Shown here one piece after another: positions 1-64,000 of a stretch of 64,000 nucleotides of DNA. This stretch comes from Rhodanobacter panaciterrae (GTDB lineage: Bacteria > Pseudomonadota > Gammaproteobacteria > Xanthomonadales > Rhodanobacteraceae): positions 806,001 to 870,000 of the forward strand of contig NZ_BMXT01000002.1 in assembly GCF_014651895.1 (NCBI RefSeq), in the 5' to 3' direction. The position numbers and the translations under genes are program-made. Each line of letters starts with the position of its first letter. Position 1 is the first letter of the stretch. The notes under the pieces are model-generated. The model was not told the DNA's origin. It searched no databases and worked only from the letters and a program-made list of their open reading frames with translations.

Positions 1-119
1 AGCCGGCGCAGGCACGCCGACGGCGACAGGCTGACCCGTTCGGCCAGCTCGGCGTTGGTGATGCGGCCCTCGCTCTGCAAGACGGCAAGCAGACGCAGGT
101 CGGTGCGGTCGAGTGTCAT
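1..119 (-). CDS. Lrp/AsnC family transcriptional regulator (partial, N-terminus only)
   Basis: Only the first 39 codons are inside the window; the gene continues past the left edge. The visible N-terminus begins MTLDRTDLRLLAVLQSEGRI and continues into the winged helix-turn-helix seen at the start of Lrp/AsnC regulators, with the recognition helix around LSPSACLRRL. It is divergent from phhA and 145 bp away. Lrp-type regulators often sense an amino acid and control the neighbouring catabolic gene, so control of phenylalanine hydroxylase is a reasonable inference. The ligand-binding RAM domain is not visible, so the ligand cannot be judged. Confidence 0.85.
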   Translation of the reverse strand, partial: MTLDRTDLRLLAVLQSEGRITNAELAERVSLSPSACLRR

Positions 120-264
120 CATACGCAATAAACCTATGTCATTTGATCTATTGACGCAATGATAGTGCATTCATGGTGAATCCCTTGGCAATAAAACAAG
201 CTTCGTGCGGGCAAACCGCCGTAAGCTTGCGGTCTGATCAGCCACGCCCGCTTCGGAGCTCGCC
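120..264. promoter_or_regulatory. Divergent control region between the Lrp-type regulator and phhA
   Basis: This 145 bp interval is more AT-rich than the flanking genes and must hold both divergent promoters. A TTGACG hexamer at 151-156 could be a plus-strand -35 box, but no convincing -10 follows at standard spacing. GGAG at 255-258 is a well-placed ribosome binding site, 6 nt before the phhA ATG. An Lrp-type operator is expected here but I could not pin one down. Confidence 0.4.
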
Positions 265-1152
265 ATGGATACGCCGCGCAAAGTCGAACACCAGCAAACC
301 GATCGCGGTTACGTGCCGGTGTATGCCACCGGCGTGGTCGAGCAGCCGTGGGCGAGCTACAGCAAGACCGATCACGAGGTGTGGGACACCTTGTTCAAGC
401 GCCAGCGCGAAATGCTGCCCGGCCGCGCGTGCAAGGAGTTCATGGCCGGCGTCGAACGCTTCGGTCTCGGCGATGGCGGCATCCCGAAATTCGCCGAGCT
501 CAACAAGGTGCTCGGCGCCGCCACCGGCTGGGAAGTGGTCGCGGTGGAAGGCCTGCTGCCGGACGAGGTGTTCTTCGATCACCTGGCCAACCGCCGCTTC
601 CCGGTGAGCTGGTGGATCCGCAAACCCGACCAGCTCGACTACCTCAGCGAGCCGGATCTGTTCCACGACCTGTTCGGTCACGTGCCGCTGCTGCTCAATC
701 CGGTGTTCGCCGACTACATGCAGGCGTATGGCCGCGGCGGCATGAAGGCGTTCGCGATCGGCCCCGAAGCGCTGATGAACCTCACTCGCCTGTACTGGTA
801 CACGGTGGAATTCGGCCTGATCAACACCGACGAAGGTATGCGCATTTACGGCGCCGGCATCGTCAGCTCCAAGGGCGAGTCGATCTACTCGCTGGACTCG
901 CCGTCACCGAACCGTATCGGCTTCGACCTCGAGCGCGTGATGAGCACGCGCTACCGCATCGACACCTACCAGCAGACCTACTTCGTGATCGACAGCTTCG
1001 AGCAGCTGTTCGAGGCGACGCATCCGGACTTCACGCCGATCTACGCGAAGCTACACGAGCTGCCGGCGCATGCGGCCGGTGACGTGCTCGACGATGACCG
1101 CGTGTTCACCCGCGGCAATCGCGAGGGTTGGGCGACCAACGCGGATACCTGA
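265..1152 (+). CDS. phhA: Phenylalanine 4-monooxygenase
   Basis: Cytosolic non-haem iron enzyme that hydroxylates phenylalanine to tyrosine with tetrahydropterin and oxygen, the first step of phenylalanine catabolism. The 295-residue protein is the compact bacterial form with only the catalytic domain. The iron-binding signature FHDLFGHVPLL supplies H134 and H139, and E182 in the segment YWYTVEFGLI is the third ligand, matching the 2-His-1-Glu triad of the family. The ATG at 265 is preceded by GGAG. It is divergent from an Lrp/AsnC gene, the likely local regulator. A pterin-4a-carbinolamine dehydratase would be the partner for cofactor recycling, but none lies in the window. Confidence 0.96.
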   Translation: MDTPRKVEHQQTDRGYVPVYATGVVEQPWASYSKTDHEVWDTLFKRQREMLPGRACKEFMAGVERFGLGDGGIPKFAELNKVLGAATGWEVVAVEGLLPDEVFFDHLANRRFPVSWWIRKPDQLDYLSEPDLFHDLFGHVPLLLNPVFADYMQAYGRGGMKAFAIGPEALMNLTRLYWYTVEFGLINTDEGMRIYGAGIVSSKGESIYSLDSPSPNRIGFDLERVMSTRYRIDTYQQTYFVIDSFEQLFEATHPDFTPIYAKLHELPAHAAGDVLDDDRVFTRGNREGWATNADT

Positions 1153-1161
1153 GCCGCCGGA

Positions 1162-1845
1162 TCAACGCAGCGTCGCCTCCAGCCAGGGTTTCACCGTGTC
1201 GATCCACAGCGCATAGCCTTTGCGGTTCATGTGCAGACCGTCGGCGATGAACCACTGCGGCTGCGGCTGACCGTCCTGGCCAAGCATGGGCGTAAAGACG
1301 TCCAGATAGGCAACCCCCTGCTGGGTCGCCGCGTACTCGCGCACCAGCGCATTCGCCTCGCGGATCTTTGGCAGCAACGCCTTGCGCGCTACGCTGGGCT
1401 TGATCGCGATGAAGGCGATCGGCACATGGGAATCGAACGAACGCACCTTGCGCACGAAGGCGGCGAAGTCGTCGCGCACATGCGCCGGGCTGTCGCCGTC
1501 CTGCAGGTCGTTGTCGCCCGCATACATCACGATCGCGCGAGGGCGGTACGGCGCCACGATGCGGTCGGCGAAGAAGGTGGCGTCGTCGATCTCCGAACCG
1601 CCGAAGCCACGGTTGATCGTGTACACGCCGGGGAAATCCGTCGCCAGCGTCTTCCAGAAACGGATCGACGAGCTGCCGATGAACAGCACCGCGCCCGGCA
1701 CCGGCGGATGCGCACGATCCTCGGCCTGGAACGCGGCGATATCCGCATTCCACTGTGCATGGTCGTTCTCGCGGTTATCGCGCGCCGTCGCCAGCAGCGG
1801 CCACAGCAGCAGGATAAGCAGCAGGTAGCGCGTGCCTTTCGTCAT
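1162..1845 (-). CDS. SGNH/GDSL-family hydrolase, exported
   Basis: A 227-residue esterase/lipase-type protein. An N-terminal signal peptide (hydrophobic residues 8-20, likely cut near ATA-RD) points to the periplasm. The SGNH blocks are visible: block I is FIGSSSI (residues 55-61, nucleophile probably S59, with S replacing D of GDS), block II glycine is in NRGFGGS (78-84), block III asparagine is N112 in AGDND, and block V is D202-x-x-H205 in ADGLHMN. Such proteins hydrolyse esters or acetyl groups on lipids or polysaccharides; the substrate cannot be read here. It converges on phhA with a 9 bp gap. Confidence 0.85.
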   Translation of the reverse strand: MTKGTRYLLLILLLWPLLATARDNRENDHAQWNADIAAFQAEDRAHPPVPGAVLFIGSSSIRFWKTLATDFPGVYTINRGFGGSEIDDATFFADRIVAPYRPRAIVMYAGDNDLQDGDSPAHVRDDFAAFVRKVRSFDSHVPIAFIAIKPSVARKALLPKIREANALVREYAATQQGVAYLDVFTPMLGQDGQPQPQWFIADGLHMNRKGYALWIDTVKPWLEATLR

Positions 1846-1876
1846 TTGCCTCGCCTTGGTTTTGCCTGTCTACAGG

Positions 1877-2566
1877 CTAGCGCGGACGGGTCAGTTCCGA
1901 CACCTCGAGTACCTGCGCAATGCGTTGACCGTCCCAGCGGTAAACCAGGTGCTGTGCCTGTACGCACGGCGCCACCACGTCGGGATGGAACGCGGCGAGA
2001 CATTCGCCACCGCGATGGCGCGCACTGTCGTAGACGATGCCGTTGGAGTCGGCGGCGCGCAGTTCACGGGCCAGCGTGACGCTGGTGACGTAACTGTCCG
2101 GATCGTGCACCGTGGGCCAGCCGCCGCGGATGTCGTGCAGCTTGCTGTCGACGCTGGTTCGATAGCAGCGCATCTCGATATCGCAGGCCGGCTCGCTGGT
2201 AGCGGCGAGAAAACGCTCGCGGTGATAGACGGTTTCCTCCACTGCGGTGGCGACGCTGTGCGCGGCGTAGAACACGCCCCAGCTTCCATCGGAGAAACGG
2301 CTGCCTTCCGGGTTGAGATGAGTGAATGCAGCCATCACCGGTGTCGAACCCGGCCCGCTGAGGCGGTGTTCCTTCGATACCAGTTTCAACGCGCCCGCTT
2401 CTTCGCGCAGGCGCGGATTAGTCAACGCCTCGATCGCGAACACCGCCTCGAGATCGGCCGGATCGGCGATGCGGTCGTACACACCGACCGGCGGAAACCG
2501 GCTGGGCACGATGCGATACGCGTGAGTCCAGCGAATGCGCTTGATCGATGGTGATTCGATTGGCAT
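1877..2566 (-). CDS. RES-domain toxin of a type II toxin-antitoxin pair
   Basis: A 229-residue RES-domain protein. Characterised RES toxins (MbcT, ParT and relatives) act on NAD+ or ADP-ribosylate targets. The conserved R, E and S of the fold are probably R90 (in SRFSDGSWGVFYAA), E110 or E111 (in TAVEETVY) and S181 (in YDSARHRGG). I chose the ATG at 2566 because GGAG lies 5 nt upstream. An in-frame GTG at 2656 would add 30 residues encoded mostly by a repeat element and looks spurious. The cognate antitoxin gene lies immediately upstream in the same direction, so they form one operon. Confidence 0.87.
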   Translation of the reverse strand: MPIESPSIKRIRWTHAYRIVPSRFPPVGVYDRIADPADLEAVFAIEALTNPRLREEAGALKLVSKEHRLSGPGSTPVMAAFTHLNPEGSRFSDGSWGVFYAAHSVATAVEETVYHRERFLAATSEPACDIEMRCYRTSVDSKLHDIRGGWPTVHDPDSYVTSVTLARELRAADSNGIVYDSARHRGGECLAAFHPDVVAPCVQAQHLVYRWDGQRIAQVLEVSELTRPR

Positions 2567-2582
2567 CAAGGCTCCATGTTGT

Positions 2583-2612
2583 GCTCCCTCCCCTGCCTGC
2601 AGGGGGAGGAGC
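2583..2612. repeat. Intergenic palindromic repeat, copy 1 (inside the toxin-antitoxin operon)
   Basis: A near-perfect hairpin with left arm GCTCCCTCCCCTGC and right arm GCAGGGGGAGGAGC, followed by AAAGCA. The same element with one base changed recurs at 11183-11212, and a related one at 57499-57540. It lies between the antitoxin stop and the toxin start, 11 nt upstream of the toxin ribosome binding site, so it would be transcribed within the operon mRNA. Confidence 0.8.
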
Positions 2613-2663
2613 AAAGCATGTCGCGCGCCCGTCTCGCCGGCCGCGACCCTGCGCACACTTCAC

Positions 2664-3056
2664 TCAGCCGCGTTGCGCGTCCAGATACTGGCGAACCACA
2701 TACAGATCGGCGACGTTGCCCGACAGCATGCGCTCGAGCGCGGAATGGCCGCCGAACAGCGACGCCTGGTTCGGCTTGTTCAACCACACGTCGGCCTGTG
2801 CCGGATCGGGAAACAGGATCTGCAGCGACTTCCAGATGCCAAGCAGGTAGCTGATCCGCTCGATCGTGTCACGGCTTGGCGCGCCATCCTGCTGGCGCTT
2901 CCACTTGTAGAACGTCGATTCCGGCGGGTCACCGAGCAGCTTGCGCTGATCGGCAATACGCAGCTTCCAATGCTCGGCAAGACGGAAGAAGGCGCGCAAC
3001 GCCGGACCACCGAGCTCGCCGGCGGGAGCGGTTTCGGGCAGTGGCTGGGCCAGCAT
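2664..3056 (-). CDS. Xre/MbcA/ParS-type antitoxin
   Basis: A 130-residue protein of the antitoxin family that pairs with RES toxins. The N-terminal half (about residues 20-75) is a helix-turn-helix-like region that includes STFYKWKR and ISYLLGIWKSLQ. The C-terminal half resembles the MbcA/ParS toxin-binding domain, with the characteristic end VWLNKPNQASLFGG followed by ALERMLSG. It precedes the toxin by 97 bp. AAGGAG (complement of 3065-3070) sits 8 nt before the ATG. Antitoxins of this class usually repress their own promoter with the toxin as co-repressor; dyads over the promoter support that here. Confidence 0.88.
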   Translation of the reverse strand: MLAQPLPETAPAGELGGPALRAFFRLAEHWKLRIADQRKLLGDPPESTFYKWKRQQDGAPSRDTIERISYLLGIWKSLQILFPDPAQADVWLNKPNQASLFGGHSALERMLSGNVADLYVVRQYLDAQRG

Positions 3057-3064
3057 GCGAAACT

Positions 3065-3114
3065 CTCCTTGTGAAGTTGAACTTCAATTTACTCCACAAG
3101 AGAAGTGTGGTCAA
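3065..3114 (-). promoter_or_regulatory. Promoter and candidate operator of the RES/Xre operon
   Basis: On the minus strand TTGACC (3114-3109) and TAAATT (3091-3086) are separated by 17 bp and match sigma-70 -35 and -10 boxes. The predicted start falls at a perfect dyad, GAAGTT-N-AACTTC, at 3073-3085. A wider CTTGTG/CACAAG pair flanks the region. Transcription would give a short leader carrying the strong AAGGAG site at 3070-3065. Position and symmetry fit an autoregulatory operator bound by the antitoxin. Confidence 0.65.
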
Positions 3115-3132
3115 TTATTGATCAAGCCGACT

Positions 3133-4929
3133 TCAAGGTGTCGCAGGCTTGGCCTTGCCATCTTTCGCGCAATCGCAACCGAAATCCGGTTCCGGGCCAC
3201 CGTCGACGATGAAACGGTCGATACGCTGTTGCAGCACCGGTAACGGCACCGAGCCGGTCGACAGCACGGTGTCGTGGAAGTGGCGCAGGTCGAACTTCGC
3301 GCCCAGCGCCTTTTCTGCCTTGGCACGCAGCTCCAGGATTTTCAGGTAGCCGAGTTCGTACGACAGCGCCTGACCGGGCCAGCTGATATAGCGATCGACT
3401 TCGTTGGCGATCTCGCGCGCGGACAACGCGGTATTGACGGTGAGGTAATCGATGCCCTGCTGGCGCGTCCAGCCGAGATGGTGGATACCGGTGTCGACCA
3501 CCAGCCGGCAGGCGCGCCACATCTGGTAGGTGAGGTAGCCGAAGTGCTGGTACGGCGTCTGGTAGATGCCCATCTCGTTGCCGAGGTATTCCGAGTACAG
3601 ACCCCAGCCTTCGCCGTAGGCGGAGATGTAGCTGTTGCGGCGGAATTCCGGCTGGCCATGCTGCTCGTCGGCCAGCTCCAGCTGCAGCGCATGTCCCGGA
3701 TAGGATTCGTGCAGGGTCAGTGCCGGCATGTTGTACAGCGGCCGCGACGGCAGGTCATAGGTGTTGACCAGATAGACGTCCGGACCGCCGCGACCGGAGG
3801 TGTAGTACGGCGCGATATCCGCCGGCACCGGCTGGATGCTGAAACGCTCGCGCGGCAGGTGGCCGAAGTATCTGGCCATCTGGCCGTCCACTTGCTTGGC
3901 CACCCAGGCACTGCGCATCAGCAGCTCGTCCGGCGTCTTCGCGTAGAACTGCGGGTCGCTGCGCAGGAACTGCAGGAACTCCGCAAAGCTGCCCTTGAAG
4001 CCGCTGTCCTTCATCACCTCGAGCATCTGTGCGTGGATCTTCGCCACCTCGTCGAGACCGATCTGGTGGATTGCATCGGGGCTCAGGTCCAGCGTGGTGT
4101 ATTCGTGGATCTGCTGGCGATAGAACGCCTTGCCGTCCGGCAACGCCTCGGCGGCCAGCGTGGTGCGTGCCTGCGGCACGTAGTCGTTGCGGAAAAAGGC
4201 CAGCAGTTTCGCGTAGGCCGGGATCACCTCGTCGCGAACACGCTGCAAGGCGCGACCCTGCAGCGCCTGCGCCTGATCGGCCGGGATCGACGCCGGCAGC
4301 CGCTTGAACGGCGCGTAGAAACTGCTCAGGGTCGGATCCTTCAGCTCGGCCACCGCGGCAATCGACACGTCGCGGCCCTTGAGCACCTCGCGCGGCACGC
4401 TGAAACCGCGCTGCAGGCCGAGCTGCATGTTGGCGATCTGCTGATCGATATAGGCCGGAATCTGGCCGAGTCGATCGAGGTAACTTTTATAGTCATCGGC
4501 GGTGCGCAAACGGTCGCCGCCGAGCTCGTAGCCGATGTCCGACCAGAACGCCGAGTCGCTGTTGAACGGCATCTGCCAATTCTTGAATGTCTGGTCGGCG
4601 ACGAAGTTGCCGATCTGTTCGCGATAGATCGCATAGTTGATCTGGTTCTCGGGCGACAATTTCGTCGCGTCGATGCCGTCTAGCTGCTTGAGCACGCCTT
4701 GCCAGTAGTCCAGCCGCTGCTGCTGGCTGGCCGCGCCGACCTGGTCGAGACGGCCGTTGTTCGGCTGCGATTCGCCCGATGCGCTGACCCCGGCCTGGCC
4801 GGTGCGCCAGGCCCACTCGCTGCTGTAGATCTGCTTGAAACGCGCATTGCTGTCCGGCGCGGCCCATGCCGGCGTGGTCAGGAGTGCGGCGCCCAGCAGC
4901 AGCCATGGCATGCCCGTGATGATCTTCAC
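3133..4929 (-). CDS. DUF885 family exported metallopeptidase-like protein
   Basis: A 598-residue protein with an N-terminal signal peptide (cleavage probably after AWA near residue 23), so it acts outside the cytoplasm. The DUF885 zinc signature HESYPGH is at residues 407-413, a variant of HExxH seen throughout this family, and nearby residues (EGWGLYSEYLGNEMG) supply the conserved downstream acidic motif. The family contains peptidases, but most members have no known substrate. Its GTG start at 4929 overlaps the stop of the SulP gene by 4 bp, which implies translational coupling; an in-frame ATG at 4911 is an alternative start that still keeps the signal peptide. Confidence 0.85.
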   Translation of the reverse strand: MKIITGMPWLLLGAALLTTPAWAAPDSNARFKQIYSSEWAWRTGQAGVSASGESQPNNGRLDQVGAASQQQRLDYWQGVLKQLDGIDATKLSPENQINYAIYREQIGNFVADQTFKNWQMPFNSDSAFWSDIGYELGGDRLRTADDYKSYLDRLGQIPAYIDQQIANMQLGLQRGFSVPREVLKGRDVSIAAVAELKDPTLSSFYAPFKRLPASIPADQAQALQGRALQRVRDEVIPAYAKLLAFFRNDYVPQARTTLAAEALPDGKAFYRQQIHEYTTLDLSPDAIHQIGLDEVAKIHAQMLEVMKDSGFKGSFAEFLQFLRSDPQFYAKTPDELLMRSAWVAKQVDGQMARYFGHLPRERFSIQPVPADIAPYYTSGRGGPDVYLVNTYDLPSRPLYNMPALTLHESYPGHALQLELADEQHGQPEFRRNSYISAYGEGWGLYSEYLGNEMGIYQTPYQHFGYLTYQMWRACRLVVDTGIHHLGWTRQQGIDYLTVNTALSAREIANEVDRYISWPGQALSYELGYLKILELRAKAEKALGAKFDLRHFHDTVLSTGSVPLPVLQQRIDRFIVDGGPEPDFGCDCAKDGKAKPATP

Positions 4930-6593
4930 TGCGGAAGTTTCCCTGTTGGTTGCGGCGCGGGTACAGCCGCCAAGGCCGCATCTTCCACGCTCCAGAAGTC
5001 GAGCGCCTGTGGCGGAAGCTGGGGCAGTGCAGCCCGCAGCAACAGCCCGCGCACGGCATCCTTCAGGCGCGCCACGCGCAGCATGATGTCACGCGCGCTC
5101 AGCCACGTCGCGAAATCCGCGAGCGCCTCCAGTGCGGTGCTGTCCAGGTCGGAAGACTCCTCCAGACTCAGCACCACCACGCGGGCTCCCGCATGTTCGT
5201 CGACCCGTTGACGTGCCAGCGCCAACATCGATTCCGCGTTGGCGAAAAACAGCGGCTCCTCCGGTCGCAGAATCAGCATGCCGGCCTGCTCATGCGCACT
5301 CGGATGTTCCGCGATGTCGACGAAATCATGACTGCCGGGAAGCTGGCCGAGTACGCTGAGGCGTGGCGTGGCGAGCTGACGCAGCAACATCACCAGGCTG
5401 AACGCGATCGCCACCAGCAGGCCGTTGAGGATGCCCAGCGCAAGCACCGCGAGTACTGCGGCCAGCGCCACCAGCCGGTCACGCTTCCATTGCAGGTAGG
5501 GCTTGAATACCGCCAGCCGCCACGACTTGCTTACCGCGTGGATCACGATCGCCGCCAGCACCGGCTCGGGAATGCGCTCGATCCAGCGCAACAGCAGCAA
5601 CACCATCAGCAACACGCTGCCGGCAGCGACCAGCCCGGCCAGCCGCGAACGTGCACCGGCCGCTTCGTTCGCCGAGGTACCGGAATAGCCCGCGCCGAGC
5701 GGCATGCCGTGCAACAGGCCTGACAATGCGTTCGCCACGCCGAGCACCAGCAGGTCGCGGTTCGGATTGACCGAATCGCCATGCTTCAGCGCAAATGCGC
5801 GGATCGCACCGTATGACTCCGCGTACAGCACCAGCAGCAGGGCCGCCGCCAGTTCGATGCTGGGCAGCCACTGATTGCTGGTGGGCCACACCGGCAATGA
5901 CCAGTCCGGGACCAGATTGATCGCACCGGTCAGGGTCACGCCGTGCTGCGCCAGCCAGCCGGAGGCGGCCACGCCCAGCACGATCACCAGCAGGCTGCCG
6001 GGCAGGCGACGCACCCGTTCGCACAGGAACAGCAGCAACAAGGCGATGACACCGGCGCCCATCGTGGCCGGCTGGATCTGGCCGATGGATTTGAGCAGGG
6101 TCATCAGCAACAGCGGCACGAAATCGCCGTGCAGGCCCGGCAAGCCGAACAGGTTCGGCAACTGCTTCAACGCGATCACGCAGGCCAGGCCGAAGGTGAA
6201 GCCGCGCAGCACCGGCCGCGCGATCAGATGCGACAAACCGCCCAGACGCGCGAACCCGGCGATCAGGAAACAGCCACCGGTGAGCAGCACCAGGGTCGCC
6301 GCCACCAGCGCACGTGCCGCCCCCGCTGGACCGGCCAGAGCGAGTGTTCCGGCCGCCAGCACCGCCGCCGAGGACGACGTGGCCGAGACGATTGCGTAAC
6401 GGCTGCGACCGAGCAGGCCGTAGCAGACCAGCCCGACCAGCAGTGCGATCACACCGGCCTGCGGCGGCAGCCCGGCAATGCCCGAGTACGCCACCGCCTC
6501 GGGCAGCAGCAGGCCGGCAATCGACAACCCGGCCAGCACATCGGCGCCAGGCGTGAAATCCGGCGTGACGGCAGCGGCCGGGCGTGCGCTCAT
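4926..6593 (-). CDS. SulP-family anion transporter with STAS domain
   Basis: A 555-residue inner-membrane permease of the SulP/SLC26 family, which moves sulfate, bicarbonate or other anions. About 10-12 hydrophobic segments span residues 20-405; the start DVLAGLSIAGLLLPEAVAYS is the typical first helix with a proline turn. The C-terminal 130 residues form a cytosolic STAS domain (FFANAESMLALARQRV, then VVLSLEESSDLDSTALEAL). The substrate cannot be told from sequence. It overlaps the upstream ParB-like gene by 4 bp (ATGA) and the downstream DUF885 gene by 4 bp (GTGA), so all three are probably one coupled operon. Confidence 0.93.
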   Translation of the reverse strand: MSARPAAAVTPDFTPGADVLAGLSIAGLLLPEAVAYSGIAGLPPQAGVIALLVGLVCYGLLGRSRYAIVSATSSSAAVLAAGTLALAGPAGAARALVAATLVLLTGGCFLIAGFARLGGLSHLIARPVLRGFTFGLACVIALKQLPNLFGLPGLHGDFVPLLLMTLLKSIGQIQPATMGAGVIALLLLFLCERVRRLPGSLLVIVLGVAASGWLAQHGVTLTGAINLVPDWSLPVWPTSNQWLPSIELAAALLLVLYAESYGAIRAFALKHGDSVNPNRDLLVLGVANALSGLLHGMPLGAGYSGTSANEAAGARSRLAGLVAAGSVLLMVLLLLRWIERIPEPVLAAIVIHAVSKSWRLAVFKPYLQWKRDRLVALAAVLAVLALGILNGLLVAIAFSLVMLLRQLATPRLSVLGQLPGSHDFVDIAEHPSAHEQAGMLILRPEEPLFFANAESMLALARQRVDEHAGARVVVLSLEESSDLDSTALEALADFATWLSARDIMLRVARLKDAVRGLLLRAALPQLPPQALDFWSVEDAALAAVPAPQPTGKLPQ

Positions 6594-7204
6594 TCGATCG
6601 TCCCGCTCCAGCCCGGCAGATATGCCGTCTCATGGCTGTGCGCCAGCAACACGGCTTCCTGCAATACCTTCGCACTGATCTTGCCATTCGGCAGTTTCAG
6701 CCGGCGGCGGTAGAAATCCGCCCACAGGAATTCCGCGTACGGCGTGGCGTCCTTGGCGCAGCCACCGGCCACACGCATGCGCGCGGCCAGCGTGCGGTAG
6801 GGGTCATCGGCCAAGTCACCGAGGCTGGCCGGGATCGCCGCGTAGTCGGTGCGGGTGCCATGCTGGTCATACGGATGCGCCCAGCGGCTGAATTCCATGG
6901 TGCGCCAGAACACCTCCGGCTCCAGCCAGGAGAAGTCGCGCTGGATCATCACCGGCACGCTCTTCACACCTTCCTCCAACAGTGCGAGGCCAAGGTGATG
7001 ATGGTCGACGATATAGACGCGCTGCTTCGGTCCCAGCACGCCGGGAAACCAGTGCGACTCGAGGAGTTCCTTGCGCTTCTTGCGGCCGAGTATTTCCCAC
7101 TCCGCGCGCTTGGCCGCCACCTCGGCCTTGCCCACGGTCAGCTGGGTCGGCCGCAGCTTGGCCGGAGCAATCGACAACAACGGGTGATGCAGGCCTGACG
7201 ACAT
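6590..7204 (-). CDS. ParB-like nuclease family protein (ParBc_2 type)
   Basis: A 204-residue cytosolic protein resembling the short stand-alone ParB/Srx-like family sometimes annotated as chromosome partitioning protein ParB. Supporting stretches are LRPTQLTVGKAEVAAKR near the N-terminus (the ParB-like Q/VG-E motif) and VYIVDHHHLGLAL near residues 60-72 (the D-x-H-H turn). It lacks the helix-turn-helix and dimer domains of true ParB, so a role in segregation is unlikely. The ATG at 7204 is the first start that keeps the recognisable domain. The stop overlaps the SulP start by 4 bp. Its biochemical function is unknown. Confidence 0.78.
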   Translation of the reverse strand: MSSGLHHPLLSIAPAKLRPTQLTVGKAEVAAKRAEWEILGRKKRKELLESHWFPGVLGPKQRVYIVDHHHLGLALLEEGVKSVPVMIQRDFSWLEPEVFWRTMEFSRWAHPYDQHGTRTDYAAIPASLGDLADDPYRTLAARMRVAGGCAKDATPYAEFLWADFYRRRLKLPNGKISAKVLQEAVLLAHSHETAYLPGWSGTIE

Positions 7205-7301
7205 TGCACGACTCCTTCGGACCGACGCGGTGCTGCCGAGCGTACCCGAGCCGAAGCATCGGTGGGGCCATCTGTTGCGCGCAATTTCCTGCGGCGCCCG
7301 A

Positions 7302-8006
7302 CTACTCCATGCCGGCGTAGTAGCCGCGCATCGCCAGCAGATAGGCGTCCAGATTGCGGCCGTCCGCTTCGTCGAATAGCTCGCCGGTCTCGGCGAATTC
7401 ATCGATGCGATCAGGACGGAAGTTGCGGAAATCCAGGCGCAGCCGACACCACGTGCCGAGCGTCCACTTGCCACCCCAGAACGCCAGGCACAACGGCTCG
7501 ACTTCGCGCGTGCTGACGCTGCCCGCCTCGTCGCGATAGGCCAGCTGCAATACCTGGCGCGCCTCGATCGCCGCGTGCAGCCGGTCGATCCGTGCCGCGA
7601 ATGCCAGCTTGTGCTCGTCGCGCCAGATCGGTGCGTAGATGCGCGTGCGCGCCGAGCGCTCGCGCAGCTCCGGTGGCAGCACGGCCTCGATCTTCATCAG
7701 CGCGGTCTGCGCGCCCTCGGCCAGTTTGGCGCCGGCGAAGGCGCGCACGAAGCGGGTGCCGACCACCAGCGATTCGAGCTCGTCAGCGGTGAACATCAGC
7801 GGCGGGATGTCCGAACCCTTGCGCAACACATAACCGACGCCCGCCTCGCCCTCGATCGGTACGCCGGAGAGTTGCAGATCAGCGACGTCGCGATAGACCG
7901 TGCGCAGCGAGACGCCAAGCGTCTCGGCGAGCTGACGCGCGCGCAAGGCTGTGCGGCGCCCACGCAGGGCGTTGATGATGAGGAACAGGCGATCGGCACG
8001 ACGCAT
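7302..8006 (-). CDS. WYL-domain transcriptional regulator (YafY type)
   Basis: A 234-residue DNA-binding protein. Residues 1-60 form the winged helix-turn-helix of the HTH_11/DeoR type (RQLAETLGVSLRTVYRDVADL), and residues 140-225 form a WYL sensor domain, ending in the WCRLRLDFRNFRPDRI segment. WYL proteins sense nucleotides or other ligands and often repress an adjacent gene. The nearest candidate targets are the glutathione S-transferase just upstream on the same strand or the ParB-like/SulP/DUF885 unit downstream. No operator was identified. Confidence 0.88.
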   Translation of the reverse strand: MRRADRLFLIINALRGRRTALRARQLAETLGVSLRTVYRDVADLQLSGVPIEGEAGVGYVLRKGSDIPPLMFTADELESLVVGTRFVRAFAGAKLAEGAQTALMKIEAVLPPELRERSARTRIYAPIWRDEHKLAFAARIDRLHAAIEARQVLQLAYRDEAGSVSTREVEPLCLAFWGGKWTLGTWCRLRLDFRNFRPDRIDEFAETGELFDEADGRNLDAYLLAMRGYYAGME

Positions 8007-8066
8007 CCGCGCATCATCGCCGAGGCGCGTGACGACGAACAGCGCCGAACGTCACGCCTCATCGCA

Positions 8067-8693
8067 TCACACTGCCTGCGCAGCGGCCAGCGCGGCATCC
8101 GCAGCAGCAGCGCGCTGCATCGCCGGCCGCGCGAGCACGCGATCGATATAGACACGGATTACCGGCAACTCCGGCACCAGCTTGAACATCGTGGTCCAGT
8201 TCAGCGCGGTGCCCCACAGCACATCGGCGGCGCTGAAGGTATCGCCTAGCATGTAAGGCCCCTGCTCCAGTTGATCGGTGAGCGTCTTCAACATCGTGTC
8301 GAAATCGCCGTACGGACAGGTCGAGGGCGCCGCCGGCGTGCGCTGCATCGACTTGTCGACCAGGGCCGGCTCGAAGCACGAGCCGTAGTACACCATCCAG
8401 CGCAGATACGGACCACGCAACGGGTCGCCGATCGGCGGCGCCAGCTTCGCCTCGGGGTAGAGATCGGCCAGATACAGGAACACCGCCGGCTGCTCGGTGA
8501 TCAGCGCATCGCCATGACGGATCGCCGGCACTTTGCCCATCGGATTGATCGCGAGGTATTCCGGCTGGCGTTGTTCGCCCTGCTTGAAGTTCAGCACATG
8601 CATGTCGAACGGCACGCCGAGTTCTTCAAGCAGCGCGCGGGTGCCGCCGGAACGACTGTTTGGGGCATGGAAGAACGTGACTTTCGGACTCAT
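8067..8693 (-). CDS. Glutathione S-transferase family protein
   Basis: A 208-residue cytosolic protein with the two-domain GST layout. The N-terminal thioredoxin-like domain (residues 1-80) contains the cis-proline and glutathione-contact region PMGKVPAIRHGDALITEQPAV. The helical C-terminal domain carries the N-capping motif in DTFSAADVLWGTALNW. The likely catalytic position lies in HAPNSRSGGTRA, where a serine rather than cysteine probably activates glutathione. Detoxification of electrophiles is the family role; the substrate is unknown. It lies 36 bp downstream of the GFA gene on the same strand and may be co-transcribed with it. Confidence 0.9.
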   Translation of the reverse strand: MSPKVTFFHAPNSRSGGTRALLEELGVPFDMHVLNFKQGEQRQPEYLAINPMGKVPAIRHGDALITEQPAVFLYLADLYPEAKLAPPIGDPLRGPYLRWMVYYGSCFEPALVDKSMQRTPAAPSTCPYGDFDTMLKTLTDQLEQGPYMLGDTFSAADVLWGTALNWTTMFKLVPELPVIRVYIDRVLARPAMQRAAAADAALAAAQAV

Positions 8694-8729
8694 GGCGATT
8701 CCTCGCGATTGCGACCAGGGAGATGACGA

Positions 8730-9134
8730 TCAAAGATGCCGCGTCTCGGCTGGCGGCGATTGCCAGTTGTTGGCGCGACCGTCAGCGTAGTGCAGCGGCG
8801 CATCGATCAGTTCCTGCGGCTCGATGTCATCGAGGCAGGCGAGGTTCACGCTGTAGAAGTCGCCGCCGAGCACATCCAGATGGCCGCGGCCGAACGGACG
8901 CACGCCGCAATGGCGGCAGAACAGGTGATGCATGCTGTTCGAGCCGAACTGGTAATCGGACAGCGCCTCTTCTCCCATCAGCAGGCGGAACGCCTCCGGT
9001 TTCACGATCACGCCCCATGACCGCGTCTTGGTACAGATCGAGCAATTGCAGCGGCCGGTGCCGGCCGCGAGGTCGATCCCGGCTTCGAGCTGTACGGCGC
9101 CGCAATGGCAGCTGCCGTGATAGGTCTTGTTCAT
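8730..9134 (-). CDS. GFA family zinc-binding protein (CENP-V/GFA domain)
   Basis: A 134-residue protein of the glutathione-dependent formaldehyde-activating enzyme family. The zinc cysteines follow the family pattern: C9 and C11 (CHCG), C29, C31 and C34 (CNCSIC), and C73 and C76 (CRHC). The original formaldehyde-glutathione role has been shown only for a few members, so a specific reaction should not be assumed. It overlaps the small upstream gene by 4 bp and sits in a run of three coupled minus-strand genes that begins with the DJ-1-like protein. Confidence 0.9.
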
Positions 9135-9355
9135 GACTTGCTCCGGTGGTGAAAGATGCCGCGGTGATAAAGGCCTGTCAGTGCGGCGAGCAGCAAGCGC
9201 CGGCGGGGTTGGGTGGCGGCAGGTGCGGCAGCTGCCGCTTCCTGCCGATCATTCGAAACATCCACGGCCGGCCACCGGTACTGTCCATCCATCAGCAGAC
9301 CACGCTGGTACAGCGGTCGATAGGCCATCAGGATGTGGCGCAGGAGCGGGTTCAT
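9131..9355 (-). CDS. Small hypothetical protein coupled to the GFA gene
   Basis: A 74-residue basic protein with no recognised domain, starting [20 protein letters not shown] and ending in a histidine/arginine-rich tail. The ATG at 9355 is preceded by GAGGG at good spacing. The gene starts 10 bp after the DJ-1-like stop and overlaps the GFA start by 4 bp, which is the main evidence that it is real. It is not strongly hydrophobic. Function unknown. Confidence 0.55.
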
Positions 9356-9365
9356 GTCGGTGCCC

Positions 9366-9983
9366 TCATGCCGCCACCACGGTTTCACCGACGCACCACG
9401 GTGGCAGCTGGGCGTGCTTGAACAACCGGTACCAATGCTCGCGGTCACTGGGGCTGTACAGATCCAGCGTGTGGATCACCTCGCGGGCGAACTCCACGCT
9501 GCCGAGGTGGCTGGCGGTGATCGTGCCGCCGTCGCTGACGGCGAGCAGCTCGCTGTCGTACTGCTCGGTGCCGGCATAGCCAGGCACCTGACTGGCGATC
9601 TGGCCGGGCCAGTTGCCGGTGTGTCGGCAATCATCGAGCAGACCGGCGCGAGCCAGCGCCAGTACACCGCTGTCGATGGCGTCCACCGGTGCACCAGTGG
9701 CATGCAACTGGCGGATCGCTGCCACCGTCGGCTCGCCCTCGCCGCGCTGCCACAAGTGGCCGCCGGGCACGATCAGCAATGCCGCACGCTGCGCATCGAG
9801 TTGAAGCTGCGCCAGTGACAGTTCCGGCTGCACGGTGAGGCCGCCCATCGACACCACCGGCGCCTTCGAGAAACCCACCGTCTGCACCCGCCAGTCGCCA
9901 GGGCGACGGATCTCGCACAACGCCAGCGCGGCCTGCCAGTCGGCAAAACCGTCGAACACCAGGAAATAAACCGTATCGCGCAT
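9366..9983 (-). CDS. DJ-1/PfpI-like protein lacking the catalytic Glu and Cys
   Basis: A 205-residue protein with the DJ-1/PfpI (class I glutamine amidotransferase-like) fold. The first strand reads VYFLVFDGFADWQAALAL and the elbow region reads AIDSGVLALARAGLLDD. In active relatives the first motif has Glu where this protein has Q17, and the elbow has Cys where this one has D104. Both residues normally needed for protease, glyoxalase or deglycase chemistry are therefore missing, so it may be a binding or regulatory protein. It heads a coupled operon with a small unknown gene and a GFA gene. A Ser one residue later (S105) is a less likely nucleophile. Confidence 0.85.
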   Translation of the reverse strand: MRDTVYFLVFDGFADWQAALALCEIRRPGDWRVQTVGFSKAPVVSMGGLTVQPELSLAQLQLDAQRAALLIVPGGHLWQRGEGEPTVAAIRQLHATGAPVDAIDSGVLALARAGLLDDCRHTGNWPGQIASQVPGYAGTEQYDSELLAVSDGGTITASHLGSVEFAREVIHTLDLYSPSDREHWYRLFKHAQLPPWCVGETVVAA

Positions 9984-10147
9984 GTCGTATCCCTCCGCTG
10001 TGGAGGGTCAGCATGCGCATCCCCTGCTGCCAACGTAGTGTCAGCAACCGGTCGGCTCGATGACAATCCGGGCCACTGGTCGGCGCCGTGCTGGCGCTGT
10101 TCAGCCGGAGCCGGGACAATGCGCCATTCTTCTGCCACGGACCCGAC

Positions 10148-11179
10148 ATGAAGCCCATCTCGCTGATCCAGTTCCTGATCGAGGAACGCCGCGCCGGCCA
10201 CATCAACGCCGAACTCTCCCTGCTGATCGAAGTGGTCGCGCGCGCGTGCAAGCGCATCGCGGTCGCCACCAACAAGGGCGCGCTCGGCGGCGTGCTGGGC
10301 ATGGCCGGCAGCGACGACGCGCTGAGCATGAACATCCAGGGCGAGGCGCAGAAGAAGCTGGACGTGATCTCCAACGAGATCCTGCTGGAGGCAAATGCCT
10401 GGGGCGGTCATCTCGCCGCCTGCGCCTCGGAGGAGATGGAAGATCCGCAGCAGATTCCGGACGGCTATCCGAAAGGCAACCACCTGCTGTTGTTCGATCC
10501 GCTGGACGGCAGCTCGAACATCGACGTGAACATCTCGGTCGGCACGATCTTCTCGGTGCTGCGTTGCCCGGACGACGTCACTGAGCCGAAGGCCGAGCAC
10601 TTCATGCAGCCGGGCACCACCCAGCTCGCCGCAGGTTATGTGGTGTACGGCCCAGCCACCGTGCTGGTACTCACATTCGGCCACGGTACGCATGAGTTCA
10701 CGCTGGAACGCGAGGTCGGCAGCTTCATGCTGAGCCGGCGCGGCATCCGCATCCCCGAGACCGCCACCGAGTTCGCCATCAACATGTCGAACCAGCGCCA
10801 CTGGCAGGCGCCGATGCAGCGTTATATCGGCGAGCTGCTGGCCGGCAAGGACGGTCCACGCGGCAAGGACTTCAACATGCGCTGGGTCGCCTCAATGGTG
10901 GCCGACGTGCACCGCATCGTGACCCGCGGCGGCGTGTTCTATTACCCGCTGGACGCGAAGATCCTCAAGCAGGGCGGCAAGCTGCGCCTGATGTACGAGG
11001 CGAACCCGATGGCCTTCATCATCGAACAGGCCGGCGGCGCCGCGACCACCGGGCGTGAGCGCATCATGGAACTGCAGCCGACCGGACTGCACCAGCGCGT
11101 GCCGGTGTTCCTCGGTTCGAAGCAGGAAGTCGAGCTGGCCACGCATTACCACGTGGAAGCCGACGGCGCACTCGGCTGA
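10148..11179 (+). CDS. fbp: Class I fructose-1,6-bisphosphatase
   Basis: A 343-residue cytosolic gluconeogenic enzyme that removes the 1-phosphate of fructose 1,6-bisphosphate with Mg2+. The metal and substrate motif [20 protein letters not shown] is complete, and the later active-site segments ([20 protein letters not shown] and [13 protein letters not shown]) are present. The ATG at 10148 gives the usual N-terminus [13 protein letters not shown]; an upstream in-frame start at 10088 would add 20 unrelated residues. Transcribed alone, with a palindromic repeat directly after the stop. Together with acs in the same window it fits growth on acetate or other gluconeogenic carbon. Confidence 0.97.
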
Positions 11180-11182
11180 TTG

Positions 11183-11212
11183 GCTCCCTCCCCTGCTTGC
11201 AGGGGGAGGAGC
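11183..11212. repeat. Intergenic palindromic repeat, copy 2 (after fbp)
   Basis: A hairpin with the same arms as the copy at 2583-2612 (GCTCCCTCCCCTGC and GCAGGGGGAGGAGC), differing by one loop base, and again followed by AAAGCA. It begins 3 bp after the fbp stop codon. There is no U tract behind it, so it is better described as a repeat element than as a classic terminator, although it could stabilise the fbp mRNA 3' end. Confidence 0.8.
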
Positions 11213-11310
11213 AAAGCAAAAGCACGCATGCTGCCCATCCATCGCCCTGCTAGCGCCATGAGTCGGCCATAGACTCGCACCCATCCATCACTCTTCAACG
11301 CGACCCATCA

Positions 11311-12234
11311 ATGCCATTCCGCCGCCACCTCCTGCTGTCACTCGCCACGCTCGCGCTGAGTGCCTGCTTCGGCGGCAGCAAGCCCACTGTGCCGCCGCCG
11401 GTGATCGTGGCCCCGCCGGCACCGGTGAAGCTGAAGATCGGTCTCGCGCTCGGCGGTGGTGCGGCGAAAGGTTTCGCACATATCGGCGTGATCAAGATGC
11501 TGGAAGCCAGCGGCATCCATCCGGACGTGGTTTCCGGCACCAGCGCGGGCAGCGTGGTCGGTGCGCTGTATGCCAGCGGCATGGATGCATTCCAGTTGCA
11601 GGAAACCGCCTTCGGTCTGGACGAGACGAAGATCCGCGACGTGCGGCTGTTCTCCGGCGGTCTGGTGCAGGGTCGCGCGCTGCAGGATTACGTCAACCAG
11701 CTGCTGCACCACCAGTCGATCGAGCAGTTGAAGATTCCGTTCGCTGCCGTCGCCACGCAGCTGGAAACCGGCCAGCGCACCGTGTTCGTGCGCGGCAACA
11801 CCGGTCAGGCGGTGCGCGCGTCCTCCAGCATCCCCGGCGTGTTCGAGCCGGTGGAGATCAACGGCAAGCATTACGTCGACGGCGGCGTGGTCAGTCCGAT
11901 ACCGGTGGATGCAGCGCGCCAGCTCGGCGCCGATTTCGTGATCGCGGTGGACATCTCGACCAAGCCCAGCGGCAGCAATCCGCAAGGCATGATGAACATC
12001 GTTGGCCAGACCATCGCGATCATGGGCCAGCAACTGGGCACCCAGGAAACCGCGCGCGCCGACGTGGTGATCCGACCCAACATCAGCGGCATCGGCCCGA
12101 CCGATTTCGAGCAGAAGAACCAGGCGATCCTCGAAGGCGAGCGAGCCGCGCTGGCGGCGATTCCCGCGATCCGCGCAAAGCTCGCGGCGATGACCGCGGC
12201 ACGTCAGGCCGCAGCGACGACGCCCGCGCACTAA
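11311..12234 (+). CDS. Patatin-like phospholipase, predicted lipoprotein (RssA-like)
   Basis: A 307-residue protein with a lipoprotein signal peptide: lipobox LSAC with C19 as the acylation site, followed by a short proline-rich linker (residues 25-39). The patatin domain covers about residues 40-250. It has the oxyanion loop GGGAAKG (48-54), the nucleophile elbow GTSAG (S78) and the catalytic D190 in VDGG. Such enzymes hydrolyse acyl esters of lipids with a Ser-Asp dyad. Membrane anchoring in the periplasm is inferred. It stands alone between fbp and an S9 peptidase on the same strand. Confidence 0.92.
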   Translation: MPFRRHLLLSLATLALSACFGGSKPTVPPPVIVAPPAPVKLKIGLALGGGAAKGFAHIGVIKMLEASGIHPDVVSGTSAGSVVGALYASGMDAFQLQETAFGLDETKIRDVRLFSGGLVQGRALQDYVNQLLHHQSIEQLKIPFAAVATQLETGQRTVFVRGNTGQAVRASSSIPGVFEPVEINGKHYVDGGVVSPIPVDAARQLGADFVIAVDISTKPSGSNPQGMMNIVGQTIAIMGQQLGTQETARADVVIRPNISGIGPTDFEQKNQAILEGERAALAAIPAIRAKLAAMTAARQAAATTPAH

Positions 12235-12336
12235 AGCGCACACCGGCACCGCGCGACTGACGTGCATGCCGTCCTGCACTTGGCGTGTGCAAACTTCTGG
12301 ATGTAGCGTGCGGATTCCTTGCGCCGGAGTCCCTCC

Positions 12337-14412
12337 ATGTTGAAACGCTCGCACCTGCCTGCCCCGTTGCTGTTGCTGGCCATCGCGCTGGCACCCAGCG
12401 CGTTCGCCGCCTCACCCGGCGTCGACCCGCGCATCGAACAGCTGCTGACCGAGCTGGGCAAGGTGCAGGAGATCGGCGCCGTGGCGATATCGCCGGATGG
12501 CAAGCAGCTGGCCTGGGTGATCGAACGCGAGGGCAAGCCGTCGATCGAAGTGGCAGCCGCTGACGGCAGCCACGCGCGACGCATCAGTGCCGCCGCCAAG
12601 CCTGGCCTGTGCGCCGAATCTGGCATCGCATGGGCGCCCGATTCGCAGCACCTCGCCTTCATCTCCAACTGCAGTGTCGACCTGACCAGCACCAAGGCGA
12701 TGCAGAACACCATCTTTGTCGCCGATACCGCAGGTCACGGAGACATGGCCGGCAACGGTTCGCCCGCGCAGGTGGTCAAGCTCGCAGGCTATGCGCGCGC
12801 CCTGCAGTGGACGGCCGATGGCAAATCGCTCGGCTTTCTCTACGTGCCTGGCGCCACCCGCCGTGCCAGCGCGGTGGTAGCCGCCAAGCCTGCCGCCGGC
12901 GAAATCGGCGTCACTGGAGTGGAAGTGCAGCGCGTGGCCAGCGTCGACGTCGCCAGCGGCACACTGCATGAGCTGACTCCAGCCGGCATGTACGCGTACG
13001 AATTCGACTGGTCGCCGGACGGCACGCGGATCGCCTACACCGCCGCGCAACCACCGGGCGACAACAACTGGTGGATCGCCAAGCTCTACGTGCAGCCGGC
13101 GCAACCCGATGCTACCGCCACGCTGCTGGTCGATCCGACCAACCGCAGCAGCGGTTCGCTGCACAGCCTGCAGATCGCGTTGCCGCGCTGGTCGCCGGAT
13201 GGTTCGCGGATCGCCTTCATCGGGGGCCTGATGAGCGATCAGGGTGCCACCGGCGGTGATATCTATGCGGTGCCAGCCAGCGGCGGCACGCTGGCCAATC
13301 TCACGCCGGACATCCACGTCACGCCGTCGTGGCTGAGCTGGACCGGCCCGCAATCTATGCTGGTCAGCCAGGTCAGCAACGGCCAGAGCCAGTTGGCGGA
13401 TTACGCGGTCTCGGCCACCCATGCGCAGCAGCAGAACGTGCACTTCACCGTGCCGGCCAGCTTCGATGACGGCAGCGCCTCGATGGCAGTGTCGTTGTCC
13501 GGCGACCACCAGCACATCGCGTTCGTGCAGAGTTCCTACGCCAGCGCTGCCGAAGTGCACGCCAGCGCGCTGGGCCATGCCGCGCCGGCCGCAGTGACTT
13601 CGTTCAATGCCGCGCTCAAGCCGGCCTGGGGCAAGGCCGAATCGGTGGAATGGAACAACGAAGGCTTCCACGTGCAGGGTTGGTTGCTATACCCGGCCCA
13701 CTACGACCCGAAGAAGACCTACCCGATGGTCGTGGTTGTACACGGCGGTCCGTCGAGCGCGGTGATTCCGCGCTGGCCGGGGGTGGGTTATGGCGCCGCG
13801 CCGCTGTCCGCGTTGGATTATTTCGTGTTCGAGCCGAACCCGCGTGGCAGCTTCGGCCAGGGCGAGAAATACGTGCAGGCCAACCGCAAGGACTTCGGCT
13901 ACGGCGACCTGCGCGACATCCTCGCCGGCGTCGACGCGGTGGAGAAGAAGGTGCCGGTGGATGACAAACGGCTCGGCCTCACTGGCTGGAGCTACGGTGG
14001 CTTCATGAGCATGTTCGCGCCGACCCAGACCCAGCGCTTCCGCGCCGTGGTCGCCGGCGCCGGCATCTCGAACTGGCAGAGCTATTACGGCCAGAACCTG
14101 ATCGACCAGTGGATGCCGCCGTTCTTCGGCGCCAGCGTGTACGACGACCCGTCGGTGTATGCAAAGAGCTCGGCGATCAACTTCATCAAGCAGGTGAAGA
14201 CGCCGATGCTGATCGTGGTCGGCGACCGCGATGCCGAATGCCCGGCACCACAATCGTTCGAGATGTGGCACGCGTTGCGCGCGCAAGGCGCGACCACATC
14301 ACTGGTGGTGTACCCGAACGAGGGCCACCATTTCGTCGATCCCGCGCATCAGCGCGACGTGCTGCAGAGGGCGCTGGGCTGGTTCGCGAAATATCTGCCG
14401 GCGACGGAATAG
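12337..14412 (+). CDS. S9 family prolyl-oligopeptidase-type serine peptidase, exported
   Basis: A 691-residue protein with a signal peptide (hydrophobic residues 8-24, cleavage near AFA). The middle (about 40-420) consists of WD40/PD40-type beta-propeller repeats, with recurring W-SPDG-RIA motifs. The C-terminal alpha/beta hydrolase domain carries the triad S552 (GWSYGGF), D632 (GDRDAECP) and H664 (NEGHHF). Relatives are dipeptidyl or acylaminoacyl peptidases that trim short peptides. The ATG at 12337 follows GGAG at 12327-12330; an in-frame TTG at 12319 is less likely. Confidence 0.94.
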   Translation: MLKRSHLPAPLLLLAIALAPSAFAASPGVDPRIEQLLTELGKVQEIGAVAISPDGKQLAWVIEREGKPSIEVAAADGSHARRISAAAKPGLCAESGIAWAPDSQHLAFISNCSVDLTSTKAMQNTIFVADTAGHGDMAGNGSPAQVVKLAGYARALQWTADGKSLGFLYVPGATRRASAVVAAKPAAGEIGVTGVEVQRVASVDVASGTLHELTPAGMYAYEFDWSPDGTRIAYTAAQPPGDNNWWIAKLYVQPAQPDATATLLVDPTNRSSGSLHSLQIALPRWSPDGSRIAFIGGLMSDQGATGGDIYAVPASGGTLANLTPDIHVTPSWLSWTGPQSMLVSQVSNGQSQLADYAVSATHAQQQNVHFTVPASFDDGSASMAVSLSGDHQHIAFVQSSYASAAEVHASALGHAAPAAVTSFNAALKPAWGKAESVEWNNEGFHVQGWLLYPAHYDPKKTYPMVVVVHGGPSSAVIPRWPGVGYGAAPLSALDYFVFEPNPRGSFGQGEKYVQANRKDFGYGDLRDILAGVDAVEKKVPVDDKRLGLTGWSYGGFMSMFAPTQTQRFRAVVAGAGISNWQSYYGQNLIDQWMPPFFGASVYDDPSVYAKSSAINFIKQVKTPMLIVVGDRDAECPAPQSFEMWHALRAQGATTSLVVYPNEGHHFVDPAHQRDVLQRALGWFAKYLPATE

Positions 14413-14491
14413 ACCACCACCAGCACCAACCCTTCGCATCTTAACCACCGACCTTCGCGTCGACGGTTTTTATGGCCGTCACAGGTCATGC

Positions 14492-14530
14492 TTGACATGC
14501 ATCTATGTGTATTGCTGTACTGATACACAT
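14492..14530 (+). promoter_or_regulatory. Promoter and dyad operator of the GntR-ABC operon; transcript probably leaderless
   Basis: TTGACA at 14492-14497 and TGTACT at 14516-14521 are 18 bp apart and fit -35 and -10 boxes, placing the transcription start at or next to the ATG at 14529. A perfect dyad, ATGTGTAT (14505-14512) and ATACACAT (14523-14530) with a 10 bp spacer, covers the -10 box and the start codon. No Shine-Dalgarno sequence precedes the ATG. GTGTA/TACAC half-sites are, from memory, of the kind bound by YtrA-type GntR regulators, so autorepression is likely. Confidence 0.7.
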
Positions 14531-14918
14531 GGATGCATCATTGCTCAGCATACAACCCGCCGCCAGCGAGCCGATCTATCGGCAGATCGTCGAACAACTG
14601 CGCCGACTGATCGCCGGCGGGCAGCTCACGCCTGGCGAATCGCTGCCGTCGGTGCGCGACGTCGCCGGCTTCCACGCGATCAATCCGATGACGGTGTCGC
14701 GCGCCTACGGCATCGCCGAGAGCGAAGGCCTGCTGGAACGTCAGCGCGGCAAGGGTATGGTGGTGTCCACCACGCGCCAGGCCACGCAAACCGAGAGCCA
14801 TCGGCTCGCCCTGCTGGAACCGCAACTGCAGGCGCTGGCACGCCACGCCAACGAACTCGAACTGCCCGCCGAACGGATACTGCGGCGGCTGACCAAACTG
14901 CTGGGGGAAGAGAGATGA
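14529..14918 (+). CDS. GntR family regulator, short YtrA type
   Basis: A 129-residue cytosolic repressor-type protein. The N-terminal winged helix-turn-helix is complete: EPIYRQIVEQLRRLIAGG, then PGESLPSVRDVA and NPMTVSRAYGIAESEGLL. The C-terminal segment is a short helical dimerisation region, without the large effector domain of FadR or HutC types. That architecture is typical of YtrA regulators that sit at the head of ABC transporter operons, as here. The start at 14529 is chosen because the predicted promoter and operator end there. Its stop overlaps the ATPase start (ATGA). Confidence 0.92.
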   Translation: MDASLLSIQPAASEPIYRQIVEQLRRLIAGGQLTPGESLPSVRDVAGFHAINPMTVSRAYGIAESEGLLERQRGKGMVVSTTRQATQTESHRLALLEPQLQALARHANELELPAERILRRLTKLLGEER

Positions 14919-15808
14919 ACGCGATGCTTCGTGAAACGGAATCCACCACCGCACCGCTGGTCGCCAGCGGGCTTGTCCACTGCTATGAAGGCAGCAACGC
15001 GTTGAACGGCATCGATCTGGTCCTGCAACCGGGCAGCGTGCTCGGCCTGATCGGTCGCAACGGCGCCGGCAAGTCCACCTTGATCCGCGCAATGCTCGGG
15101 CTGCTGCAGCCGTTGGCCGGTTCGGCGTATGTGTTCGGCGAACCGGCGCTCAAGCTCGGCGATGCGACCAAGGCACGCATCGCTTACGTGCCGCAGCAAC
15201 CGGAAGCGCTGAGCTGGCTGACCGCGCAGCAGATGCTCGATTTCGTCGGCCGCTTCTATCCGCGCTGGGACAGCAGCTTTGCGAAGCACACGCTGGAGCG
15301 CTGGCAGATTCAACCGAACCGGGCGCTGGCGAAACTGTCGCCGGGCGAACGCCAGCGCGTCGAACTGATCCGCGCGCTCGCCGCGCAACCAGAACTGCTG
15401 GTGCTGGATGAACCAGCCGCCGCGCTCGACCCGGTCGCGCGTCGCGAACTGTTGCGCGAGATCGCGCTGCGCGCGGGAGAGTCAGGTACCACGGTATTGT
15501 TCTCCACCCATATCGTGTCGGATCTGGAACGGGTCGCTTCGGACGTCGCGTTCCTGCATCAGGGCAAGCTGCTGATGCGCTGCACTGTCGACGAAACCAA
15601 GGAGCGTTACGCGCGGCTATGGCTGCCGCCGCAGGCGAGTTTCGCCGCGCCCGCGCAGGCGCTGAGCCGGCGTCGCCACGACGACGGCAGCCTCAGCTTG
15701 GTGGTGGCGCGCGACGCCCACGATCAGTGGCCCGAAGCCGCCGGCCTGCCCAGCGCGCGCCTCGACGCGCTGGGGTTGGAGGATCTGTTCGTGGAGATCG
15801 CGGAATGA
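14915..15808 (+). CDS. ABC transporter ATP-binding protein
   Basis: A 297-residue ATPase subunit. Walker A GRNGAGKST (47-55), Q-loop near Q94-Q95, signature LSPGE (141-145), Walker B LLVLDEP (161-167) and H-loop H199 are all intact. The N-terminal CYEGSNALNGIDLVLQPGS and the C-terminal extension resemble the ATPases of drug or lantibiotic-type efflux ABC systems, in line with the YtrA-type regulator. Its ATG overlaps the GntR stop and its stop overlaps the next ATG, so three proteins are translationally coupled. GGGGGAAGAG upstream is a strong ribosome binding site. The transported substrate is unknown. Confidence 0.95.
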   Translation: MNAMLRETESTTAPLVASGLVHCYEGSNALNGIDLVLQPGSVLGLIGRNGAGKSTLIRAMLGLLQPLAGSAYVFGEPALKLGDATKARIAYVPQQPEALSWLTAQQMLDFVGRFYPRWDSSFAKHTLERWQIQPNRALAKLSPGERQRVELIRALAAQPELLVLDEPAAALDPVARRELLREIALRAGESGTTVLFSTHIVSDLERVASDVAFLHQGKLLMRCTVDETKERYARLWLPPQASFAAPAQALSRRRHDDGSLSLVVARDAHDQWPEAAGLPSARLDALGLEDLFVEIAE

Positions 15809-17316
15809 ATCCGCGCACGGCGGTGCTGACGCTGTGGTTCGCCACAGCGAGGCTGACCCGCTGGATGATCGGGATGTTCTACGTGCTGATGATCGGGCTG
15901 GCGATCATCGTGAGTCACGACCTGCCTGCTGCCGAGCAAGTGTTCCCGATCGCGCTGATGCTCGGCCTCGCCACTGGCTTCTGGTGGGTACTGTTCGCAT
16001 CGAAAGCACTGTCGCTGGCGATTGACGCACGACAATTGCGGCTGCCCGGCATCCAGCGTGGAATCGTCGCTGGCTTGCTGCTGCTGGCATTGATGACCAT
16101 CGCGCTGCCAGCCATCGTCTTGGGTCTGTGTGGCGGCGATGCCGGCATTCTGATGGTTCTGCTTGCACTGGCCGCCTCGGCAGGCTCCGCGTACATGCTG
16201 CTGCCGCGCTCGCTCGCCATCGTGGCTTGCATTTCACCAACCTTGCTTCATTCGTTCTGGCGTCAACTGCACTTGCCTGGATTGCACGACCCCCATTTCA
16301 CCAGCGCGGCGTGGTTGGTCGTGTTGGTGTTGCTGGTGGTCTTGAGTCGCTGCTGGCGCGAGCAGTTGCGCCTGGAGAATCCATACCGTCGCGGTTTCAA
16401 CATGCCGTTGGCACTGCATGTCCAATATGGCCGCATGAGCGCTCAGCGGAACCTCCATGCTGGCGTTGCTGATCATGCCGCGCAAGGGCGACCGTGGCCT
16501 ATCCCGTGGCGCCCGGACTGGCTATGGCTGCAGCCGCAACCTGGCATGCGCCGACTCGGCCCCGATCATCCGGTCAACAGTCTGCGGATGATGCTCGGCG
16601 GCTTGTTTACACCGCTTTCCGCGATCGGCTGGCTGCAGGCGCTGTCCCGCTTGCTGATCATAAGCGCGTGCGTGGTACTCGGAGCCCTCGTGCTGCATTA
16701 CGACGGCCACCGCCGTTATCCGACTCATCCGTCGCACGATGCCGCGACGATGTACGTCGATTGGTTCGGCGCAATCGGTGGCATGATGATTACGTTGGTG
16801 GCAACTACCCTGCTGCGCCAGCGATGGATGCGCATGAATGCGGAGTTGCCGCTGCTGGCCTTGCTGCCGAACCTCAACGGCAGCCGCAATTTGCGCCATA
16901 GCTTGCTGCTGGCTACCTTGCTGCCGCCGTTGTTTTGCCAGGCCGTATTGCTGCTGTTGATGCTGGTCGCGGCGCTCGCCCTGCACTACAGCGGCACCAG
17001 CATGCTGTTGATCGTGATGGCGCAGTGCCTCGTTTCCGGTGTACTCATCGCCTCTACCTTGTGCCTCCTCAGCGGCCACCCGCAGGCGGTGCGGGGTGTG
17101 CAGGTGCTGCTGGTACTGCTCGTGTTGGCCCTCAGCGTCCCTCCCCTTTTGCCGCCAGTACTGCTCGGCATGGACAAACATCCATGGGGTGCCGACGCGC
17201 TAGCGCTGCTTCCGCTCGGCCTGCTTTGGCTGTTGCTCGCCAGCATGTTGTGCTGGCTGGGTTATCGCGGTTGGCGTGGATTGTTGCAGCGACCGCATCC
17301 GTTTCTGCCAACGTGA
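15805..17316 (+). CDS. ABC transporter membrane subunit (multi-spanning, uncharacterised family)
   Basis: A 503-residue integral membrane protein with roughly 10-12 hydrophobic segments, starting near residue 10 and ending with a Trp/Leu-rich helix close to the C-terminus. It has no recognised domain beyond its hydrophobic profile. A soluble-looking stretch of about 100 residues (around 185-280) separates two helical bundles. The gene overlaps the ATPase by 4 bp and is the only membrane gene in the unit, so it is inferred to be the permease. Base composition is somewhat less GC-rich than its neighbours. Terminated by the hairpin at 17417-17445. Confidence 0.82.
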   Translation: MNPRTAVLTLWFATARLTRWMIGMFYVLMIGLAIIVSHDLPAAEQVFPIALMLGLATGFWWVLFASKALSLAIDARQLRLPGIQRGIVAGLLLLALMTIALPAIVLGLCGGDAGILMVLLALAASAGSAYMLLPRSLAIVACISPTLLHSFWRQLHLPGLHDPHFTSAAWLVVLVLLVVLSRCWREQLRLENPYRRGFNMPLALHVQYGRMSAQRNLHAGVADHAAQGRPWPIPWRPDWLWLQPQPGMRRLGPDHPVNSLRMMLGGLFTPLSAIGWLQALSRLLIISACVVLGALVLHYDGHRRYPTHPSHDAATMYVDWFGAIGGMMITLVATTLLRQRWMRMNAELPLLALLPNLNGSRNLRHSLLLATLLPPLFCQAVLLLLMLVAALALHYSGTSMLLIVMAQCLVSGVLIASTLCLLSGHPQAVRGVQVLLVLLVLALSVPPLLPPVLLGMDKHPWGADALALLPLGLLWLLLASMLCWLGYRGWRGLLQRPHPFLPT

Positions 17317-17416
17317 TCGTGCGGCAATGCTGCGCCCGCGAACTCATGGAAAGGTTACGCGCTTTCTCCGCGCGCTATTCGGAAAAGCCGAAGCAAGAGC
17401 TTCCCCCTCACCCTAA

Positions 17417-17445
17417 CCCTCTCCCCGGTAAAACCGGGGAGAGGG
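17417..17445. terminator. Repeat-type hairpin between convergent genes
   Basis: A 13 bp perfect stem (CCCTCTCCCCGGT at 17417-17429 and its complement at 17433-17445) with a 3 nt loop, preceded by CCCTCACCCTAA. It sits between the convergent ABC operon and radical SAM gene, where it could end transcription from both sides, though it lacks a U tract. The sequence belongs to a C-rich repeat type common in proteobacterial intergenic regions and is related to the copies at 2583, 11183 and 57499. Confidence 0.6.
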
Positions 17446-17471
17446 AATAGAAGCGGCGGCAACGCCGGACT

Positions 17472-18590
17472 TCAGAACAGCTCGCCTTGCGGCGTCAGCT
17501 TGCGTGGCGGCACGAAACGCGAGGTATCGAGCGTGAGTTCGCGCGCGCGACCGAAGCCGTGTTTGCGGCAGGCGATTTCGAAGCGGCGACGCAGCAGCTC
17601 GGCGAAGACACCCTGCCCGCGCATGCGGGTCGCGAAGTTGCTGTCGTAGTCGCGGCCGCCGTTCATCTGCTGCACCAGGCTCATCACGTGTTCGGCGCGC
17701 TGCGGTGCGTGTAGGGCGAGCCATTCGCGGAACAGCTGCTTCAGTTCGTACGGCAGGCGCAGCGTGGTGTATCCGGCGCAGCGCGCGCCGGCGTCGGCGG
17801 CTTGCGCCATGACCGCCTCCATGTACCTGTCGTTGAGTGCCGGAATGATCGGCGCCACCAGCACGCCGACCGGCACGCCGGCCTCGGCCAGCGCGCGGAT
17901 CGCCTTGATCCGCCGGTGCGGCGCGCTGGCGCGCGGTTCGAGTTTCGCGGCCAGATGGTTGTCTAGCGAGTTGACCGAGACGAACACCTGCACTAATTGC
18001 TCGCGCGCCATCGGCACCAGGATATCGAGATCGCGTTCGACCAGCGCGTTCTTGGTGACGATCGTGCATGGGTGATGGCATTCGGCGAGCAGTTCCAATG
18101 CGGCACGGGTCAGTCGCCACTGCTTCTCGATCGGCTGATACGGATCGGTATTGCTGCCGATATTGATCGGACTGATCACGTAACCTGGCTTGGCCAGCTC
18201 GGCGCGCAGCACCTCGGCGAAATTGCCCTTGGCGCGCAGCTTGGTTTCGAAATCGAGGCCGGGCGACAGGTTGAGATAGCTGTGCGATGGCCGCGCGAAA
18301 CAATAGATGCAGCCGTGCTCACAGCCGCGGTATGGGTTGATCGCCTGGCTGAAGGCGATATCCGGCGAGTCGTTGCGGCTGATCACGCTGCGTGCGCGCT
18401 CCTCGGTGACCTCGGTGCGCGGACGTGGTGCATCCTCGTCCAGCAATGCACTCTGCCAGCCGTCGTCCTCGACCTGATGGCGGATGCTTTCGAAACGACC
18501 CTCGGGGTTGGAGGCGGCACCACGGCCCTTGATCATCCGGCCCGGCGCGGGCTGATCATTCGAGGGTGGCGGTGACAGCGAATCGTCCAT
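17472..18590 (-). CDS. PA0069-family radical SAM protein (spore photoproduct lyase-like)
   Basis: A 372-residue protein. The iron-sulfur cluster motif CxxxCxxC is GCEHGCIYCFAR with C90, C94 and C97. Flanking segments (SQAINPYRGC upstream, YLNLSPGLDFETKL downstream) are characteristic of the Rv2578c/PA0069 radical SAM group, which is related to spore photoproduct lyase but has no established reaction. The N-terminal 60 residues are polar and disordered-looking, with NPEGRFES typical of this group. It is transcribed alone and divergently from a small membrane gene 147 bp away. Confidence 0.9.
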   Translation of the reverse strand: MDDSLSPPPSNDQPAPGRMIKGRGAASNPEGRFESIRHQVEDDGWQSALLDEDAPRPRTEVTEERARSVISRNDSPDIAFSQAINPYRGCEHGCIYCFARPSHSYLNLSPGLDFETKLRAKGNFAEVLRAELAKPGYVISPINIGSNTDPYQPIEKQWRLTRAALELLAECHHPCTIVTKNALVERDLDILVPMAREQLVQVFVSVNSLDNHLAAKLEPRASAPHRRIKAIRALAEAGVPVGVLVAPIIPALNDRYMEAVMAQAADAGARCAGYTTLRLPYELKQLFREWLALHAPQRAEHVMSLVQQMNGGRDYDSNFATRMRGQGVFAELLRRRFEIACRKHGFGRARELTLDTSRFVPPRKLTPQGELF

Positions 18591-18737
18591 CGGTACAGTT
18601 TGCCGCGGCGATGTCTCAGCCCTCGCGACATCCGTTCAGCGGCGTGATCCGGCTCGTGTCAGGCAGATTCCGGCGGCGTTATGATGCGTGCATCCGGCCG
18701 CCGCAGGCGGCGTGTTTCCGTGCATTCGAGGGCCGCC

Positions 18738-18983
18738 ATGCGCTGGTTGCTGTTCGTTCTCACCGTGTTTGCCTTCGTGCTGTGCTTCACCCGCCACAGT
18801 GCCGGCGCCTGGGGTTTCTGGCTGCTGGTAGGGGTGATTGGCATCATCGCCACCACGCTGGCGTTTGCGCAGGCGCGCATCGCCGGCAATTCGCGCGGCG
18901 ACAGCCTGTCTGCGTACGACCTGAAGCGGCTGCGCGAGGGCAACGACCCGCTCAATCACGACCGCTCCACATTCGAACACTGA
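18738..18983 (+). CDS. Small two-helix membrane protein
   Basis: An 81-residue protein of unknown function. Two hydrophobic segments (about residues 2-17 and 23-45) are followed by a polar tail containing LSAYDLKRLREG. The ATG at 18738 is preceded by GAGGG and gives a membrane-ready N-terminus MRWLLFVLTVFAFVLCF; an earlier in-frame start at 18681 would add a charged extension with no support. It precedes the GlsB/YeaQ-like gene by 67 bp on the same strand and may share its transcript. Confidence 0.75.
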   Translation: MRWLLFVLTVFAFVLCFTRHSAGAWGFWLLVGVIGIIATTLAFAQARIAGNSRGDSLSAYDLKRLREGNDPLNHDRSTFEH

Positions 18984-19050
18984 CTCTTGGCAGGAAGCGA
19001 CTACGGCATTCGGGGTCGCTGCAAACCACCCGCCTACCCAGGAGTTCACA

Positions 19051-19311
19051 ATGACTGCATCCGGCCTGATCGTCTTTCTGCTCATCGGCGCGATCGCCGG
19101 CTGGCTCGCTGGCCTGATCGTGCGCGGTTTCGGCTTCGGCCTGCTTGGCAATATCGTGGTCGGCATCGTCGGTGCGTTTCTCGCCGGCTGGTTGCTGCCG
19201 ATGCTCGGCATCGGCTTCAGCCTGGGCAGCCCGATCGTCACCAGCATCGTCTACGCGATGATCGGCGCGATCGTTCTGCTGGTACTCATCGGTCTGATCA
19301 AGCGCGCCTGA
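19051..19311 (+). CDS. GlsB/YeaQ/YmgE family stress-response membrane protein
   Basis: An 86-residue, very hydrophobic inner-membrane protein of the transglycosylase-associated family. It has three glycine-rich helices, with motifs GAIAGWLAGLIVRGFGFGLL and NIVVGIVGAFLAGWL that match the family pattern. Members are induced by stress in several bacteria, but their molecular role is not known. Preceded by GGAG-type ribosome binding sequence (CAGGAGTTCACA) and followed by a strong terminator. Confidence 0.92.
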   Translation: MTASGLIVFLLIGAIAGWLAGLIVRGFGFGLLGNIVVGIVGAFLAGWLLPMLGIGFSLGSPIVTSIVYAMIGAIVLLVLIGLIKRA

Positions 19312-19327
19312 TCGAATCGCCAGACAG

Positions 19328-19359
19328 AAAAACGCAGCGGCTCGCACCGCTGCGTTTTT
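19328..19359. terminator. Bidirectional intrinsic terminator
   Basis: A 13 bp inverted repeat, AAAAACGCAGCGG (19328-19340) and CCGCTGCGTTTTT (19347-19359), with a 6 nt loop. The A and T tracts make it an intrinsic terminator on both strands. It serves the GlsB-like gene from the left and the MHS transporter from the right, which stops at 19379. Confidence 0.93.
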
Positions 19360-19378
19360 TGTGGCCATCGGAAAACGG

Positions 19379-21034
19379 TCACGCGGTGATGTCGACGTCC
19401 TTGGTCTCATGCACGAACAGCAGGCCAATCACGAACGTCATCAGCGCGATCACCACCGGATACCACAGGCCGGAATAGATGTTGCCGGTGAGCGCCACGA
19501 TGCCGAATGACACCGAGGGCAGGAAGCCGCCGAACCAGCCGTTGCCGATGTGGTACGGCAGGCTCATCGAGGTGTAACGGATCTTGGTCGGGAACATCTC
19601 GACCAACCACGCCGCGATCGGGCCGTAGACCATCGTCACGTACAGCACCAGCAGGAACAGCAGGAAGATCAGCATCGGATAGTTGCTACGCGCGGGATCG
19701 GCCTTGGCTGGATAGCCGGCCTGATCCAGCGCATTGTTCAGGCTTGCGCCGAAGGTTTTGCTCTGCGCGGCGAAATCTGGCTTCGCCAAAGCCGCACCCT
19801 CAAACGCATCGACACTGGTGTTGCCCACCATCACCCTGGCCACCGAGCCGGCAGCGACCGCCTGGTTGTCATACGGCACACCACGCTTGGCCAGCGTGCT
19901 CTTGGCGATGTCGCACGAACTGGTGAAGGTCGACGTGCCAGTGAGGTTGATCTGCAGATGGCAGTTGGCCGGATCGGCCAGCACGGTGACCGGCGCGCCG
20001 CTGCGTGCCGCCTCGATGCCCGGATTGCCGTAGTGGGTGATGCCCTTGAAGATCGGGAAGTAGGTCAGCGCGGCGAGCAAGCAACCGGCCAGCACCACCG
20101 GCTTGCGGCCGATCTTGTCCGACAACCAACCGAACACCACGAAGAACGGCGTGCCGATCAACAGCGCCGCAGCGATCAGCAGCTGGGTGGTGGTGGCGTC
20201 GATCTTCAACGTACTGCCGAGGAAGTACATCGCGTAGAACTGGCCGCAGTACCACACCACGGCCTGGCCGGCGGTGGCGCCGAACAGCGCCAGCAGCACC
20301 AGCTTGAGATTGCCCCAGCGTGCGAACGATTCGGTCAGCGGTGCCTTGGAGGTCTTGCCCTCGTCCTTCATCTGCTGGAACACCGGCGACTCGGCCAACT
20401 GCAGGCGGATATACACCGACACCGCCAGCAACAGCGACGACAGCAGGAACGGCAGCCGCCAACCCCAGTCGTCGAACTTGTCGCCGAGCAGCAACTTGCA
20501 ACCGAGGATCACCAGTAGCGACAGGAACAGGCCGAACGTGGCGGTGATCTGGATGAAGCTGGTGTACAGGCCGCGCTTGCCCTTGGGCGCATGCTCGGCC
20601 ACGTAGGTGGCTGCGCCGCCGTATTCACCGCCCAGTGCCAGACCCTGCAGCATGCGCAACGCGATCAGGATCACCGGTGCAGCCACGCCGATCGAACCGT
20701 AGCTGGGCAGCAGGCCGACGAAGAAGGTCGACAGGCCCATGATCACGATGGTGATCAGGAAGGTGTACTTGCGTCCAACCAGATCGCCGACCCGACCGAA
20801 CACCAACGCACCGAACGGACGCACCGCGAAGCCGGCGGCGAACGCCAGCAGCGCGAACACCAGCTGGCTGGCCTCGTTCAATCCCGAGAAGAACTGCTTG
20901 CCGATGATCACGGCCAGCGAGCCGTACAGGTAGAAGTCGTACCACTCGAATACGGTGCCGAGGCTGGACGCCAGGATTACGCGTTTGTGGCTCACGTCGA
21001 GCGCTGGGCGCCCGTCGATCGCGGTGGTGGCCAT
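19379..21034 (-). CDS. MFS transporter, metabolite:H+ symporter (MHS) family
   Basis: A 551-residue inner-membrane permease related to alpha-ketoglutarate/proline-type MHS symporters. The first helix motif FEWYDFYLYGSLAVIIGKQF, the loop GRVGDLVGRKYTFL and the helix 4-5 region RMLQGLALGGEYGGAATYVAE are diagnostic. A periplasmic insertion of about 115 residues (roughly 333-450), carrying two cysteines, separates helices 9 and 10, which most MFS members lack. The ATG at 21034 follows GGGAGGGG; an earlier in-frame start at 21073 is less likely. A carboxylate substrate is inferred from the adjacent DcaP-like porin and acs-crbRS genes. Confidence 0.92.
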   Translation of the reverse strand: MATTAIDGRPALDVSHKRVILASSLGTVFEWYDFYLYGSLAVIIGKQFFSGLNEASQLVFALLAFAAGFAVRPFGALVFGRVGDLVGRKYTFLITIVIMGLSTFFVGLLPSYGSIGVAAPVILIALRMLQGLALGGEYGGAATYVAEHAPKGKRGLYTSFIQITATFGLFLSLLVILGCKLLLGDKFDDWGWRLPFLLSSLLLAVSVYIRLQLAESPVFQQMKDEGKTSKAPLTESFARWGNLKLVLLALFGATAGQAVVWYCGQFYAMYFLGSTLKIDATTTQLLIAAALLIGTPFFVVFGWLSDKIGRKPVVLAGCLLAALTYFPIFKGITHYGNPGIEAARSGAPVTVLADPANCHLQINLTGTSTFTSSCDIAKSTLAKRGVPYDNQAVAAGSVARVMVGNTSVDAFEGAALAKPDFAAQSKTFGASLNNALDQAGYPAKADPARSNYPMLIFLLFLLVLYVTMVYGPIAAWLVEMFPTKIRYTSMSLPYHIGNGWFGGFLPSVSFGIVALTGNIYSGLWYPVVIALMTFVIGLLFVHETKDVDITA

Positions 21035-21154
21035 GTTGTTTCCCCTCCCAAGAGTGTGAGATGCCCTCTCCACGATCGCGAAGAGAAGTTGGAAGCTGCG
21101 GCCCGCCCCTCACACCGGACCGCAACTCGTCATCGGTTGCGTGATGCCGCCGCG

Positions 21155-22543
21155 TCAGAAGTGATACAGCGCGTTGAGGCTGATCTGGTTGCCCGTGGTG
21201 GTCTTGCGATTCACGCCGTTACTGGTGGAGTCGAGCTTGTCGTGCATCCATTCGGCGCTGAGGTCGTAGGAGCCGGCGGTGTACTGCAGGCTCAACGCGG
21301 CTTGGCGATTGCGCAGCAGCCCGGTCGCGCCATTGCCCATCCAGCGGATGACGTCATCCGCATTCGGCTTGCTGTACGCGTAGAACGCGTAGAGGCTCCA
21401 GTTCGGCGTGAAGCTGTAGCCGGCCTGCACGAAGCCGCCGGTTTCCTTGATGTCGCCGAACTGCGACATCGCGCCAAAGATTTCGCCGAGGCCGTTACCG
21501 GTATAGGCCAGTCCCTTGAACGTCCACGGACCGGGTTTCCACTGGCCGCCAACTTCGTAGCCGGTGCTCTTCACGCTGGACTGGATCGGCGTCGGCGCGG
21601 TGCCGCCCACGCCGCGCAGGTCGACCTTGCTGTAATGCGCCGCGAAGTACGCCAGCCAGTTCTTGTCCTGCACATGCAGACGCGCCTCGATCTGCGGGCG
21701 GAACCCGGCGTTGCCGGCGGTCTTGTAGTTGGTGTTGTTCACCGCGCCGTCCGGGCCGTTCCACGAGCCCTCGAACGCACCCACATCCAGCCGCCACTGG
21801 ACGCCGGTGCTGCCGTGATTGAGATCCTGCATCACCACCACGCCAGGGAAGCGCCAGCCGATCATGCCGGATCCGAAGCCCAGCGGAAACGCGATGTGCG
21901 CCAGCGAGGCGGGCGTGTTGTCGATCGGGAACATGAAGTCCCACTGCTGGCCGATGCGCACGGTGGTGCCGGATTCGGCATTGGTCAGATCCATATAAGC
22001 CTGGCGCAGTCGCGGTGTCGGCTGCTGCTGGCTGTACGCGCCGACGCCATTGAAGCCGCCGAAGAAGTCCATCTCGATGCGACCGCCGCCGCTCCAGTTG
22101 CCGGCAAACTGGGCGCCCTTGAAGTCGAGCCAGAAGCGCGTGTTGCGCACATCGACACCGCTGAGCGAGCCGGTCGAGCCGGGCACCGGGAACAGCGCGT
22201 TCTGGCCGTTGCCATAGGTGAAGCTCTTGTTCTGGCTGAACGCGCTGGCGCTGATGAAGCCATGCAAGGCCACCGACACACCGGGCGCGCTGCTGAATAC
22301 CGGTGTCGCCGGCGCAGGTGCGGCAGCCACGTTCTGCGTGGTTGCCGGCGGCGGTGCGGGCGCCGTCTTCTGCGCCTGGATCATCGCCTTCAGTTCGTTC
22401 AATTGCTGCTCCAGCTGCGCCACGCGTTGCTCGAGTTGCTGCTCGCGTGTGTCGCTCTGTGCATGCGCCGCCAGTGGCAGCATCAGCGCGCAGGCCATGC
22501 TGAGGGCGAGCGCCTTGTAACGGTTTGAATATCGCGTCGTCAT
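21155..22543 (-). CDS. DcaP-like outer-membrane porin
   Basis: A 462-residue protein with a signal peptide (cleavage after AHA near residue 28) followed by a coiled-coil stretch (about 33-60, [20 protein letters not shown]) and a Pro/Ala linker. The rest is an alternating beta-barrel ending in the aromatic C-terminal motif ALYHF typical of outer-membrane proteins. The N-terminal coiled coil plus the barrel start [12 protein letters not shown] match trimeric DcaP-type porins, which import dicarboxylates in Acinetobacter. GGGGAG precedes the ATG. It lies directly upstream of the MHS transporter on the same strand, so the pair could move a substrate across both membranes. Confidence 0.9.
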
Positions 22544-22610
22544 GCGTGCGTCTCCCCAGGGTCAATGACGGGCCGAGCATGGCCATGCTGCGGCGCGCGC
22601 GACTATTCGT

Positions 22611-22633
22611 CTTTGGTCGAAGTTCGACCAAAG
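22611..22633. promoter_or_regulatory. Perfect 11 bp dyad between porin and acs: candidate activator site
   Basis: Arms CTTTGGTCGAA and TTCGACCAAAG are separated by a single G at 22622. A candidate acs -10 box, TAAACT, lies at 22674-22679, so the dyad centre would be about 64 bp upstream of the acs start point, a normal distance for a class I activator. LuxR-type response regulators bind inverted repeats, and the CrbR-like regulator is encoded right after acs; that it binds here is inference. The site could also serve the divergent porin gene. Confidence 0.6.
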
Positions 22634-22761
22634 TCGATGCCGACCTGCACCGCTACCGTCGTGGCGATCGGGCTAAACTCGAAACCCGCGTACCGCCGGG
22701 CGCTGCCCGCCGCGGTTGCCCTGTCGCCACCTTCGATGCCGAGTCCAGCAGGAGCCCATCC

Positions 22762-24702
<1,941 letters not shown>

Positions 24703-24713
24703 GGAAACCTGCA

Positions 24714-24780
24714 GGAGCGCACTCGTGCGCGATGCTCTCTGTCCGCACCCGTGTGGAAGCATCGCGCACAAGTGCGTTCC
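24714..24780. repeat. REP-like inverted repeat between acs and crbR
   Basis: Two 22 bp arms, 24714-24735 (starting GGAGCGCACTCGTGCGC) and 24759-24780, are complementary with two mismatches that would be G-U pairs in RNA; the loop is 23 nt. The core GGAGCGCACxxGTGCGCGA resembles REP elements widespread in Pseudomonas and Xanthomonadales genomes. It fills most of the 97 bp gap between acs and the response regulator and could act as a partial transcription block or RNA stabiliser. Confidence 0.75.
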
Positions 24781-24799
24781 CGCGTTTCTGGTGAGCCCC

Positions 24800-25471
24800 A
24801 TGCCCGACATCCTGATCGCCGATGACCATCCGCTGTTCCGCGACGCCCTGCAGCGCGCGGTGCTGGTCGCGGTGCCGCAGGCACGAGTGCACAACGCCGA
24901 CAGCGTGCACGCACTGCTCGGCCTGATCGAGCAGTTCCCCGATGCCGAGCTGCTGTTGCTCGACCTGCACATGCCGGGTGCACGTGGCTATTCCGCGCTG
25001 GCGCATATCCGCGGCCAGTATCCAGGGCTGCCAACCATCGTGGTGTCCGGTCACGAGGAAGCGCAGGTGGCGCGCCGCGCACTGGCGCATGGCGCGTCGG
25101 CGTACATCCCGAAATCCACCGCGAGCGAGGACATCGTGGCGGCAATCCGCGCCGTGCTCGATGGCGATGTCTGGCTGCCGCATCCGCAGCTTGGCGGCGC
25201 CAGCGAACTGAGGCCCGACGAAGCCGCCGCCGCCGCGCAGATCGCCATGCTGACACCGCAGCAGTTCCGCGTAATGACGATGATCGCCGAAGGCCTGCTC
25301 AACAAGCAGATCGCGTGGGAACTCAGCGTCTCCGAGGCCACCGTGAAAGCGCACATGACCGCGATCATGCGCAAGCTCGGCGTCAACAACCGCACCCAGG
25401 TCGCCCTGATCGCCAGCCAGCTGGCGGTGGATCAGGAAAGCATGCCGACACTGCCCGACAGCGACGAGTGA
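24800..25471 (+). CDS. crbR: LuxR/NarL-type response regulator, CrbR-like
   Basis: A 223-residue two-component regulator. The receiver domain (1-120) has the acidic pocket D8-D9, the phospho-acceptor D55 in LLLLDLHMPG and the conserved lysine in YIPKS. The C-terminal LuxR helix-turn-helix (about 155-215) reads LTPQQFRVMTMIAEGLLNKQ then SEATVKAHM. Its position between acs and an SSS-domain hybrid kinase matches CrbR of Vibrio cholerae (ErdR of Pseudomonas), which activates acs. The gene symbol rests on that context. The ATG at 24800 was chosen because the receiver begins at once; earlier in-frame codons run into the upstream repeat. Confidence 0.88.
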   Translation: MPDILIADDHPLFRDALQRAVLVAVPQARVHNADSVHALLGLIEQFPDAELLLLDLHMPGARGYSALAHIRGQYPGLPTIVVSGHEEAQVARRALAHGASAYIPKSTASEDIVAAIRAVLDGDVWLPHPQLGGASELRPDEAAAAAQIAMLTPQQFRVMTMIAEGLLNKQIAWELSVSEATVKAHMTAIMRKLGVNNRTQVALIASQLAVDQESMPTLPDSDE

Positions 25472-25492
25472 TACCGTGGATCGCGCGTTGCG

Positions 25493-28400
25493 CTAGCGAC
25501 GCAACAAGGCGGTGAGCAAGGCGCGCAGCGCGGCCGGCCGCACCGGCTTGTGCAGCACTGGATAGCCCAGCGCACGCGCACGCTGCTTCAGCTCGCTGCT
25601 GCCGTCGGCAGTGATCATCGCCACCGGCGGCAACTCGTCCAGCACCCCGCGCAATTGCTGCAAGGCCTGCAAGCCATCGACGCCGTCGGCCAGATGGTAG
25701 TCGGCGAGGATCAGGTCGATCGGGCCGCGCGCCAGTTCCCGACTGGCCTGCTCCACGTCCAGCGCGATGCGGCAATCGACGCCCCAGCGGCCAAGCAGCG
25801 CACGCATGCCGTCGAGGATCGTGGCGTCGTTGTCCAGGCACAACACGGTCAACGGCAGTTGCTTGTCCGGGCCGCTGCGTTGCACTTCGTGACGACGCGC
25901 CGGCACCGCTTCATTGCGCGGCACGCTTACCGCGAAGCAGCTGCCGTGGTCGACCTTCGAATGCAGGTCGAGTCGATGACCGAGGATGCCGGCCAGGCGA
26001 TCGCAGATCGACAAACCCAGCCCAAGGCCTTTCTCGCCCCACGGCGACGGCTGCTCCAGCCGCTGGAATTCGTCGAAGATGCGCGCGCGTTGTTCCGCCG
26101 CGATGCCGGGACCGGAATCCCATACCTCGATGCGCACCTCGTCACCGACCCGCCGCGCGCCCAGCAGCACGCCGCCCTTGCTGGTGTAGCGCAAGGCGTT
26201 GGAGAGGAAGTTTTGCAGGATCCGGCGCAGCAATTGCGGATCGCTGCGCACCGCCAGCGTGGTCGACGCCACGCGCAAACGCAGTCCGCGCTGCTCGGCG
26301 AGCACCGCAAACTGCGCCTGCAGCGAATCGAACAATTCGGCCAGCGCGAAGCCGCCCACATCCGGTCGGTAACTACCAGCATCCAGTCGCGAGGTGTCGA
26401 GAAGAGCATCGAGCAAGTCCTCGGCCGCGCGGAACGACGCATCGATGCGCTCGGCCAGCCCGCTGGCCTCCGCATCCAGCCCCAGATGCTGGCGCAGTGC
26501 CGAGGTGAACAGCCGCGCCGCATTCAGCGGCTGCAGCAGGTCGTGGCTGGCGGCGGCAAGGAAGCGCGTCTTGGAGATGTTCGCCGTCTCCGCCGCGCGC
26601 CGCGCGTGTGCGGTAGCGACCAGCGCCTCGGACAGCTCGGCGGTACGCTGCTCGACACGCAGCTCCAGCGTTTCGTTCACTTCGATCAAGGCCTGTTCGG
26701 CACGCTTGTAGGCGGTCACGTCGGTATAGGTGGTGACATAGCCGCCGCCGGGAAGCGCCTGCCCGCGCATCTCGATCACCGTGCCGTCGGTGCGAATGCG
26801 CTGGAACAGATGCGAGGAACCGGCCCGCATGTAGTCGATGCGTTTGGCCACATGGCCGTCCACTTCACCGGGCCCGCATTCGCCCAGTTCGGCATTGCGG
26901 CGGATCAGCTCGGCTACCGGCACGCCGACGTGCACCATGCCGTCGGGATAGTCGAACAATTCCAGGTAACGCCGGTTCCATGCCACCAGCCGCATCTGCG
27001 CGTCGACCACGCTGATCCCCTGCGACACGTTTTCCAGCGTGGTGGATAGCAGAGCGCGGTTGAAGCGCAGCTCCTGCGAGGCTTCGTCCATCAGCGCCAT
27101 GGATTCGGCGACATCCAGTCCGCTGCCGGACAACGCGCCGATCAGGATGCGTCGCGCGTTGGCGGCGCCCACCGCCGAGGCGAGCAGACGCTCGGTGTAC
27201 TGGATCAGCGCGCGATCGGCGGCCTCGCTGGCCAGCAATGGCCGGCCGCGACGCAGGGCGTAGTCGTCGAACGCGCGCGTGCTGCTGCGTTCGCCGACGA
27301 TGCGTTCGGCGATGGTGCGCAGATCGGCCACCGCCACCCGGCCACGCCAGTCGCCGGCACCACCACGACTGGCCGGATCGGCTTCCATGAACATCGCCGC
27401 GTGCAGGCGTTCCTCCAGACTCGGCCGGAAGCGCAGCGAGATGAAAACCAGGCAACCCACGTTGACCAGCAGCGACCAGAACGTGCCATGCATCACCGGG
27501 TCCCAGCCGCTGAGATGAAACAGCGCCTGCGGACGCAGCCAGTCCCAGCCGAACGGACCTTGCTGCAGCCATGCCGACGAACGGCTTACCGCCGGCAGCA
27601 GCAAGGTGTACAGCCACACCGAAAAACCACCCACCAGACCCACCGCGACGCCGCGACGACTGGCACCACGCCAGTACAGCGCGGCGATCAGCGCCGGTGC
27701 AAATTGCGCGACCGCGGCAAACGCCAGCAGCCCGGTGGCAGCCAGATTTTCCGCGTCGGCGGCAACCCGGTAATACGCGTACGCCAACAGCGCCAGCCCC
27801 ACGATCGCCACCCGCCGCACACGCAGTACCAACTGCGACAGATCGCTGCGCCGCTCCAGATTCAGCCGCGGAATGCGCAATAGCGCCGGCATCACCAGGT
27901 CGTTGCTGATCATCGTCGACAGCGCCACTGACGCCACGATTACCATGCCGGTCGCGGCCGAAAAACCGCCGATGAAGGCGAGCAAGGCCATGCCGCGATC
28001 GCCATGGGCCATCGGCAAAGTCAGCACCCACGCATCGGCGGCGCCATCGCGTACCTGCGGCAAATGCAGGCCAGCGGCCACGATCGGCAGCACCGCCACA
28101 CTGATCACGACCAGGTACAGCGGCAGCATCCAGCGCGCACGCTTGAGATCACTGGCGTCCTCGCATTCGACCATGCCGATCTGGAATTGCCGCGGCAGAC
28201 AGAACATCGCGCAGAACGCCAGCATGGTCTGCGCAAGGAATCCCGGCGACAGGCCGTGGCTCAATTGCGTCAACGGAAGCTCGACCGTGCTGACCAACCC
28301 CGGTCCGCGCCACAGCGCATAGCCCGCCAGCGCCACGAAGGTGAGCAGCTTGATCAGCGATTCCAACGCGATCGCCAGCATCATGCCGTGGTGATGCTCG

Positions 28401-28951
28401 GTCGCATCAATGCTGCGCGTGCCGAACAGGATCGCAAACACGGCCAGCAACATCGCGCACCACAAGGCGCTGTCGATGCCGCCCGTGGTCACCGCACCAT
28501 GGCCAACACCGCCGAGCACGCCGTACGACATGGCCACCGCCTTGAACTGCAGCGCGATATACGGCACCACCGCGATCACCGCAATCACCGCCACCAGCGC
28601 CGCCAATCCGTGCGACTTGCCGAATCGTGCACCGATGAAATCGGCGATCGAGGTGATGTTGCGCTGTCTCACCACCAGCAGCAGCCGACGCAGCAGGCCG
28701 AAACCGAACACGAACAGCAGAATCGGACCGAGATAGATCGGCAGATACGCCAGACCGTCGCGTGCCGCAGTGCCGACCGCGCCATAGAACGTCCAAGACG
28801 AGCAATACACCGCCAGTGCCAGGCTGTAGACGATCGGCCGCAGGCGTGGCTGGCGTGGATACAGCGGCCGACGATCGCCCGCAAAAGCCACCACGAACAG
28901 CAGCCCGACATACAGCAGCGACACCAGCAGCAGCAGCCAACCCTGGATCAA
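25493..28951 (-). CDS. crbS: Hybrid sensor histidine kinase with SSS transporter domain, CrbS-like
   Basis: A 1152-residue inner-membrane sensor. Residues 1-510 are a sodium:solute symporter (SSS) domain with about 13 helices. Then come a PAS domain (about 620-740), a coiled segment, HisKA with phospho-acceptor H803 (AASHDLLQPL), an HATPase domain with GLGLSICDRLAG, and a C-terminal receiver with D1084 (LILADYH). This layout is that of CrbS/MxtR, the kinase paired with CrbR that controls acs and acetate use. The start is a TTG at 28951 with GGGGAG upstream. It converges on crbR with a 21 bp gap, unlike a co-directional pair. Confidence 0.92.
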   Translation of the reverse strand: MIQGWLLLLVSLLYVGLLFVVAFAGDRRPLYPRQPRLRPIVYSLALAVYCSSWTFYGAVGTAARDGLAYLPIYLGPILLFVFGFGLLRRLLLVVRQRNITSIADFIGARFGKSHGLAALVAVIAVIAVVPYIALQFKAVAMSYGVLGGVGHGAVTTGGIDSALWCAMLLAVFAILFGTRSIDATEHHHGMMLAIALESLIKLLTFVALAGYALWRGPGLVSTVELPLTQLSHGLSPGFLAQTMLAFCAMFCLPRQFQIGMVECEDASDLKRARWMLPLYLVVISVAVLPIVAAGLHLPQVRDGAADAWVLTLPMAHGDRGMALLAFIGGFSAATGMVIVASVALSTMISNDLVMPALLRIPRLNLERRSDLSQLVLRVRRVAIVGLALLAYAYYRVAADAENLAATGLLAFAAVAQFAPALIAALYWRGASRRGVAVGLVGGFSVWLYTLLLPAVSRSSAWLQQGPFGWDWLRPQALFHLSGWDPVMHGTFWSLLVNVGCLVFISLRFRPSLEERLHAAMFMEADPASRGGAGDWRGRVAVADLRTIAERIVGERSSTRAFDDYALRRGRPLLASEAADRALIQYTERLLASAVGAANARRILIGALSGSGLDVAESMALMDEASQELRFNRALLSTTLENVSQGISVVDAQMRLVAWNRRYLELFDYPDGMVHVGVPVAELIRRNAELGECGPGEVDGHVAKRIDYMRAGSSHLFQRIRTDGTVIEMRGQALPGGGYVTTYTDVTAYKRAEQALIEVNETLELRVEQRTAELSEALVATAHARRAAETANISKTRFLAAASHDLLQPLNAARLFTSALRQHLGLDAEASGLAERIDASFRAAEDLLDALLDTSRLDAGSYRPDVGGFALAELFDSLQAQFAVLAEQRGLRLRVASTTLAVRSDPQLLRRILQNFLSNALRYTSKGGVLLGARRVGDEVRIEVWDSGPGIAAEQRARIFDEFQRLEQPSPWGEKGLGLGLSICDRLAGILGHRLDLHSKVDHGSCFAVSVPRNEAVPARRHEVQRSGPDKQLPLTVLCLDNDATILDGMRALLGRWGVDCRIALDVEQASRELARGPIDLILADYHLADGVDGLQALQQLRGVLDELPPVAMITADGSSELKQRARALGYPVLHKPVRPAALRALLTALLRR

Positions 28952-29066
28952 GCAATCTCTCCCCGGCCGAACGGATGAACCCGGCACCGTCCATGCCGAC
29001 GGCAGATCACACGAACGTGCAGCAAGCGCGCTTGTGCATGGAGACGACGATCGGCACCATGCACGG

Positions 29067-29711
29067 ATGATTGCAACGCACGCACAGACGCTTGCCAACG
29101 TAGCAGAGCACCTGCGCGATGACGAGATTCATGTGTGGCAGCTCGACTACCGGCCGCAGCACGGGCGCGAACCGTTGCGTTCCGTGCTCGGTGTCTACCT
29201 CGGCATCGCGGCGGAGCACGTCACGCTGGTCGATGGCGAACATGGCCGACCGGCGCTCGCCGACGTGCATGACCCATCGCTCGGTTTCAACTGGTCGCAC
29301 AGCGGCAACCATGCGCTGATCGCCGTCGGCCGCGGGGTTACGCCGGGGATCGATCTGGAACAACTGCGCGTACGGCCGCGGGCGCTGGAAATCGCCCGGC
29401 GTTATTTCTGCAACGACGAAACGACCGCTTTGACAGCGCTGCCGGCTGCCACGCGCGATGCCGTTTTTCTTGAACTGTGGACGGCCAAGGAAGCCGTACT
29501 GAAAGCGCTGGGACGCGGCATCGCGTTCGGCCTCGATCGTCTGAGCATTGTGAGTACGACCGACGGACTGACCCTGCAGCGACTCGAAGGCGATGATGCC
29601 ACTGCTTGGCAACTACAACGGCTGGCCGTGGATACCACGCTGGTGGCGGCGCTGGCATGGCGTGGTGACGTGCGCCGGATCCGGCTGGGCAGGCTTGCCA
29701 GCGGCGACTGA
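29067..29711 (+). CDS. 4'-phosphopantetheinyl transferase superfamily protein (Sfp type)
   Basis: A 214-residue enzyme that moves the phosphopantetheine arm from CoA to a serine on a carrier protein. The diagnostic motifs are NWSHSG (residues 75-80), GIDLE (D96 and E98, Mg2+ ligands) and [13 protein letters not shown] (W138, K141, E142). The duplicated domain length fits the Sfp/Gsp group rather than the short AcpS. No polyketide or peptide synthetase gene lies in the window, so its carrier-protein partner is unknown. The ATG at 29067 lacks a clear ribosome binding site; a GTG at 29034 is an alternative. Confidence 0.93.
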
Positions 29712-29803
29712 TCGGCGCACTGTTTCCGGCCCATCGTTGCAGTGGCCTTGCTGACCGCTGTCTACATGCCGATGGCCTTCACCGTCAGAGAATGTTTCCC
29801 GCC

Positions 29804-30547
29804 ATGACCTTGCTCAGCGTCAACCTCAACAAGATCGCCGTGCTGCGCAATTCGCGTGGCGGCGACGAACCGGACATCAGCGTTGCGGCGCAGACCTGCA
29901 TCGAATCCGGCTGCGGTGGCATCACCGTGCATCCGCGACCGGATCAGCGCCATGTGCGCCCGGACGACGTGCGCGCACTCGCCGCGATGCTGCGTGGCCG
30001 GGTGGAATACAACATCGAAGGCAATCCGTTTGCCGACGCCCGCGGCGACTATCCCGGTCTGATCGCGCTGGCGCGCGAAGTGCGCCCGACCCAGGTGACT
30101 CTGGTGCCGGATGGCGATGGTCAGATCACCTCCGATCACGGCTTCGACCTGCGCCGTGACATCGCACGACTGCGACCGCTGGTGGGCGAGTTGTGCGACC
30201 TCGGCTGCCGGGTGAGTCTGTTTGTCGATGCTGGCAGCCAGGACTTCGATCTCGCGGCGGTGATCGGGGTGCAACGCATCGAGATCTATACCGGGCCCTA
30301 TGCTCAGGCGTTCGCCGATGGCCAGCCTGCGGCAGCTCTCGCCGCATGTGCCGATACCGCGCGGCGCGCGCAACAGGCCGGCTTGGCGGTGAATGCGGGA
30401 CATGACCTCAGCCAGGCCAACCTGGGAACGTTCAAGGCGGCCATTCCCGGTCTGGCCGAGGTATCGATTGGTCACGCCTTGATCGGTGAGGCCCTGTATG
30501 AGGGGCTGGCCACCACCGTGCGCAACTACCTGCAGATTCTGCGTTGA
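29804..30547 (+). CDS. pdxJ: Pyridoxine 5'-phosphate synthase
   Basis: A 247-residue TIM-barrel enzyme that condenses 1-deoxyxylulose 5-phosphate with 3-amino-1-hydroxyacetone 1-phosphate in vitamin B6 synthesis. The N-terminus [17 protein letters not shown] holds the substrate loop. The catalytic histidine-glutamate region is [15 protein letters not shown], and IEGNPF and QVTLVPDG follow in the expected order. The C-terminal [17 protein letters not shown] is the phosphate site. It ends at a strong bidirectional terminator that separates it from the convergent exbD-exbB-tonB genes. Confidence 0.96.
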
Positions 30548-30575
30548 TCGTCACCTCGGATTGCAACCGCGCAAA

Positions 30576-30606
30576 CAAAAACCCCCGCGCGAGGCGGGGG
30601 TTTTTG
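30576..30606. terminator. Bidirectional intrinsic terminator between pdxJ and exbD
   Basis: A perfect 13 bp stem, CAAAAACCCCCGC (30576-30588) and GCGGGGGTTTTTG (30594-30606), with a 5 nt loop. A and T tracts on either side make it functional on both strands, ending pdxJ from the left and the tonB operon from the right. Confidence 0.95.
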
Positions 30607-30625
30607 CTTGTCTTGCAGAACCGGA

Positions 30626-31027
30626 TCAGTTGGCTTCGTTGAAGCCGATCTTGGTCAGGTTGTAGCTCTTCGCATCGGCCAGCACGATCGCCACATACTG
30701 ATAGGCCACCGCGTCGGCGGCCGCGATCTGGATTTCCGGCTGGTTGCTCTGCTGGGCGATCACCGCGAGCTGCGCCTTCAGGCCCAGTTCGTCGACCGGC
30801 GTGTCGTTCCAGTAGAACGCCCCGCTCTGGTCGATCTTCAAATTGATCGGATCCAGCGGCGTGCTCGGCGGCGGATTCGGATTCGGCTGCGGAAGATCAA
30901 CCTGGATCTTGTGCGCCAGCACCGGTGCCGTGATCATGAAAATGATCAGCAGCACCAGCATCACGTCGACCAGCGGCGTGACGTTGATCTCCGACATCGG
31001 TCCACTGGTTTTGGTAGTGAATGCCAT
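30626..31027 (-). CDS. exbD: ExbD-family proton channel subunit, second copy
   Basis: A 133-residue inner-membrane protein with one N-terminal helix and a periplasmic domain. The helix region MSEINVTPLVDVMLVLLIIF contains the conserved aspartate that takes part in proton transfer. It lies 6 bp after the first exbD copy, in the order tonB-exbB-exbD-exbD that is familiar from Xanthomonas, where the second copy has been linked to specific functions rather than general iron uptake. The start codon is supported by the conserved N-terminus. Confidence 0.94.
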   Translation of the reverse strand: MAFTTKTSGPMSEINVTPLVDVMLVLLIIFMITAPVLAHKIQVDLPQPNPNPPPSTPLDPINLKIDQSGAFYWNDTPVDELGLKAQLAVIAQQSNQPEIQIAAADAVAYQYVAIVLADAKSYNLTKIGFNEAN

Positions 31028-31033
31028 CTCTCA

Positions 31034-31456
31034 TCACCCCTTTGGCGCGTCAGTGGTCATGAAGCCGACATGCACCATGCCCGAGTCCTTGGCGTCGCCA
31101 ATGATCTTCTTCACGATCTTGAACTCGGTGGTCTTGTCCGCACGAATCTGCAGCTCGGGTTGCGGTGTCTTCTGTGCATCCACCGCAAACTGTGCCCGCA
31201 ATTCCGCATCGGTAACCGGATGGTCATTGAGGTACAAGCTGCCGTCCGGCTTGACTGCCAGATCCAGCGGCGGCACCACCACTTCCGCATCCTTGGTCTT
31301 GGGATTCGCGGTAGGCAGGTCAATCGTGATGGAGTGCGACATCAGCGGAGCCGTGATCATGAAGATGATCAGCAGTACCAGCATCACGTCGACCAGCGGC
31401 GTGACGTTGATTTCCGACATCGGACCGCCGGAATTGCCTCCTGTACTCATCGCCAT
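31034..31456 (-). CDS. exbD: ExbD-family proton channel subunit, first copy
   Basis: A 140-residue partner of ExbB. The membrane helix is again preceded by MSEINVTPLVDVMLVLLIIF, identical to the second copy over that stretch, and the periplasmic part diverges, suggesting an old duplication with selection on the helix. The leading residues MAMSTGGNSGGP are glycine-rich and cytoplasmic. It follows exbB by 11 bp. With ExbB it turns proton flow into energy for TonB-dependent outer-membrane receptors. Confidence 0.94.
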   Translation of the reverse strand: MAMSTGGNSGGPMSEINVTPLVDVMLVLLIIFMITAPLMSHSITIDLPTANPKTKDAEVVVPPLDLAVKPDGSLYLNDHPVTDAELRAQFAVDAQKTPQPELQIRADKTTEFKIVKKIIGDAKDSGMVHVGFMTTDAPKG

Positions 31457-31467
31457 GGGTCAATTCC

Positions 31468-32235
31468 TCACTTCTGGCTTTCGACGCGCGAGCCGGTGGC
31501 GAAGAAGTCGTGCAGGTCATGTGCGAATTCGTCGAAGCGGGCGTACGTCAGACGGTTTGAACGGCTGAAGAAGTTGTACGCGAACAGGGCCGGGATCGCG
31601 GCGAACAGACCGAACGCAGTCATGATCAGCGCCTCACCGACGGGACCTGCCACTGCATTCATCGACGCATTGCCGCTGGCCGCGATACGGATCAGGGCGT
31701 GGTAGATGCCCCAGACGGTACCGAGCAGACCGACGAACGGTGCGGCCGAGCCAACCGTGGCGAGCAGAGTCATGCCGCCTTCCAGACGCAGGCTCTCGCG
31801 AGCGACGGCCTGACGCAGGGCGCGATCGATGAACTCCGAGCGACCCAGCGATTCAGCCAGACGGCCGGTCGTGCCGGTGGTGGTCTGCTGATGATGGGCA
31901 ACCGCCGAAGCGGCATCGAGTGCGATCTTGGAGAACGGCTCGCTCTTGGGCTGGGCTTCCAGTTCGCGAATCGCGTCCTGGGTGGAGCCGTTGCCCCAGA
32001 AACCGTCGATGACCTTGTCGGCACGGGCCTTCACGGTGGCGTTGCGGATGCCGTTGGCAATGATGAAGTACCACGACAGGAACGACATCGCGACCAGCGT
32101 CACGAAGACGACCCAGCCGAGCCAGTCGAAGTTCTGGAGGAGGTTGTCGAAGCCCATCTGCTTCATGGCTTCAGCGTTGGTATTGCCACCCATGGCCTGG
32201 GCGGCATCGGTCGTTGCAGGAGTCTGTAGGAACAT
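31468..32235 (-). CDS. exbB: ExbB proton channel protein (MotA/TolQ/ExbB family)
   Basis: A 255-residue inner-membrane protein with three helices: about 37-60, then after a long cytoplasmic loop about 155-178 and 195-220. The conserved block LLATVGSAAPFVGLLGTVWG and the segment GEALIMTAFGLFAAIPA match TolQ/ExbB channel helices. An N-terminal extension before the first helix (residues 1-35, Thr/Asn/Gln-rich) is usual for Xanthomonadales ExbB. AGGGT precedes the ATG at 32235. It works with the two ExbD copies downstream and TonB upstream. Confidence 0.95.
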   Translation of the reverse strand: MFLQTPATTDAAQAMGGNTNAEAMKQMGFDNLLQNFDWLGWVVFVTLVAMSFLSWYFIIANGIRNATVKARADKVIDGFWGNGSTQDAIRELEAQPKSEPFSKIALDAASAVAHHQQTTTGTTGRLAESLGRSEFIDRALRQAVARESLRLEGGMTLLATVGSAAPFVGLLGTVWGIYHALIRIAASGNASMNAVAGPVGEALIMTAFGLFAAIPALFAYNFFSRSNRLTYARFDEFAHDLHDFFATGSRVESQK

Positions 32236-32291
32236 AACGCTACCCTAGGGAAGTCAAGCGTGAACTGTAAATGTAATCCACTGAAGCCGGA

Positions 32292-32951
<660 letters not shown>

Positions 32952-33100
32952 CTGTCACTTGTCTGAAGCTGATCAATGGGAAGAGAACGTTACCGCAGGG
33001 CGTAACCCGAAACCGTCTGAATGTCTGGACGGAACTCGCCGCTGGGGAGACGCAGGGAAAGGTTTTCAACGGTACAACAGCACATGACATTTGTATAGCT

Positions 33101-33139
33101 CTGCGGGGGTAGATGGATGGACGTCCATCCGCCCCGCAG
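33101..33139. terminator. Strong hairpin between the TPR gene and tonB
   Basis: Outer arms CTGCGGGG (33101-33108) and CCCCGCAG (33132-33139) enclose a 16 bp palindrome, GGATGGACGTCCATCC (33115-33130). It lies 22 bp after the TPR gene stop, a natural place for a terminator, but there is no U tract. It could be factor-dependent, or a stability element. Confidence 0.5.
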
Positions 33140-33160
33140 GGTGCCTGACGCCGAATCTCG

Positions 33161-34453
33161 TCAATTCGCGCCGGTCTTTTTGAGCCATGCCTTGGCCTTC
33201 TCGGCGGTCTCCGGTTGCTGCGCCGCCAGTTTCATGGCGGCGATCGCAGCGGGCTTGTTCTTCAGGCCACGCTCGGATTCGGCCAGCAACATGTAGGCAA
33301 CGCCTTTTTGCTTGACGCCCTTGTCGAGGCCTTGCTGGACCATGCTCTTGGCCTGGCTGTACTTGTTCTCGCTCAACAGCAGACGGCCGGCACGCAGTGC
33401 CGGCTCACCATCGGTGGCCAGCGGTACCGCCTTGTTGTAATCGTCGATCGCCTTGCTGGTGTTGTTGGACAACTCGGCTGCCTGGCCGAGCAGCACGTAG
33501 GTATCGGCACTGGGCTTGACCACACCCTTACTCATGCCATCTTCGATTACCTGACCGGCCTTGATCGCATTGGGGGCAGGATCGGAACTGTCCTGTCCGG
33601 TGATTAGATACAGCTTGGCCAGACTCACATACTCAGCATCGCTCTTGAATGCACCGCTGGCGCGGCCCTTTTCCATCAACTGGATCGCTTCCGGGTACTT
33701 ATGCGCCTGTATAAGGATCGAGGCAGCGTTGTGGAGTGCGTTCGGATCGTCCGGGTTGGAGCTGAGCTGCTGCTGCGCCAACGCGGCAGCCTTGTCGTCC
33801 TGCCCGGATTCGGAGTAGCTGGCCATCAGAATCTGGTTCCAACTGGCCTGCGGCTTGTCGGTCAGCGACTTGGCCTTGTTGATCGCGGCAATTGCTTCGG
33901 GATACTTGCCGAGCCGATAGTCGGCGTTGCCTTCGAGTGCATAGGACTCGGCGGTTTCCTTCTTACCTTCGGCACGCCACTTGGTGACCGTTTCCAACGC
34001 CGGCTGATACTCCTCATCGGCCATCTGGAACTGCGCCAGCATGAACTCGAGCTGGAAGTAGGTATCGTTCGGCATCACCCCGAGCGCCAGCGAGCGCTGT
34101 AGCAGGCTGATCGCGCCTTTGTAATCGTTGTCGTTGTATTTGAGGCTGGCCAGACCCTGCAGGGCGAGCGCCTGGGCATATTTGCTTTTGCTTCCATCGA
34201 CGATGCCCTGCAGCAGGGGCTCGGCTTTCGCCTTGTCACCCGCGTTAAGCGCATCCAGACCGTCATTGAGGTTTTTCTGATCCTTTTCGCTGGTCAGGTC
34301 GAGCTTCGGTTCGACGCGGGTCGCGTTCGGATACAGCACTTCCTTCTTGGCCTTGTCAGCGGCGTGGCTGTCGCTCGCAAGTACCGGGCTGCTGGCCACG
34401 GTGAACAGCAAGGCGACGCTCGCCAGCACGATTAACCCTCGGGCATGCTTCAT
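33161..34453 (-). CDS. Exported TPR-repeat protein of unknown function
   Basis: A 430-residue protein with a signal peptide (cleavage near VLA-SD at about residue 26) followed by TPR-like helical repeats along its whole length (for example AGDKAKAEPLLQGIVDG, YNDNDYKGAISLLQRSLALG, YRLGKYPEAIAAINKAKSL). TPR proteins in the periplasm usually scaffold other proteins. Its position upstream of the tonB operon on the same strand suggests, but does not prove, a link to outer-membrane transport. AGAGGATC precedes the ATG at 34453. Not the same as BamD or a known named protein that I recognise. Confidence 0.85.
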   Translation of the reverse strand: MKHARGLIVLASVALLFTVASSPVLASDSHAADKAKKEVLYPNATRVEPKLDLTSEKDQKNLNDGLDALNAGDKAKAEPLLQGIVDGSKSKYAQALALQGLASLKYNDNDYKGAISLLQRSLALGVMPNDTYFQLEFMLAQFQMADEEYQPALETVTKWRAEGKKETAESYALEGNADYRLGKYPEAIAAINKAKSLTDKPQASWNQILMASYSESGQDDKAAALAQQQLSSNPDDPNALHNAASILIQAHKYPEAIQLMEKGRASGAFKSDAEYVSLAKLYLITGQDSSDPAPNAIKAGQVIEDGMSKGVVKPSADTYVLLGQAAELSNNTSKAIDDYNKAVPLATDGEPALRAGRLLLSENKYSQAKSMVQQGLDKGVKQKGVAYMLLAESERGLKNKPAAIAAMKLAAQQPETAEKAKAWLKKTGAN

Positions 34454-34712
34454 GGTGATCCTCTGTTCTGTCTGCGCGTGTTGAATGACGCGGGGGATTA
34501 CGGAGCGTAACCCGAGCCGGCAAGGGATAACAAGTCGCACCGCCGCATAAAAGATTGTTAAAAATCAATTACTTGGCGGCTTATCTAACAAGAACGCGTA
34601 ATTATTCGCATACCTGCTGGCGATTCATGCGGCATCCGGCCGTCGGTCCCATTCCCTGGATTTTGCAGCCAACGAGGAACCCTGCAAATCACAGCCAAGG
34701 CACCCCGCCGGC

Positions 34713-38322
<3,610 letters not shown>

Positions 38323-38342
38323 CCGGCGTCCGCCCACAAACA

Positions 38343-38379
38343 GCAACGCCGGAGTCCCTGATGGGAACCCCGGCGTTGC
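38343..38379. terminator. Hairpin between dnaN and recF
   Basis: Arms GCAACGCCGG (38343-38352) and CCGGCGTTGC (38370-38379) pair perfectly, and most of the inner bases also pair, giving a long stem near the recF start. There is no U tract on the minus strand. It could reduce readthrough from dnaN into recF or protect the dnaN mRNA end. Confidence 0.5.
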
Positions 38380-38418
38380 CAGTTGTCACAAGACATGGGC
38401 AAGGCCATGCGGTGAGCG

Positions 38419-39519
38419 TCAGAGCCGCAGCGGCATGATCACGTGGCGCGCATGCTCGTTGTCGTGCTCCTGCACCAGACAGCTGGACTGGGCATCGCGC
38501 AGGCTGAGTCGTGCCTTGTCGCCACGCAGTGCGGCCAACGCGTCGAGCAGGTAGCCCACGTTGAAGCCCACCGCCAGATCCGACACGTGCGTCTCGGCCT
38601 CGACTTCCTCGACCGCCTCTTCCTGTTCCGGGTTGTGCGCCACGATGCGCAACTTGCCCGGCGACAGTTCGAGCCGCACGCCGCGGTATTTCTCGTTCGA
38701 CAGGATCGCGGCGCGTTGCAGCGCCCCGCGCAGCACTTCGCGGTCCAACGTGGCGGTCTTATCGGCACCGAGTGGAATGACCGCTTCGTAGTCCGGGAAA
38801 CGCCCGTCGATCAGTTTGGAGGTAAACACCACATCACCGCGGCGCACGCGCAGGTGGTTGCGACCGAATTCCAGTTCGACCTGGCCATCGCCGGTTTCCA
38901 GCAAACCGACCAGTTCGTTGACACCCTTGCGCGGAATGATGATCTGCCGGCGGGTGCTCACCGAACTCTGCAGCTCGGTTTCCTTCATCGCCAGACGATG
39001 GCCGTCGGTGGCCACGCAGCGCAGCGTGTGTTCCTGCAGGTCCAGCAGCATGCCGTTCAAGTAGTAGCGCACGTCCTGGTTCGCCATTGCGAACGACGTG
39101 CGCTCCATCAGGTCGCGCAGGGCTTCTTCGGGCAGGCTGACCTTTTCCACCAGTTCGATCTCGTCGACGGTGGGAAATTCACTGGCCGGCAGTGTGGTCA
39201 GCGTAAAGCGGCTGCGTCCCGCGTTGAGTGCCACGCGGTCGCCGTTGAGCTTGAGATCAATCCGCGCGCCATCCGGCAACGCTCGCACGATGTCGAACAG
39301 TTTGCGCGCCGGAATGGTGATTTCACCGTCAGCCAGCTTTTCCGCCGCGGTCGTGGCAACCATCTCCACTTCCAGGTCGGTACCGGTCAGAGAGAGTTTG
39401 CCGTCAGCCACCTTGACCAGCAGGTTGGCCAGGACAGGCAGCGTCTGGCGACGTTCGACCACGCCAACCACCTGCTGTAACGGTTTGAGCAGAGCTTCTC
39501 GTTGGATGCTGAATTGCAT
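38419..39519 (-). CDS. dnaN: DNA polymerase III beta sliding clamp
   Basis: A 366-residue ring-forming clamp that tethers the replicative polymerase to DNA. The three repeated clamp domains are visible by length and pattern. The start MQFSIQREALLKPLQQVVGV and the C-terminal DAQSSCLVQEHDNEHARHVI followed by MPLRL are characteristic; the last segment is the hydrophobic groove that binds clamp partners. The gene is separated from dnaA by the origin region and precedes recF on the minus strand. Confidence 0.98.
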   Translation of the reverse strand: MQFSIQREALLKPLQQVVGVVERRQTLPVLANLLVKVADGKLSLTGTDLEVEMVATTAAEKLADGEITIPARKLFDIVRALPDGARIDLKLNGDRVALNAGRSRFTLTTLPASEFPTVDEIELVEKVSLPEEALRDLMERTSFAMANQDVRYYLNGMLLDLQEHTLRCVATDGHRLAMKETELQSSVSTRRQIIIPRKGVNELVGLLETGDGQVELEFGRNHLRVRRGDVVFTSKLIDGRFPDYEAVIPLGADKTATLDREVLRGALQRAAILSNEKYRGVRLELSPGKLRIVAHNPEQEEAVEEVEAETHVSDLAVGFNVGYLLDALAALRGDKARLSLRDAQSSCLVQEHDNEHARHVIMPLRL

Positions 39520-39582
39520 GGCTTTGCTTCCCCTATACCTGCTGTTCTGTCTTTAAAAGAAGTTTAGTGGTTGTTGTAGGCG

Positions 39583-39746
39583 TTGTGGACAACTTTTATT
39601 TCTTGATTATTGCTTCAAAATCAAAAACTTGAAACTTTTCTTGGCTGTGCTTGCAGAGGCTGCCTGACTGTGGGCCATTTGTGGATAACTTCAGATGTCG
39701 ATCCATCCACCCATTATCCACAGCTTGACCCAGTGCTTATCCATAA
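39583..39746. other. oriC: Chromosomal replication origin region (oriC) with DnaA boxes
   Basis: The 256 bp dnaA-dnaN gap holds four DnaA-box-like 9-mers: TGTGGACAA (39584-39592), TGTGGATAA (39680-39688), TTATCCACA (39714-39722) and TTATCCATA (39737-39745). The middle two match the consensus exactly, on opposite strands. A strongly AT-rich tract (about 39593-39645) next to the first box is a good candidate for the unwinding element. Additional boxes lie on the other side of dnaA. The location and content match origins of related gammaproteobacteria. Confidence 0.85.
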
Positions 39747-39775
39747 TCTTTGCGCACGACCCACGTTCTGACCCT

Positions 39776-41113
39776 TCAGCCGGTCAGTGTGCGTATCAAT
39801 TGTTCCCAGTCCTGGCGCATCCGCGCGTCGGTTTCGACAAATTTCCGGATCGTCTTGCAGGCGTGCATCACCGTGGTGTGGTCGCGCCCGCCAAACGCCT
39901 CGCCGATCTCCGGCAGACTGTGCTCGGTGAGCTCCTTCGACAGCGTCATCGCAATCTGACGTGGCCGGGCCAGCGAACGTACGCGTCGCTTGGACAGCAG
40001 ATCCTGCAGCCGCACATTGAAATACTCGGCGGTGATTTTCTGGATGTTCGGAATGGTGATCGCTTGGGCATGCGTGGCGAGCAGATCGCGCAGGGTTTCC
40101 TCGGCGAAATCGGTGGTGATCGGCTTGCCGTAGAAGTTCGCGCGCGCCGCTAGCGTGTTCAAGGCACCCTCGAGGTCACGCACGTTGGAACGGATGCGCT
40201 TGGCCAGCAGCATCGCCACATTCTCGTCGACCGCCACGCCCTTCTCGTGCGCCTTGGCTAGCAGAATCGCTGCCCGAGTCTCGAAATCCGGCGGCTCGAT
40301 CGCCACCGAGAGACCCCAGCCCAGGCGTGACTTCAGCCGCGGCTCGAGCTTGTCCACTTCCTTCGGGTAGCGGTCGCAGGTCAGGATGATCTGCTGCTTG
40401 GATTCAAACAACGCATTGAAAGTATGGAAGAATTCTTCCTGCGTCGTGTCCTTGCCGGCGAAGAACTGGATGTCGTCGATCAGCAGCGCATCGACCGAGC
40501 GGAAGCGCTGCTTGAACTGGTCCATGCTCTTGGCACGCAACGCCTCGATCATCGAGCCGACGAACTGCTCCGAGCGCAGATACATCACCTTGAAATCCGG
40601 ATTGCGCTCGCGCATCAGGTTGCCGGCGGCGTGCATCAGATGGGTCTTGCCCAGTCCGGTGCCGCCGTACAACAGCAACGGGTTGTAGGCGCGGCCCGGG
40701 TTCGTCGCCACCTGCATCGCGGCGGCCTTGCCGAGCTGGTTCGACTTGCCCTCGACGAAGGTTTCGAAGGTGTAGTGCGGATCCAGATTGTGGTGAAAAG
40801 CCGCCGCGGCCGGGGCGGCGACCGTGGCTTTCGGGGCTGCTGCCGGCTTCTTGGTCACAGCTGTTGGCCGGGTCGAATTGGAGCCGACCTCCAGCCGCAC
40901 CGGCCAGGCTTTTCCGTTCAACAGCAGCAATACCGCCTCGATCCGCGGCAGATAACGCTCGCGCACGGTATCCAGGGTGTAGGAATTGGGTGCGAACAGC
41001 TGCAGGCCGTCGGCATCGTCGCGCGCCTGCAACGGCATCAGCCAGGTATGCAGGTCTTCGGCGCTCAAATCGCCTTCGAGACGCTCAAGGCAGCGCCGCC
41101 ACAGATCACTCAT
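39776..41113 (-). CDS. dnaA: Chromosomal replication initiator DnaA
   Basis: A 445-residue AAA+ ATPase that binds DnaA boxes and opens the origin. Domain I (1-80) starts [21 protein letters not shown] short Ala/Pro-rich linker follows. The AAA+ domain has Walker [17 protein letters not shown], Walker [15 protein letters not shown] and sensor motifs. The C-terminal domain IV binds DNA, with the signature [20 protein letters not shown]. The ATG at 41113 gives the conserved N-terminus; longer in-frame versions lack support. DnaA boxes lie both upstream and downstream of the gene. Confidence 0.98.
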
Positions 41114-41197
41114 GAATAACTCAGCCACAGCTTTGGAGCGCTTGCGCGCGTCGGAATGGACTAGTCTAGCAGCAGCCTCCACGCCATCGCCGCCCAC

Positions 41198-41287
41198 ATA
41201 TCCACATGTGTATCCACAGGTTGCTGTCTGGCGACATTTGACAGCAGTGGCAAATACCCGACATACTTTCCAACCTTTTTATCCACA
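41198..41287. promoter_or_regulatory. rpmH promoter with DnaA-box cluster
   Basis: ATATCCACA (41198-41206), GTATCCACA (41210-41218) and a consensus TTATCCACA (41279-41287) lie in the 192 bp between dnaA and rpmH. For rpmH a -35 TTGACA at 41238-41243 and a -10 CATACT at 41262-41267 are 18 bp apart, so the third box lies just after the predicted start point. The boxes could let DnaA regulate dnaA and rpmH, or form part of the origin. Confidence 0.65.
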
Positions 41288-41305
41288 TTCCCTTCGGAGT
41301 AAGCC

Positions 41306-41440
41306 ATGAAGCGGACCTTCCAGCCCAGCAAGCTCAAGCGCGCTCGCACGCACGGTTTCCGTGCCCGTATGGCCACCGCCGACGGTCGCAAGATCCTCAA
41401 TGCCCGTCGCGCCAAGGGCCGCAAGCGCCTGATCCCGTAA
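41306..41440 (+). CDS. rpmH: 50S ribosomal protein L34
   Basis: A 44-residue, very basic ribosomal protein. The sequence begins [20 protein letters not shown] and ends [10 protein letters not shown], the standard L34 pattern. GGAG lies 6 nt before the ATG. It is the first gene of the rpmH-rnpA-yidC-mnmE series that diverges from dnaA, and it is transcribed from the promoter at 41238-41267. Confidence 0.97.
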
Positions 41441-41454
41441 TCGGCACGAGCGTC

Positions 41455-41859
41455 ATGTCTACCGCCGGGCTGCCGCGCGATGCGCGGCTACGTCGGCCAG
41501 GTGACTTTGCCGCCTTGCGGACAAGCAGCGGACGCGCAGGCGGCCGCTGTTTTCATATGCGTTATCGCGACAACGAACTGGGTCATGCCCGGCTCGGCCT
41601 GGCGATTTCCAAGCGCGTCTCGAAGCGTGCGGTCGAGCGCAACCGGATCAAGCGGTTGCTGCGCGAATCGTTCCGCCGCGTTCGTCACCAGTTGCCTGCC
41701 GTGGACCTGATGGTGATGGCGCGCGAACAGGCGGCCGGCGTGCCTGGTTCGCAATTGCTGGTCGAGATCGATGGGTTGTGGAAAAAGCTGCTGGCAAACC
41801 GGCCCGGGACGTCCGAACCATTGAAGCGGGCAGACGACACCACCACAATCGTGCGTTGA
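41455..41859 (+). CDS. rnpA: Ribonuclease P protein component
   Basis: A 134-residue basic protein that assists the RNA subunit of RNase P in trimming tRNA 5' leaders. The RNR motif is seen in SKRVSKRAVERNRIKRLLRE (about residues 52-71), and the N-terminal LPRDARLRRPGDFAALR is also typical. It begins 14 bp after rpmH. The C-terminal tail (residues 115-134, DDTTTIVR end) is extended and polar. The usual next gene, yidD, is missing; yidC begins 64 bp after the stop. Confidence 0.95.
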   Translation: MSTAGLPRDARLRRPGDFAALRTSSGRAGGRCFHMRYRDNELGHARLGLAISKRVSKRAVERNRIKRLLRESFRRVRHQLPAVDLMVMAREQAAGVPGSQLLVEIDGLWKKLLANRPGTSEPLKRADDTTTIVR

Positions 41860-41923
41860 CCCTTTCTTTTCTCAGTCTCCGCGGCGTTCAAAGTGTCGTG
41901 GCGTTACCTGGATTTGCTACGCG

Positions 41924-43663
41924 ATGAATCAAACGCGCACCTTCCTCATGTTCGCCCTGATGGCCGTGGCCTACCTGCTGTTCATCGCCTGGGAGAAGGA
42001 CTACGCGCCACCGCCGCCGGTTGCGGCAGCCAGCGCCTCCAGCGCAGCGACCCCGTCAGCCGATGGCAGCGTGCCGGGGGCGATCCCGACCACGGCGACG
42101 TCGACCGCAGCCTCCGGTACGGCCGCGGCGATCGCTACCGACGCCGCGCATGCCGGGCAGGCGCCATCGCAGCTGATCACCATCAACACCGACGTGCTGC
42201 AGCTGACCGTGGACACGCGCGGCGGCAGTGTGGTGCATGCGGATCTGCTGGCTTATCCCGACGCGCCGCGCACGCACAAGGCGCCGAATCCGCCGCCGAC
42301 CGTATTGCTGGCCAATGACGACGCGCATTTCTTCGTGGCCCAGAGCGGCCTGGTCAGCAGCAGCGATACCGCGCCGCAGGATCAGCCGAATCATCAGGCG
42401 GTGTTCCAGAGTGCGCAGACCGCCTACACGCTGGCCGATGGCCAGAATGATCTGAATGTCGACCTGACCTGGCAGGATGCCGCCGGCCTCAAGGTCACCA
42501 AGACCTACAGCTTCAAGCGCGGCAGCTATGTGATCGGCATGAGCCAGCGCATCGACAACGGCGCGGCGCAGGCGTGGCAGGGCAATGCCTACCAGCAGCT
42601 GCTGCGGGTCGAGCCGCCGCATACCGGCAACTGGCTGACCAATATGTCCAACCCGGAGTCGCGCAGCTTCCATGGTGCTGCCTGGTACACCGGTGAGAAA
42701 TTCGAGAAGCTGCCGTTCGCGGATTTCAAGAAAGAGAAGGATCAGCTCAACAGCCAGTTCAAGGGCGGCTGGGCGGCGATGCTGCGACTGTATTTCGTCA
42801 CCGCGTGGATTCCGCCGGCCGGCGAGACCGATCAGTACACCACCCAGACGATCAATCCCGACAGCGCGCAGCCCCGCTACCTGATCCGTGCGTTCGGCCC
42901 CGCCTTGAGTGTGGCGCCGGGCCAGAGCCTCACCAGCCAGTCGCGCCTGTACCTCGGGCCGAACGTGCAGGGCACGCTGGACGCGGTCGCGCCCGGACTG
43001 GACCTGACCATCGACTACGGCATGTTCAAGGTCATCGCCGTGCCGATGCACTGGGTGCTGTCGCAGTTCCACGCGATCAGCAAGAACTGGGGCCTGGCGA
43101 TCATCCTGCTGGTGCTGCTGATCAAGGGTCTGACCTGGAAGCTGACCGCGGTGCAATACAAGTCCAGCGCGAAAATGCGCAAGCTGGCACCGCGGATCCA
43201 GGCGCTGAAGGAGCGCTATGGCGACGACAAGGTCAAGATGCAGCAGGCCACCATGGAGCTGTACAAGAAGGAGAAGGTCAACCCGATGGGCGGCTGCCTG
43301 CCGGTGCTGATCACCATGCCGGTGTTCTACGGCCTGTTCTACGTGCTGCAGTACAGCCTGGAGCTGCGCCACGCCGCGTTCATGTGGATTCCCGATCTGA
43401 GCGCGCCCGATCCGTTCTACATCCTGCCGATCATCTATGCGGCGGTGATGCTGGGCACGCAGTGGCTCAACCCGGTTGCCGCGGGCATGGATCCGGCCCA
43501 GGCCAAGATGATGAAGGTGATGCCGTTGCTGTTCACGGTGATGTTCGCGTTCTTCCCCGCCGGCCTGTGTCTGTACTACGCGGTCAACGGTCTGGTCGGT
43601 CTGGGCCAGCAGTGGTGGGTCACCCATCACGTCGATCGCGAGGAAGTGGTCAAGACCGCCTGA
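41924..43663 (+). CDS. yidC: Membrane protein insertase YidC
   Basis: A 579-residue inner-membrane insertase that acts alone or with SecYEG. The first helix (about 5-22, FLMFALMAVAYLLFIAW) is followed by an Ala/Thr-rich linker and a large periplasmic domain (about 80-365). The C-terminal catalytic core has five helices, including NWGLAIILLVLLIKGLTWKL and the amphipathic loop with KMRKLAPRIQALKERYGDD. A hydrophilic groove arginine is expected in the first core helix region. The length and layout are those of the gram-negative form. Confidence 0.97.
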   Translation: MNQTRTFLMFALMAVAYLLFIAWEKDYAPPPPVAAASASSAATPSADGSVPGAIPTTATSTAASGTAAAIATDAAHAGQAPSQLITINTDVLQLTVDTRGGSVVHADLLAYPDAPRTHKAPNPPPTVLLANDDAHFFVAQSGLVSSSDTAPQDQPNHQAVFQSAQTAYTLADGQNDLNVDLTWQDAAGLKVTKTYSFKRGSYVIGMSQRIDNGAAQAWQGNAYQQLLRVEPPHTGNWLTNMSNPESRSFHGAAWYTGEKFEKLPFADFKKEKDQLNSQFKGGWAAMLRLYFVTAWIPPAGETDQYTTQTINPDSAQPRYLIRAFGPALSVAPGQSLTSQSRLYLGPNVQGTLDAVAPGLDLTIDYGMFKVIAVPMHWVLSQFHAISKNWGLAIILLVLLIKGLTWKLTAVQYKSSAKMRKLAPRIQALKERYGDDKVKMQQATMELYKKEKVNPMGGCLPVLITMPVFYGLFYVLQYSLELRHAAFMWIPDLSAPDPFYILPIIYAAVMLGTQWLNPVAAGMDPAQAKMMKVMPLLFTVMFAFFPAGLCLYYAVNGLVGLGQQWWVTHHVDREEVVKTA

Positions 43664-43742
43664 GCCCGATCCACGCCGGATGCACCTCAGTCAGTCGCGA
43701 TCGGACAACGGTCGCGGCTGACTTCGCACGAGTCAGCGCATT

Positions 43743-45089
43743 ATGTCCGAGCACACCACCGACACCATCGCCGCCATCGCCAGTGCGCCCGGTGCAGCGG
43801 GCGTCGGTGTGGTGCGTGTGTCCGGGCCGGCGGTGCCGGTGATTGCGCAAATCCTGCTGGGGCGTGCCGCACAGCCGCGGCACGCGCACTTCGCCGCGTT
43901 TCGCGATGCCGCCGGCGAGCTGATCGATCGCGGCCTGTTGCTGCATTTTCCGGCGCCCGCTTCGTATACCGGCGAACACGTGCTGGAACTGCAAGGCCAC
44001 GGCAGCGCGGTGTTGCTCGATCTATTGCTGCGCCGCGTATGCGAACTCGGCGCGCGACTGGCGCGGCCGGGTGAATTCACCGAACGCGCCTTCCTCAACG
44101 GCAAGCTCGACCTGGCCCAGGCCGAAGCCGTCGCCGATCTGATTGCCGCGCGCTCGCAGGCCGGTGCACGTGCCGCCCTGCAGTCGATGGAAGGCGTGTT
44201 CTCACGCAAGGTCGAGGCTTTGCTGCAATTGCTGATCACGCTGCGCGTGCACATCGAGGCGGCGATCGATTTTCCCGAGGAAGAAATCGACTTCCTGGCC
44301 GATCCCGCGATCGGCCAGCAGTTGCACGTCGTGCGCAACGAACTGACCGAGTTGCTGCGCGAAGCGCAACGCGGCCTGCGCCTCAACGACGGCCTGCGCG
44401 TGGCGATCATCGGCCGCCCCAATGCGGGCAAGTCCAGCCTGCTGAACGCGCTGGCCGGCAGCGACCGCGCCATCGTCAACGCAGCTGCCGGCACCACGCG
44501 CGATGTGTTGCGCGAAAGCCTCAGCTTCGACGGCATCGCACTGGAACTGGCCGACACCGCCGGCCTGCGCGAAACCGACGACGAAGTCGAACGCGAAGGC
44601 GTGCGCCGCGCCCATGGCGAACTGCAGCGCGCCGATGTGGCCCTGCTGGTCACTGACAGCGAGCACGCGCAAGCCGATCTCGCCCTGTTCGACAACCTGC
44701 CGAAACACGTTGAGCGATTACTGCTGATCAACAAGATCGATCTCGACGACATCGCTGCGCACAGCGAACGCCGCGATGGCAGTCACTGGCTGTGGGCGTC
44801 CGCCAAAACCGGCAACGGCCTCGACGCGTTGCGCCATGAACTCAAGCAACTGGCTGGCGCCGGTAGTGGTGAAGGCGTGTTCAGTGCGCGCCGCCGGCAT
44901 GTGCTGGCGTTGCAGCAAGTCATTGTGCATCTTGATCAAGCTGCCGATGTGCTGGCCGGCAGCCGCGCCGGCGAACTCGCCGCGGAGGAACTGCGCCAGG
45001 CCCAGCACGTGCTCGGTGAAATTACCGGCAGCTATAGCAGCGACGACCTGCTGGGAGCGATCTTCGGCTCGTTCTGTATCGGCAAGTGA
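43743..45089 (+). CDS. mnmE: tRNA modification GTPase MnmE
   Basis: A 448-residue enzyme that works with MnmG to add the carboxymethylaminomethyl group at wobble uridine 34 of certain tRNAs. The N-terminal tetrahydrofolate-binding domain begins DTIAAIASAPGAAGVGVVRVSG. The inserted G domain has the P-loop GRPNAGKS (224-231), with DTAGLRE as switch II and NKID as the base-specificity motif. The C-terminus ends in CIGK (445-448), the diagnostic catalytic cysteine motif. Its stop codon abuts the convergent ribokinase stop with no gap. Confidence 0.98.
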   Translation: MSEHTTDTIAAIASAPGAAGVGVVRVSGPAVPVIAQILLGRAAQPRHAHFAAFRDAAGELIDRGLLLHFPAPASYTGEHVLELQGHGSAVLLDLLLRRVCELGARLARPGEFTERAFLNGKLDLAQAEAVADLIAARSQAGARAALQSMEGVFSRKVEALLQLLITLRVHIEAAIDFPEEEIDFLADPAIGQQLHVVRNELTELLREAQRGLRLNDGLRVAIIGRPNAGKSSLLNALAGSDRAIVNAAAGTTRDVLRESLSFDGIALELADTAGLRETDDEVEREGVRRAHGELQRADVALLVTDSEHAQADLALFDNLPKHVERLLLINKIDLDDIAAHSERRDGSHWLWASAKTGNGLDALRHELKQLAGAGSGEGVFSARRRHVLALQQVIVHLDQAADVLAGSRAGELAAEELRQAQHVLGEITGSYSSDDLLGAIFGSFCIGK

Positions 45090-45986
45090 TCAGCCGGGTT
45101 GCTGTGCCAGCAGTGCCTCGACCTCGTGCAAGGTCGGCATACCGGCTTGCGCACCGAGCTTGCCCACCGACAACGCGGCAGCCGCGCAAGCTTTGCGCAC
45201 GGCAATAGACAGACCTTCGCGCAGGAATACCGCCAACGCGGCGTTGAAGGTATCGCCAGCGCCGGTGCTGTCGACTACCGCGACGTTGAAGCCATGCTGG
45301 TGAATCGGTTCGCCCTGCTCGCGATACCACGCGCCTTCGGCGCCACGAGTGAGCACGACCGGACCGGGCGAGCGCTGCATCAGCGCGTGGAAATCTTCAT
45401 CCGGATCGGCGCCCAGCAGGATCGCCAGTTCGTGCTGGTTCGGCGTGACGTAGCGGGCGAGCTGCAACCACTCGATGGGCAACTTCTGCGCCGGTGCAGG
45501 GTTGAGGATCACCGGCACGCCGAGTCGATGGCCAAGGCGCAGAGTGGCCTCCACGGTTTCCAGCGGGATCTCCATCTGCACCAGCACGGCGTCGGCGCGG
45601 GTGATCAGTGCCTGCGCCTGTTCGACTTGCGCTGGCGTGACCCGCGCATTGGCGGCGGGTACCACGATGATCTGGTTCTCGCCGCCCGCGACAGTGATCG
45701 AGGCGGTGCCGCTGGCGCAATCGTCGAGCTGGATCGTGTGAGTGAGGTCGATATTTTCCGCGGCCAAACCCTGGCGCAGTTGCTGGCCGAATGCGTCATC
45801 GCCGGTGGCGCCAACCAGCGCCACCTCGGCGCCAAGCCGTGCCGCAGCCACTGCCTGATTCGCGCCCTTGCCGCCCGGCACGGTGAGAAAACGTTCGCCG
45901 AGGATGGTCTCGCCGGGGCCGACGAAACGCGGCGCCTGCGTGACCAGATCCATGTTGATGCTGCCGACGACGACGATGCGTGTCAT
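45090..45986 (-). CDS. rbsK: Ribokinase
   Basis: A 298-residue PfkB-family sugar kinase that phosphorylates ribose at C5. The first PfkB signature region includes GGKGANQAVAAARLGAEVAL (residues 40-59) and the second is DSTGAGDTFNAALAVFL with the catalytic aspartate in GAGD. The N-terminus IVVVGSINMDLVTQAPRFV is the family start. GGGAGC precedes the ATG. No ribose transporter or rbsR repressor is visible, so it is an isolated kinase. It is convergent with mnmE; the stop codons touch. Confidence 0.93.
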   Translation of the reverse strand: MTRIVVVGSINMDLVTQAPRFVGPGETILGERFLTVPGGKGANQAVAAARLGAEVALVGATGDDAFGQQLRQGLAAENIDLTHTIQLDDCASGTASITVAGGENQIIVVPAANARVTPAQVEQAQALITRADAVLVQMEIPLETVEATLRLGHRLGVPVILNPAPAQKLPIEWLQLARYVTPNQHELAILLGADPDEDFHALMQRSPGPVVLTRGAEGAWYREQGEPIHQHGFNVAVVDSTGAGDTFNAALAVFLREGLSIAVRKACAAAALSVGKLGAQAGMPTLHEVEALLAQQPG

Positions 45987-46090
45987 GTATTGCTCCCGGG
46001 TGCCTTGCCGCTGGTGTCGCGGCTATCGGGGGAGCTTAACGGTTGCGGTGACGCGGCTGAAACCACGCGCCCCGCTCTACCTCTACGCGA

Positions 46091-46720
46091 TCAGTGCGCG
46101 CGGCCGATCCCGGAGTCGTCGCCCTGCTCCAGCAGCGCCGGTGCGGCACCAGCCACGGCCAGCAACGATTGCGCGTAGCTGTCCTCGATGCTGACGGTGG
46201 ACACTTCATCCCACGAGAAGAACGAGGCTTCGCGCATCCACTCCGCGTCGGGGCTGAGTTCCTGCATGTGGAAGCCGTCTTCCTCGACGCTGACCAGCCG
46301 GCCGATGTAGCAGACTTCGGCTTCGTCCTCGCTGTCCACATGCACGCCGATCACCGGTGCCTGCGCGCCGGCGGCCTGGATCACTTCGCGGATGTTGTCC
46401 AGCGGAAACCCGCGCGGTGGCCGCGGCAGGATGTGCTTCAACGCCAGCGCCTTCTCGAAAAACACATGGTGCTTGTCCGGCGACTCCAGCTCGGAAATGT
46501 CGCGATGGCGCATCACGTACATGCCGTCGTAGGTGATGCCGTCGCCGACCACCCAGAGCAGGAAGAATTCGCGCCCGACGCCGCCCACGTAACCGCAGAA
46601 GCTGCCGTGCTCGAGGTCCTCGCGCCACAGCCGCACCAGCGTCTGCTTCTGCTGCGCTTCGCGCAGCTGGGCGCGCTGGCCGGTGTTTTTCAGTTCGATG
46701 ATGTTGCTCACGGCATCCAT
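46091..46720 (-). CDS. Uncharacterised protein with two similar beta-rich halves
   Basis: A 209-residue soluble, acidic protein that I do not recognise by name. Two segments look like repeats of one domain. In both, a short G/V-rich start (CGYVGGVGREFF and IGRLVSVEEDGF) leads to a D/E-containing block (MRHRDISELES and FSWDEVSTVSIED) and then an ALA-type helix. No signal peptide or catalytic motif is seen. It lies 41 bp upstream of hslU on the other side from hslV, on the same strand. A small beta-barrel binding module is a guess from pattern only. Confidence 0.75.
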   Translation of the reverse strand: MDAVSNIIELKNTGQRAQLREAQQKQTLVRLWREDLEHGSFCGYVGGVGREFFLLWVVGDGITYDGMYVMRHRDISELESPDKHHVFFEKALALKHILPRPPRGFPLDNIREVIQAAGAQAPVIGVHVDSEDEAEVCYIGRLVSVEEDGFHMQELSPDAEWMREASFFSWDEVSTVSIEDSYAQSLLAVAGAAPALLEQGDDSGIGRAH

Positions 46721-46761
46721 TTTAGCAGGTTGAGGTGACCGGCTTGTTAGCGCCCCGCAGG

Positions 46762-48105
46762 TCAGAGGATGTAGCGGCTGAGATCTTCGTTCTGAACCAG
46801 GCTTCCAAGCGTTTTATCTACATGTTCGGCGTCGATCTTGTAGTTTTCGCCGGATTTGTCCGCGGCCTCATAGGAGATTTTCTCCAGCAGTCGCTCCATC
46901 ACGGTATGCAGCCGGCGGGCGCCGATGTTCTCGGTGCGTTCGTTGACTTGGAACGCCACCTCGGCCAGCCGGTCGATGCCGCTATCGACGAATTCGAGGC
47001 CGACACCTTCGGTGGCGAGCAGCGCGGTGTACTGCTTGGTCAGCGCGTTGTGCGGCTCGCGCAGGATGCGCTTGAAGTCGTCCACGCTGAGCGCGGACAA
47101 CTCGACGCGGATCGGCAGACGACCCTGCAGTTCCGGGATCAGGTCGGACGGCTTGGCCAGCGAGAACGCGCCGGAGGCGATGAACAGCATGTGGTCGGTC
47201 TTGATCGGGCCGTATTTGGTCGACACGGTGGAACCTTCCACCAGCGGCAGCAGGTCGCGCTGCACGCCCTCGCGGCTGACCCCGGCGTGGCCGTGGTCAC
47301 CGCGCTGGGCCACCTTGTCGATCTCGTCGATGAACACGATGCCGTTCTGTTCGGCCGCTTCCATCGCCTGCGCGCGGATCTCGTCGTCGTTGAGCAGCTT
47401 GCCGGCCTCCTCGTCGATCAACAGCGGCCGTGCCAGCTTGATCGCCAATTTCCGTTGTTGTGTCTTGGCGCCGCCGATGTTCTGGAACATCTGGCGCAAC
47501 TGCGCGCCCATTTCCTCCATGCCTGGCGGCGACATGATTTCCACGCCCACGTTCATGGCGAAGTCCAGCTCGATCTCGCGCTCATCCAGCGCACCTTCGC
47601 GCAGCTGCTTGCGCAGTTTCTGGCGAGTGTCGCTGTCGATCGCCGGCGCCGCCGGTGCATCGTGGCTCCAGTCGGTCGGTGTGCTCAGCCGGCGTGGCAG
47701 CAAGGCGTCGAGGATGCGATCCTCGGCGCGATCCTCGGCCAGTGTGCGCACGCGCTTGACCGCGTGCTCGCGGGTCAGCTTGTAGGCCACGTCGGCGAGG
47801 TCGCGGATGATCGACTCGACATCCTTGCCCACGTAGCCGACCTCGGTGAACTTGGTCGCTTCCACCTTCACGAACGGCGCGTTCGCCAGCGTGGCCAGGC
47901 GCCGCGCGATCTCGGTCTTGCCGACGCCGGTGGGGCCGATCATCAGGATGTTCTTCGGCGTCACTTCCTCGCGCATGCCCGGCTCCAGCTGCATGCGCCG
48001 CCAGCGGCTGCGCAGTGCCACCGCCACGGCGCGCTTGGCGTCGTGCTGGCCGATGATGTAGCGGTCGAGTTCGTTGACGATTTCGCGAGGAGTGAGTTCG
48101 GACAT
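46762..48105 (-). CDS. hslU: ATP-dependent protease ATPase subunit HslU
   Basis: A 447-residue AAA+ unfoldase (ClpY) that feeds proteins into HslV. Walker A is GPTGVGKT (57-64) and the pore motif is GYVG (90-93). The I-domain insertion lies around 110-240, and Walker B is [12 protein letters not shown]. The C-terminal [12 protein letters not shown] is the tail that docks into HslV and activates it. It follows hslV by 81 bp. The complex degrades misfolded and regulatory proteins, mostly under heat stress. Confidence 0.98.
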
Positions 48106-48186
48106 GGAGTCACCGGGGATGTTCGTGCGTGGGGAAGCGCAGCGGAGTGTGCGAACCGTGTGCGATCAAGCTATGGCGCGTCGCGC

Positions 48187-48723
48187 CTACAGCTCTTCGA
48201 TCGACACGTTGTGATTGGTGTAGATGCAGATGTCGCCGGCGATCTTCAGTGCCTTCTCGACGATCGTTCGCGCATCCAGCTCGGTGTTTTCGAGCAGTGC
48301 CATTGCGGCCGACTGCGCAAACGGGCCGCCGGAACCGATCGCGATCAGGCCGTGTTCGGGCTCCACCACGTCGCCGTTGCCGGAGATCAGCAGTGACGTC
48401 TCTTTGTCGGCCACCGCCAGCATCGCCTCGAGCCGGCCGAAGCGGCGGTCGGTGCGCCATTCCTTGGCCATCTCCACCGCGGCGCGGGTGAGGTTGTTGT
48501 TGTGCTTTTCGAGCTTCTGCTCGAAAAGCTCGAACAGGGTGAATGCATCGGCGGTGGCGCCGGCGAAACCGGCCACGACGTCACCGCTCTTGCCGAGCCG
48601 TCGCACCTTGCGCGCATTGCCCTTCATCACCGTGTTGCCGAGCGTGACCTGACCGTCGCTGCCGATCACGACGTGGCCCTCGCGGCGCACGCAGACGATG
48701 GTGGTGGCGTGGAAGGATTCCAT
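48187..48723 (-). CDS. hslV: ATP-dependent protease subunit HslV
   Basis: A 178-residue proteasome-like peptidase. The expected mature N-terminus is the threonine at position 7 in [13 protein letters not shown], so a 6-residue prepeptide would be removed. The conserved [20 protein letters not shown]-like segment is present as [16 protein letters not shown], and the [17 protein letters not shown] stretch follows. It forms a double hexamer with threonine nucleophiles and needs HslU, encoded directly downstream. Confidence 0.97.
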
Positions 48724-48798
48724 GATGCTGTCTTGCTCCGGGAAGGAGCTGACTAGATAGGGATCGGCCGCGCCGATTGCAAGCGAGGCCGGCTGACC

Positions 48799-49890
48799 TC
48801 AGCGCGGCAAGGCGTGCAGGAACGGTGCTGCCGCCGCGGCCACTTCGACCGGCGTGCGGTCGGCCACGCACAAGGCTTCATCATGCGGACCACGCGGACG
48901 ATAGCGGGTCAGGTTGTCCCGCGTGAACAGCCCCAGCGTGGGTACGCCAGCGGCGCAGGCCAGGTGCATCACGCCGCAGTCGGCGCTGATGTAGCCGTTG
49001 CATTGCGCAAGCAGGGCCGCCATCCGGCGCACGTTGCTGGAATAGAAGGCGGGAAAGCGCAGCTGCAGTTGCGACTGACCATGCGCGGGGAGCATCTCGA
49101 TAAAGCGCAACTGCGGATGGGCCGCCTGCAGCGCATCGACTAGGGTCAGCCACCATTCGCCGCCAAGGCGCTTGTTGCCGGTGGCATTCGGGAACAGCGC
49201 GATGACCTGATGATCACCATCGGGTGCATGTCCGAGCAGGTCGGTCAGCAAAGTGCGGCCGCACGCCTGTTCTTCCGCGCGCAGGTGGATGCGCATCGGC
49301 GGCCAGGTGTTGTCCTGATCCAGGAAAGGCAGCCCCATCGCGCAACGCAGCGCGTATACGCCATCCAACGAAAAGTGGCTGGGCGCGTGGGTCAGTGCGG
49401 CTTGCCAGGCCGAGCCGCCATCGCGCAGTTCGCGCTTGCTGGAAGGCAGGCCGAGCAGATGGCGGGCACCGCTGAGGAAAAGCAGCAGGCGGCCGGAGCG
49501 CGAACCGCGGGTGCTGTCGATGGCTAGGTCGTAGCGGTTCCGTCGCAACCGCAGCAAGGTGCGCAGCAGGTGCACGGGATGATGACCGGGGCGCCGGGTC
49601 AGCTGATGGATGTGGCGAACCTGGCGAAATCCGGCGAACACGTCATCGGCCGCCTCGCAACCGGTGACCAGGTCGATCTCGGCACCGGGATAGCGTCGCT
49701 CCAGCTCGGTCAGCAGCGGGGTGAGCAGCAGCGTGTTGCCCAGCCGATGGTTGGGACGCAGCAGCAGGATGCGGAAAATGTCGCGTGGTGGCAGCTCACC
49801 AATGCCCAGCAGGTGTCGATGCGTTGGCCGCACGCCATGACTGATCACAGCGGGTGCTGTGACGGAAAGTGGTATTTCCGAAAGAGTCAC
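48799..49890 (-). CDS. Glycosyltransferase family 9 (heptosyltransferase-like)
   Basis: A 363-residue cytosolic GT-B protein of the ADP-heptose:LPS heptosyltransferase superfamily. The N-terminal RILLLRPNHRLGNTLLLTPLL matches the family first strand and loop. The C-terminal donor-binding region contains ALFPNATGNKRLGGEWW and ISADCGVMHLACAAGVPTLG, with the conserved SAD-GxMHLA motif. It may add a sugar to LPS core or another glycan, but donor and acceptor are not known. A GTG start at 49890 is used because no better one exists. It lies between xerC and hslV on the same strand, where related genomes often have no such gene. Confidence 0.88.
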   Translation of the reverse strand: MTLSEIPLSVTAPAVISHGVRPTHRHLLGIGELPPRDIFRILLLRPNHRLGNTLLLTPLLTELERRYPGAEIDLVTGCEAADDVFAGFRQVRHIHQLTRRPGHHPVHLLRTLLRLRRNRYDLAIDSTRGSRSGRLLLFLSGARHLLGLPSSKRELRDGGSAWQAALTHAPSHFSLDGVYALRCAMGLPFLDQDNTWPPMRIHLRAEEQACGRTLLTDLLGHAPDGDHQVIALFPNATGNKRLGGEWWLTLVDALQAAHPQLRFIEMLPAHGQSQLQLRFPAFYSSNVRRMAALLAQCNGYISADCGVMHLACAAGVPTLGLFTRDNLTRYRPRGPHDEALCVADRTPVEVAAAAAPFLHALPR

Positions 49891-50004
49891 GGGAACGGAT
49901 GCCTGGAGGGTTGTAGTACCGCATTTTCGCGGGGGAATCTTTCCGCAGGCTTATTGCAACGTGCCCGAGGTTTCTCCGTTCAGCGGAGGATGGCAGTTTC
50001 GCAC

Positions 50005-50889
50005 TTACTTGCGCCGCGCGCGCGGATGCGCGGCATCGTAGACCTTGGCCAGGTGCTGGAAATCCAGGTGCGTGTAGATCTGCGTGGTGGCGATGTCGGC
50101 GTGGCCGAGCAGCTCCTGCACCGCGCGCAGGTCGCCGGAGGATTCCAGCATGTGGCTGGCGAAGGTATGTCGCAGCAGATGTGGATGGATGTGTTTCGGG
50201 ATTCCCTGCTGCAGCGCCAGCGCCTTCATGCGCAGTTGAATCGTGCGCGGGTTGATCGGCGCGCCGCCGCGGCCACGGAAGATCGGCGTGTCGGCCTGCA
50301 TGCCCGCTTCCGCGCCGAGCGCGCGCAGCGCGGCAATCGCGTGACGTCCGACCGGCACGATGCGGGTCTTGCTGCCCTTGCCGAGTACGCGTACTTCGCC
50401 ACCATCGAGATCCAGATCGAGCCAGCGCAGGCCGATCAGTTCGGACAGGCGCAGGCCGCTGGAATAGAACAGCTCCAGCATCGCGCGGTCACGCACGGCC
50501 AGCTTGCCGCCGCTGTCGGTCTCGACCAGTGCACTCGCTTCGTCGACATCGAGAACCTGCGGCAGCTTGCGACGCACCTTGGGCCCGCGCACGCCGAGCA
50601 GCGGATCGCCGGCCAGCAGGCCTTCGCGGTTGAGCTGGCGGAACAGGCTGCGGCAGGAGGACAGCAGGCGCTGGAGGCTTTTCGGCGCCAGGCCGGCACG
50701 ATGCTCGGCGGCGACAAATGTGCGCATCCGGTTCGCATCCAATGCATCGAACGAGATCAGTTGCTGCGCTTCCATGAAGCGCAACAGCTTGGCCAGGTCG
50801 CGGCGATAGCCGGCCACCGTATGCGGCGAAGCGTGCCGCTCGTCGGCGAGACGGGCGAGCCAGATATCGACCTGTTGCTCAGGCGTCAT
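50005..50889 (-). CDS. xerC: Tyrosine recombinase XerC
   Basis: A 294-residue recombinase that with XerD resolves chromosome dimers at dif. The catalytic set is complete: R147 (SSGLRLSE), K171 (GKGSKT), H237 and R240 (HLLRHTF), H263 (LLGHADI) and the nucleophile Y272 (IYTHL). The N-terminal SAM-like domain (1-90) binds DNA. XerC rather than XerD is supported by its place in the dapF-DUF484-xerC block. It starts 7 bp after the DUF484 gene. Confidence 0.95.
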   Translation of the reverse strand: MTPEQQVDIWLARLADERHASPHTVAGYRRDLAKLLRFMEAQQLISFDALDANRMRTFVAAEHRAGLAPKSLQRLLSSCRSLFRQLNREGLLAGDPLLGVRGPKVRRKLPQVLDVDEASALVETDSGGKLAVRDRAMLELFYSSGLRLSELIGLRWLDLDLDGGEVRVLGKGSKTRIVPVGRHAIAALRALGAEAGMQADTPIFRGRGGAPINPRTIQLRMKALALQQGIPKHIHPHLLRHTFASHMLESSGDLRAVQELLGHADIATTQIYTHLDFQHLAKVYDAAHPRARRK

Positions 50890-50896
50890 TGCCGGC

Positions 50897-51583
50897 TCAG
50901 GAGATATCCCGCGAACGCGCCAACGCGGCGGTGATGGTGGCCGAGATCATCTTCAGGAACAGCGTACCCATGCCCGGCTGGAAACGATCCGGGTCGTGGC
51001 TGCCGATCGCCAGGATGCCGGAATCGCCGAGCCGCATCATCGCCACCGAACGGATCTGCCCGGCATCGGGACCGAACAGCCGGGTGAGCTTTTCGCTGGA
51101 CAGGCGCCCGGAGACCGGTTCGTTGTGCTGCAGGAATTCGGCAAACTCCGGCAGCGCGGCAGCACCTCCCGGAATCTGTTGCAGCCATTCGGCACGCGGC
51201 AGTTGCGGCTCATCGCCAAACAGCAGCAGGCGCACCTGCTCGGTGTGGAAATCCGCGCTGAGCTTGGCGACCACGCTGCGCGCGGTCACTTCCATCGTGT
51301 TCGCGCGCAGCAGCGCCACGGTGAGCGAATGCACGCGCTCCATCAGTTTCTCGTTCTCGGCGGCGATCTCGATCAGCTCGGCCAGCCGGCGTTCAAGCTC
51401 GGCATTCTTGTCGCGCAGGCTCTGCAGCTGATACACCGCCAGCGACGACACCGCGCCCTGTTCGCGCGGCATCGTCAGCTTCGCGGCGAGATCGGGATAT
51501 TCGCTGAGGAATTCCGGATGGCGCTTCAGATAGGCGGCGACCACGCGGGCCTGGGTGGCGTCGTCGAGCAGGGTTGCGGTCAT
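50897..51583 (-). CDS. DUF484 family protein
   Basis: A 228-residue protein of the GAF-like DUF484 family (YigA relative). The N-terminal part includes RVVAAYLKRHPEFLSEYPDL, then a coiled region (QLQSLRDKNAELERRLAELI), and the C-terminal GAF-like half ends with LGDSGILAIGSHDPDRFQPG and LFLKMISATI. The family occurs next to dapF and xerC in many gammaproteobacteria, and the molecular role is unknown. It sits between dapF (94 bp upstream) and xerC (7 bp downstream). Confidence 0.93.
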   Translation of the reverse strand: MTATLLDDATQARVVAAYLKRHPEFLSEYPDLAAKLTMPREQGAVSSLAVYQLQSLRDKNAELERRLAELIEIAAENEKLMERVHSLTVALLRANTMEVTARSVVAKLSADFHTEQVRLLLFGDEPQLPRAEWLQQIPGGAAALPEFAEFLQHNEPVSGRLSSEKLTRLFGPDAGQIRSVAMMRLGDSGILAIGSHDPDRFQPGMGTLFLKMISATITAALARSRDIS

Positions 51584-51677
51584 GCGGAGCTGTCCTCGAA
51601 CCGTTACGGGGCGTGCGGAAAGAGCGCGCCGTCTGGCTGGAGTGTGCGATGGACGCGGGCGCGCTTCAACCGCCGCG

Positions 51678-52526
51678 TCAGGCTTTAGGCGCCGGAACCG
51701 TCCATTCGCCCTCGAACGCGAAGGCGGCCGGGCCGGTCATCCATAGCGGGTGACCGGGGCCGGTCCAGTCGATCCGCAGCGTGCCGCCGGGCAGTTCCAC
51801 CTGGACGCGGTCATCGACTTCGCCGCGTTGATGCAGTACCGCCATCGCGGCGCAGGCACCGGTGCCGCAAGCGCGCGTCCAGCCAGCGCCACGTTCGTAC
51901 ACACGCAGGCGCAGATGGCCGCGATCGAGTTGTTGCACGAAGCCGGTGTTGGCGCCTTGTGCAAAGCGTTCGTGCGTGGACAGCAGCGGGCCTAGCTGCA
52001 TTTGTGCCGGGTCGTCCGGATCGTTCAGCACCACCACGGCATGCGGATTGCCCATCGACACCGCGCCGATCTGCAGCATGTCGTCACCCGCGCGGATCTC
52101 GTAGCGGTCCGCCGCGGCTTCGGCCACGAACGGAATCCGCGCCGGTTCGAACACTGGCTCGCCCATGTCCACCGCGACCTCATTGGTGGCGAGCAGGCAC
52201 ACCGTCACCGGTCCGGAGGGACTCTCGAGCAGGACTTGGTCGCCGAGTGCCAGTGCACCGGCACGATGCAGCCATGCGGCCACGCAGCGCACGCCATTGC
52301 CGCATTGGCCAGACAGTGAGCCGTCGCGGTTCCAGATGCCGTAGTAGAAAGCGCAGGACGGATCGCGAGCCGGCTCCACGCTCAGCAGCTGGTCGAAGCC
52401 CACGCCAGTACGCCGGTCGCCCAGCGCACGGATCTGCGTTGCGTCCAGCGCAAAGCCGTCGCGTCGGCAATCCAGCACGACGAAGTCATTGCCGATACCG
52501 TGCATTTTCGAGAAGCGCAGCTGCAT
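51678..52526 (-). CDS. dapF: Diaminopimelate epimerase
   Basis: A 282-residue cytosolic enzyme that converts LL- to meso-diaminopimelate, for lysine and peptidoglycan. The two catalytic cysteines are C75 (SGQCGNGVR) and C220 (TRACGTGAC), one from each half of the pseudo-symmetric fold. The N-terminus MQLRFSKMHGIGNDFVVLD is diagnostic and fixes the start. It follows the small lipoprotein gene lptM by 13 bp and precedes DUF484 and xerC. Confidence 0.98.
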   Translation of the reverse strand: MQLRFSKMHGIGNDFVVLDCRRDGFALDATQIRALGDRRTGVGFDQLLSVEPARDPSCAFYYGIWNRDGSLSGQCGNGVRCVAAWLHRAGALALGDQVLLESPSGPVTVCLLATNEVAVDMGEPVFEPARIPFVAEAAADRYEIRAGDDMLQIGAVSMGNPHAVVVLNDPDDPAQMQLGPLLSTHERFAQGANTGFVQQLDRGHLRLRVYERGAGWTRACGTGACAAMAVLHQRGEVDDRVQVELPGGTLRIDWTGPGHPLWMTGPAAFAFEGEWTVPAPKA

Positions 52527-52539
52527 GGCGAGATCGCGT

Positions 52540-52719
52540 TCAGTTCTGGCCGTTGGTCGGCGTATCGACCGTGGCCGCAGTGGCCGGCACGGCCGGTTTC
52601 GCCGGAGCCGATGTCGCAGCGGGCTTGGTCGGCGGCATCGTCAACGGACCCTTGTTGCCGCAACCGGCAAGCAGGGCGACAACGAGACAGAGCGGTAGCA
52701 GCAGGAGGGATCGGCGCAT
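52540..52719 (-). CDS. lptM: Small LPS-translocon lipoprotein LptM (YifL type)
   Basis: A 59-residue lipoprotein. The signal peptide MRRSLLLLPLCLVVALLAGC ends in the lipobox LAGC with C20 as the lipidated residue. GNKGPLTMPP follows; the NKGPL stretch is the conserved core of YifL/LptM, which assists the LptD-LptE translocon in E. coli. The rest is a Pro/Ala/Thr-rich tail. Its place directly before dapF is the standard arrangement. GGAGGGATC-type sequence is complementary here, so the strong ribosome binding site is not obvious. Confidence 0.85.
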   Translation of the reverse strand: MRRSLLLLPLCLVVALLAGCGNKGPLTMPPTKPAATSAPAKPAVPATAATVDTPTNGQN

Positions 52720-52839
52720 GGCGAGGGTTCCTTGGGACGACCGCAGTATAGCGATGCCCGCTGCATCGGCCGCAGCATCCGGGTATCGCCCGTTATGATG
52801 CGTGCACAAATCGCACGCCGATGCGATGAGGAATTCGTG

Positions 52840-53529
52840 ATGGACTGGAGCACGCTGTTGCGCATGCCGATGACCGTGCTGCTGGTGCTGGCGCTGATCT
52901 TTGCGCTGATCACGCTGGTGCAGCTGGTGGTGCTGCGCCGCCACCTGCACGATCGCCGTCACCTGGCGGCCAGCTGGCGAGCGCTGCTGTGCGTGGCCTT
53001 CTTCGCACTGACCTTGCTGCTGGCCGGTACCGGCGCCGCACTGCGCGGCTATCGGCTGCTCGGCGAGGAAGCGCCGGTGGTCGACATCGACGCACGCATC
53101 CTGTCGCCGCAGCGTTGGGCGCTCACCCTCAGCTGGCCCGACGGCAGCACGCGACAAGTGCAGTTGTCCGGCGACGACTGGCGCATCGAGGCGGTGGTGC
53201 TGAAGTGGAAACTGCCTGCGTTGCTGGCCGGCGTGCCGCCGCTGTACCGGCTCGATCGTCTGTCCGGCCGCTACGATGATGCGGCCGAGGAAGCCAGCGC
53301 ACCGCGCACCGTGATCAGCTTCGGCGAAGCCGGCGCCTTCGATCTGCTCGCTCTCAGCAAGCAATATCCGCGATGGCTACCCGAGGTCGACACCGTCTAC
53401 GGCAGCGGCGCCTTCCTGCCGCTGGTCGACCAGGGCCATTACAGCGTCAGCCTGATGCGCACCGGTGCGTTGGTGGCGCGACCGGACGAAGCCACCGCGC
53501 GGCGGATCGGTTCACCACTCGGCGGTTAA
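52840..53529 (+). CDS. Conserved membrane-anchored protein of unknown function
   Basis: A 229-residue protein with two N-terminal membrane helices (about residues 10-29 and 46-66) followed by a soluble domain, probably periplasmic, with LSWPDGSTRQVQLSGDDW and PPLYRLDRLSGRYDD. Related proteins in Xanthomonadales are sometimes labelled cation/multidrug efflux pump, but nothing here looks like a transporter. The ATG at 52840 has GAGGAA just upstream. It is divergent from lptM-dapF and convergent with the NodT gene. Confidence 0.78.
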   Translation: MDWSTLLRMPMTVLLVLALIFALITLVQLVVLRRHLHDRRHLAASWRALLCVAFFALTLLLAGTGAALRGYRLLGEEAPVVDIDARILSPQRWALTLSWPDGSTRQVQLSGDDWRIEAVVLKWKLPALLAGVPPLYRLDRLSGRYDDAAEEASAPRTVISFGEAGAFDLLALSKQYPRWLPEVDTVYGSGAFLPLVDQGHYSVSLMRTGALVARPDEATARRIGSPLGG

Positions 53530-53631
53530 GCAGACAAACCGCAAGTCTTGCACTGGCTGCCGCCGCGCCGCGGCGGATCGACCAGGCGCTCAAGTGCATC
53601 AACTTTGGTCCACCAGCGCGACAGCGGTCGT

Positions 53632-55131
53632 TCAACGATCTGACGGGCTCTGGACCGAACTCGTTTTGACAGCGTTGGTATCAGCGGCTGGCAGCGCTGC
53701 CGGAGTTCCTGCGTCGTAACCACCGCCGAGCGCCTGGATCAGTTGGACCGAAAGATCCATTTGCTGGCTGTTCAAGGCAGCCATGCGTTGCTCGGCGGCC
53801 AACAGTTGCTGGCGGGCGACCAGCGTTTCCAGCGAGCTGCCCAGGCCACCCTTGTAGAGTTTCATTGCGTCGTTCCAGGCCTGCTGCGCGTCCTGTTGCG
53901 CTCGCCGTTCGGCGGTGAGCTGGGTGCGCATCGACTTGAGCGCGGAGTATTCGTCGGCGACTTCATTGACGGCGCGGATCAGGGTCGCGTTGTATTGCGA
54001 CACCGAGAGGTCATAGCCGGCGTCGGTCGCCGCCAGATTCGCCCGGCGTCGACCGCCGTCGAAGATCGGCAGGCTCAGCGCGGGGGTGATGCCGTAGGTG
54101 CGCGAGGACAGCTCGAACAGCTTGCTACTGTCGCCCACCGCTACCAGGCCGGCCATCGCGCTGATGCTGATGTTCGGCAGGAATTCGGTCTTGGCCGCCT
54201 TGATCTCCTTGCCAGCCGCCTCGACGCGCCAGCGTGCGGCGACCAGATCGGCGCGACGGCCGAGCAGCTCCACCGGCAGGTTGTCCGGCAGCGCGAGATC
54301 GGCCGGCTTCAATACGCGCGGCCGTGCAATCTGCAAGCCGCGGTCGGGACCCTGGCCGAGCAGCACGGACAGGCTGCTGCGCACGGCATCGATGGCGCGT
54401 TCGACCTGGGCCTTCTGCTGCTGCGCGCTGGCCACCGCGAAATCGGCCTGATGCAGTTGTTGTGGCGTGCCCAGTCCGGCGGCCAGGTAGCGATGCGCCA
54501 GTTCGAGCACCTTGCCGGTGCGCTGCAGTTCGGCGTCGGCGACGTCCTGCTGGGCAAACGCATAGCCGAGCTGGATATACGCGCGCGCCACGTTCACCGA
54601 CAGCTGGATGCGTGCCGCATGCGCATCGATCTCGGCGGCACGGCTGCGACCCAGCGCGGCCTCCCATGCGGCGCGCTTGCCGCCCCACAGATCCAGCCCC
54701 CAGGAAAAATCGAGCGTCGCCGACTTGGCCCAGGCGAACGTGCCCAGGTCCTCCACCGGATAGCTGTAATCCTTGCTCGACAACCGGGCGCCGGGTACGG
54801 CGGCGTCCAGGTTCAGCTGCGGGCCGCGCGCCGCATTGGCGCCCTGCACTTGCGCCTGTGCCTGTTTCGCCAGTGCATCGGCGGCCGCCAGTCCGGGATT
54901 GTTCTGCAGCGCTTCGCTGATCAAGGCCGACAGTTGCGGATCACCGAGCGCGGTCCACCAGTCCTGCGCCGGCCACGCGGCCGGCGTGAGTTGCACATCG
55001 GCGAGGCTGTGCTTGGTGGCGAGAGTGTTCGCATCCATCAGCTGGCCGTCGGGATGCAGGCCGCGACTGGTCGCACAAGCGGCCAGTGCCAAGGTCAGTG
55101 CGGTTGCAAGAGACAGGGTACGGAAGGACAT
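53632..55131 (-). CDS. NodT-family outer-membrane efflux lipoprotein
   Basis: A 499-residue TolC-like outer-membrane factor with a lipoprotein signal (lipobox ALAAC, Cys at about residue 18). The two homologous OEP halves are rich in long coiled helices (for example AEIDAHAARIQLSVNVARAY and RAVNEVADEYSALKSMRTQL) that would form the periplasmic tunnel. Its start is placed at the ATG at 55131 (MSFRTLSLATALTLALAACA). It normally works with an RND or MFS pump and a membrane fusion protein, but no such genes adjoin it, so it is an orphan subunit or partners a pump encoded elsewhere. Confidence 0.9.
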   Translation of the reverse strand: MSFRTLSLATALTLALAACATSRGLHPDGQLMDANTLATKHSLADVQLTPAAWPAQDWWTALGDPQLSALISEALQNNPGLAAADALAKQAQAQVQGANAARGPQLNLDAAVPGARLSSKDYSYPVEDLGTFAWAKSATLDFSWGLDLWGGKRAAWEAALGRSRAAEIDAHAARIQLSVNVARAYIQLGYAFAQQDVADAELQRTGKVLELAHRYLAAGLGTPQQLHQADFAVASAQQQKAQVERAIDAVRSSLSVLLGQGPDRGLQIARPRVLKPADLALPDNLPVELLGRRADLVAARWRVEAAGKEIKAAKTEFLPNISISAMAGLVAVGDSSKLFELSSRTYGITPALSLPIFDGGRRRANLAATDAGYDLSVSQYNATLIRAVNEVADEYSALKSMRTQLTAERRAQQDAQQAWNDAMKLYKGGLGSSLETLVARQQLLAAEQRMAALNSQQMDLSVQLIQALGGGYDAGTPAALPAADTNAVKTSSVQSPSDR

Positions 55132-55264
55132 CGGGAAGCTCACAAGGCAGGACGGTTCGTTCACCGTTTGCGCGGTACCACGACCCCCACGCTCCCCTGA
55201 ATCGCGGCGACATTATAAGCCCGGTAGCATCCATCGCGCGGCGTGCTGCAGCACGCGGGCGGCT

Positions 55265-55738
55265 TCAGTCCAGCGATTTCTCGTAGCGCCAGGCATGGGT
55301 GCCGTCCTGGTAGTAATGCGGGTAATGGCCGATATGCCGATAACCATGGCGTTCGTACAGGCGCACCGCGCCGGCGTTGTCATCGCGCACTTCCAGCCGC
55401 ACCGCATGGCAGCGGCGCTGACGGGCGGCCGCTTCGACGGCGTCCAGCAGCGCGGCACCGACACCCTTGCCGCGCGTCTCCGGCTTGCTGGCGATCGAAT
55501 ACAGTCGCGCCACACGGCTGCCCTTGCGAAAGAACACCACCGCCGTGCCGAGGAAGTTGCGGTGATTGGCGCTGGCCACCAGCACCAGCGCGGAATCGCT
55601 GTCCAGATGGCGGCGGTATTGCGCGCGGCTGAGCCGGTCGGTGTCGAAGCTGCTCTCTTCCAGTGTCACCAGATCATCCAGGTCGGACAACTCGGCGCGA
55701 CGCACGCGCACGCTGGCGCTGGCAGGCAGTGGGTGCAT
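55265..55738 (-). CDS. GNAT family N-acetyltransferase
   Basis: A 157-residue acetyltransferase of the RimI-like GNAT type. The acetyl-CoA loop is RGKGVGAALLDAVEA, preceded by the core strand RLYSIASKPE and followed by AVRLYERHGYRHIGHY, the usual C-terminal motif. The ATG at 55738 is preferred because GGAAGGA lies upstream; a GTG at 55795 lacks one. It is divergent from the RimK-like gene. In other gammaproteobacteria a GNAT protein fused to a C39-type peptidase is found beside this kind of RimK protein; here the peptidase part is absent. Confidence 0.87.
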   Translation of the reverse strand: MHPLPASASVRVRRAELSDLDDLVTLEESSFDTDRLSRAQYRRHLDSDSALVLVASANHRNFLGTAVVFFRKGSRVARLYSIASKPETRGKGVGAALLDAVEAAARQRRCHAVRLEVRDDNAGAVRLYERHGYRHIGHYPHYYQDGTHAWRYEKSLD

Positions 55739-56006
55739 GCTTTCGGGTTCCTTCCGACGAGGGTCGTGCAGCAGATGGGCAGGGGTAATCAGCACGCGCG
55801 GACTCTAGCAGCCGGCGCCATGCGACACCCGTGTTTTCTGGCAGGGTTCGATCCGTGTCGATGCTGTTTATTCAGGCTTCAGCGCCTCACCCTTATCTAA
55901 GGCAGGCCTTGTGCAGGACAGGCCCTGTGCCAAACTGCGCGACTTGTGTGTCCGGCCGCGCTCGCCGCAGGGCATCCCGCCATAGCCGCATCGTCTGAGT
56001 GGTGTC

Positions 56007-57491
56007 ATGACCCGTCTGGTCATCGTTGTCGAAAAAGCCTCCGACTGGAGTTCGTACTACCCGTCCGTCGACGTGATGAGCGCGATGGATTATCTGCGCG
56101 AGCCGGTCGGTGGCGACGACGAACGCACCCACGTGATCAACCTGTGCCGCAGCTACAAGTACCTGGGCACTGGTTACTACGTGTCGCTGCTGGCCGAGGC
56201 GCGCGGGCACAAGGTGATGCCGTCGGTGCGCACGGTGAACGACCTGCGTCGGCGCTCGCTGTACGGCGTGGACATCGAAGACCTCAACACCAAGCTGACG
56301 AATTTTCTTCCTGCCGGCGGCCGCGATACCACCGACTTCGGCATCCTGGTCTACTTCGGCGAGACCGCTTACCCGGCGCTGCAGGACTTGGCGCGGCAGG
56401 TGTTCGAATCGTTCCCCTGTCCGCTGCTGCGCATCGAGTTCGAGCGCGACCGCGTGTGGCAGGTCAGCTCGATCAAGCCGGTCGGCCTGCAGACGCTGGA
56501 CGATGCGCAGGAAGACGCATTCGCCGAAGAGCTCGACCGCTTCTCCAAGAAGCTGTGGCGCAAGCCGCGCGCGCGCAAGCTGTATCGCTACGACATCGCG
56601 ATGCTGGTCGATCCGGCCGAGCAGATGCCGCCATCGAACAAGAAGGCGCTGAAGGCGTTCATCGCGGCCGGCAAGGAGCTCGGCATCGAGGTCGATCCGA
56701 TCGGCAAGAACGACTACCAACGCCTCGCCGAATACGACGGCCTGTTCATCCGCGAGACCACCGCCAGCGACAACCACACCTACCGCTTCTCGCATCGCGC
56801 GGAGAAGGAAGGCATGGTGGTGATCGACGACCCGACCTCGATCCTGCGCTGCACCAACAAGATCTTCCTCAACGACTTGATGGTGTCGCGCAAGCTGGCG
56901 GTGCCGCGTACCGAGATCCTCTATCGGGATGACAGCAAGGGCATGAAGGAAGTCGTCGCCAAGCTCGGCTTTCCGCTGGTGCTGAAGATTCCCGACGGCT
57001 CGTTCTCGCGCGGCGTGGTCAAGGTGGAAAGCGAACAGGCACTGGAACAGGCGGCCAGCGGTCTGTTCCAGCACAGCGCCCTGCTGCTGGCGCAGGAGTT
57101 CGTCCCCACGGATTTCGACTGGCGCATCGGCGTGCTCAATCGCGAGCCGCTGTACGCGTGCAAGTACTACATGTCGCGCGGCCACTGGCAGATCTACAAC
57201 CACGGCGCCAAGGGCACCGCGAAATCCGGCGGCTTCGAGACGATCGCGGTGAAGGATGCGCCGGCCGAAGTGGTCAAGCTGGCGCTGAAGGCGACCCAGC
57301 CGATCGGCGACGGACTCTATGGTGTCGACCTGAAACAGGTCGGCAACAAGCCGGTGGTGATCGAGGTCAACGACAACCCGTCGATCGACGCCGGCGTCGA
57401 AGACGCCCATCTCGGCGATGCCCTGTACCTGCAGATCATGCAGGAGTTCCTGCGTCGGATGGAGCGCAAGCGGCAGGGCATTACCGGCTGA
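56007..57491 (+). CDS. RimK-like ATP-grasp ligase with RLAN N-terminal domain
   Basis: A 494-residue cytosolic protein. Residues 1-150 match the RimK-like N-terminal domain that starts RLVIVVEKASDWSSYYPS. The C-terminal part (about 280-480) is an ATP-grasp domain with LVLKIPDGSFSRGVVKVES as the glycine-rich loop and VIEVNDNPSIDAGVE as the metal-binding end. RimK-group enzymes join glutamate or another amino acid to a carboxylate, but this long subgroup has no settled substrate. It is divergent from a GNAT gene 268 bp away. A palindromic repeat follows the stop. Confidence 0.9.
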   Translation: MTRLVIVVEKASDWSSYYPSVDVMSAMDYLREPVGGDDERTHVINLCRSYKYLGTGYYVSLLAEARGHKVMPSVRTVNDLRRRSLYGVDIEDLNTKLTNFLPAGGRDTTDFGILVYFGETAYPALQDLARQVFESFPCPLLRIEFERDRVWQVSSIKPVGLQTLDDAQEDAFAEELDRFSKKLWRKPRARKLYRYDIAMLVDPAEQMPPSNKKALKAFIAAGKELGIEVDPIGKNDYQRLAEYDGLFIRETTASDNHTYRFSHRAEKEGMVVIDDPTSILRCTNKIFLNDLMVSRKLAVPRTEILYRDDSKGMKEVVAKLGFPLVLKIPDGSFSRGVVKVESEQALEQAASGLFQHSALLLAQEFVPTDFDWRIGVLNREPLYACKYYMSRGHWQIYNHGAKGTAKSGGFETIAVKDAPAEVVKLALKATQPIGDGLYGVDLKQVGNKPVVIEVNDNPSIDAGVEDAHLGDALYLQIMQEFLRRMERKRQGITG

Positions 57492-57498
57492 CCGTTTT

Positions 57499-57540
57499 GC
57501 TCCCTCTCCTGCTTGCAGGGGAGGGTTGGGGTGGGGTCGC
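57499..57540. repeat. Intergenic palindromic repeat, copy 3 (after the RimK-like gene)
   Basis: Begins GCTCCCTCTCCTGC and continues TTGCAGGGGAGGG then TTGGGGTGGGGTCGC, so it is an altered copy of the elements at 2583 and 11183 with a G-rich tail that resembles the one before 17417. It starts 7 bp after the RimK-like stop and lies between convergent genes. Confidence 0.7.
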
Positions 57541-57554
57541 TCTTCGCCCCAAGC

Positions 57555-57812
57555 TCAATGCCATACCGCCGCGTGAAGGGTGTGCCGGCGCGGCCGACAC
57601 AACGCCAGAAACTGACGCGGCAGTGCCGGCTCCAGCACCAGCAACACGACCAGTGGTGCGCCGAGCAGCCAGAACGCCGGCGTCCAGCCGAGCAGCTCGG
57701 TATGCAGTGGAACCAAGGTAGTCAGCAGCAACGCACCGCCACTCAGCAGCCACAGCATGGCGGCACCGAGCAGGCGTTGATGGTGTGCAGACGGCAAGGA
57801 TGATGGACGCAT
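57555..57812 (-). CDS. Small two-helix membrane protein
   Basis: An 85-residue hydrophobic protein with two likely helices (about residues 14-34 and 42-62) and a basic C-terminal tail (RPRRHTLHAAVWH). The ATG at 57812 is not preceded by a strong ribosome binding site. A much longer in-frame extension upstream runs through the aroE promoter region and is rejected. Function unknown. It is divergent from aroE and convergent with the RimK-like gene. Confidence 0.6.
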   Translation of the reverse strand: MRPSSLPSAHHQRLLGAAMLWLLSGGALLLTTLVPLHTELLGWTPAFWLLGAPLVVLLVLEPALPRQFLALCRPRRHTLHAAVWH

Positions 57813-57971
57813 GTGCGGTGCCCGTTGGATGGATGACGGGGACAGCCTGCGATGCGTCCATCTCACAACGTGCGACCCGTGCCTGGACCGGTGAAGGTTG
57901 CGATGCCGGCGGCTAGTAGAATGTCTGCGAGCACGCCCGTCGCGGCGCCAGTCATCCTGCAGGGAATCCGC

Positions 57972-58799
57972 ATGCAACCCGCCCAGTTCGCCGTGTTTGG
58001 CCATCCGATCGGCCACAGCCTGTCGCCGCAGATCCACCGCGCGTTCGCGCAGCAGTTCGGCATCTCGCTCGACTACCGCACGATCGACGCGACGCCGGCC
58101 GATTTCGCCGCGGCGGTACGGCGCTTCTTCGCCGAAGATGGTCACGGTGCGAACGTCACCGTGCCGCACAAGGCCGCCGCGTTTGCGCTGGCGGATACGC
58201 GCAGCGAAGCGGCCAGCCGCGCCGGCAGCGCGAATGTGCTGACGCGATTGCCCGATGGCCGATTGGCCGCGCACAACACCGACGGCGCCGGCATGGTGCG
58301 CGACCTGACCGAGCGTCACGACATGGATCTGCGCGGCCACACCGCGCTGTTGCTCGGCGCCGGCGGTGCCGCACACGGCGTGGCGTGGAACCTGCTGGAT
58401 GCCGGCGTGGAGACGCTGACCATCGTCAACCGCTCGCCGGAAGCGGCCGACGCGCTGGCCGATGCGATCGGCGAACCGGCACGCGCGCATACGCGTTACT
58501 GGGAAGACCTGGCCAGCATCGGCAGCTACGACCTGATCGTCAACGCGACTTCGGCCGGCCTGCTCGGCGTGTCGCTGCAACTGCCGTTCTCGCTGCTCGG
58601 CGCGCGCGCGCTGTGCTACGACCTGTCCTACGGCGCGGCGGCCGCCAGTTTCCTGGCCTGGGCGAAAACCGCCGGCGCACGCTATGCGTTCGACGGGCTA
58701 GGTATGCTGGTGGAGACGGCTGCCGATGCGTTCGAGCTGTGGCACGGCCAGCGACCGGACACCGAGCCGGTGTACCAGCTGCTGCGGTCGGCGACTTGA
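57972..58799 (+). CDS. aroE: Shikimate dehydrogenase (NADP+)
   Basis: A 275-residue enzyme that reduces 3-dehydroshikimate to shikimate in aromatic amino acid synthesis. The substrate site has SLSP (16-19), K67 in NVTVPHK and D104 in HNTDG. The NADP-binding loop is [13 protein letters not shown] and NRSPEAA follows. The ATG at 57972 ([20 protein letters not shown]) gives the standard start; an earlier in-frame start at 57852 adds 40 unsupported residues. The stop is 2 bp before the start of a cysteine-cluster gene, so the two are co-transcribed. Confidence 0.97.
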
Positions 58800-58801
58800 G
58801 T

Positions 58802-59062
58802 ATGCTGGCCTGCCGCGCCGGTTGCGGCGCCTGCTGCATCGCGCCGTCGATCTCCTCGCCGATCCCCGGCATGCCGGATGGCAAGCCCGCCGGTGTGCGC
58901 TGCATCCAGCTGACCGACGACAACCGCTGCGCGATCTTCGGCCGGCCCGAGCGCCCGGCGGTATGCAGCAACCTGCGTGCCGAGCCGGTGATGTGCGGCA
59001 CCGACCGCGCGCATGCACTGGCGTGGTTGACCCAGCTGGAACAGGCGACGGCATCGCGTTGA
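58802..59062 (+). CDS. YkgJ family cysteine-cluster protein
   Basis: An 86-residue protein rich in cysteines: [16 protein letters not shown] at the N-terminus (C4, C8, C11, C12), then RCIQL, RCAIF and VCSNL segments and a late MCG. This pattern matches the YkgJ/CxxCx2CC family (PF03692 type), believed to bind zinc or an iron-sulfur cluster. The biological role is unknown. It starts 2 bp after aroE, so expression follows aroE. Confidence 0.9.
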
Positions 59063-59174
59063 TGCCGTACAGCCACAAGGCTGCAACACAAGCCGGCTAA
59101 CGTGGCGGAATCCGCCGGGAGCACGTCGATGACGGACCCTCCTGCGCGCGGCCATCGTTCACGCAGCAGGTGTC

Positions 59175-59723
59175 ATGCCCCGTTTCCATTTCAGCGTATC
59201 GCAGCGATACGCACTTGCTCTTATTGCCGTACTGGTACTGACCGCGGCCGGCGGCATCTTCTGGTACAGCCGCGCCATGGCGAATGCCTCCTACGGCCCC
59301 GCCGGGTCGCCGACTGCGGCGGCGGCTGATGCGCCAGCGGACGATGCGCAAAGCGGCACCGGCATCCTGCTCGGGCTGGCCCGCGACGCGATGCACGATG
59401 GTCGCCTAGTGGCGCCCGCGGGCAGCAACGCCTACGAGTTCTACCTCAGCGTGCTGCAGCTGGAGCCGAAGAATCCGGCTGCGCAGGAGGCGTTGCGCGA
59501 ATCCTTTCCGCGCGCCGCGGTGGAGATCGAACACACCATCAATCAGTACGATCTGGAAGAGGCACGTCGTGAGATCGATCTGCTGCGCGAGTTCGACAGC
59601 AACAACTTCACGCTGGCCCTGCTCGGCGGCAAACTCTCGGCGGCGCGCAATATGGTGACAAAGCAGCACGAGGCGGAAGCGGAACGCAAGCAGGCCAGCG
59701 CCGGAAGTGCGACACGGATGTAA
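59175..59723 (+). CDS. Membrane-anchored TPR-like protein, similar to the middle domain of some TonB-like proteins
   Basis: A 182-residue protein with one N-terminal helix (about residues 11-31) and a periplasmic alpha-helical domain. The stretch AGSNAYEFYLSVLQLEPKNP, followed by AQEALRESFPRAAVEIE and LEEARREIDLLREFD, resembles, from memory, the helical middle part of certain Xanthomonadales TonB-like proteins, but the TonB C-terminal domain is absent. So it may be a scaffold. The end is Lys/Ala-rich. Gene is alone, convergent with the phosphatase gene 14 bp away. Confidence 0.72.
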   Translation: MPRFHFSVSQRYALALIAVLVLTAAGGIFWYSRAMANASYGPAGSPTAAAADAPADDAQSGTGILLGLARDAMHDGRLVAPAGSNAYEFYLSVLQLEPKNPAAQEALRESFPRAAVEIEHTINQYDLEEARREIDLLREFDSNNFTLALLGGKLSAARNMVTKQHEAEAERKQASAGSATRM

Positions 59724-59737
59724 CGCGGCATCGAGCG

Positions 59738-60064
59738 TCAACGCAGCAGCGGTCCGGCCTTTTTCAGCAGCAACGCCACCAGTTCCGGCTGCATGAAGTC
59801 ATAGCGGTCGGGAATGTCCAGGCAGACCACCTGCTTGCCTTTGAGTCGACTGCGGTGGCGCGTCTGCAGGCGTCGCCGGTGGCTGGCCTCCATCACCACG
59901 ATGAGGTCGGCCCACTCCAGCTGTTCATTCGTTAGCACCACTTCGGCATCGTCAGCCAGTCCGGCGGAGTCCACCTCCAGCTCCGGCCAAGTACCGAACA
60001 ACTGCTCGGCAGTGGGGCTGCGCAGGCGGTTGCGGCTGCACAGGAACAGGACGCGGCGAGTCAT
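59738..60064 (-). CDS. Low-molecular-weight protein tyrosine phosphatase-like protein
   Basis: A 108-residue protein. The active-site loop CSRNRLRS (C9 to R15, then S16) fits the CX5R(S/T) signature of tyrosine phosphatases. A DIPDRYDF segment (D83-D86) offers the general-acid aspartate. It is shorter than classic LMW-PTPs and belongs to the compact group annotated as predicted protein tyrosine phosphatase. Its ATG overlaps the stop of the gamma carbonic anhydrase gene by one base (TGATG), so the two are translationally coupled. Confidence 0.87.
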   Translation of the reverse strand: MTRRVLFLCSRNRLRSPTAEQLFGTWPELEVDSAGLADDAEVVLTNEQLEWADLIVVMEASHRRRLQTRHRSRLKGKQVVCLDIPDRYDFMQPELVALLLKKAGPLLR

Positions 60065-60597
60065 CAGGCGGAGGCCAGGTACTCGTCCTTCAAGCGCACG
60101 TAGTGATCGGCGGAGTAATGCAGCTGTTCGATCTGGCGGTCGCTGAGCAGGCGCACGAATTTCGCCGGGTTGCCCAGCCACAGCTCGCGCTCGCCGACCA
60201 CCTTGCCCGGTGGGATCAGCGCGCCGGCGCCGACGAAACCGTACTTCTGCACCACCGCACCGTCGAGCACGCTGGCGTGCATGCCGATCAGGCAGTAGTC
60301 GCCGATGGTGCAGGCGTGCACCACCGCGGCGTGGCCGATGGTGACACCCTCGCCGATCAGGCACGGAAAGCCCGGACCGTACGGGCCGGCGTGGGCGACG
60401 TGCACGATGCTGCCGTCCTGGATACTGGTGCGGGCGCCGACGCGGATGTAGTTCACATCGCCGCGCAGCACCGTGCCGGGCCAGATCGAGACATCGTCGC
60501 CGAGCACCACGTCGCCGATCACGCTGGCGGCCGGGTCGACGTAGACGCGTTCACCGAGGGTCGGCGTGATGCCCTTGTAGCTGCGCAGAGGATTCAT
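60064..60597 (-). CDS. Gamma carbonic anhydrase family protein (YrdA-like)
   Basis: A 177-residue left-handed beta-helix protein of hexapeptide repeats. The three metal-binding histidines are H66, H89 and H94 (in DGSIVHVAHA and IGHAAVVHAC). Some members are true carbonic anhydrases, but many close relatives have no proven activity. The ATG at 60597 gives MNPLRSYKGITPTLGERV, the family start. The start lies inside the end of the upstream patatin gene (47 bp overlap) and the stop overlaps the phosphatase start. Confidence 0.93.
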   Translation of the reverse strand: MNPLRSYKGITPTLGERVYVDPAASVIGDVVLGDDVSIWPGTVLRGDVNYIRVGARTSIQDGSIVHVAHAGPYGPGFPCLIGEGVTIGHAAVVHACTIGDYCLIGMHASVLDGAVVQKYGFVGAGALIPPGKVVGERELWLGNPAKFVRLLSDRQIEQLHYSADHYVRLKDEYLASA

Positions 60598-62350
60598 CCG
60601 CGCATGGTAACTGCTTGCGCGCGCGGGCTTCGAGCAGTTCGATCGTGTGCCGGTAACCGGCATCGATGGCACGCTGCCAGTCTTTCCAGTCGAGCATGCC
60701 GATGTGCTCGAGCGGCGGCGTGATCAGCAAGTCGGCGCGTGCGCGGCGCTGTTCGCTGGCCGCTTCACCGTTGACCATGCCGGCGCGCACCAGGGTCGAG
60801 ACCAGGCCCGGCCGGCGAATATCCTGCCGGCGCTGCAGCAGCAGGCGCCACAACGGCGGCGTGGCCGATTCCTCGGCGGTGGTAAGCAGCGCGATGTCGG
60901 CACGGATATCCAGCGCAGTGATGTGGGCGATACCGTCGGCGGCCATCACGTCGGTCGGCAGGTTGTCGACCAGTGCACCGTCGACATGCACTCGACCCTG
61001 GTGCAGCACCGGCGGCAAGACGCCGGGAATCGCGCTGGATGCGCGCAGCCACAGCCACAGCGGACCGCGTCGATGCACCGCCATGCCACCGCCGGACAGC
61101 TGGGTGGAGACGCAGAAATACGGCAGCGGCAAATCCTCGATCTCGAGTGCGCCGAAGGTGCGCCGCAGCATCAGCGAAGCGCGCCGGCCGCGCGTCATCG
61201 CCACCAGTGGCAGCGTCCAGTCCGATAGCGGGCGGCCCTGCACGAAGGCGCGCCGGAAGGTTTCCGTCATTGCGTCGAGTTCCCAGCCGCAGGCCATGCC
61301 GGCGCCGATGATCGCGCCGATGCTGGTACCGCCGACCGCATCGAACACATGGCCCGCTTCGTGGAGTGCCCGCAGCATGCCGAGGTGCGCCAGCCCGCGG
61401 GCGCCGCCGCCGGCCAGCACGACACCGCGGCCATGGCCGCTGACCCGTCGCGCCAGCCGCACGATGTCGCTGTCGTTGCAGATGTGATGGTGCCGCAGCT
61501 CACCGTTGAACGAGGCACGCCAGCGTTGCGCCGAACCGAGGCTGACCTGGTGGCCGGCATGCAACAGCACCAGGTGGCGCGCGCGATGGCCGGTGCGCTG
61601 CGGATCCAGCAGCGCGGCTTCCGGCCACGGCCGTGCCGGTTGTGCGGCCAGCGCCGGCAACAGCAGCACGTCGGCCTGGCGCAGGCAGCGCTGTCGCCAC
61701 AACGGGTCGCCGCTCGCATCCAGATAGATCACGAAGCGCAGCTGGGCCTCGCGCTCGGCGAACCAATCGCTGCTGCGGCCGGTACCCAGCTCGCCATCGA
61801 TCACGGCGCAACGGCCATAGGCTTCCAGCGCCTGCCCCAGCTGCATGGCCAGCACGCGGGCCGGCACCGCCTGATCCACCGGCAGGATGGCGAACGTGCG
61901 CGGCAAACCGGGCCGGCAGGCATCCGGGTCGCGTTGCTGCAGCCGCTCGATCGTTACCCGTGCCACGCCGAGCATTGCGTGCGGGTAGCGTCCGAGGAGG
62001 GTTTCGAAGGCGCCGCGATCGAGTCGCAGCAATTCGGAATCGCGCAATGCGCGCACGGTGCGGGTACGCCGTTCGCCGCCGAGCAGGCTGGTCGCCCCCA
62101 CGCATTCGCCGGCGGCAATCAGCTGGACCAGTTCGGCCGCATCTTCCGGCAGCCCGTCGTCGAACACGCCGAGGCTGCCGCTTTTCAGCAGATACAGCGC
62201 ATCGGCCGCTTCGCCGGATTTGAACAATGGCCGCCCGCCGGGCAGCGCCAGCCACACCAGCTCGCGGGCCAGCGCTTCACGCGCGGCTGCATCCAGTTGC
62301 GCAAACATGGCGCTGTGCGCAAGCAGTTCGGTGACATCCGGTGGCGACAT
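60551..62350 (-). CDS. Patatin-like phospholipase with cyclic nucleotide-binding domain
   Basis: A 599-residue protein. Residues about 10-130 form a cNMP-binding/CRP-type domain (LALPGGRPLFKSGEAADALY, then GECVGATSLLGGERRTRTVR). A middle region (150-300) resembles a nucleotide/ParA-like Rossmann domain that is common in this group. The patatin domain (about 310-500) has the oxyanion loop GGGARGLAHLG, nucleophile S343 (GTSIG) and D457 (VDGA). It is related to neuropathy-target-esterase-like bacterial enzymes that break phospholipids. The ATG at 62350 is preferred, with 62395 possible. Its 3' end overlaps the gamma carbonic anhydrase gene by 47 bp. Confidence 0.9.
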   Translation of the reverse strand: MSPPDVTELLAHSAMFAQLDAAAREALARELVWLALPGGRPLFKSGEAADALYLLKSGSLGVFDDGLPEDAAELVQLIAAGECVGATSLLGGERRTRTVRALRDSELLRLDRGAFETLLGRYPHAMLGVARVTIERLQQRDPDACRPGLPRTFAILPVDQAVPARVLAMQLGQALEAYGRCAVIDGELGTGRSSDWFAEREAQLRFVIYLDASGDPLWRQRCLRQADVLLLPALAAQPARPWPEAALLDPQRTGHRARHLVLLHAGHQVSLGSAQRWRASFNGELRHHHICNDSDIVRLARRVSGHGRGVVLAGGGARGLAHLGMLRALHEAGHVFDAVGGTSIGAIIGAGMACGWELDAMTETFRRAFVQGRPLSDWTLPLVAMTRGRRASLMLRRTFGALEIEDLPLPYFCVSTQLSGGGMAVHRRGPLWLWLRASSAIPGVLPPVLHQGRVHVDGALVDNLPTDVMAADGIAHITALDIRADIALLTTAEESATPPLWRLLLQRRQDIRRPGLVSTLVRAGMVNGEAASEQRRARADLLITPPLEHIGMLDWKDWQRAIDAGYRHTIELLEARARKQLPCADESSAQLQGHHADPR

Positions 62351-62481
62351 GGCAGCAAGGTTACGGTGCGATCCATGACAGAACGGCGTGACCATGCGGA
62401 ATCCGGGGTGCCGGCCGGCTCGCACGGCGTGCTTGATTTCGGCGGTTGCCGTTGCCACGCTGGCGGCCTCAAGGAGCTCTC

Positions 62482-64000
62482 ATGACCTACGACAACCCAT
62501 TGCTGGCCGACGATAAGCTGCCCGCGTTCACGCAGATCCGCCCCGAGCATATCGAGCCGGCTATCGAGGCGATCCTGGTCGACTACCGCGCCGGCATCGA
62601 CGCGCTCATCGCGCCCGACGCGCCGCGCGACTTTACGACCGTGATGCTGACCCAGGAACGGCTGGAACAGCGGCTCGCGCGTGCCTGGGCGCCGGTTTCC
62701 CATCTGCATTCGGTGGCCGACAGCGAGGCATTGCGCAAGGTCTACGGACCAGCCGAGGAAAAGCTCACCGATCATGCGATCGAGCTGGGTCAGAACCGTG
62801 ATCTCTATGCCGCGGTGCAGGCGCTGGCCGATGCACCGGATTTCGCCACGCTGCCGCGTGCGGAACGTGCACTGGTCGAACATGCGCTACGTGACTTCAG
62901 GCTTTCCGGCGTGGCGCTGGAAGAGCCGGCACGTTCGCGCTTCCGCGAGATCGGGGTGGAGCTGTCGAAACTCTCCACCGAATTCTCCAATGCCGTGCTC
63001 GATGCCAGCGAGGCGTGGCACGAGCACATCAGCGACGAGCGCGATCTTGCCGGCATCCCCGAATCCGGCCGCGCGGTGCTGCGCCAGTACGCCGAGGATC
63101 AGGATCTGGACGGCTATCTGGTGACCCTGAAACAGCCCAGCGTGCAGGCCGTGCTCAGCTATGCCGACAACCGCGGCCTGCGCGAGCGGGTGTACTGGGC
63201 GTACCAGACCCGCGCTTCCGACCAGGGCCCGAACGCCGGCAAGTTCGACAACAGCGCGCGCATCGAGAAGATCATGGCGCTGCGTCACGAGGCTGCGCAG
63301 CTGCTCGGCTTCGCCAACGCAGCGGAGGAATCGCTGGCGACCAAGATGGCGTCGTCGCCGACCGAGGTGATGGAATTCCTGCATGACCTGGCCACGCGCG
63401 CGAAACCGGTGGCGCAACAGGAGCTGGCCGCACTGCGTGAATTTGCCCACACCGAACTGAAGCTCGACAACCTGGAATCGTGGGACGTTGGTTACGCCTC
63501 GGAAAAGCTGCGCCAGCGGCAATACGCGCTGGACGAGGAACAGTTGAAGCCGTACTTCCCGCTGCCGGCGGTGATCGACGGCCTGTTCGGGCTCACCGAA
63601 AAGCTGTACGGCATCACGCTGGCCCCACGTGACGGCGTCGACGTATGGCATCCGGACGTGCGCTACTACGATGTGCGTGATGCGGATGGTCGCGTGTTCG
63701 CCGGCGCCTATGTCGACCTGTATGCGCGCAACGGCAAGCGCGGCGGCGCGTGGATGGACGTCTGCCGCGCCCGTTTCGACGATGGTGAAAATCTGCAATT
63801 GCCGGTGGCCTTCCTCACCTGCAACTTCGCGCCACCGACCGAAGGCAAACCTGCCTTGCTCACCCACGACGATGTGCTGACCCTGTTTCATGAGTTCGGC
63901 CACGGTCTGCATCACCTGCTCACCGAAATCGCGCTGCCCTCGATCGGCGGCATCGATGGCGTCGAATGGGACGCGGTGGAACTGCCCAGCCAGTTCATGG
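62482..64000 (+). CDS. prlC: Oligopeptidase A, M3 family metallopeptidase (partial, C-terminus outside the window)
   Basis: The visible 506 residues have no stop and run past the right edge. The zinc motif HEFGH is at 470-474 (LFHEFGHGLHHLL), matching the position in E. coli PrlC (469-473). The N-terminus MTYDNPLLADDKLPAFTQI is typical of oligopeptidase A. The enzyme is cytosolic and degrades signal peptides and other short peptides. The start at 62482 follows AAGGAG. It is divergent from the patatin-cNMP gene with a 131 bp gap. The second zinc ligand and substrate-binding C-terminal parts lie outside. Confidence 0.96.
   Translation, partial: MTYDNPLLADDKLPAFTQIRPEHIEPAIEAILVDYRAGIDALIAPDAPRDFTTVMLTQERLEQRLARAWAPVSHLHSVADSEALRKVYGPAEEKLTDHAIELGQNRDLYAAVQALADAPDFATLPRAERALVEHALRDFRLSGVALEEPARSRFREIGVELSKLSTEFSNAVLDASEAWHEHISDERDLAGIPESGRAVLRQYAEDQDLDGYLVTLKQPSVQAVLSYADNRGLRERVYWAYQTRASDQGPNAGKFDNSARIEKIMALRHEAAQLLGFANAAEESLATKMASSPTEVMEFLHDLATRAKPVAQQELAALREFAHTELKLDNLESWDVGYASEKLRQRQYALDEEQLKPYFPLPAVIDGLFGLTEKLYGITLAPRDGVDVWHPDVRYYDVRDADGRVFAGAYVDLYARNGKRGGAWMDVCRARFDDGENLQLPVAFLTCNFAPPTEGKPALLTHDDVLTLFHEFGHGLHHLLTEIALPSIGGIDGVEWDAVELPSQFM

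Follow-up and report, generated by a model that had tools for sequence, protein, structure and literature searches.

What the RLAN-type ATP-grasp ligase of Rhodanobacter panaciterrae makes, and whether the GNAT acetyltransferase gene transcribed divergently from it belongs to the same system, are the questions raised by this locus, which lies within the 64,000-nucleotide stretch of DNA analysed here (the window). A literature search found no paper on RLAN function and no substrate for the ligase, and the term 'RLAN' does not occur in the main text of PMC7367687. The ligase was present in 145 of the 147 family genomes searched and was nearly always more conserved than xerC, dapF and aroE. The version with GNAT only is, with two genes, the smallest recurring arrangement seen here and so offers an uncomplicated starting point for finding out what RLAN ligases make, and the alternative partner sets found at other loci give testable clues to RLAN chemistry.

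Gene pair and domain content

The earlier note on this sequence had described a GNAT gene divergent from a long RimK-like ATP-grasp ligase gene of the RLAN family. This was confirmed, with both ORFs present and Pfam domains that match (Table 1). The GNAT reading frame occupies 55268–55738 without its stop codon (55265–55267); its start is a choice, the ATG at 55738 being taken here and the GTG at 55795 (176 aa) being used in the ORF list. With this ATG, 268 bp separate GNAT from the ligase gene, whose ATG lies at 56007 and whose stop codon ends at 57491. RLAN is single-copy in this genome, and the closest named relatives belong to Rhodanobacter, with up to 98 % protein identity.

Table 1. Features of the GNAT–RLAN locus (window coordinates)
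Feature	Position	Strand	Evidence
GNAT acetyltransferase, RimI/Ard1-like, 157 aa, without C39 domain	55265..55738	-	ORF, Pfam, predicted structure
Divergent intergenic region, 268 bp, contained reading frames not conserved	55739..56006	.	gap alignment, ORF check
ACTCTAG block (CTAGAGT on minus), possible -10 of the GNAT gene	55802..55808	-	80-gap alignment
GTTTA.TC..GCTTCAGCGC block, possible activator or UP site	55866..55885	+	80-gap alignment
TTGTGC - 16 nt - CAAACT, possible -35/-10 of the ligase gene	55909..55936	+	80-gap alignment
CTGAG..GGTGTC just before the ATG, probable ligase Shine-Dalgarno region	55995..56006	+	gap alignment, leader comparison
RLAN + RimK-like ATP-grasp ligase, 494 aa	56007..57491	+	ORF, Pfam, predicted structure

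The assignment of the ligase to the RLAN family was borne out by a Pfam match of residues 27–174 to PF14401 (E=1.2e-51, 174.8 bits against a cut-off of 25). A RimK ATP-grasp domain was matched at residues 284–461 (E=5.4e-11, 42.9 bits against a cut-off of 21), within an ATP-grasp half of about residues 195–487. In a structure model of the protein (pLDDT 86.1, pTM 0.61), residues 195–487 matched the folds of ArgX (Z 28.2), LysX (28.1), LysX/ArgX (27.7) and RimK (27.3), and the listed matches cover about residues 190–494 and thus not the N-terminal RLAN domain. This additional domain distinguishes the ligase from the amino-carrier-protein ligases LysX and ArgX, with which it shares the fold at Z 28; a LysW-like gene, as in their systems, was not recognised nearby at the window locus. 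With RimK, the ribosomal S6 glutamate ligase, it shares the fold and weak sequence similarity, but it scored far under the cut-off of the RimK model (NF007764, 40.3 bits against 331) and likewise below that of LysX (TIGR02144, 74.3 against 275.6). Positions K285, K327, D371-W372-R373, D441, E453 and N455 were invariant among 44 aligned sequences; such ATP-grasp residues presumably bind ATP, Mg and substrate, as the aligned segments of RimK and LysX support.

The GNAT protein matched Pfam Acetyltransf_1 (E=8.1e-19), and the best fold matches of its structure model (pLDDT 95.0) were the N-alpha-acetyltransferases Ard1 and RimI (Z 22.0). Among the top 19 matches, 18 were titled Ard1, RimI, NAT or Naa/Nat complexes and the remaining one (9mto) is named S18-alanine N-acetyltransferase. 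The fold match is not exclusive, with PaiA (Z 20.2) and phosphinothricin acetyltransferase (19.5) close below, and the best 50 matches listed by Foldseek include many SpeG spermidine acetyltransferases. In the sequence alignment Y143 was invariant and Y142 nearly so; the genome's own RimI has a Tyr-Tyr pair near its C-terminus, as does this protein. The window GNAT stayed below the cut-offs of RimI (TIGR01575, 75.4 bits against 86.4) and of N-acetylglutaminylglutamine synthetase (TIGR03103, 30.9 against 569).

Canonical forms of both enzymes are encoded elsewhere in the same genome, namely RimK (G000:C2:224051, 418.9 bits against the cut-off of 331) and RimI (122.4 bits against 86.4), which argues that the window pair is something additional. 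A role as a defence system was considered and set aside, with no PADLOC match for either protein.

Distribution, linkage and conservation

RLAN was found in 51 of 151 genomes sampled from the order, 34 of 143 from the class and 42 of 200 from the phylum, these samples overlapping. The two family genomes without it were G100 and G056. In G100 the GNAT orthologue is present and the contig ends 142 bp past it, and the ligase gene may simply be unassembled; G056 had neither gene at orthologue level (best GNAT 72 bits).

Maps were made of 101 RLAN loci, the window included, fetched from 31 of the 144 other family genomes with RLAN matches, 20 of the 26 order genomes outside the family, 29 of the 33 class genomes and 19 of 39 further phylum genomes (20 loci). 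A GNAT gene lay beside RLAN in 83 of the 101, under differing flanks: without a C39 domain in 45 divergent and 6 co-directional loci, and with one in 24 co-directional and 8 divergent loci. Those lacking GNAT comprised 17 loci of a type with a GCS2 ligase, described below, and one with none of these partners (L167). The divergent GNAT-only arrangement was that of the window and of every one of the 31 family loci mapped, which represent 25 of 26 sampled genera, and also of 79 of the best 80 named relatives; in the sole miss (L218) the sequence upstream of RLAN extends for only 359 bp. The earlier note had staked its idea on a conserved pairing of the two genes and on conserved small frames in the gap between them; the pairing is kept, the frames are not. 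Of the flanking genes, xerC turned up in 25 of the 31 family loci, dapF in 26 and aroE in 25, with contig ends cutting some of these loci short.

The two genes also co-occurred at the level of whole genomes. A GNAT profile run over 35 genomes gave 162–201 bits for orthologues and at most 86 bits for other GNATs, and an orthologue was present in all 8 genomes whose RLAN locus is of the GNAT type, in none of 5 with a GCS2-type locus and in 1 of 22 scored RLAN-negative, this one being G100 with its GNAT at the contig end. Five of the 8 positives had themselves supplied profile rows (G151, G157, G169, G212 and G225); the other three, G174, G008 and G075, had given none, and in G075 the positions of the profile matches place GNAT next to RLAN. 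GNAT and RLAN are a real, strongly conserved two-gene module, and their divergent pairing is no chance arrangement.

The identity of RLAN to the window protein had a median of 87 % and a minimum of 73 % over the 31 family loci. It was more conserved than xerC in 25 of 25 loci, DUF484 in 26 of 26, dapF in 26 of 26 and aroE in 24 of 25, where the first three names are what we take these genes to be from reading the sequence by eye and aroE has Pfam support. It likewise exceeded the gene at 59175 in 10 of 10 loci, and the gene at 60064–60600 in only 9 of 14. Such constraint speaks for a core enzyme and against a biosynthetic cluster of sporadic occurrence. No transporter, regulator or precursor gene was recognised as recurring beside RLAN in the locus maps, where most ORFs are unannotated. 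With no such gene recognised and with a ligase that is a core gene, the proposal of a little-described biosynthetic system is doubtful if a secondary-metabolite cluster is meant. An 85-aa protein encoded downstream was considered as a third partner and rejected, as in one locus (L079) RLAN and aroE lie apart and this protein stays with aroE.

The C39-like peptidase domain

The RLAN/GNAT-C39 context is reportedly described in a 2009 review of amidoligases. As the earlier note had stated, GNAT-C39 fusions do stand beside RLAN in other bacteria: 32 of the 101 loci carry both domains, which in 31 cases form a single open frame, and in L152, which falls inside the window's RLAN clade, a C39 domain lies beside GNAT and not in one open frame. 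The ligases at these loci belong to the same family as that of the window (PF14401), and the GNAT half of the fusions (C39 part DUF3335) aligns with the window GNAT, for example in L102 with 46 % identity over 145 aa (E=1e-41). The loci with GNAT and C39 are mostly co-directional (24 of 32), whereas the window GNAT is divergently transcribed and without C39. With a homologous GNAT adjacent to RLAN and no fused C39, this locus is a GNAT-only variant of an already known gene pairing.

The absence of the peptidase part was found to extend from the gene to the genome. PF11814 (C39-like, DUF3335) had no match in the R. panaciterrae genome, and a profile built from 25 C39 domains of RLAN loci, fused ones and solo ones, matched none of 59 family genomes, this one included; a C39 encoded elsewhere in the genome was therefore rejected by both profiles. 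In the order, PF11814 matched 2 of 151 genomes, one of them a family genome (G049) at 20.5 bits, below the cut-off. On five other genomes the 25-row profile was strong in four, which had themselves supplied profile rows and so are controls partly by construction, and gave 22.8 bits in G157. PF11814, a control independent of those rows, exceeded its cut-off in two genomes, G225 and a named control. The matches of G157 (22.8 bits) and G049 (20.5 bits) were taken as noise, G049 giving nothing with the 25-row profile. The searches gave no C39-type enzyme for the cutting step, and so the earlier suggestion of a peptide that is made, cut and acetylated cannot be the complete picture at this locus.

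The class and phylum samples also contain GNAT-only loci alongside those with GNAT-C39, and C39 is therefore a separable part of the RLAN/GNAT system. The trees of RLAN (82 of the 101 loci, with 19 family rows, all divergent GNAT-only, dropped for thinning) and of GNAT (the 64 of these 82 loci with a GNAT; 9 of 61 inner branches starred) are both unrooted quick trees, which fix neither the direction of change in C39 (loss or gain) nor how many times it was lost independently. Loss of C39 from one of two sister copies in a single genome (L162 and L163) was considered and is not claimed; the RLANs are sisters (99, starred) and the GNATs are not.

Alternative partner sets

The 17 loci of the GCS2 type form a well-supported RLAN clade (100, starred) without GNAT. 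A solo C39-like protein precedes RLAN in 16 of the 17, and after RLAN, again in 16, come a GCS2 carboxylate-amine ligase and a protein resembling N-formylglutamate amidohydrolase (FGase). The exceptions are L120, which has only the C39 protein, and L156, which is without it. Pfam names for these genes were obtained for L107 and carried to the other loci by profile.

Other hydrolase and arginine genes were seen near RLAN at fewer loci. A DUF2817 protein was found in six other loci (Pfam name for L096 and L121). Near GNAT-C39-RLAN, argA and/or argE occurred in 6 of 29 class loci, with argA and argE in L100 and L115, argA in L102 and argE in L094, L108 and L118 (NCBIfam names for L115, clustering for the others). 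A grouping of FGase, DUF2817, M20 and M14 as one superfamily was tried and dropped, as hhalign gave probabilities of 0.1–22.5 % for the five pairs compared; an argument from common chemistry of the linked hydrolases accordingly rests on their names.

Proposed function

RLAN most probably joins an amino acid, presumably glutamate, to an acceptor carboxylate at the expense of ATP, and GNAT an acetyl group to an alpha-amine, so that an N-acetylated peptide or a modified protein would result. A more specific model, to which we give slightly less than an even chance, is that RLAN and GNAT form a cytoplasmic two-enzyme module in which glutamate-type ligation and an acetyl cap yield an N-acetylated short peptide. 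With ATP, RLAN would turn a carboxylate into an activated acyl-phosphate and then couple it to an amino acid, in all likelihood glutamate, through the amino group of the latter, like LysX, ArgX and RimK. GNAT, as an enzyme of the N-alpha-acetyltransferase type, would acetylate the free alpha-amine of the precursor or the product, and the product would be a capped, N-acetylated short peptide. Where it occurs, the papain-like C39 would trim or hydrolyse the product, as a separable accessory absent in this lineage; the C39 domain of L152, within the RLAN clade of the window, counts against this. In this model we infer the cytoplasmic location, glutamate, the order of steps, the role of C39 and an acceptor that is a small molecule rather than a protein; in hand are the genes, invariant residues of ATP-grasp type, linkage, co-occurrence, strong constraint and a search in which no C39 was found. 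The sister locus type, in which GNAT is swapped for a GCS2 ligase and FGase, suggests a small-molecule acceptor, and the DUF2817 genes near RLAN at six other loci are counted for this reading too. Since such a GNAT is missing next to RLAN in 18 of the 101 loci (the 17 of GCS2 type and L167), GNAT is not indispensable to the ligase.

The model agrees in outline with earlier remarks. PMC10318531 notes DUF3335 fused to GNAT, in the context of papain-like proteases, and ATP-grasp ligation capped by a linked GNAT has been proposed for R2K (PMC4431377). R2K systems share with the window pair the idea of ligation followed by acyl capping, but their ATP-grasp families are different ones, and the part of PMC4431377 that was available does not mention an RLAN domain.

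Possible, and less than probable, is a second RimK/RimI-like pair, in which RLAN would extend a specific protein, at its C-terminus or on a side chain, by at least one amino acid (glutamate), and GNAT would acetylate that protein, or one associated with it, at the N-terminus. LysX, ArgX and RimK act on proteins, and so do the enzymes with the folds nearest to GNAT (Ard1, RimI and Naa enzymes), so that a protein target fits as well. A single-copy core ligase more conserved than xerC, dapF and aroE is also what would be seen for an enzyme tied to a conserved protein, and a consistently linked product-handling gene was not recognised in the locus maps. Such a pair would, however, stand beside a canonical RimK and RimI already present elsewhere in the genome, and no linked candidate target gene was found, while GCS2, FGase and solo C39 as alternative partners suggest small peptides. 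The alternative partner set thus favours a small peptide acceptor, and folds and constraint favour a protein acceptor.

GNATs are abundant, with 17 profile matches in this genome, and in 31 of 31 family loci the one at this locus was less conserved than RLAN, as might be seen if the two genes were functionally independent and GNAT were a small-molecule resistance or housekeeping enzyme kept in place by shared promoter architecture or synteny. This is unlikely, as GNAT adjoins RLAN in all 31 family loci, more than any of xerC, dapF and aroE, the pairing recurs across order, class and phylum, and GNAT co-occurs genome-wide with RLAN of the GNAT type. Still less likely is a pathway of the LysW kind, in which RLAN would charge an unlinked small acidic carrier protein that protects amino acids. 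The best fold matches, ArgX and LysX, and the argA and argE genes near some class loci would fit such a pathway, but those genes occur in only a few lineages, and no linked small conserved ORF was recognised.

The chances seem about even for a broader proposal, namely that the pair, core and nearly universal in the family, makes an N-acetylated peptide containing glutamate that is still to be discovered (or else a second protein mark of the RimK/RimI kind), with accessory sets interchangeable across Pseudomonadota, these being GNAT alone, GNAT-C39, or C39 with GCS2 and FGase.

The divergent intergenic region

The gap was present in 79 named relatives, at a length of 157–425 bp (median 243), and column conservation was examined in an alignment of 80 gaps. 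It holds conserved blocks, and the earlier note had suggested that it could code for a short substrate peptide or a regulatory RNA; a small RiPP-like peptide or an RNA encoded there is highly improbable. The seven contained ORFs of at least 8 aa, read in 55739–56006 and across the relatives, were intact in 0, 1, 2, 0, 0, 0 and 0 of the 79, and the longest ORF per gap was no longer (median 42.5 aa) than in shuffled sequences (45 aa). No conserved RiPP or graspetide precursor gene is contained in the gap, to which this frame-by-frame test applies. The best Rfam match in the gap reached 13.6 bits against a gathering score of 82, and on the ligase side the consensus fold of the leader (16 of the 80 gaps) had -2.95 kcal/mol, with one pair changed on both sides and no convincing covariation.

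Instead, what is conserved in the gap resembles promoter elements and a ribosome-binding site, as predicted from the alignment (Table 1). A sigma-70 consensus scan of the gap returned 0 promoters, which counts against the promoter-like reading. A terminator-like site at 55926–55941 overlaps the conserved promoter-like block and was taken as chance. The GTTTA.TC..GCTTCAGCGC block lies upstream of the promoter-like elements of the ligase gene, and its core pattern was found in the R. panaciterrae genome at one place free of mismatches and at seven with at most two mismatches, the reversed control giving one.

Variation among RLAN loci

A second type of RLAN locus was identified, in which the RLAN ligase is accompanied by a solo C39-like (papain-like) protein, the carboxylate-amine ligase GCS2 and an N-formylglutamate amidohydrolase-like protein (FGase). 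It was found at 17 loci (L107, L109, L113 and 14 more), two of them incomplete, and these formed a single clade in the RLAN tree. The four genes together represent a candidate peptide pathway.

Genome G465 carries two RLAN loci, L162 and L163, one with a GNAT-C39 fusion and the other with GNAT alone; in the trees the RLAN copies were sisters whereas the GNATs were not. At L152, from an order relative (G225) that falls inside the window's RLAN clade, the GNAT and C39 domains are co-directional without one common open frame, consistent with either two genes or a frame break. Among the class genomes, GNAT-C39-RLAN loci with argA and/or argE nearby were observed at L100, L102 and L115, and also at L094, L108 and L118, an arrangement that may connect these loci with the metabolism of N-acetylglutamate or arginine.

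Intergenic region and flanking genes

The window's divergent intergenic region contains 17 bases (55889-55905, around TTATCTAAGGCAGG) 5' of the putative -35-like element of the ligase, at columns where a gap was the most frequent state in the alignment of 80 such regions.

The 85-aa protein was matched at 78 of the 80 named loci and 21 of the 31 family loci. Where RLAN and aroE are separated (L079), it remains with aroE.

Features flanking aroE in the window
Feature	Position	Strand	Context
85-aa protein with hydrophobic stretches, conserved	57555-57812	-	between ligase and aroE
Short CxxCxxCC-domain protein	from 58799	+	immediately 3' of aroE
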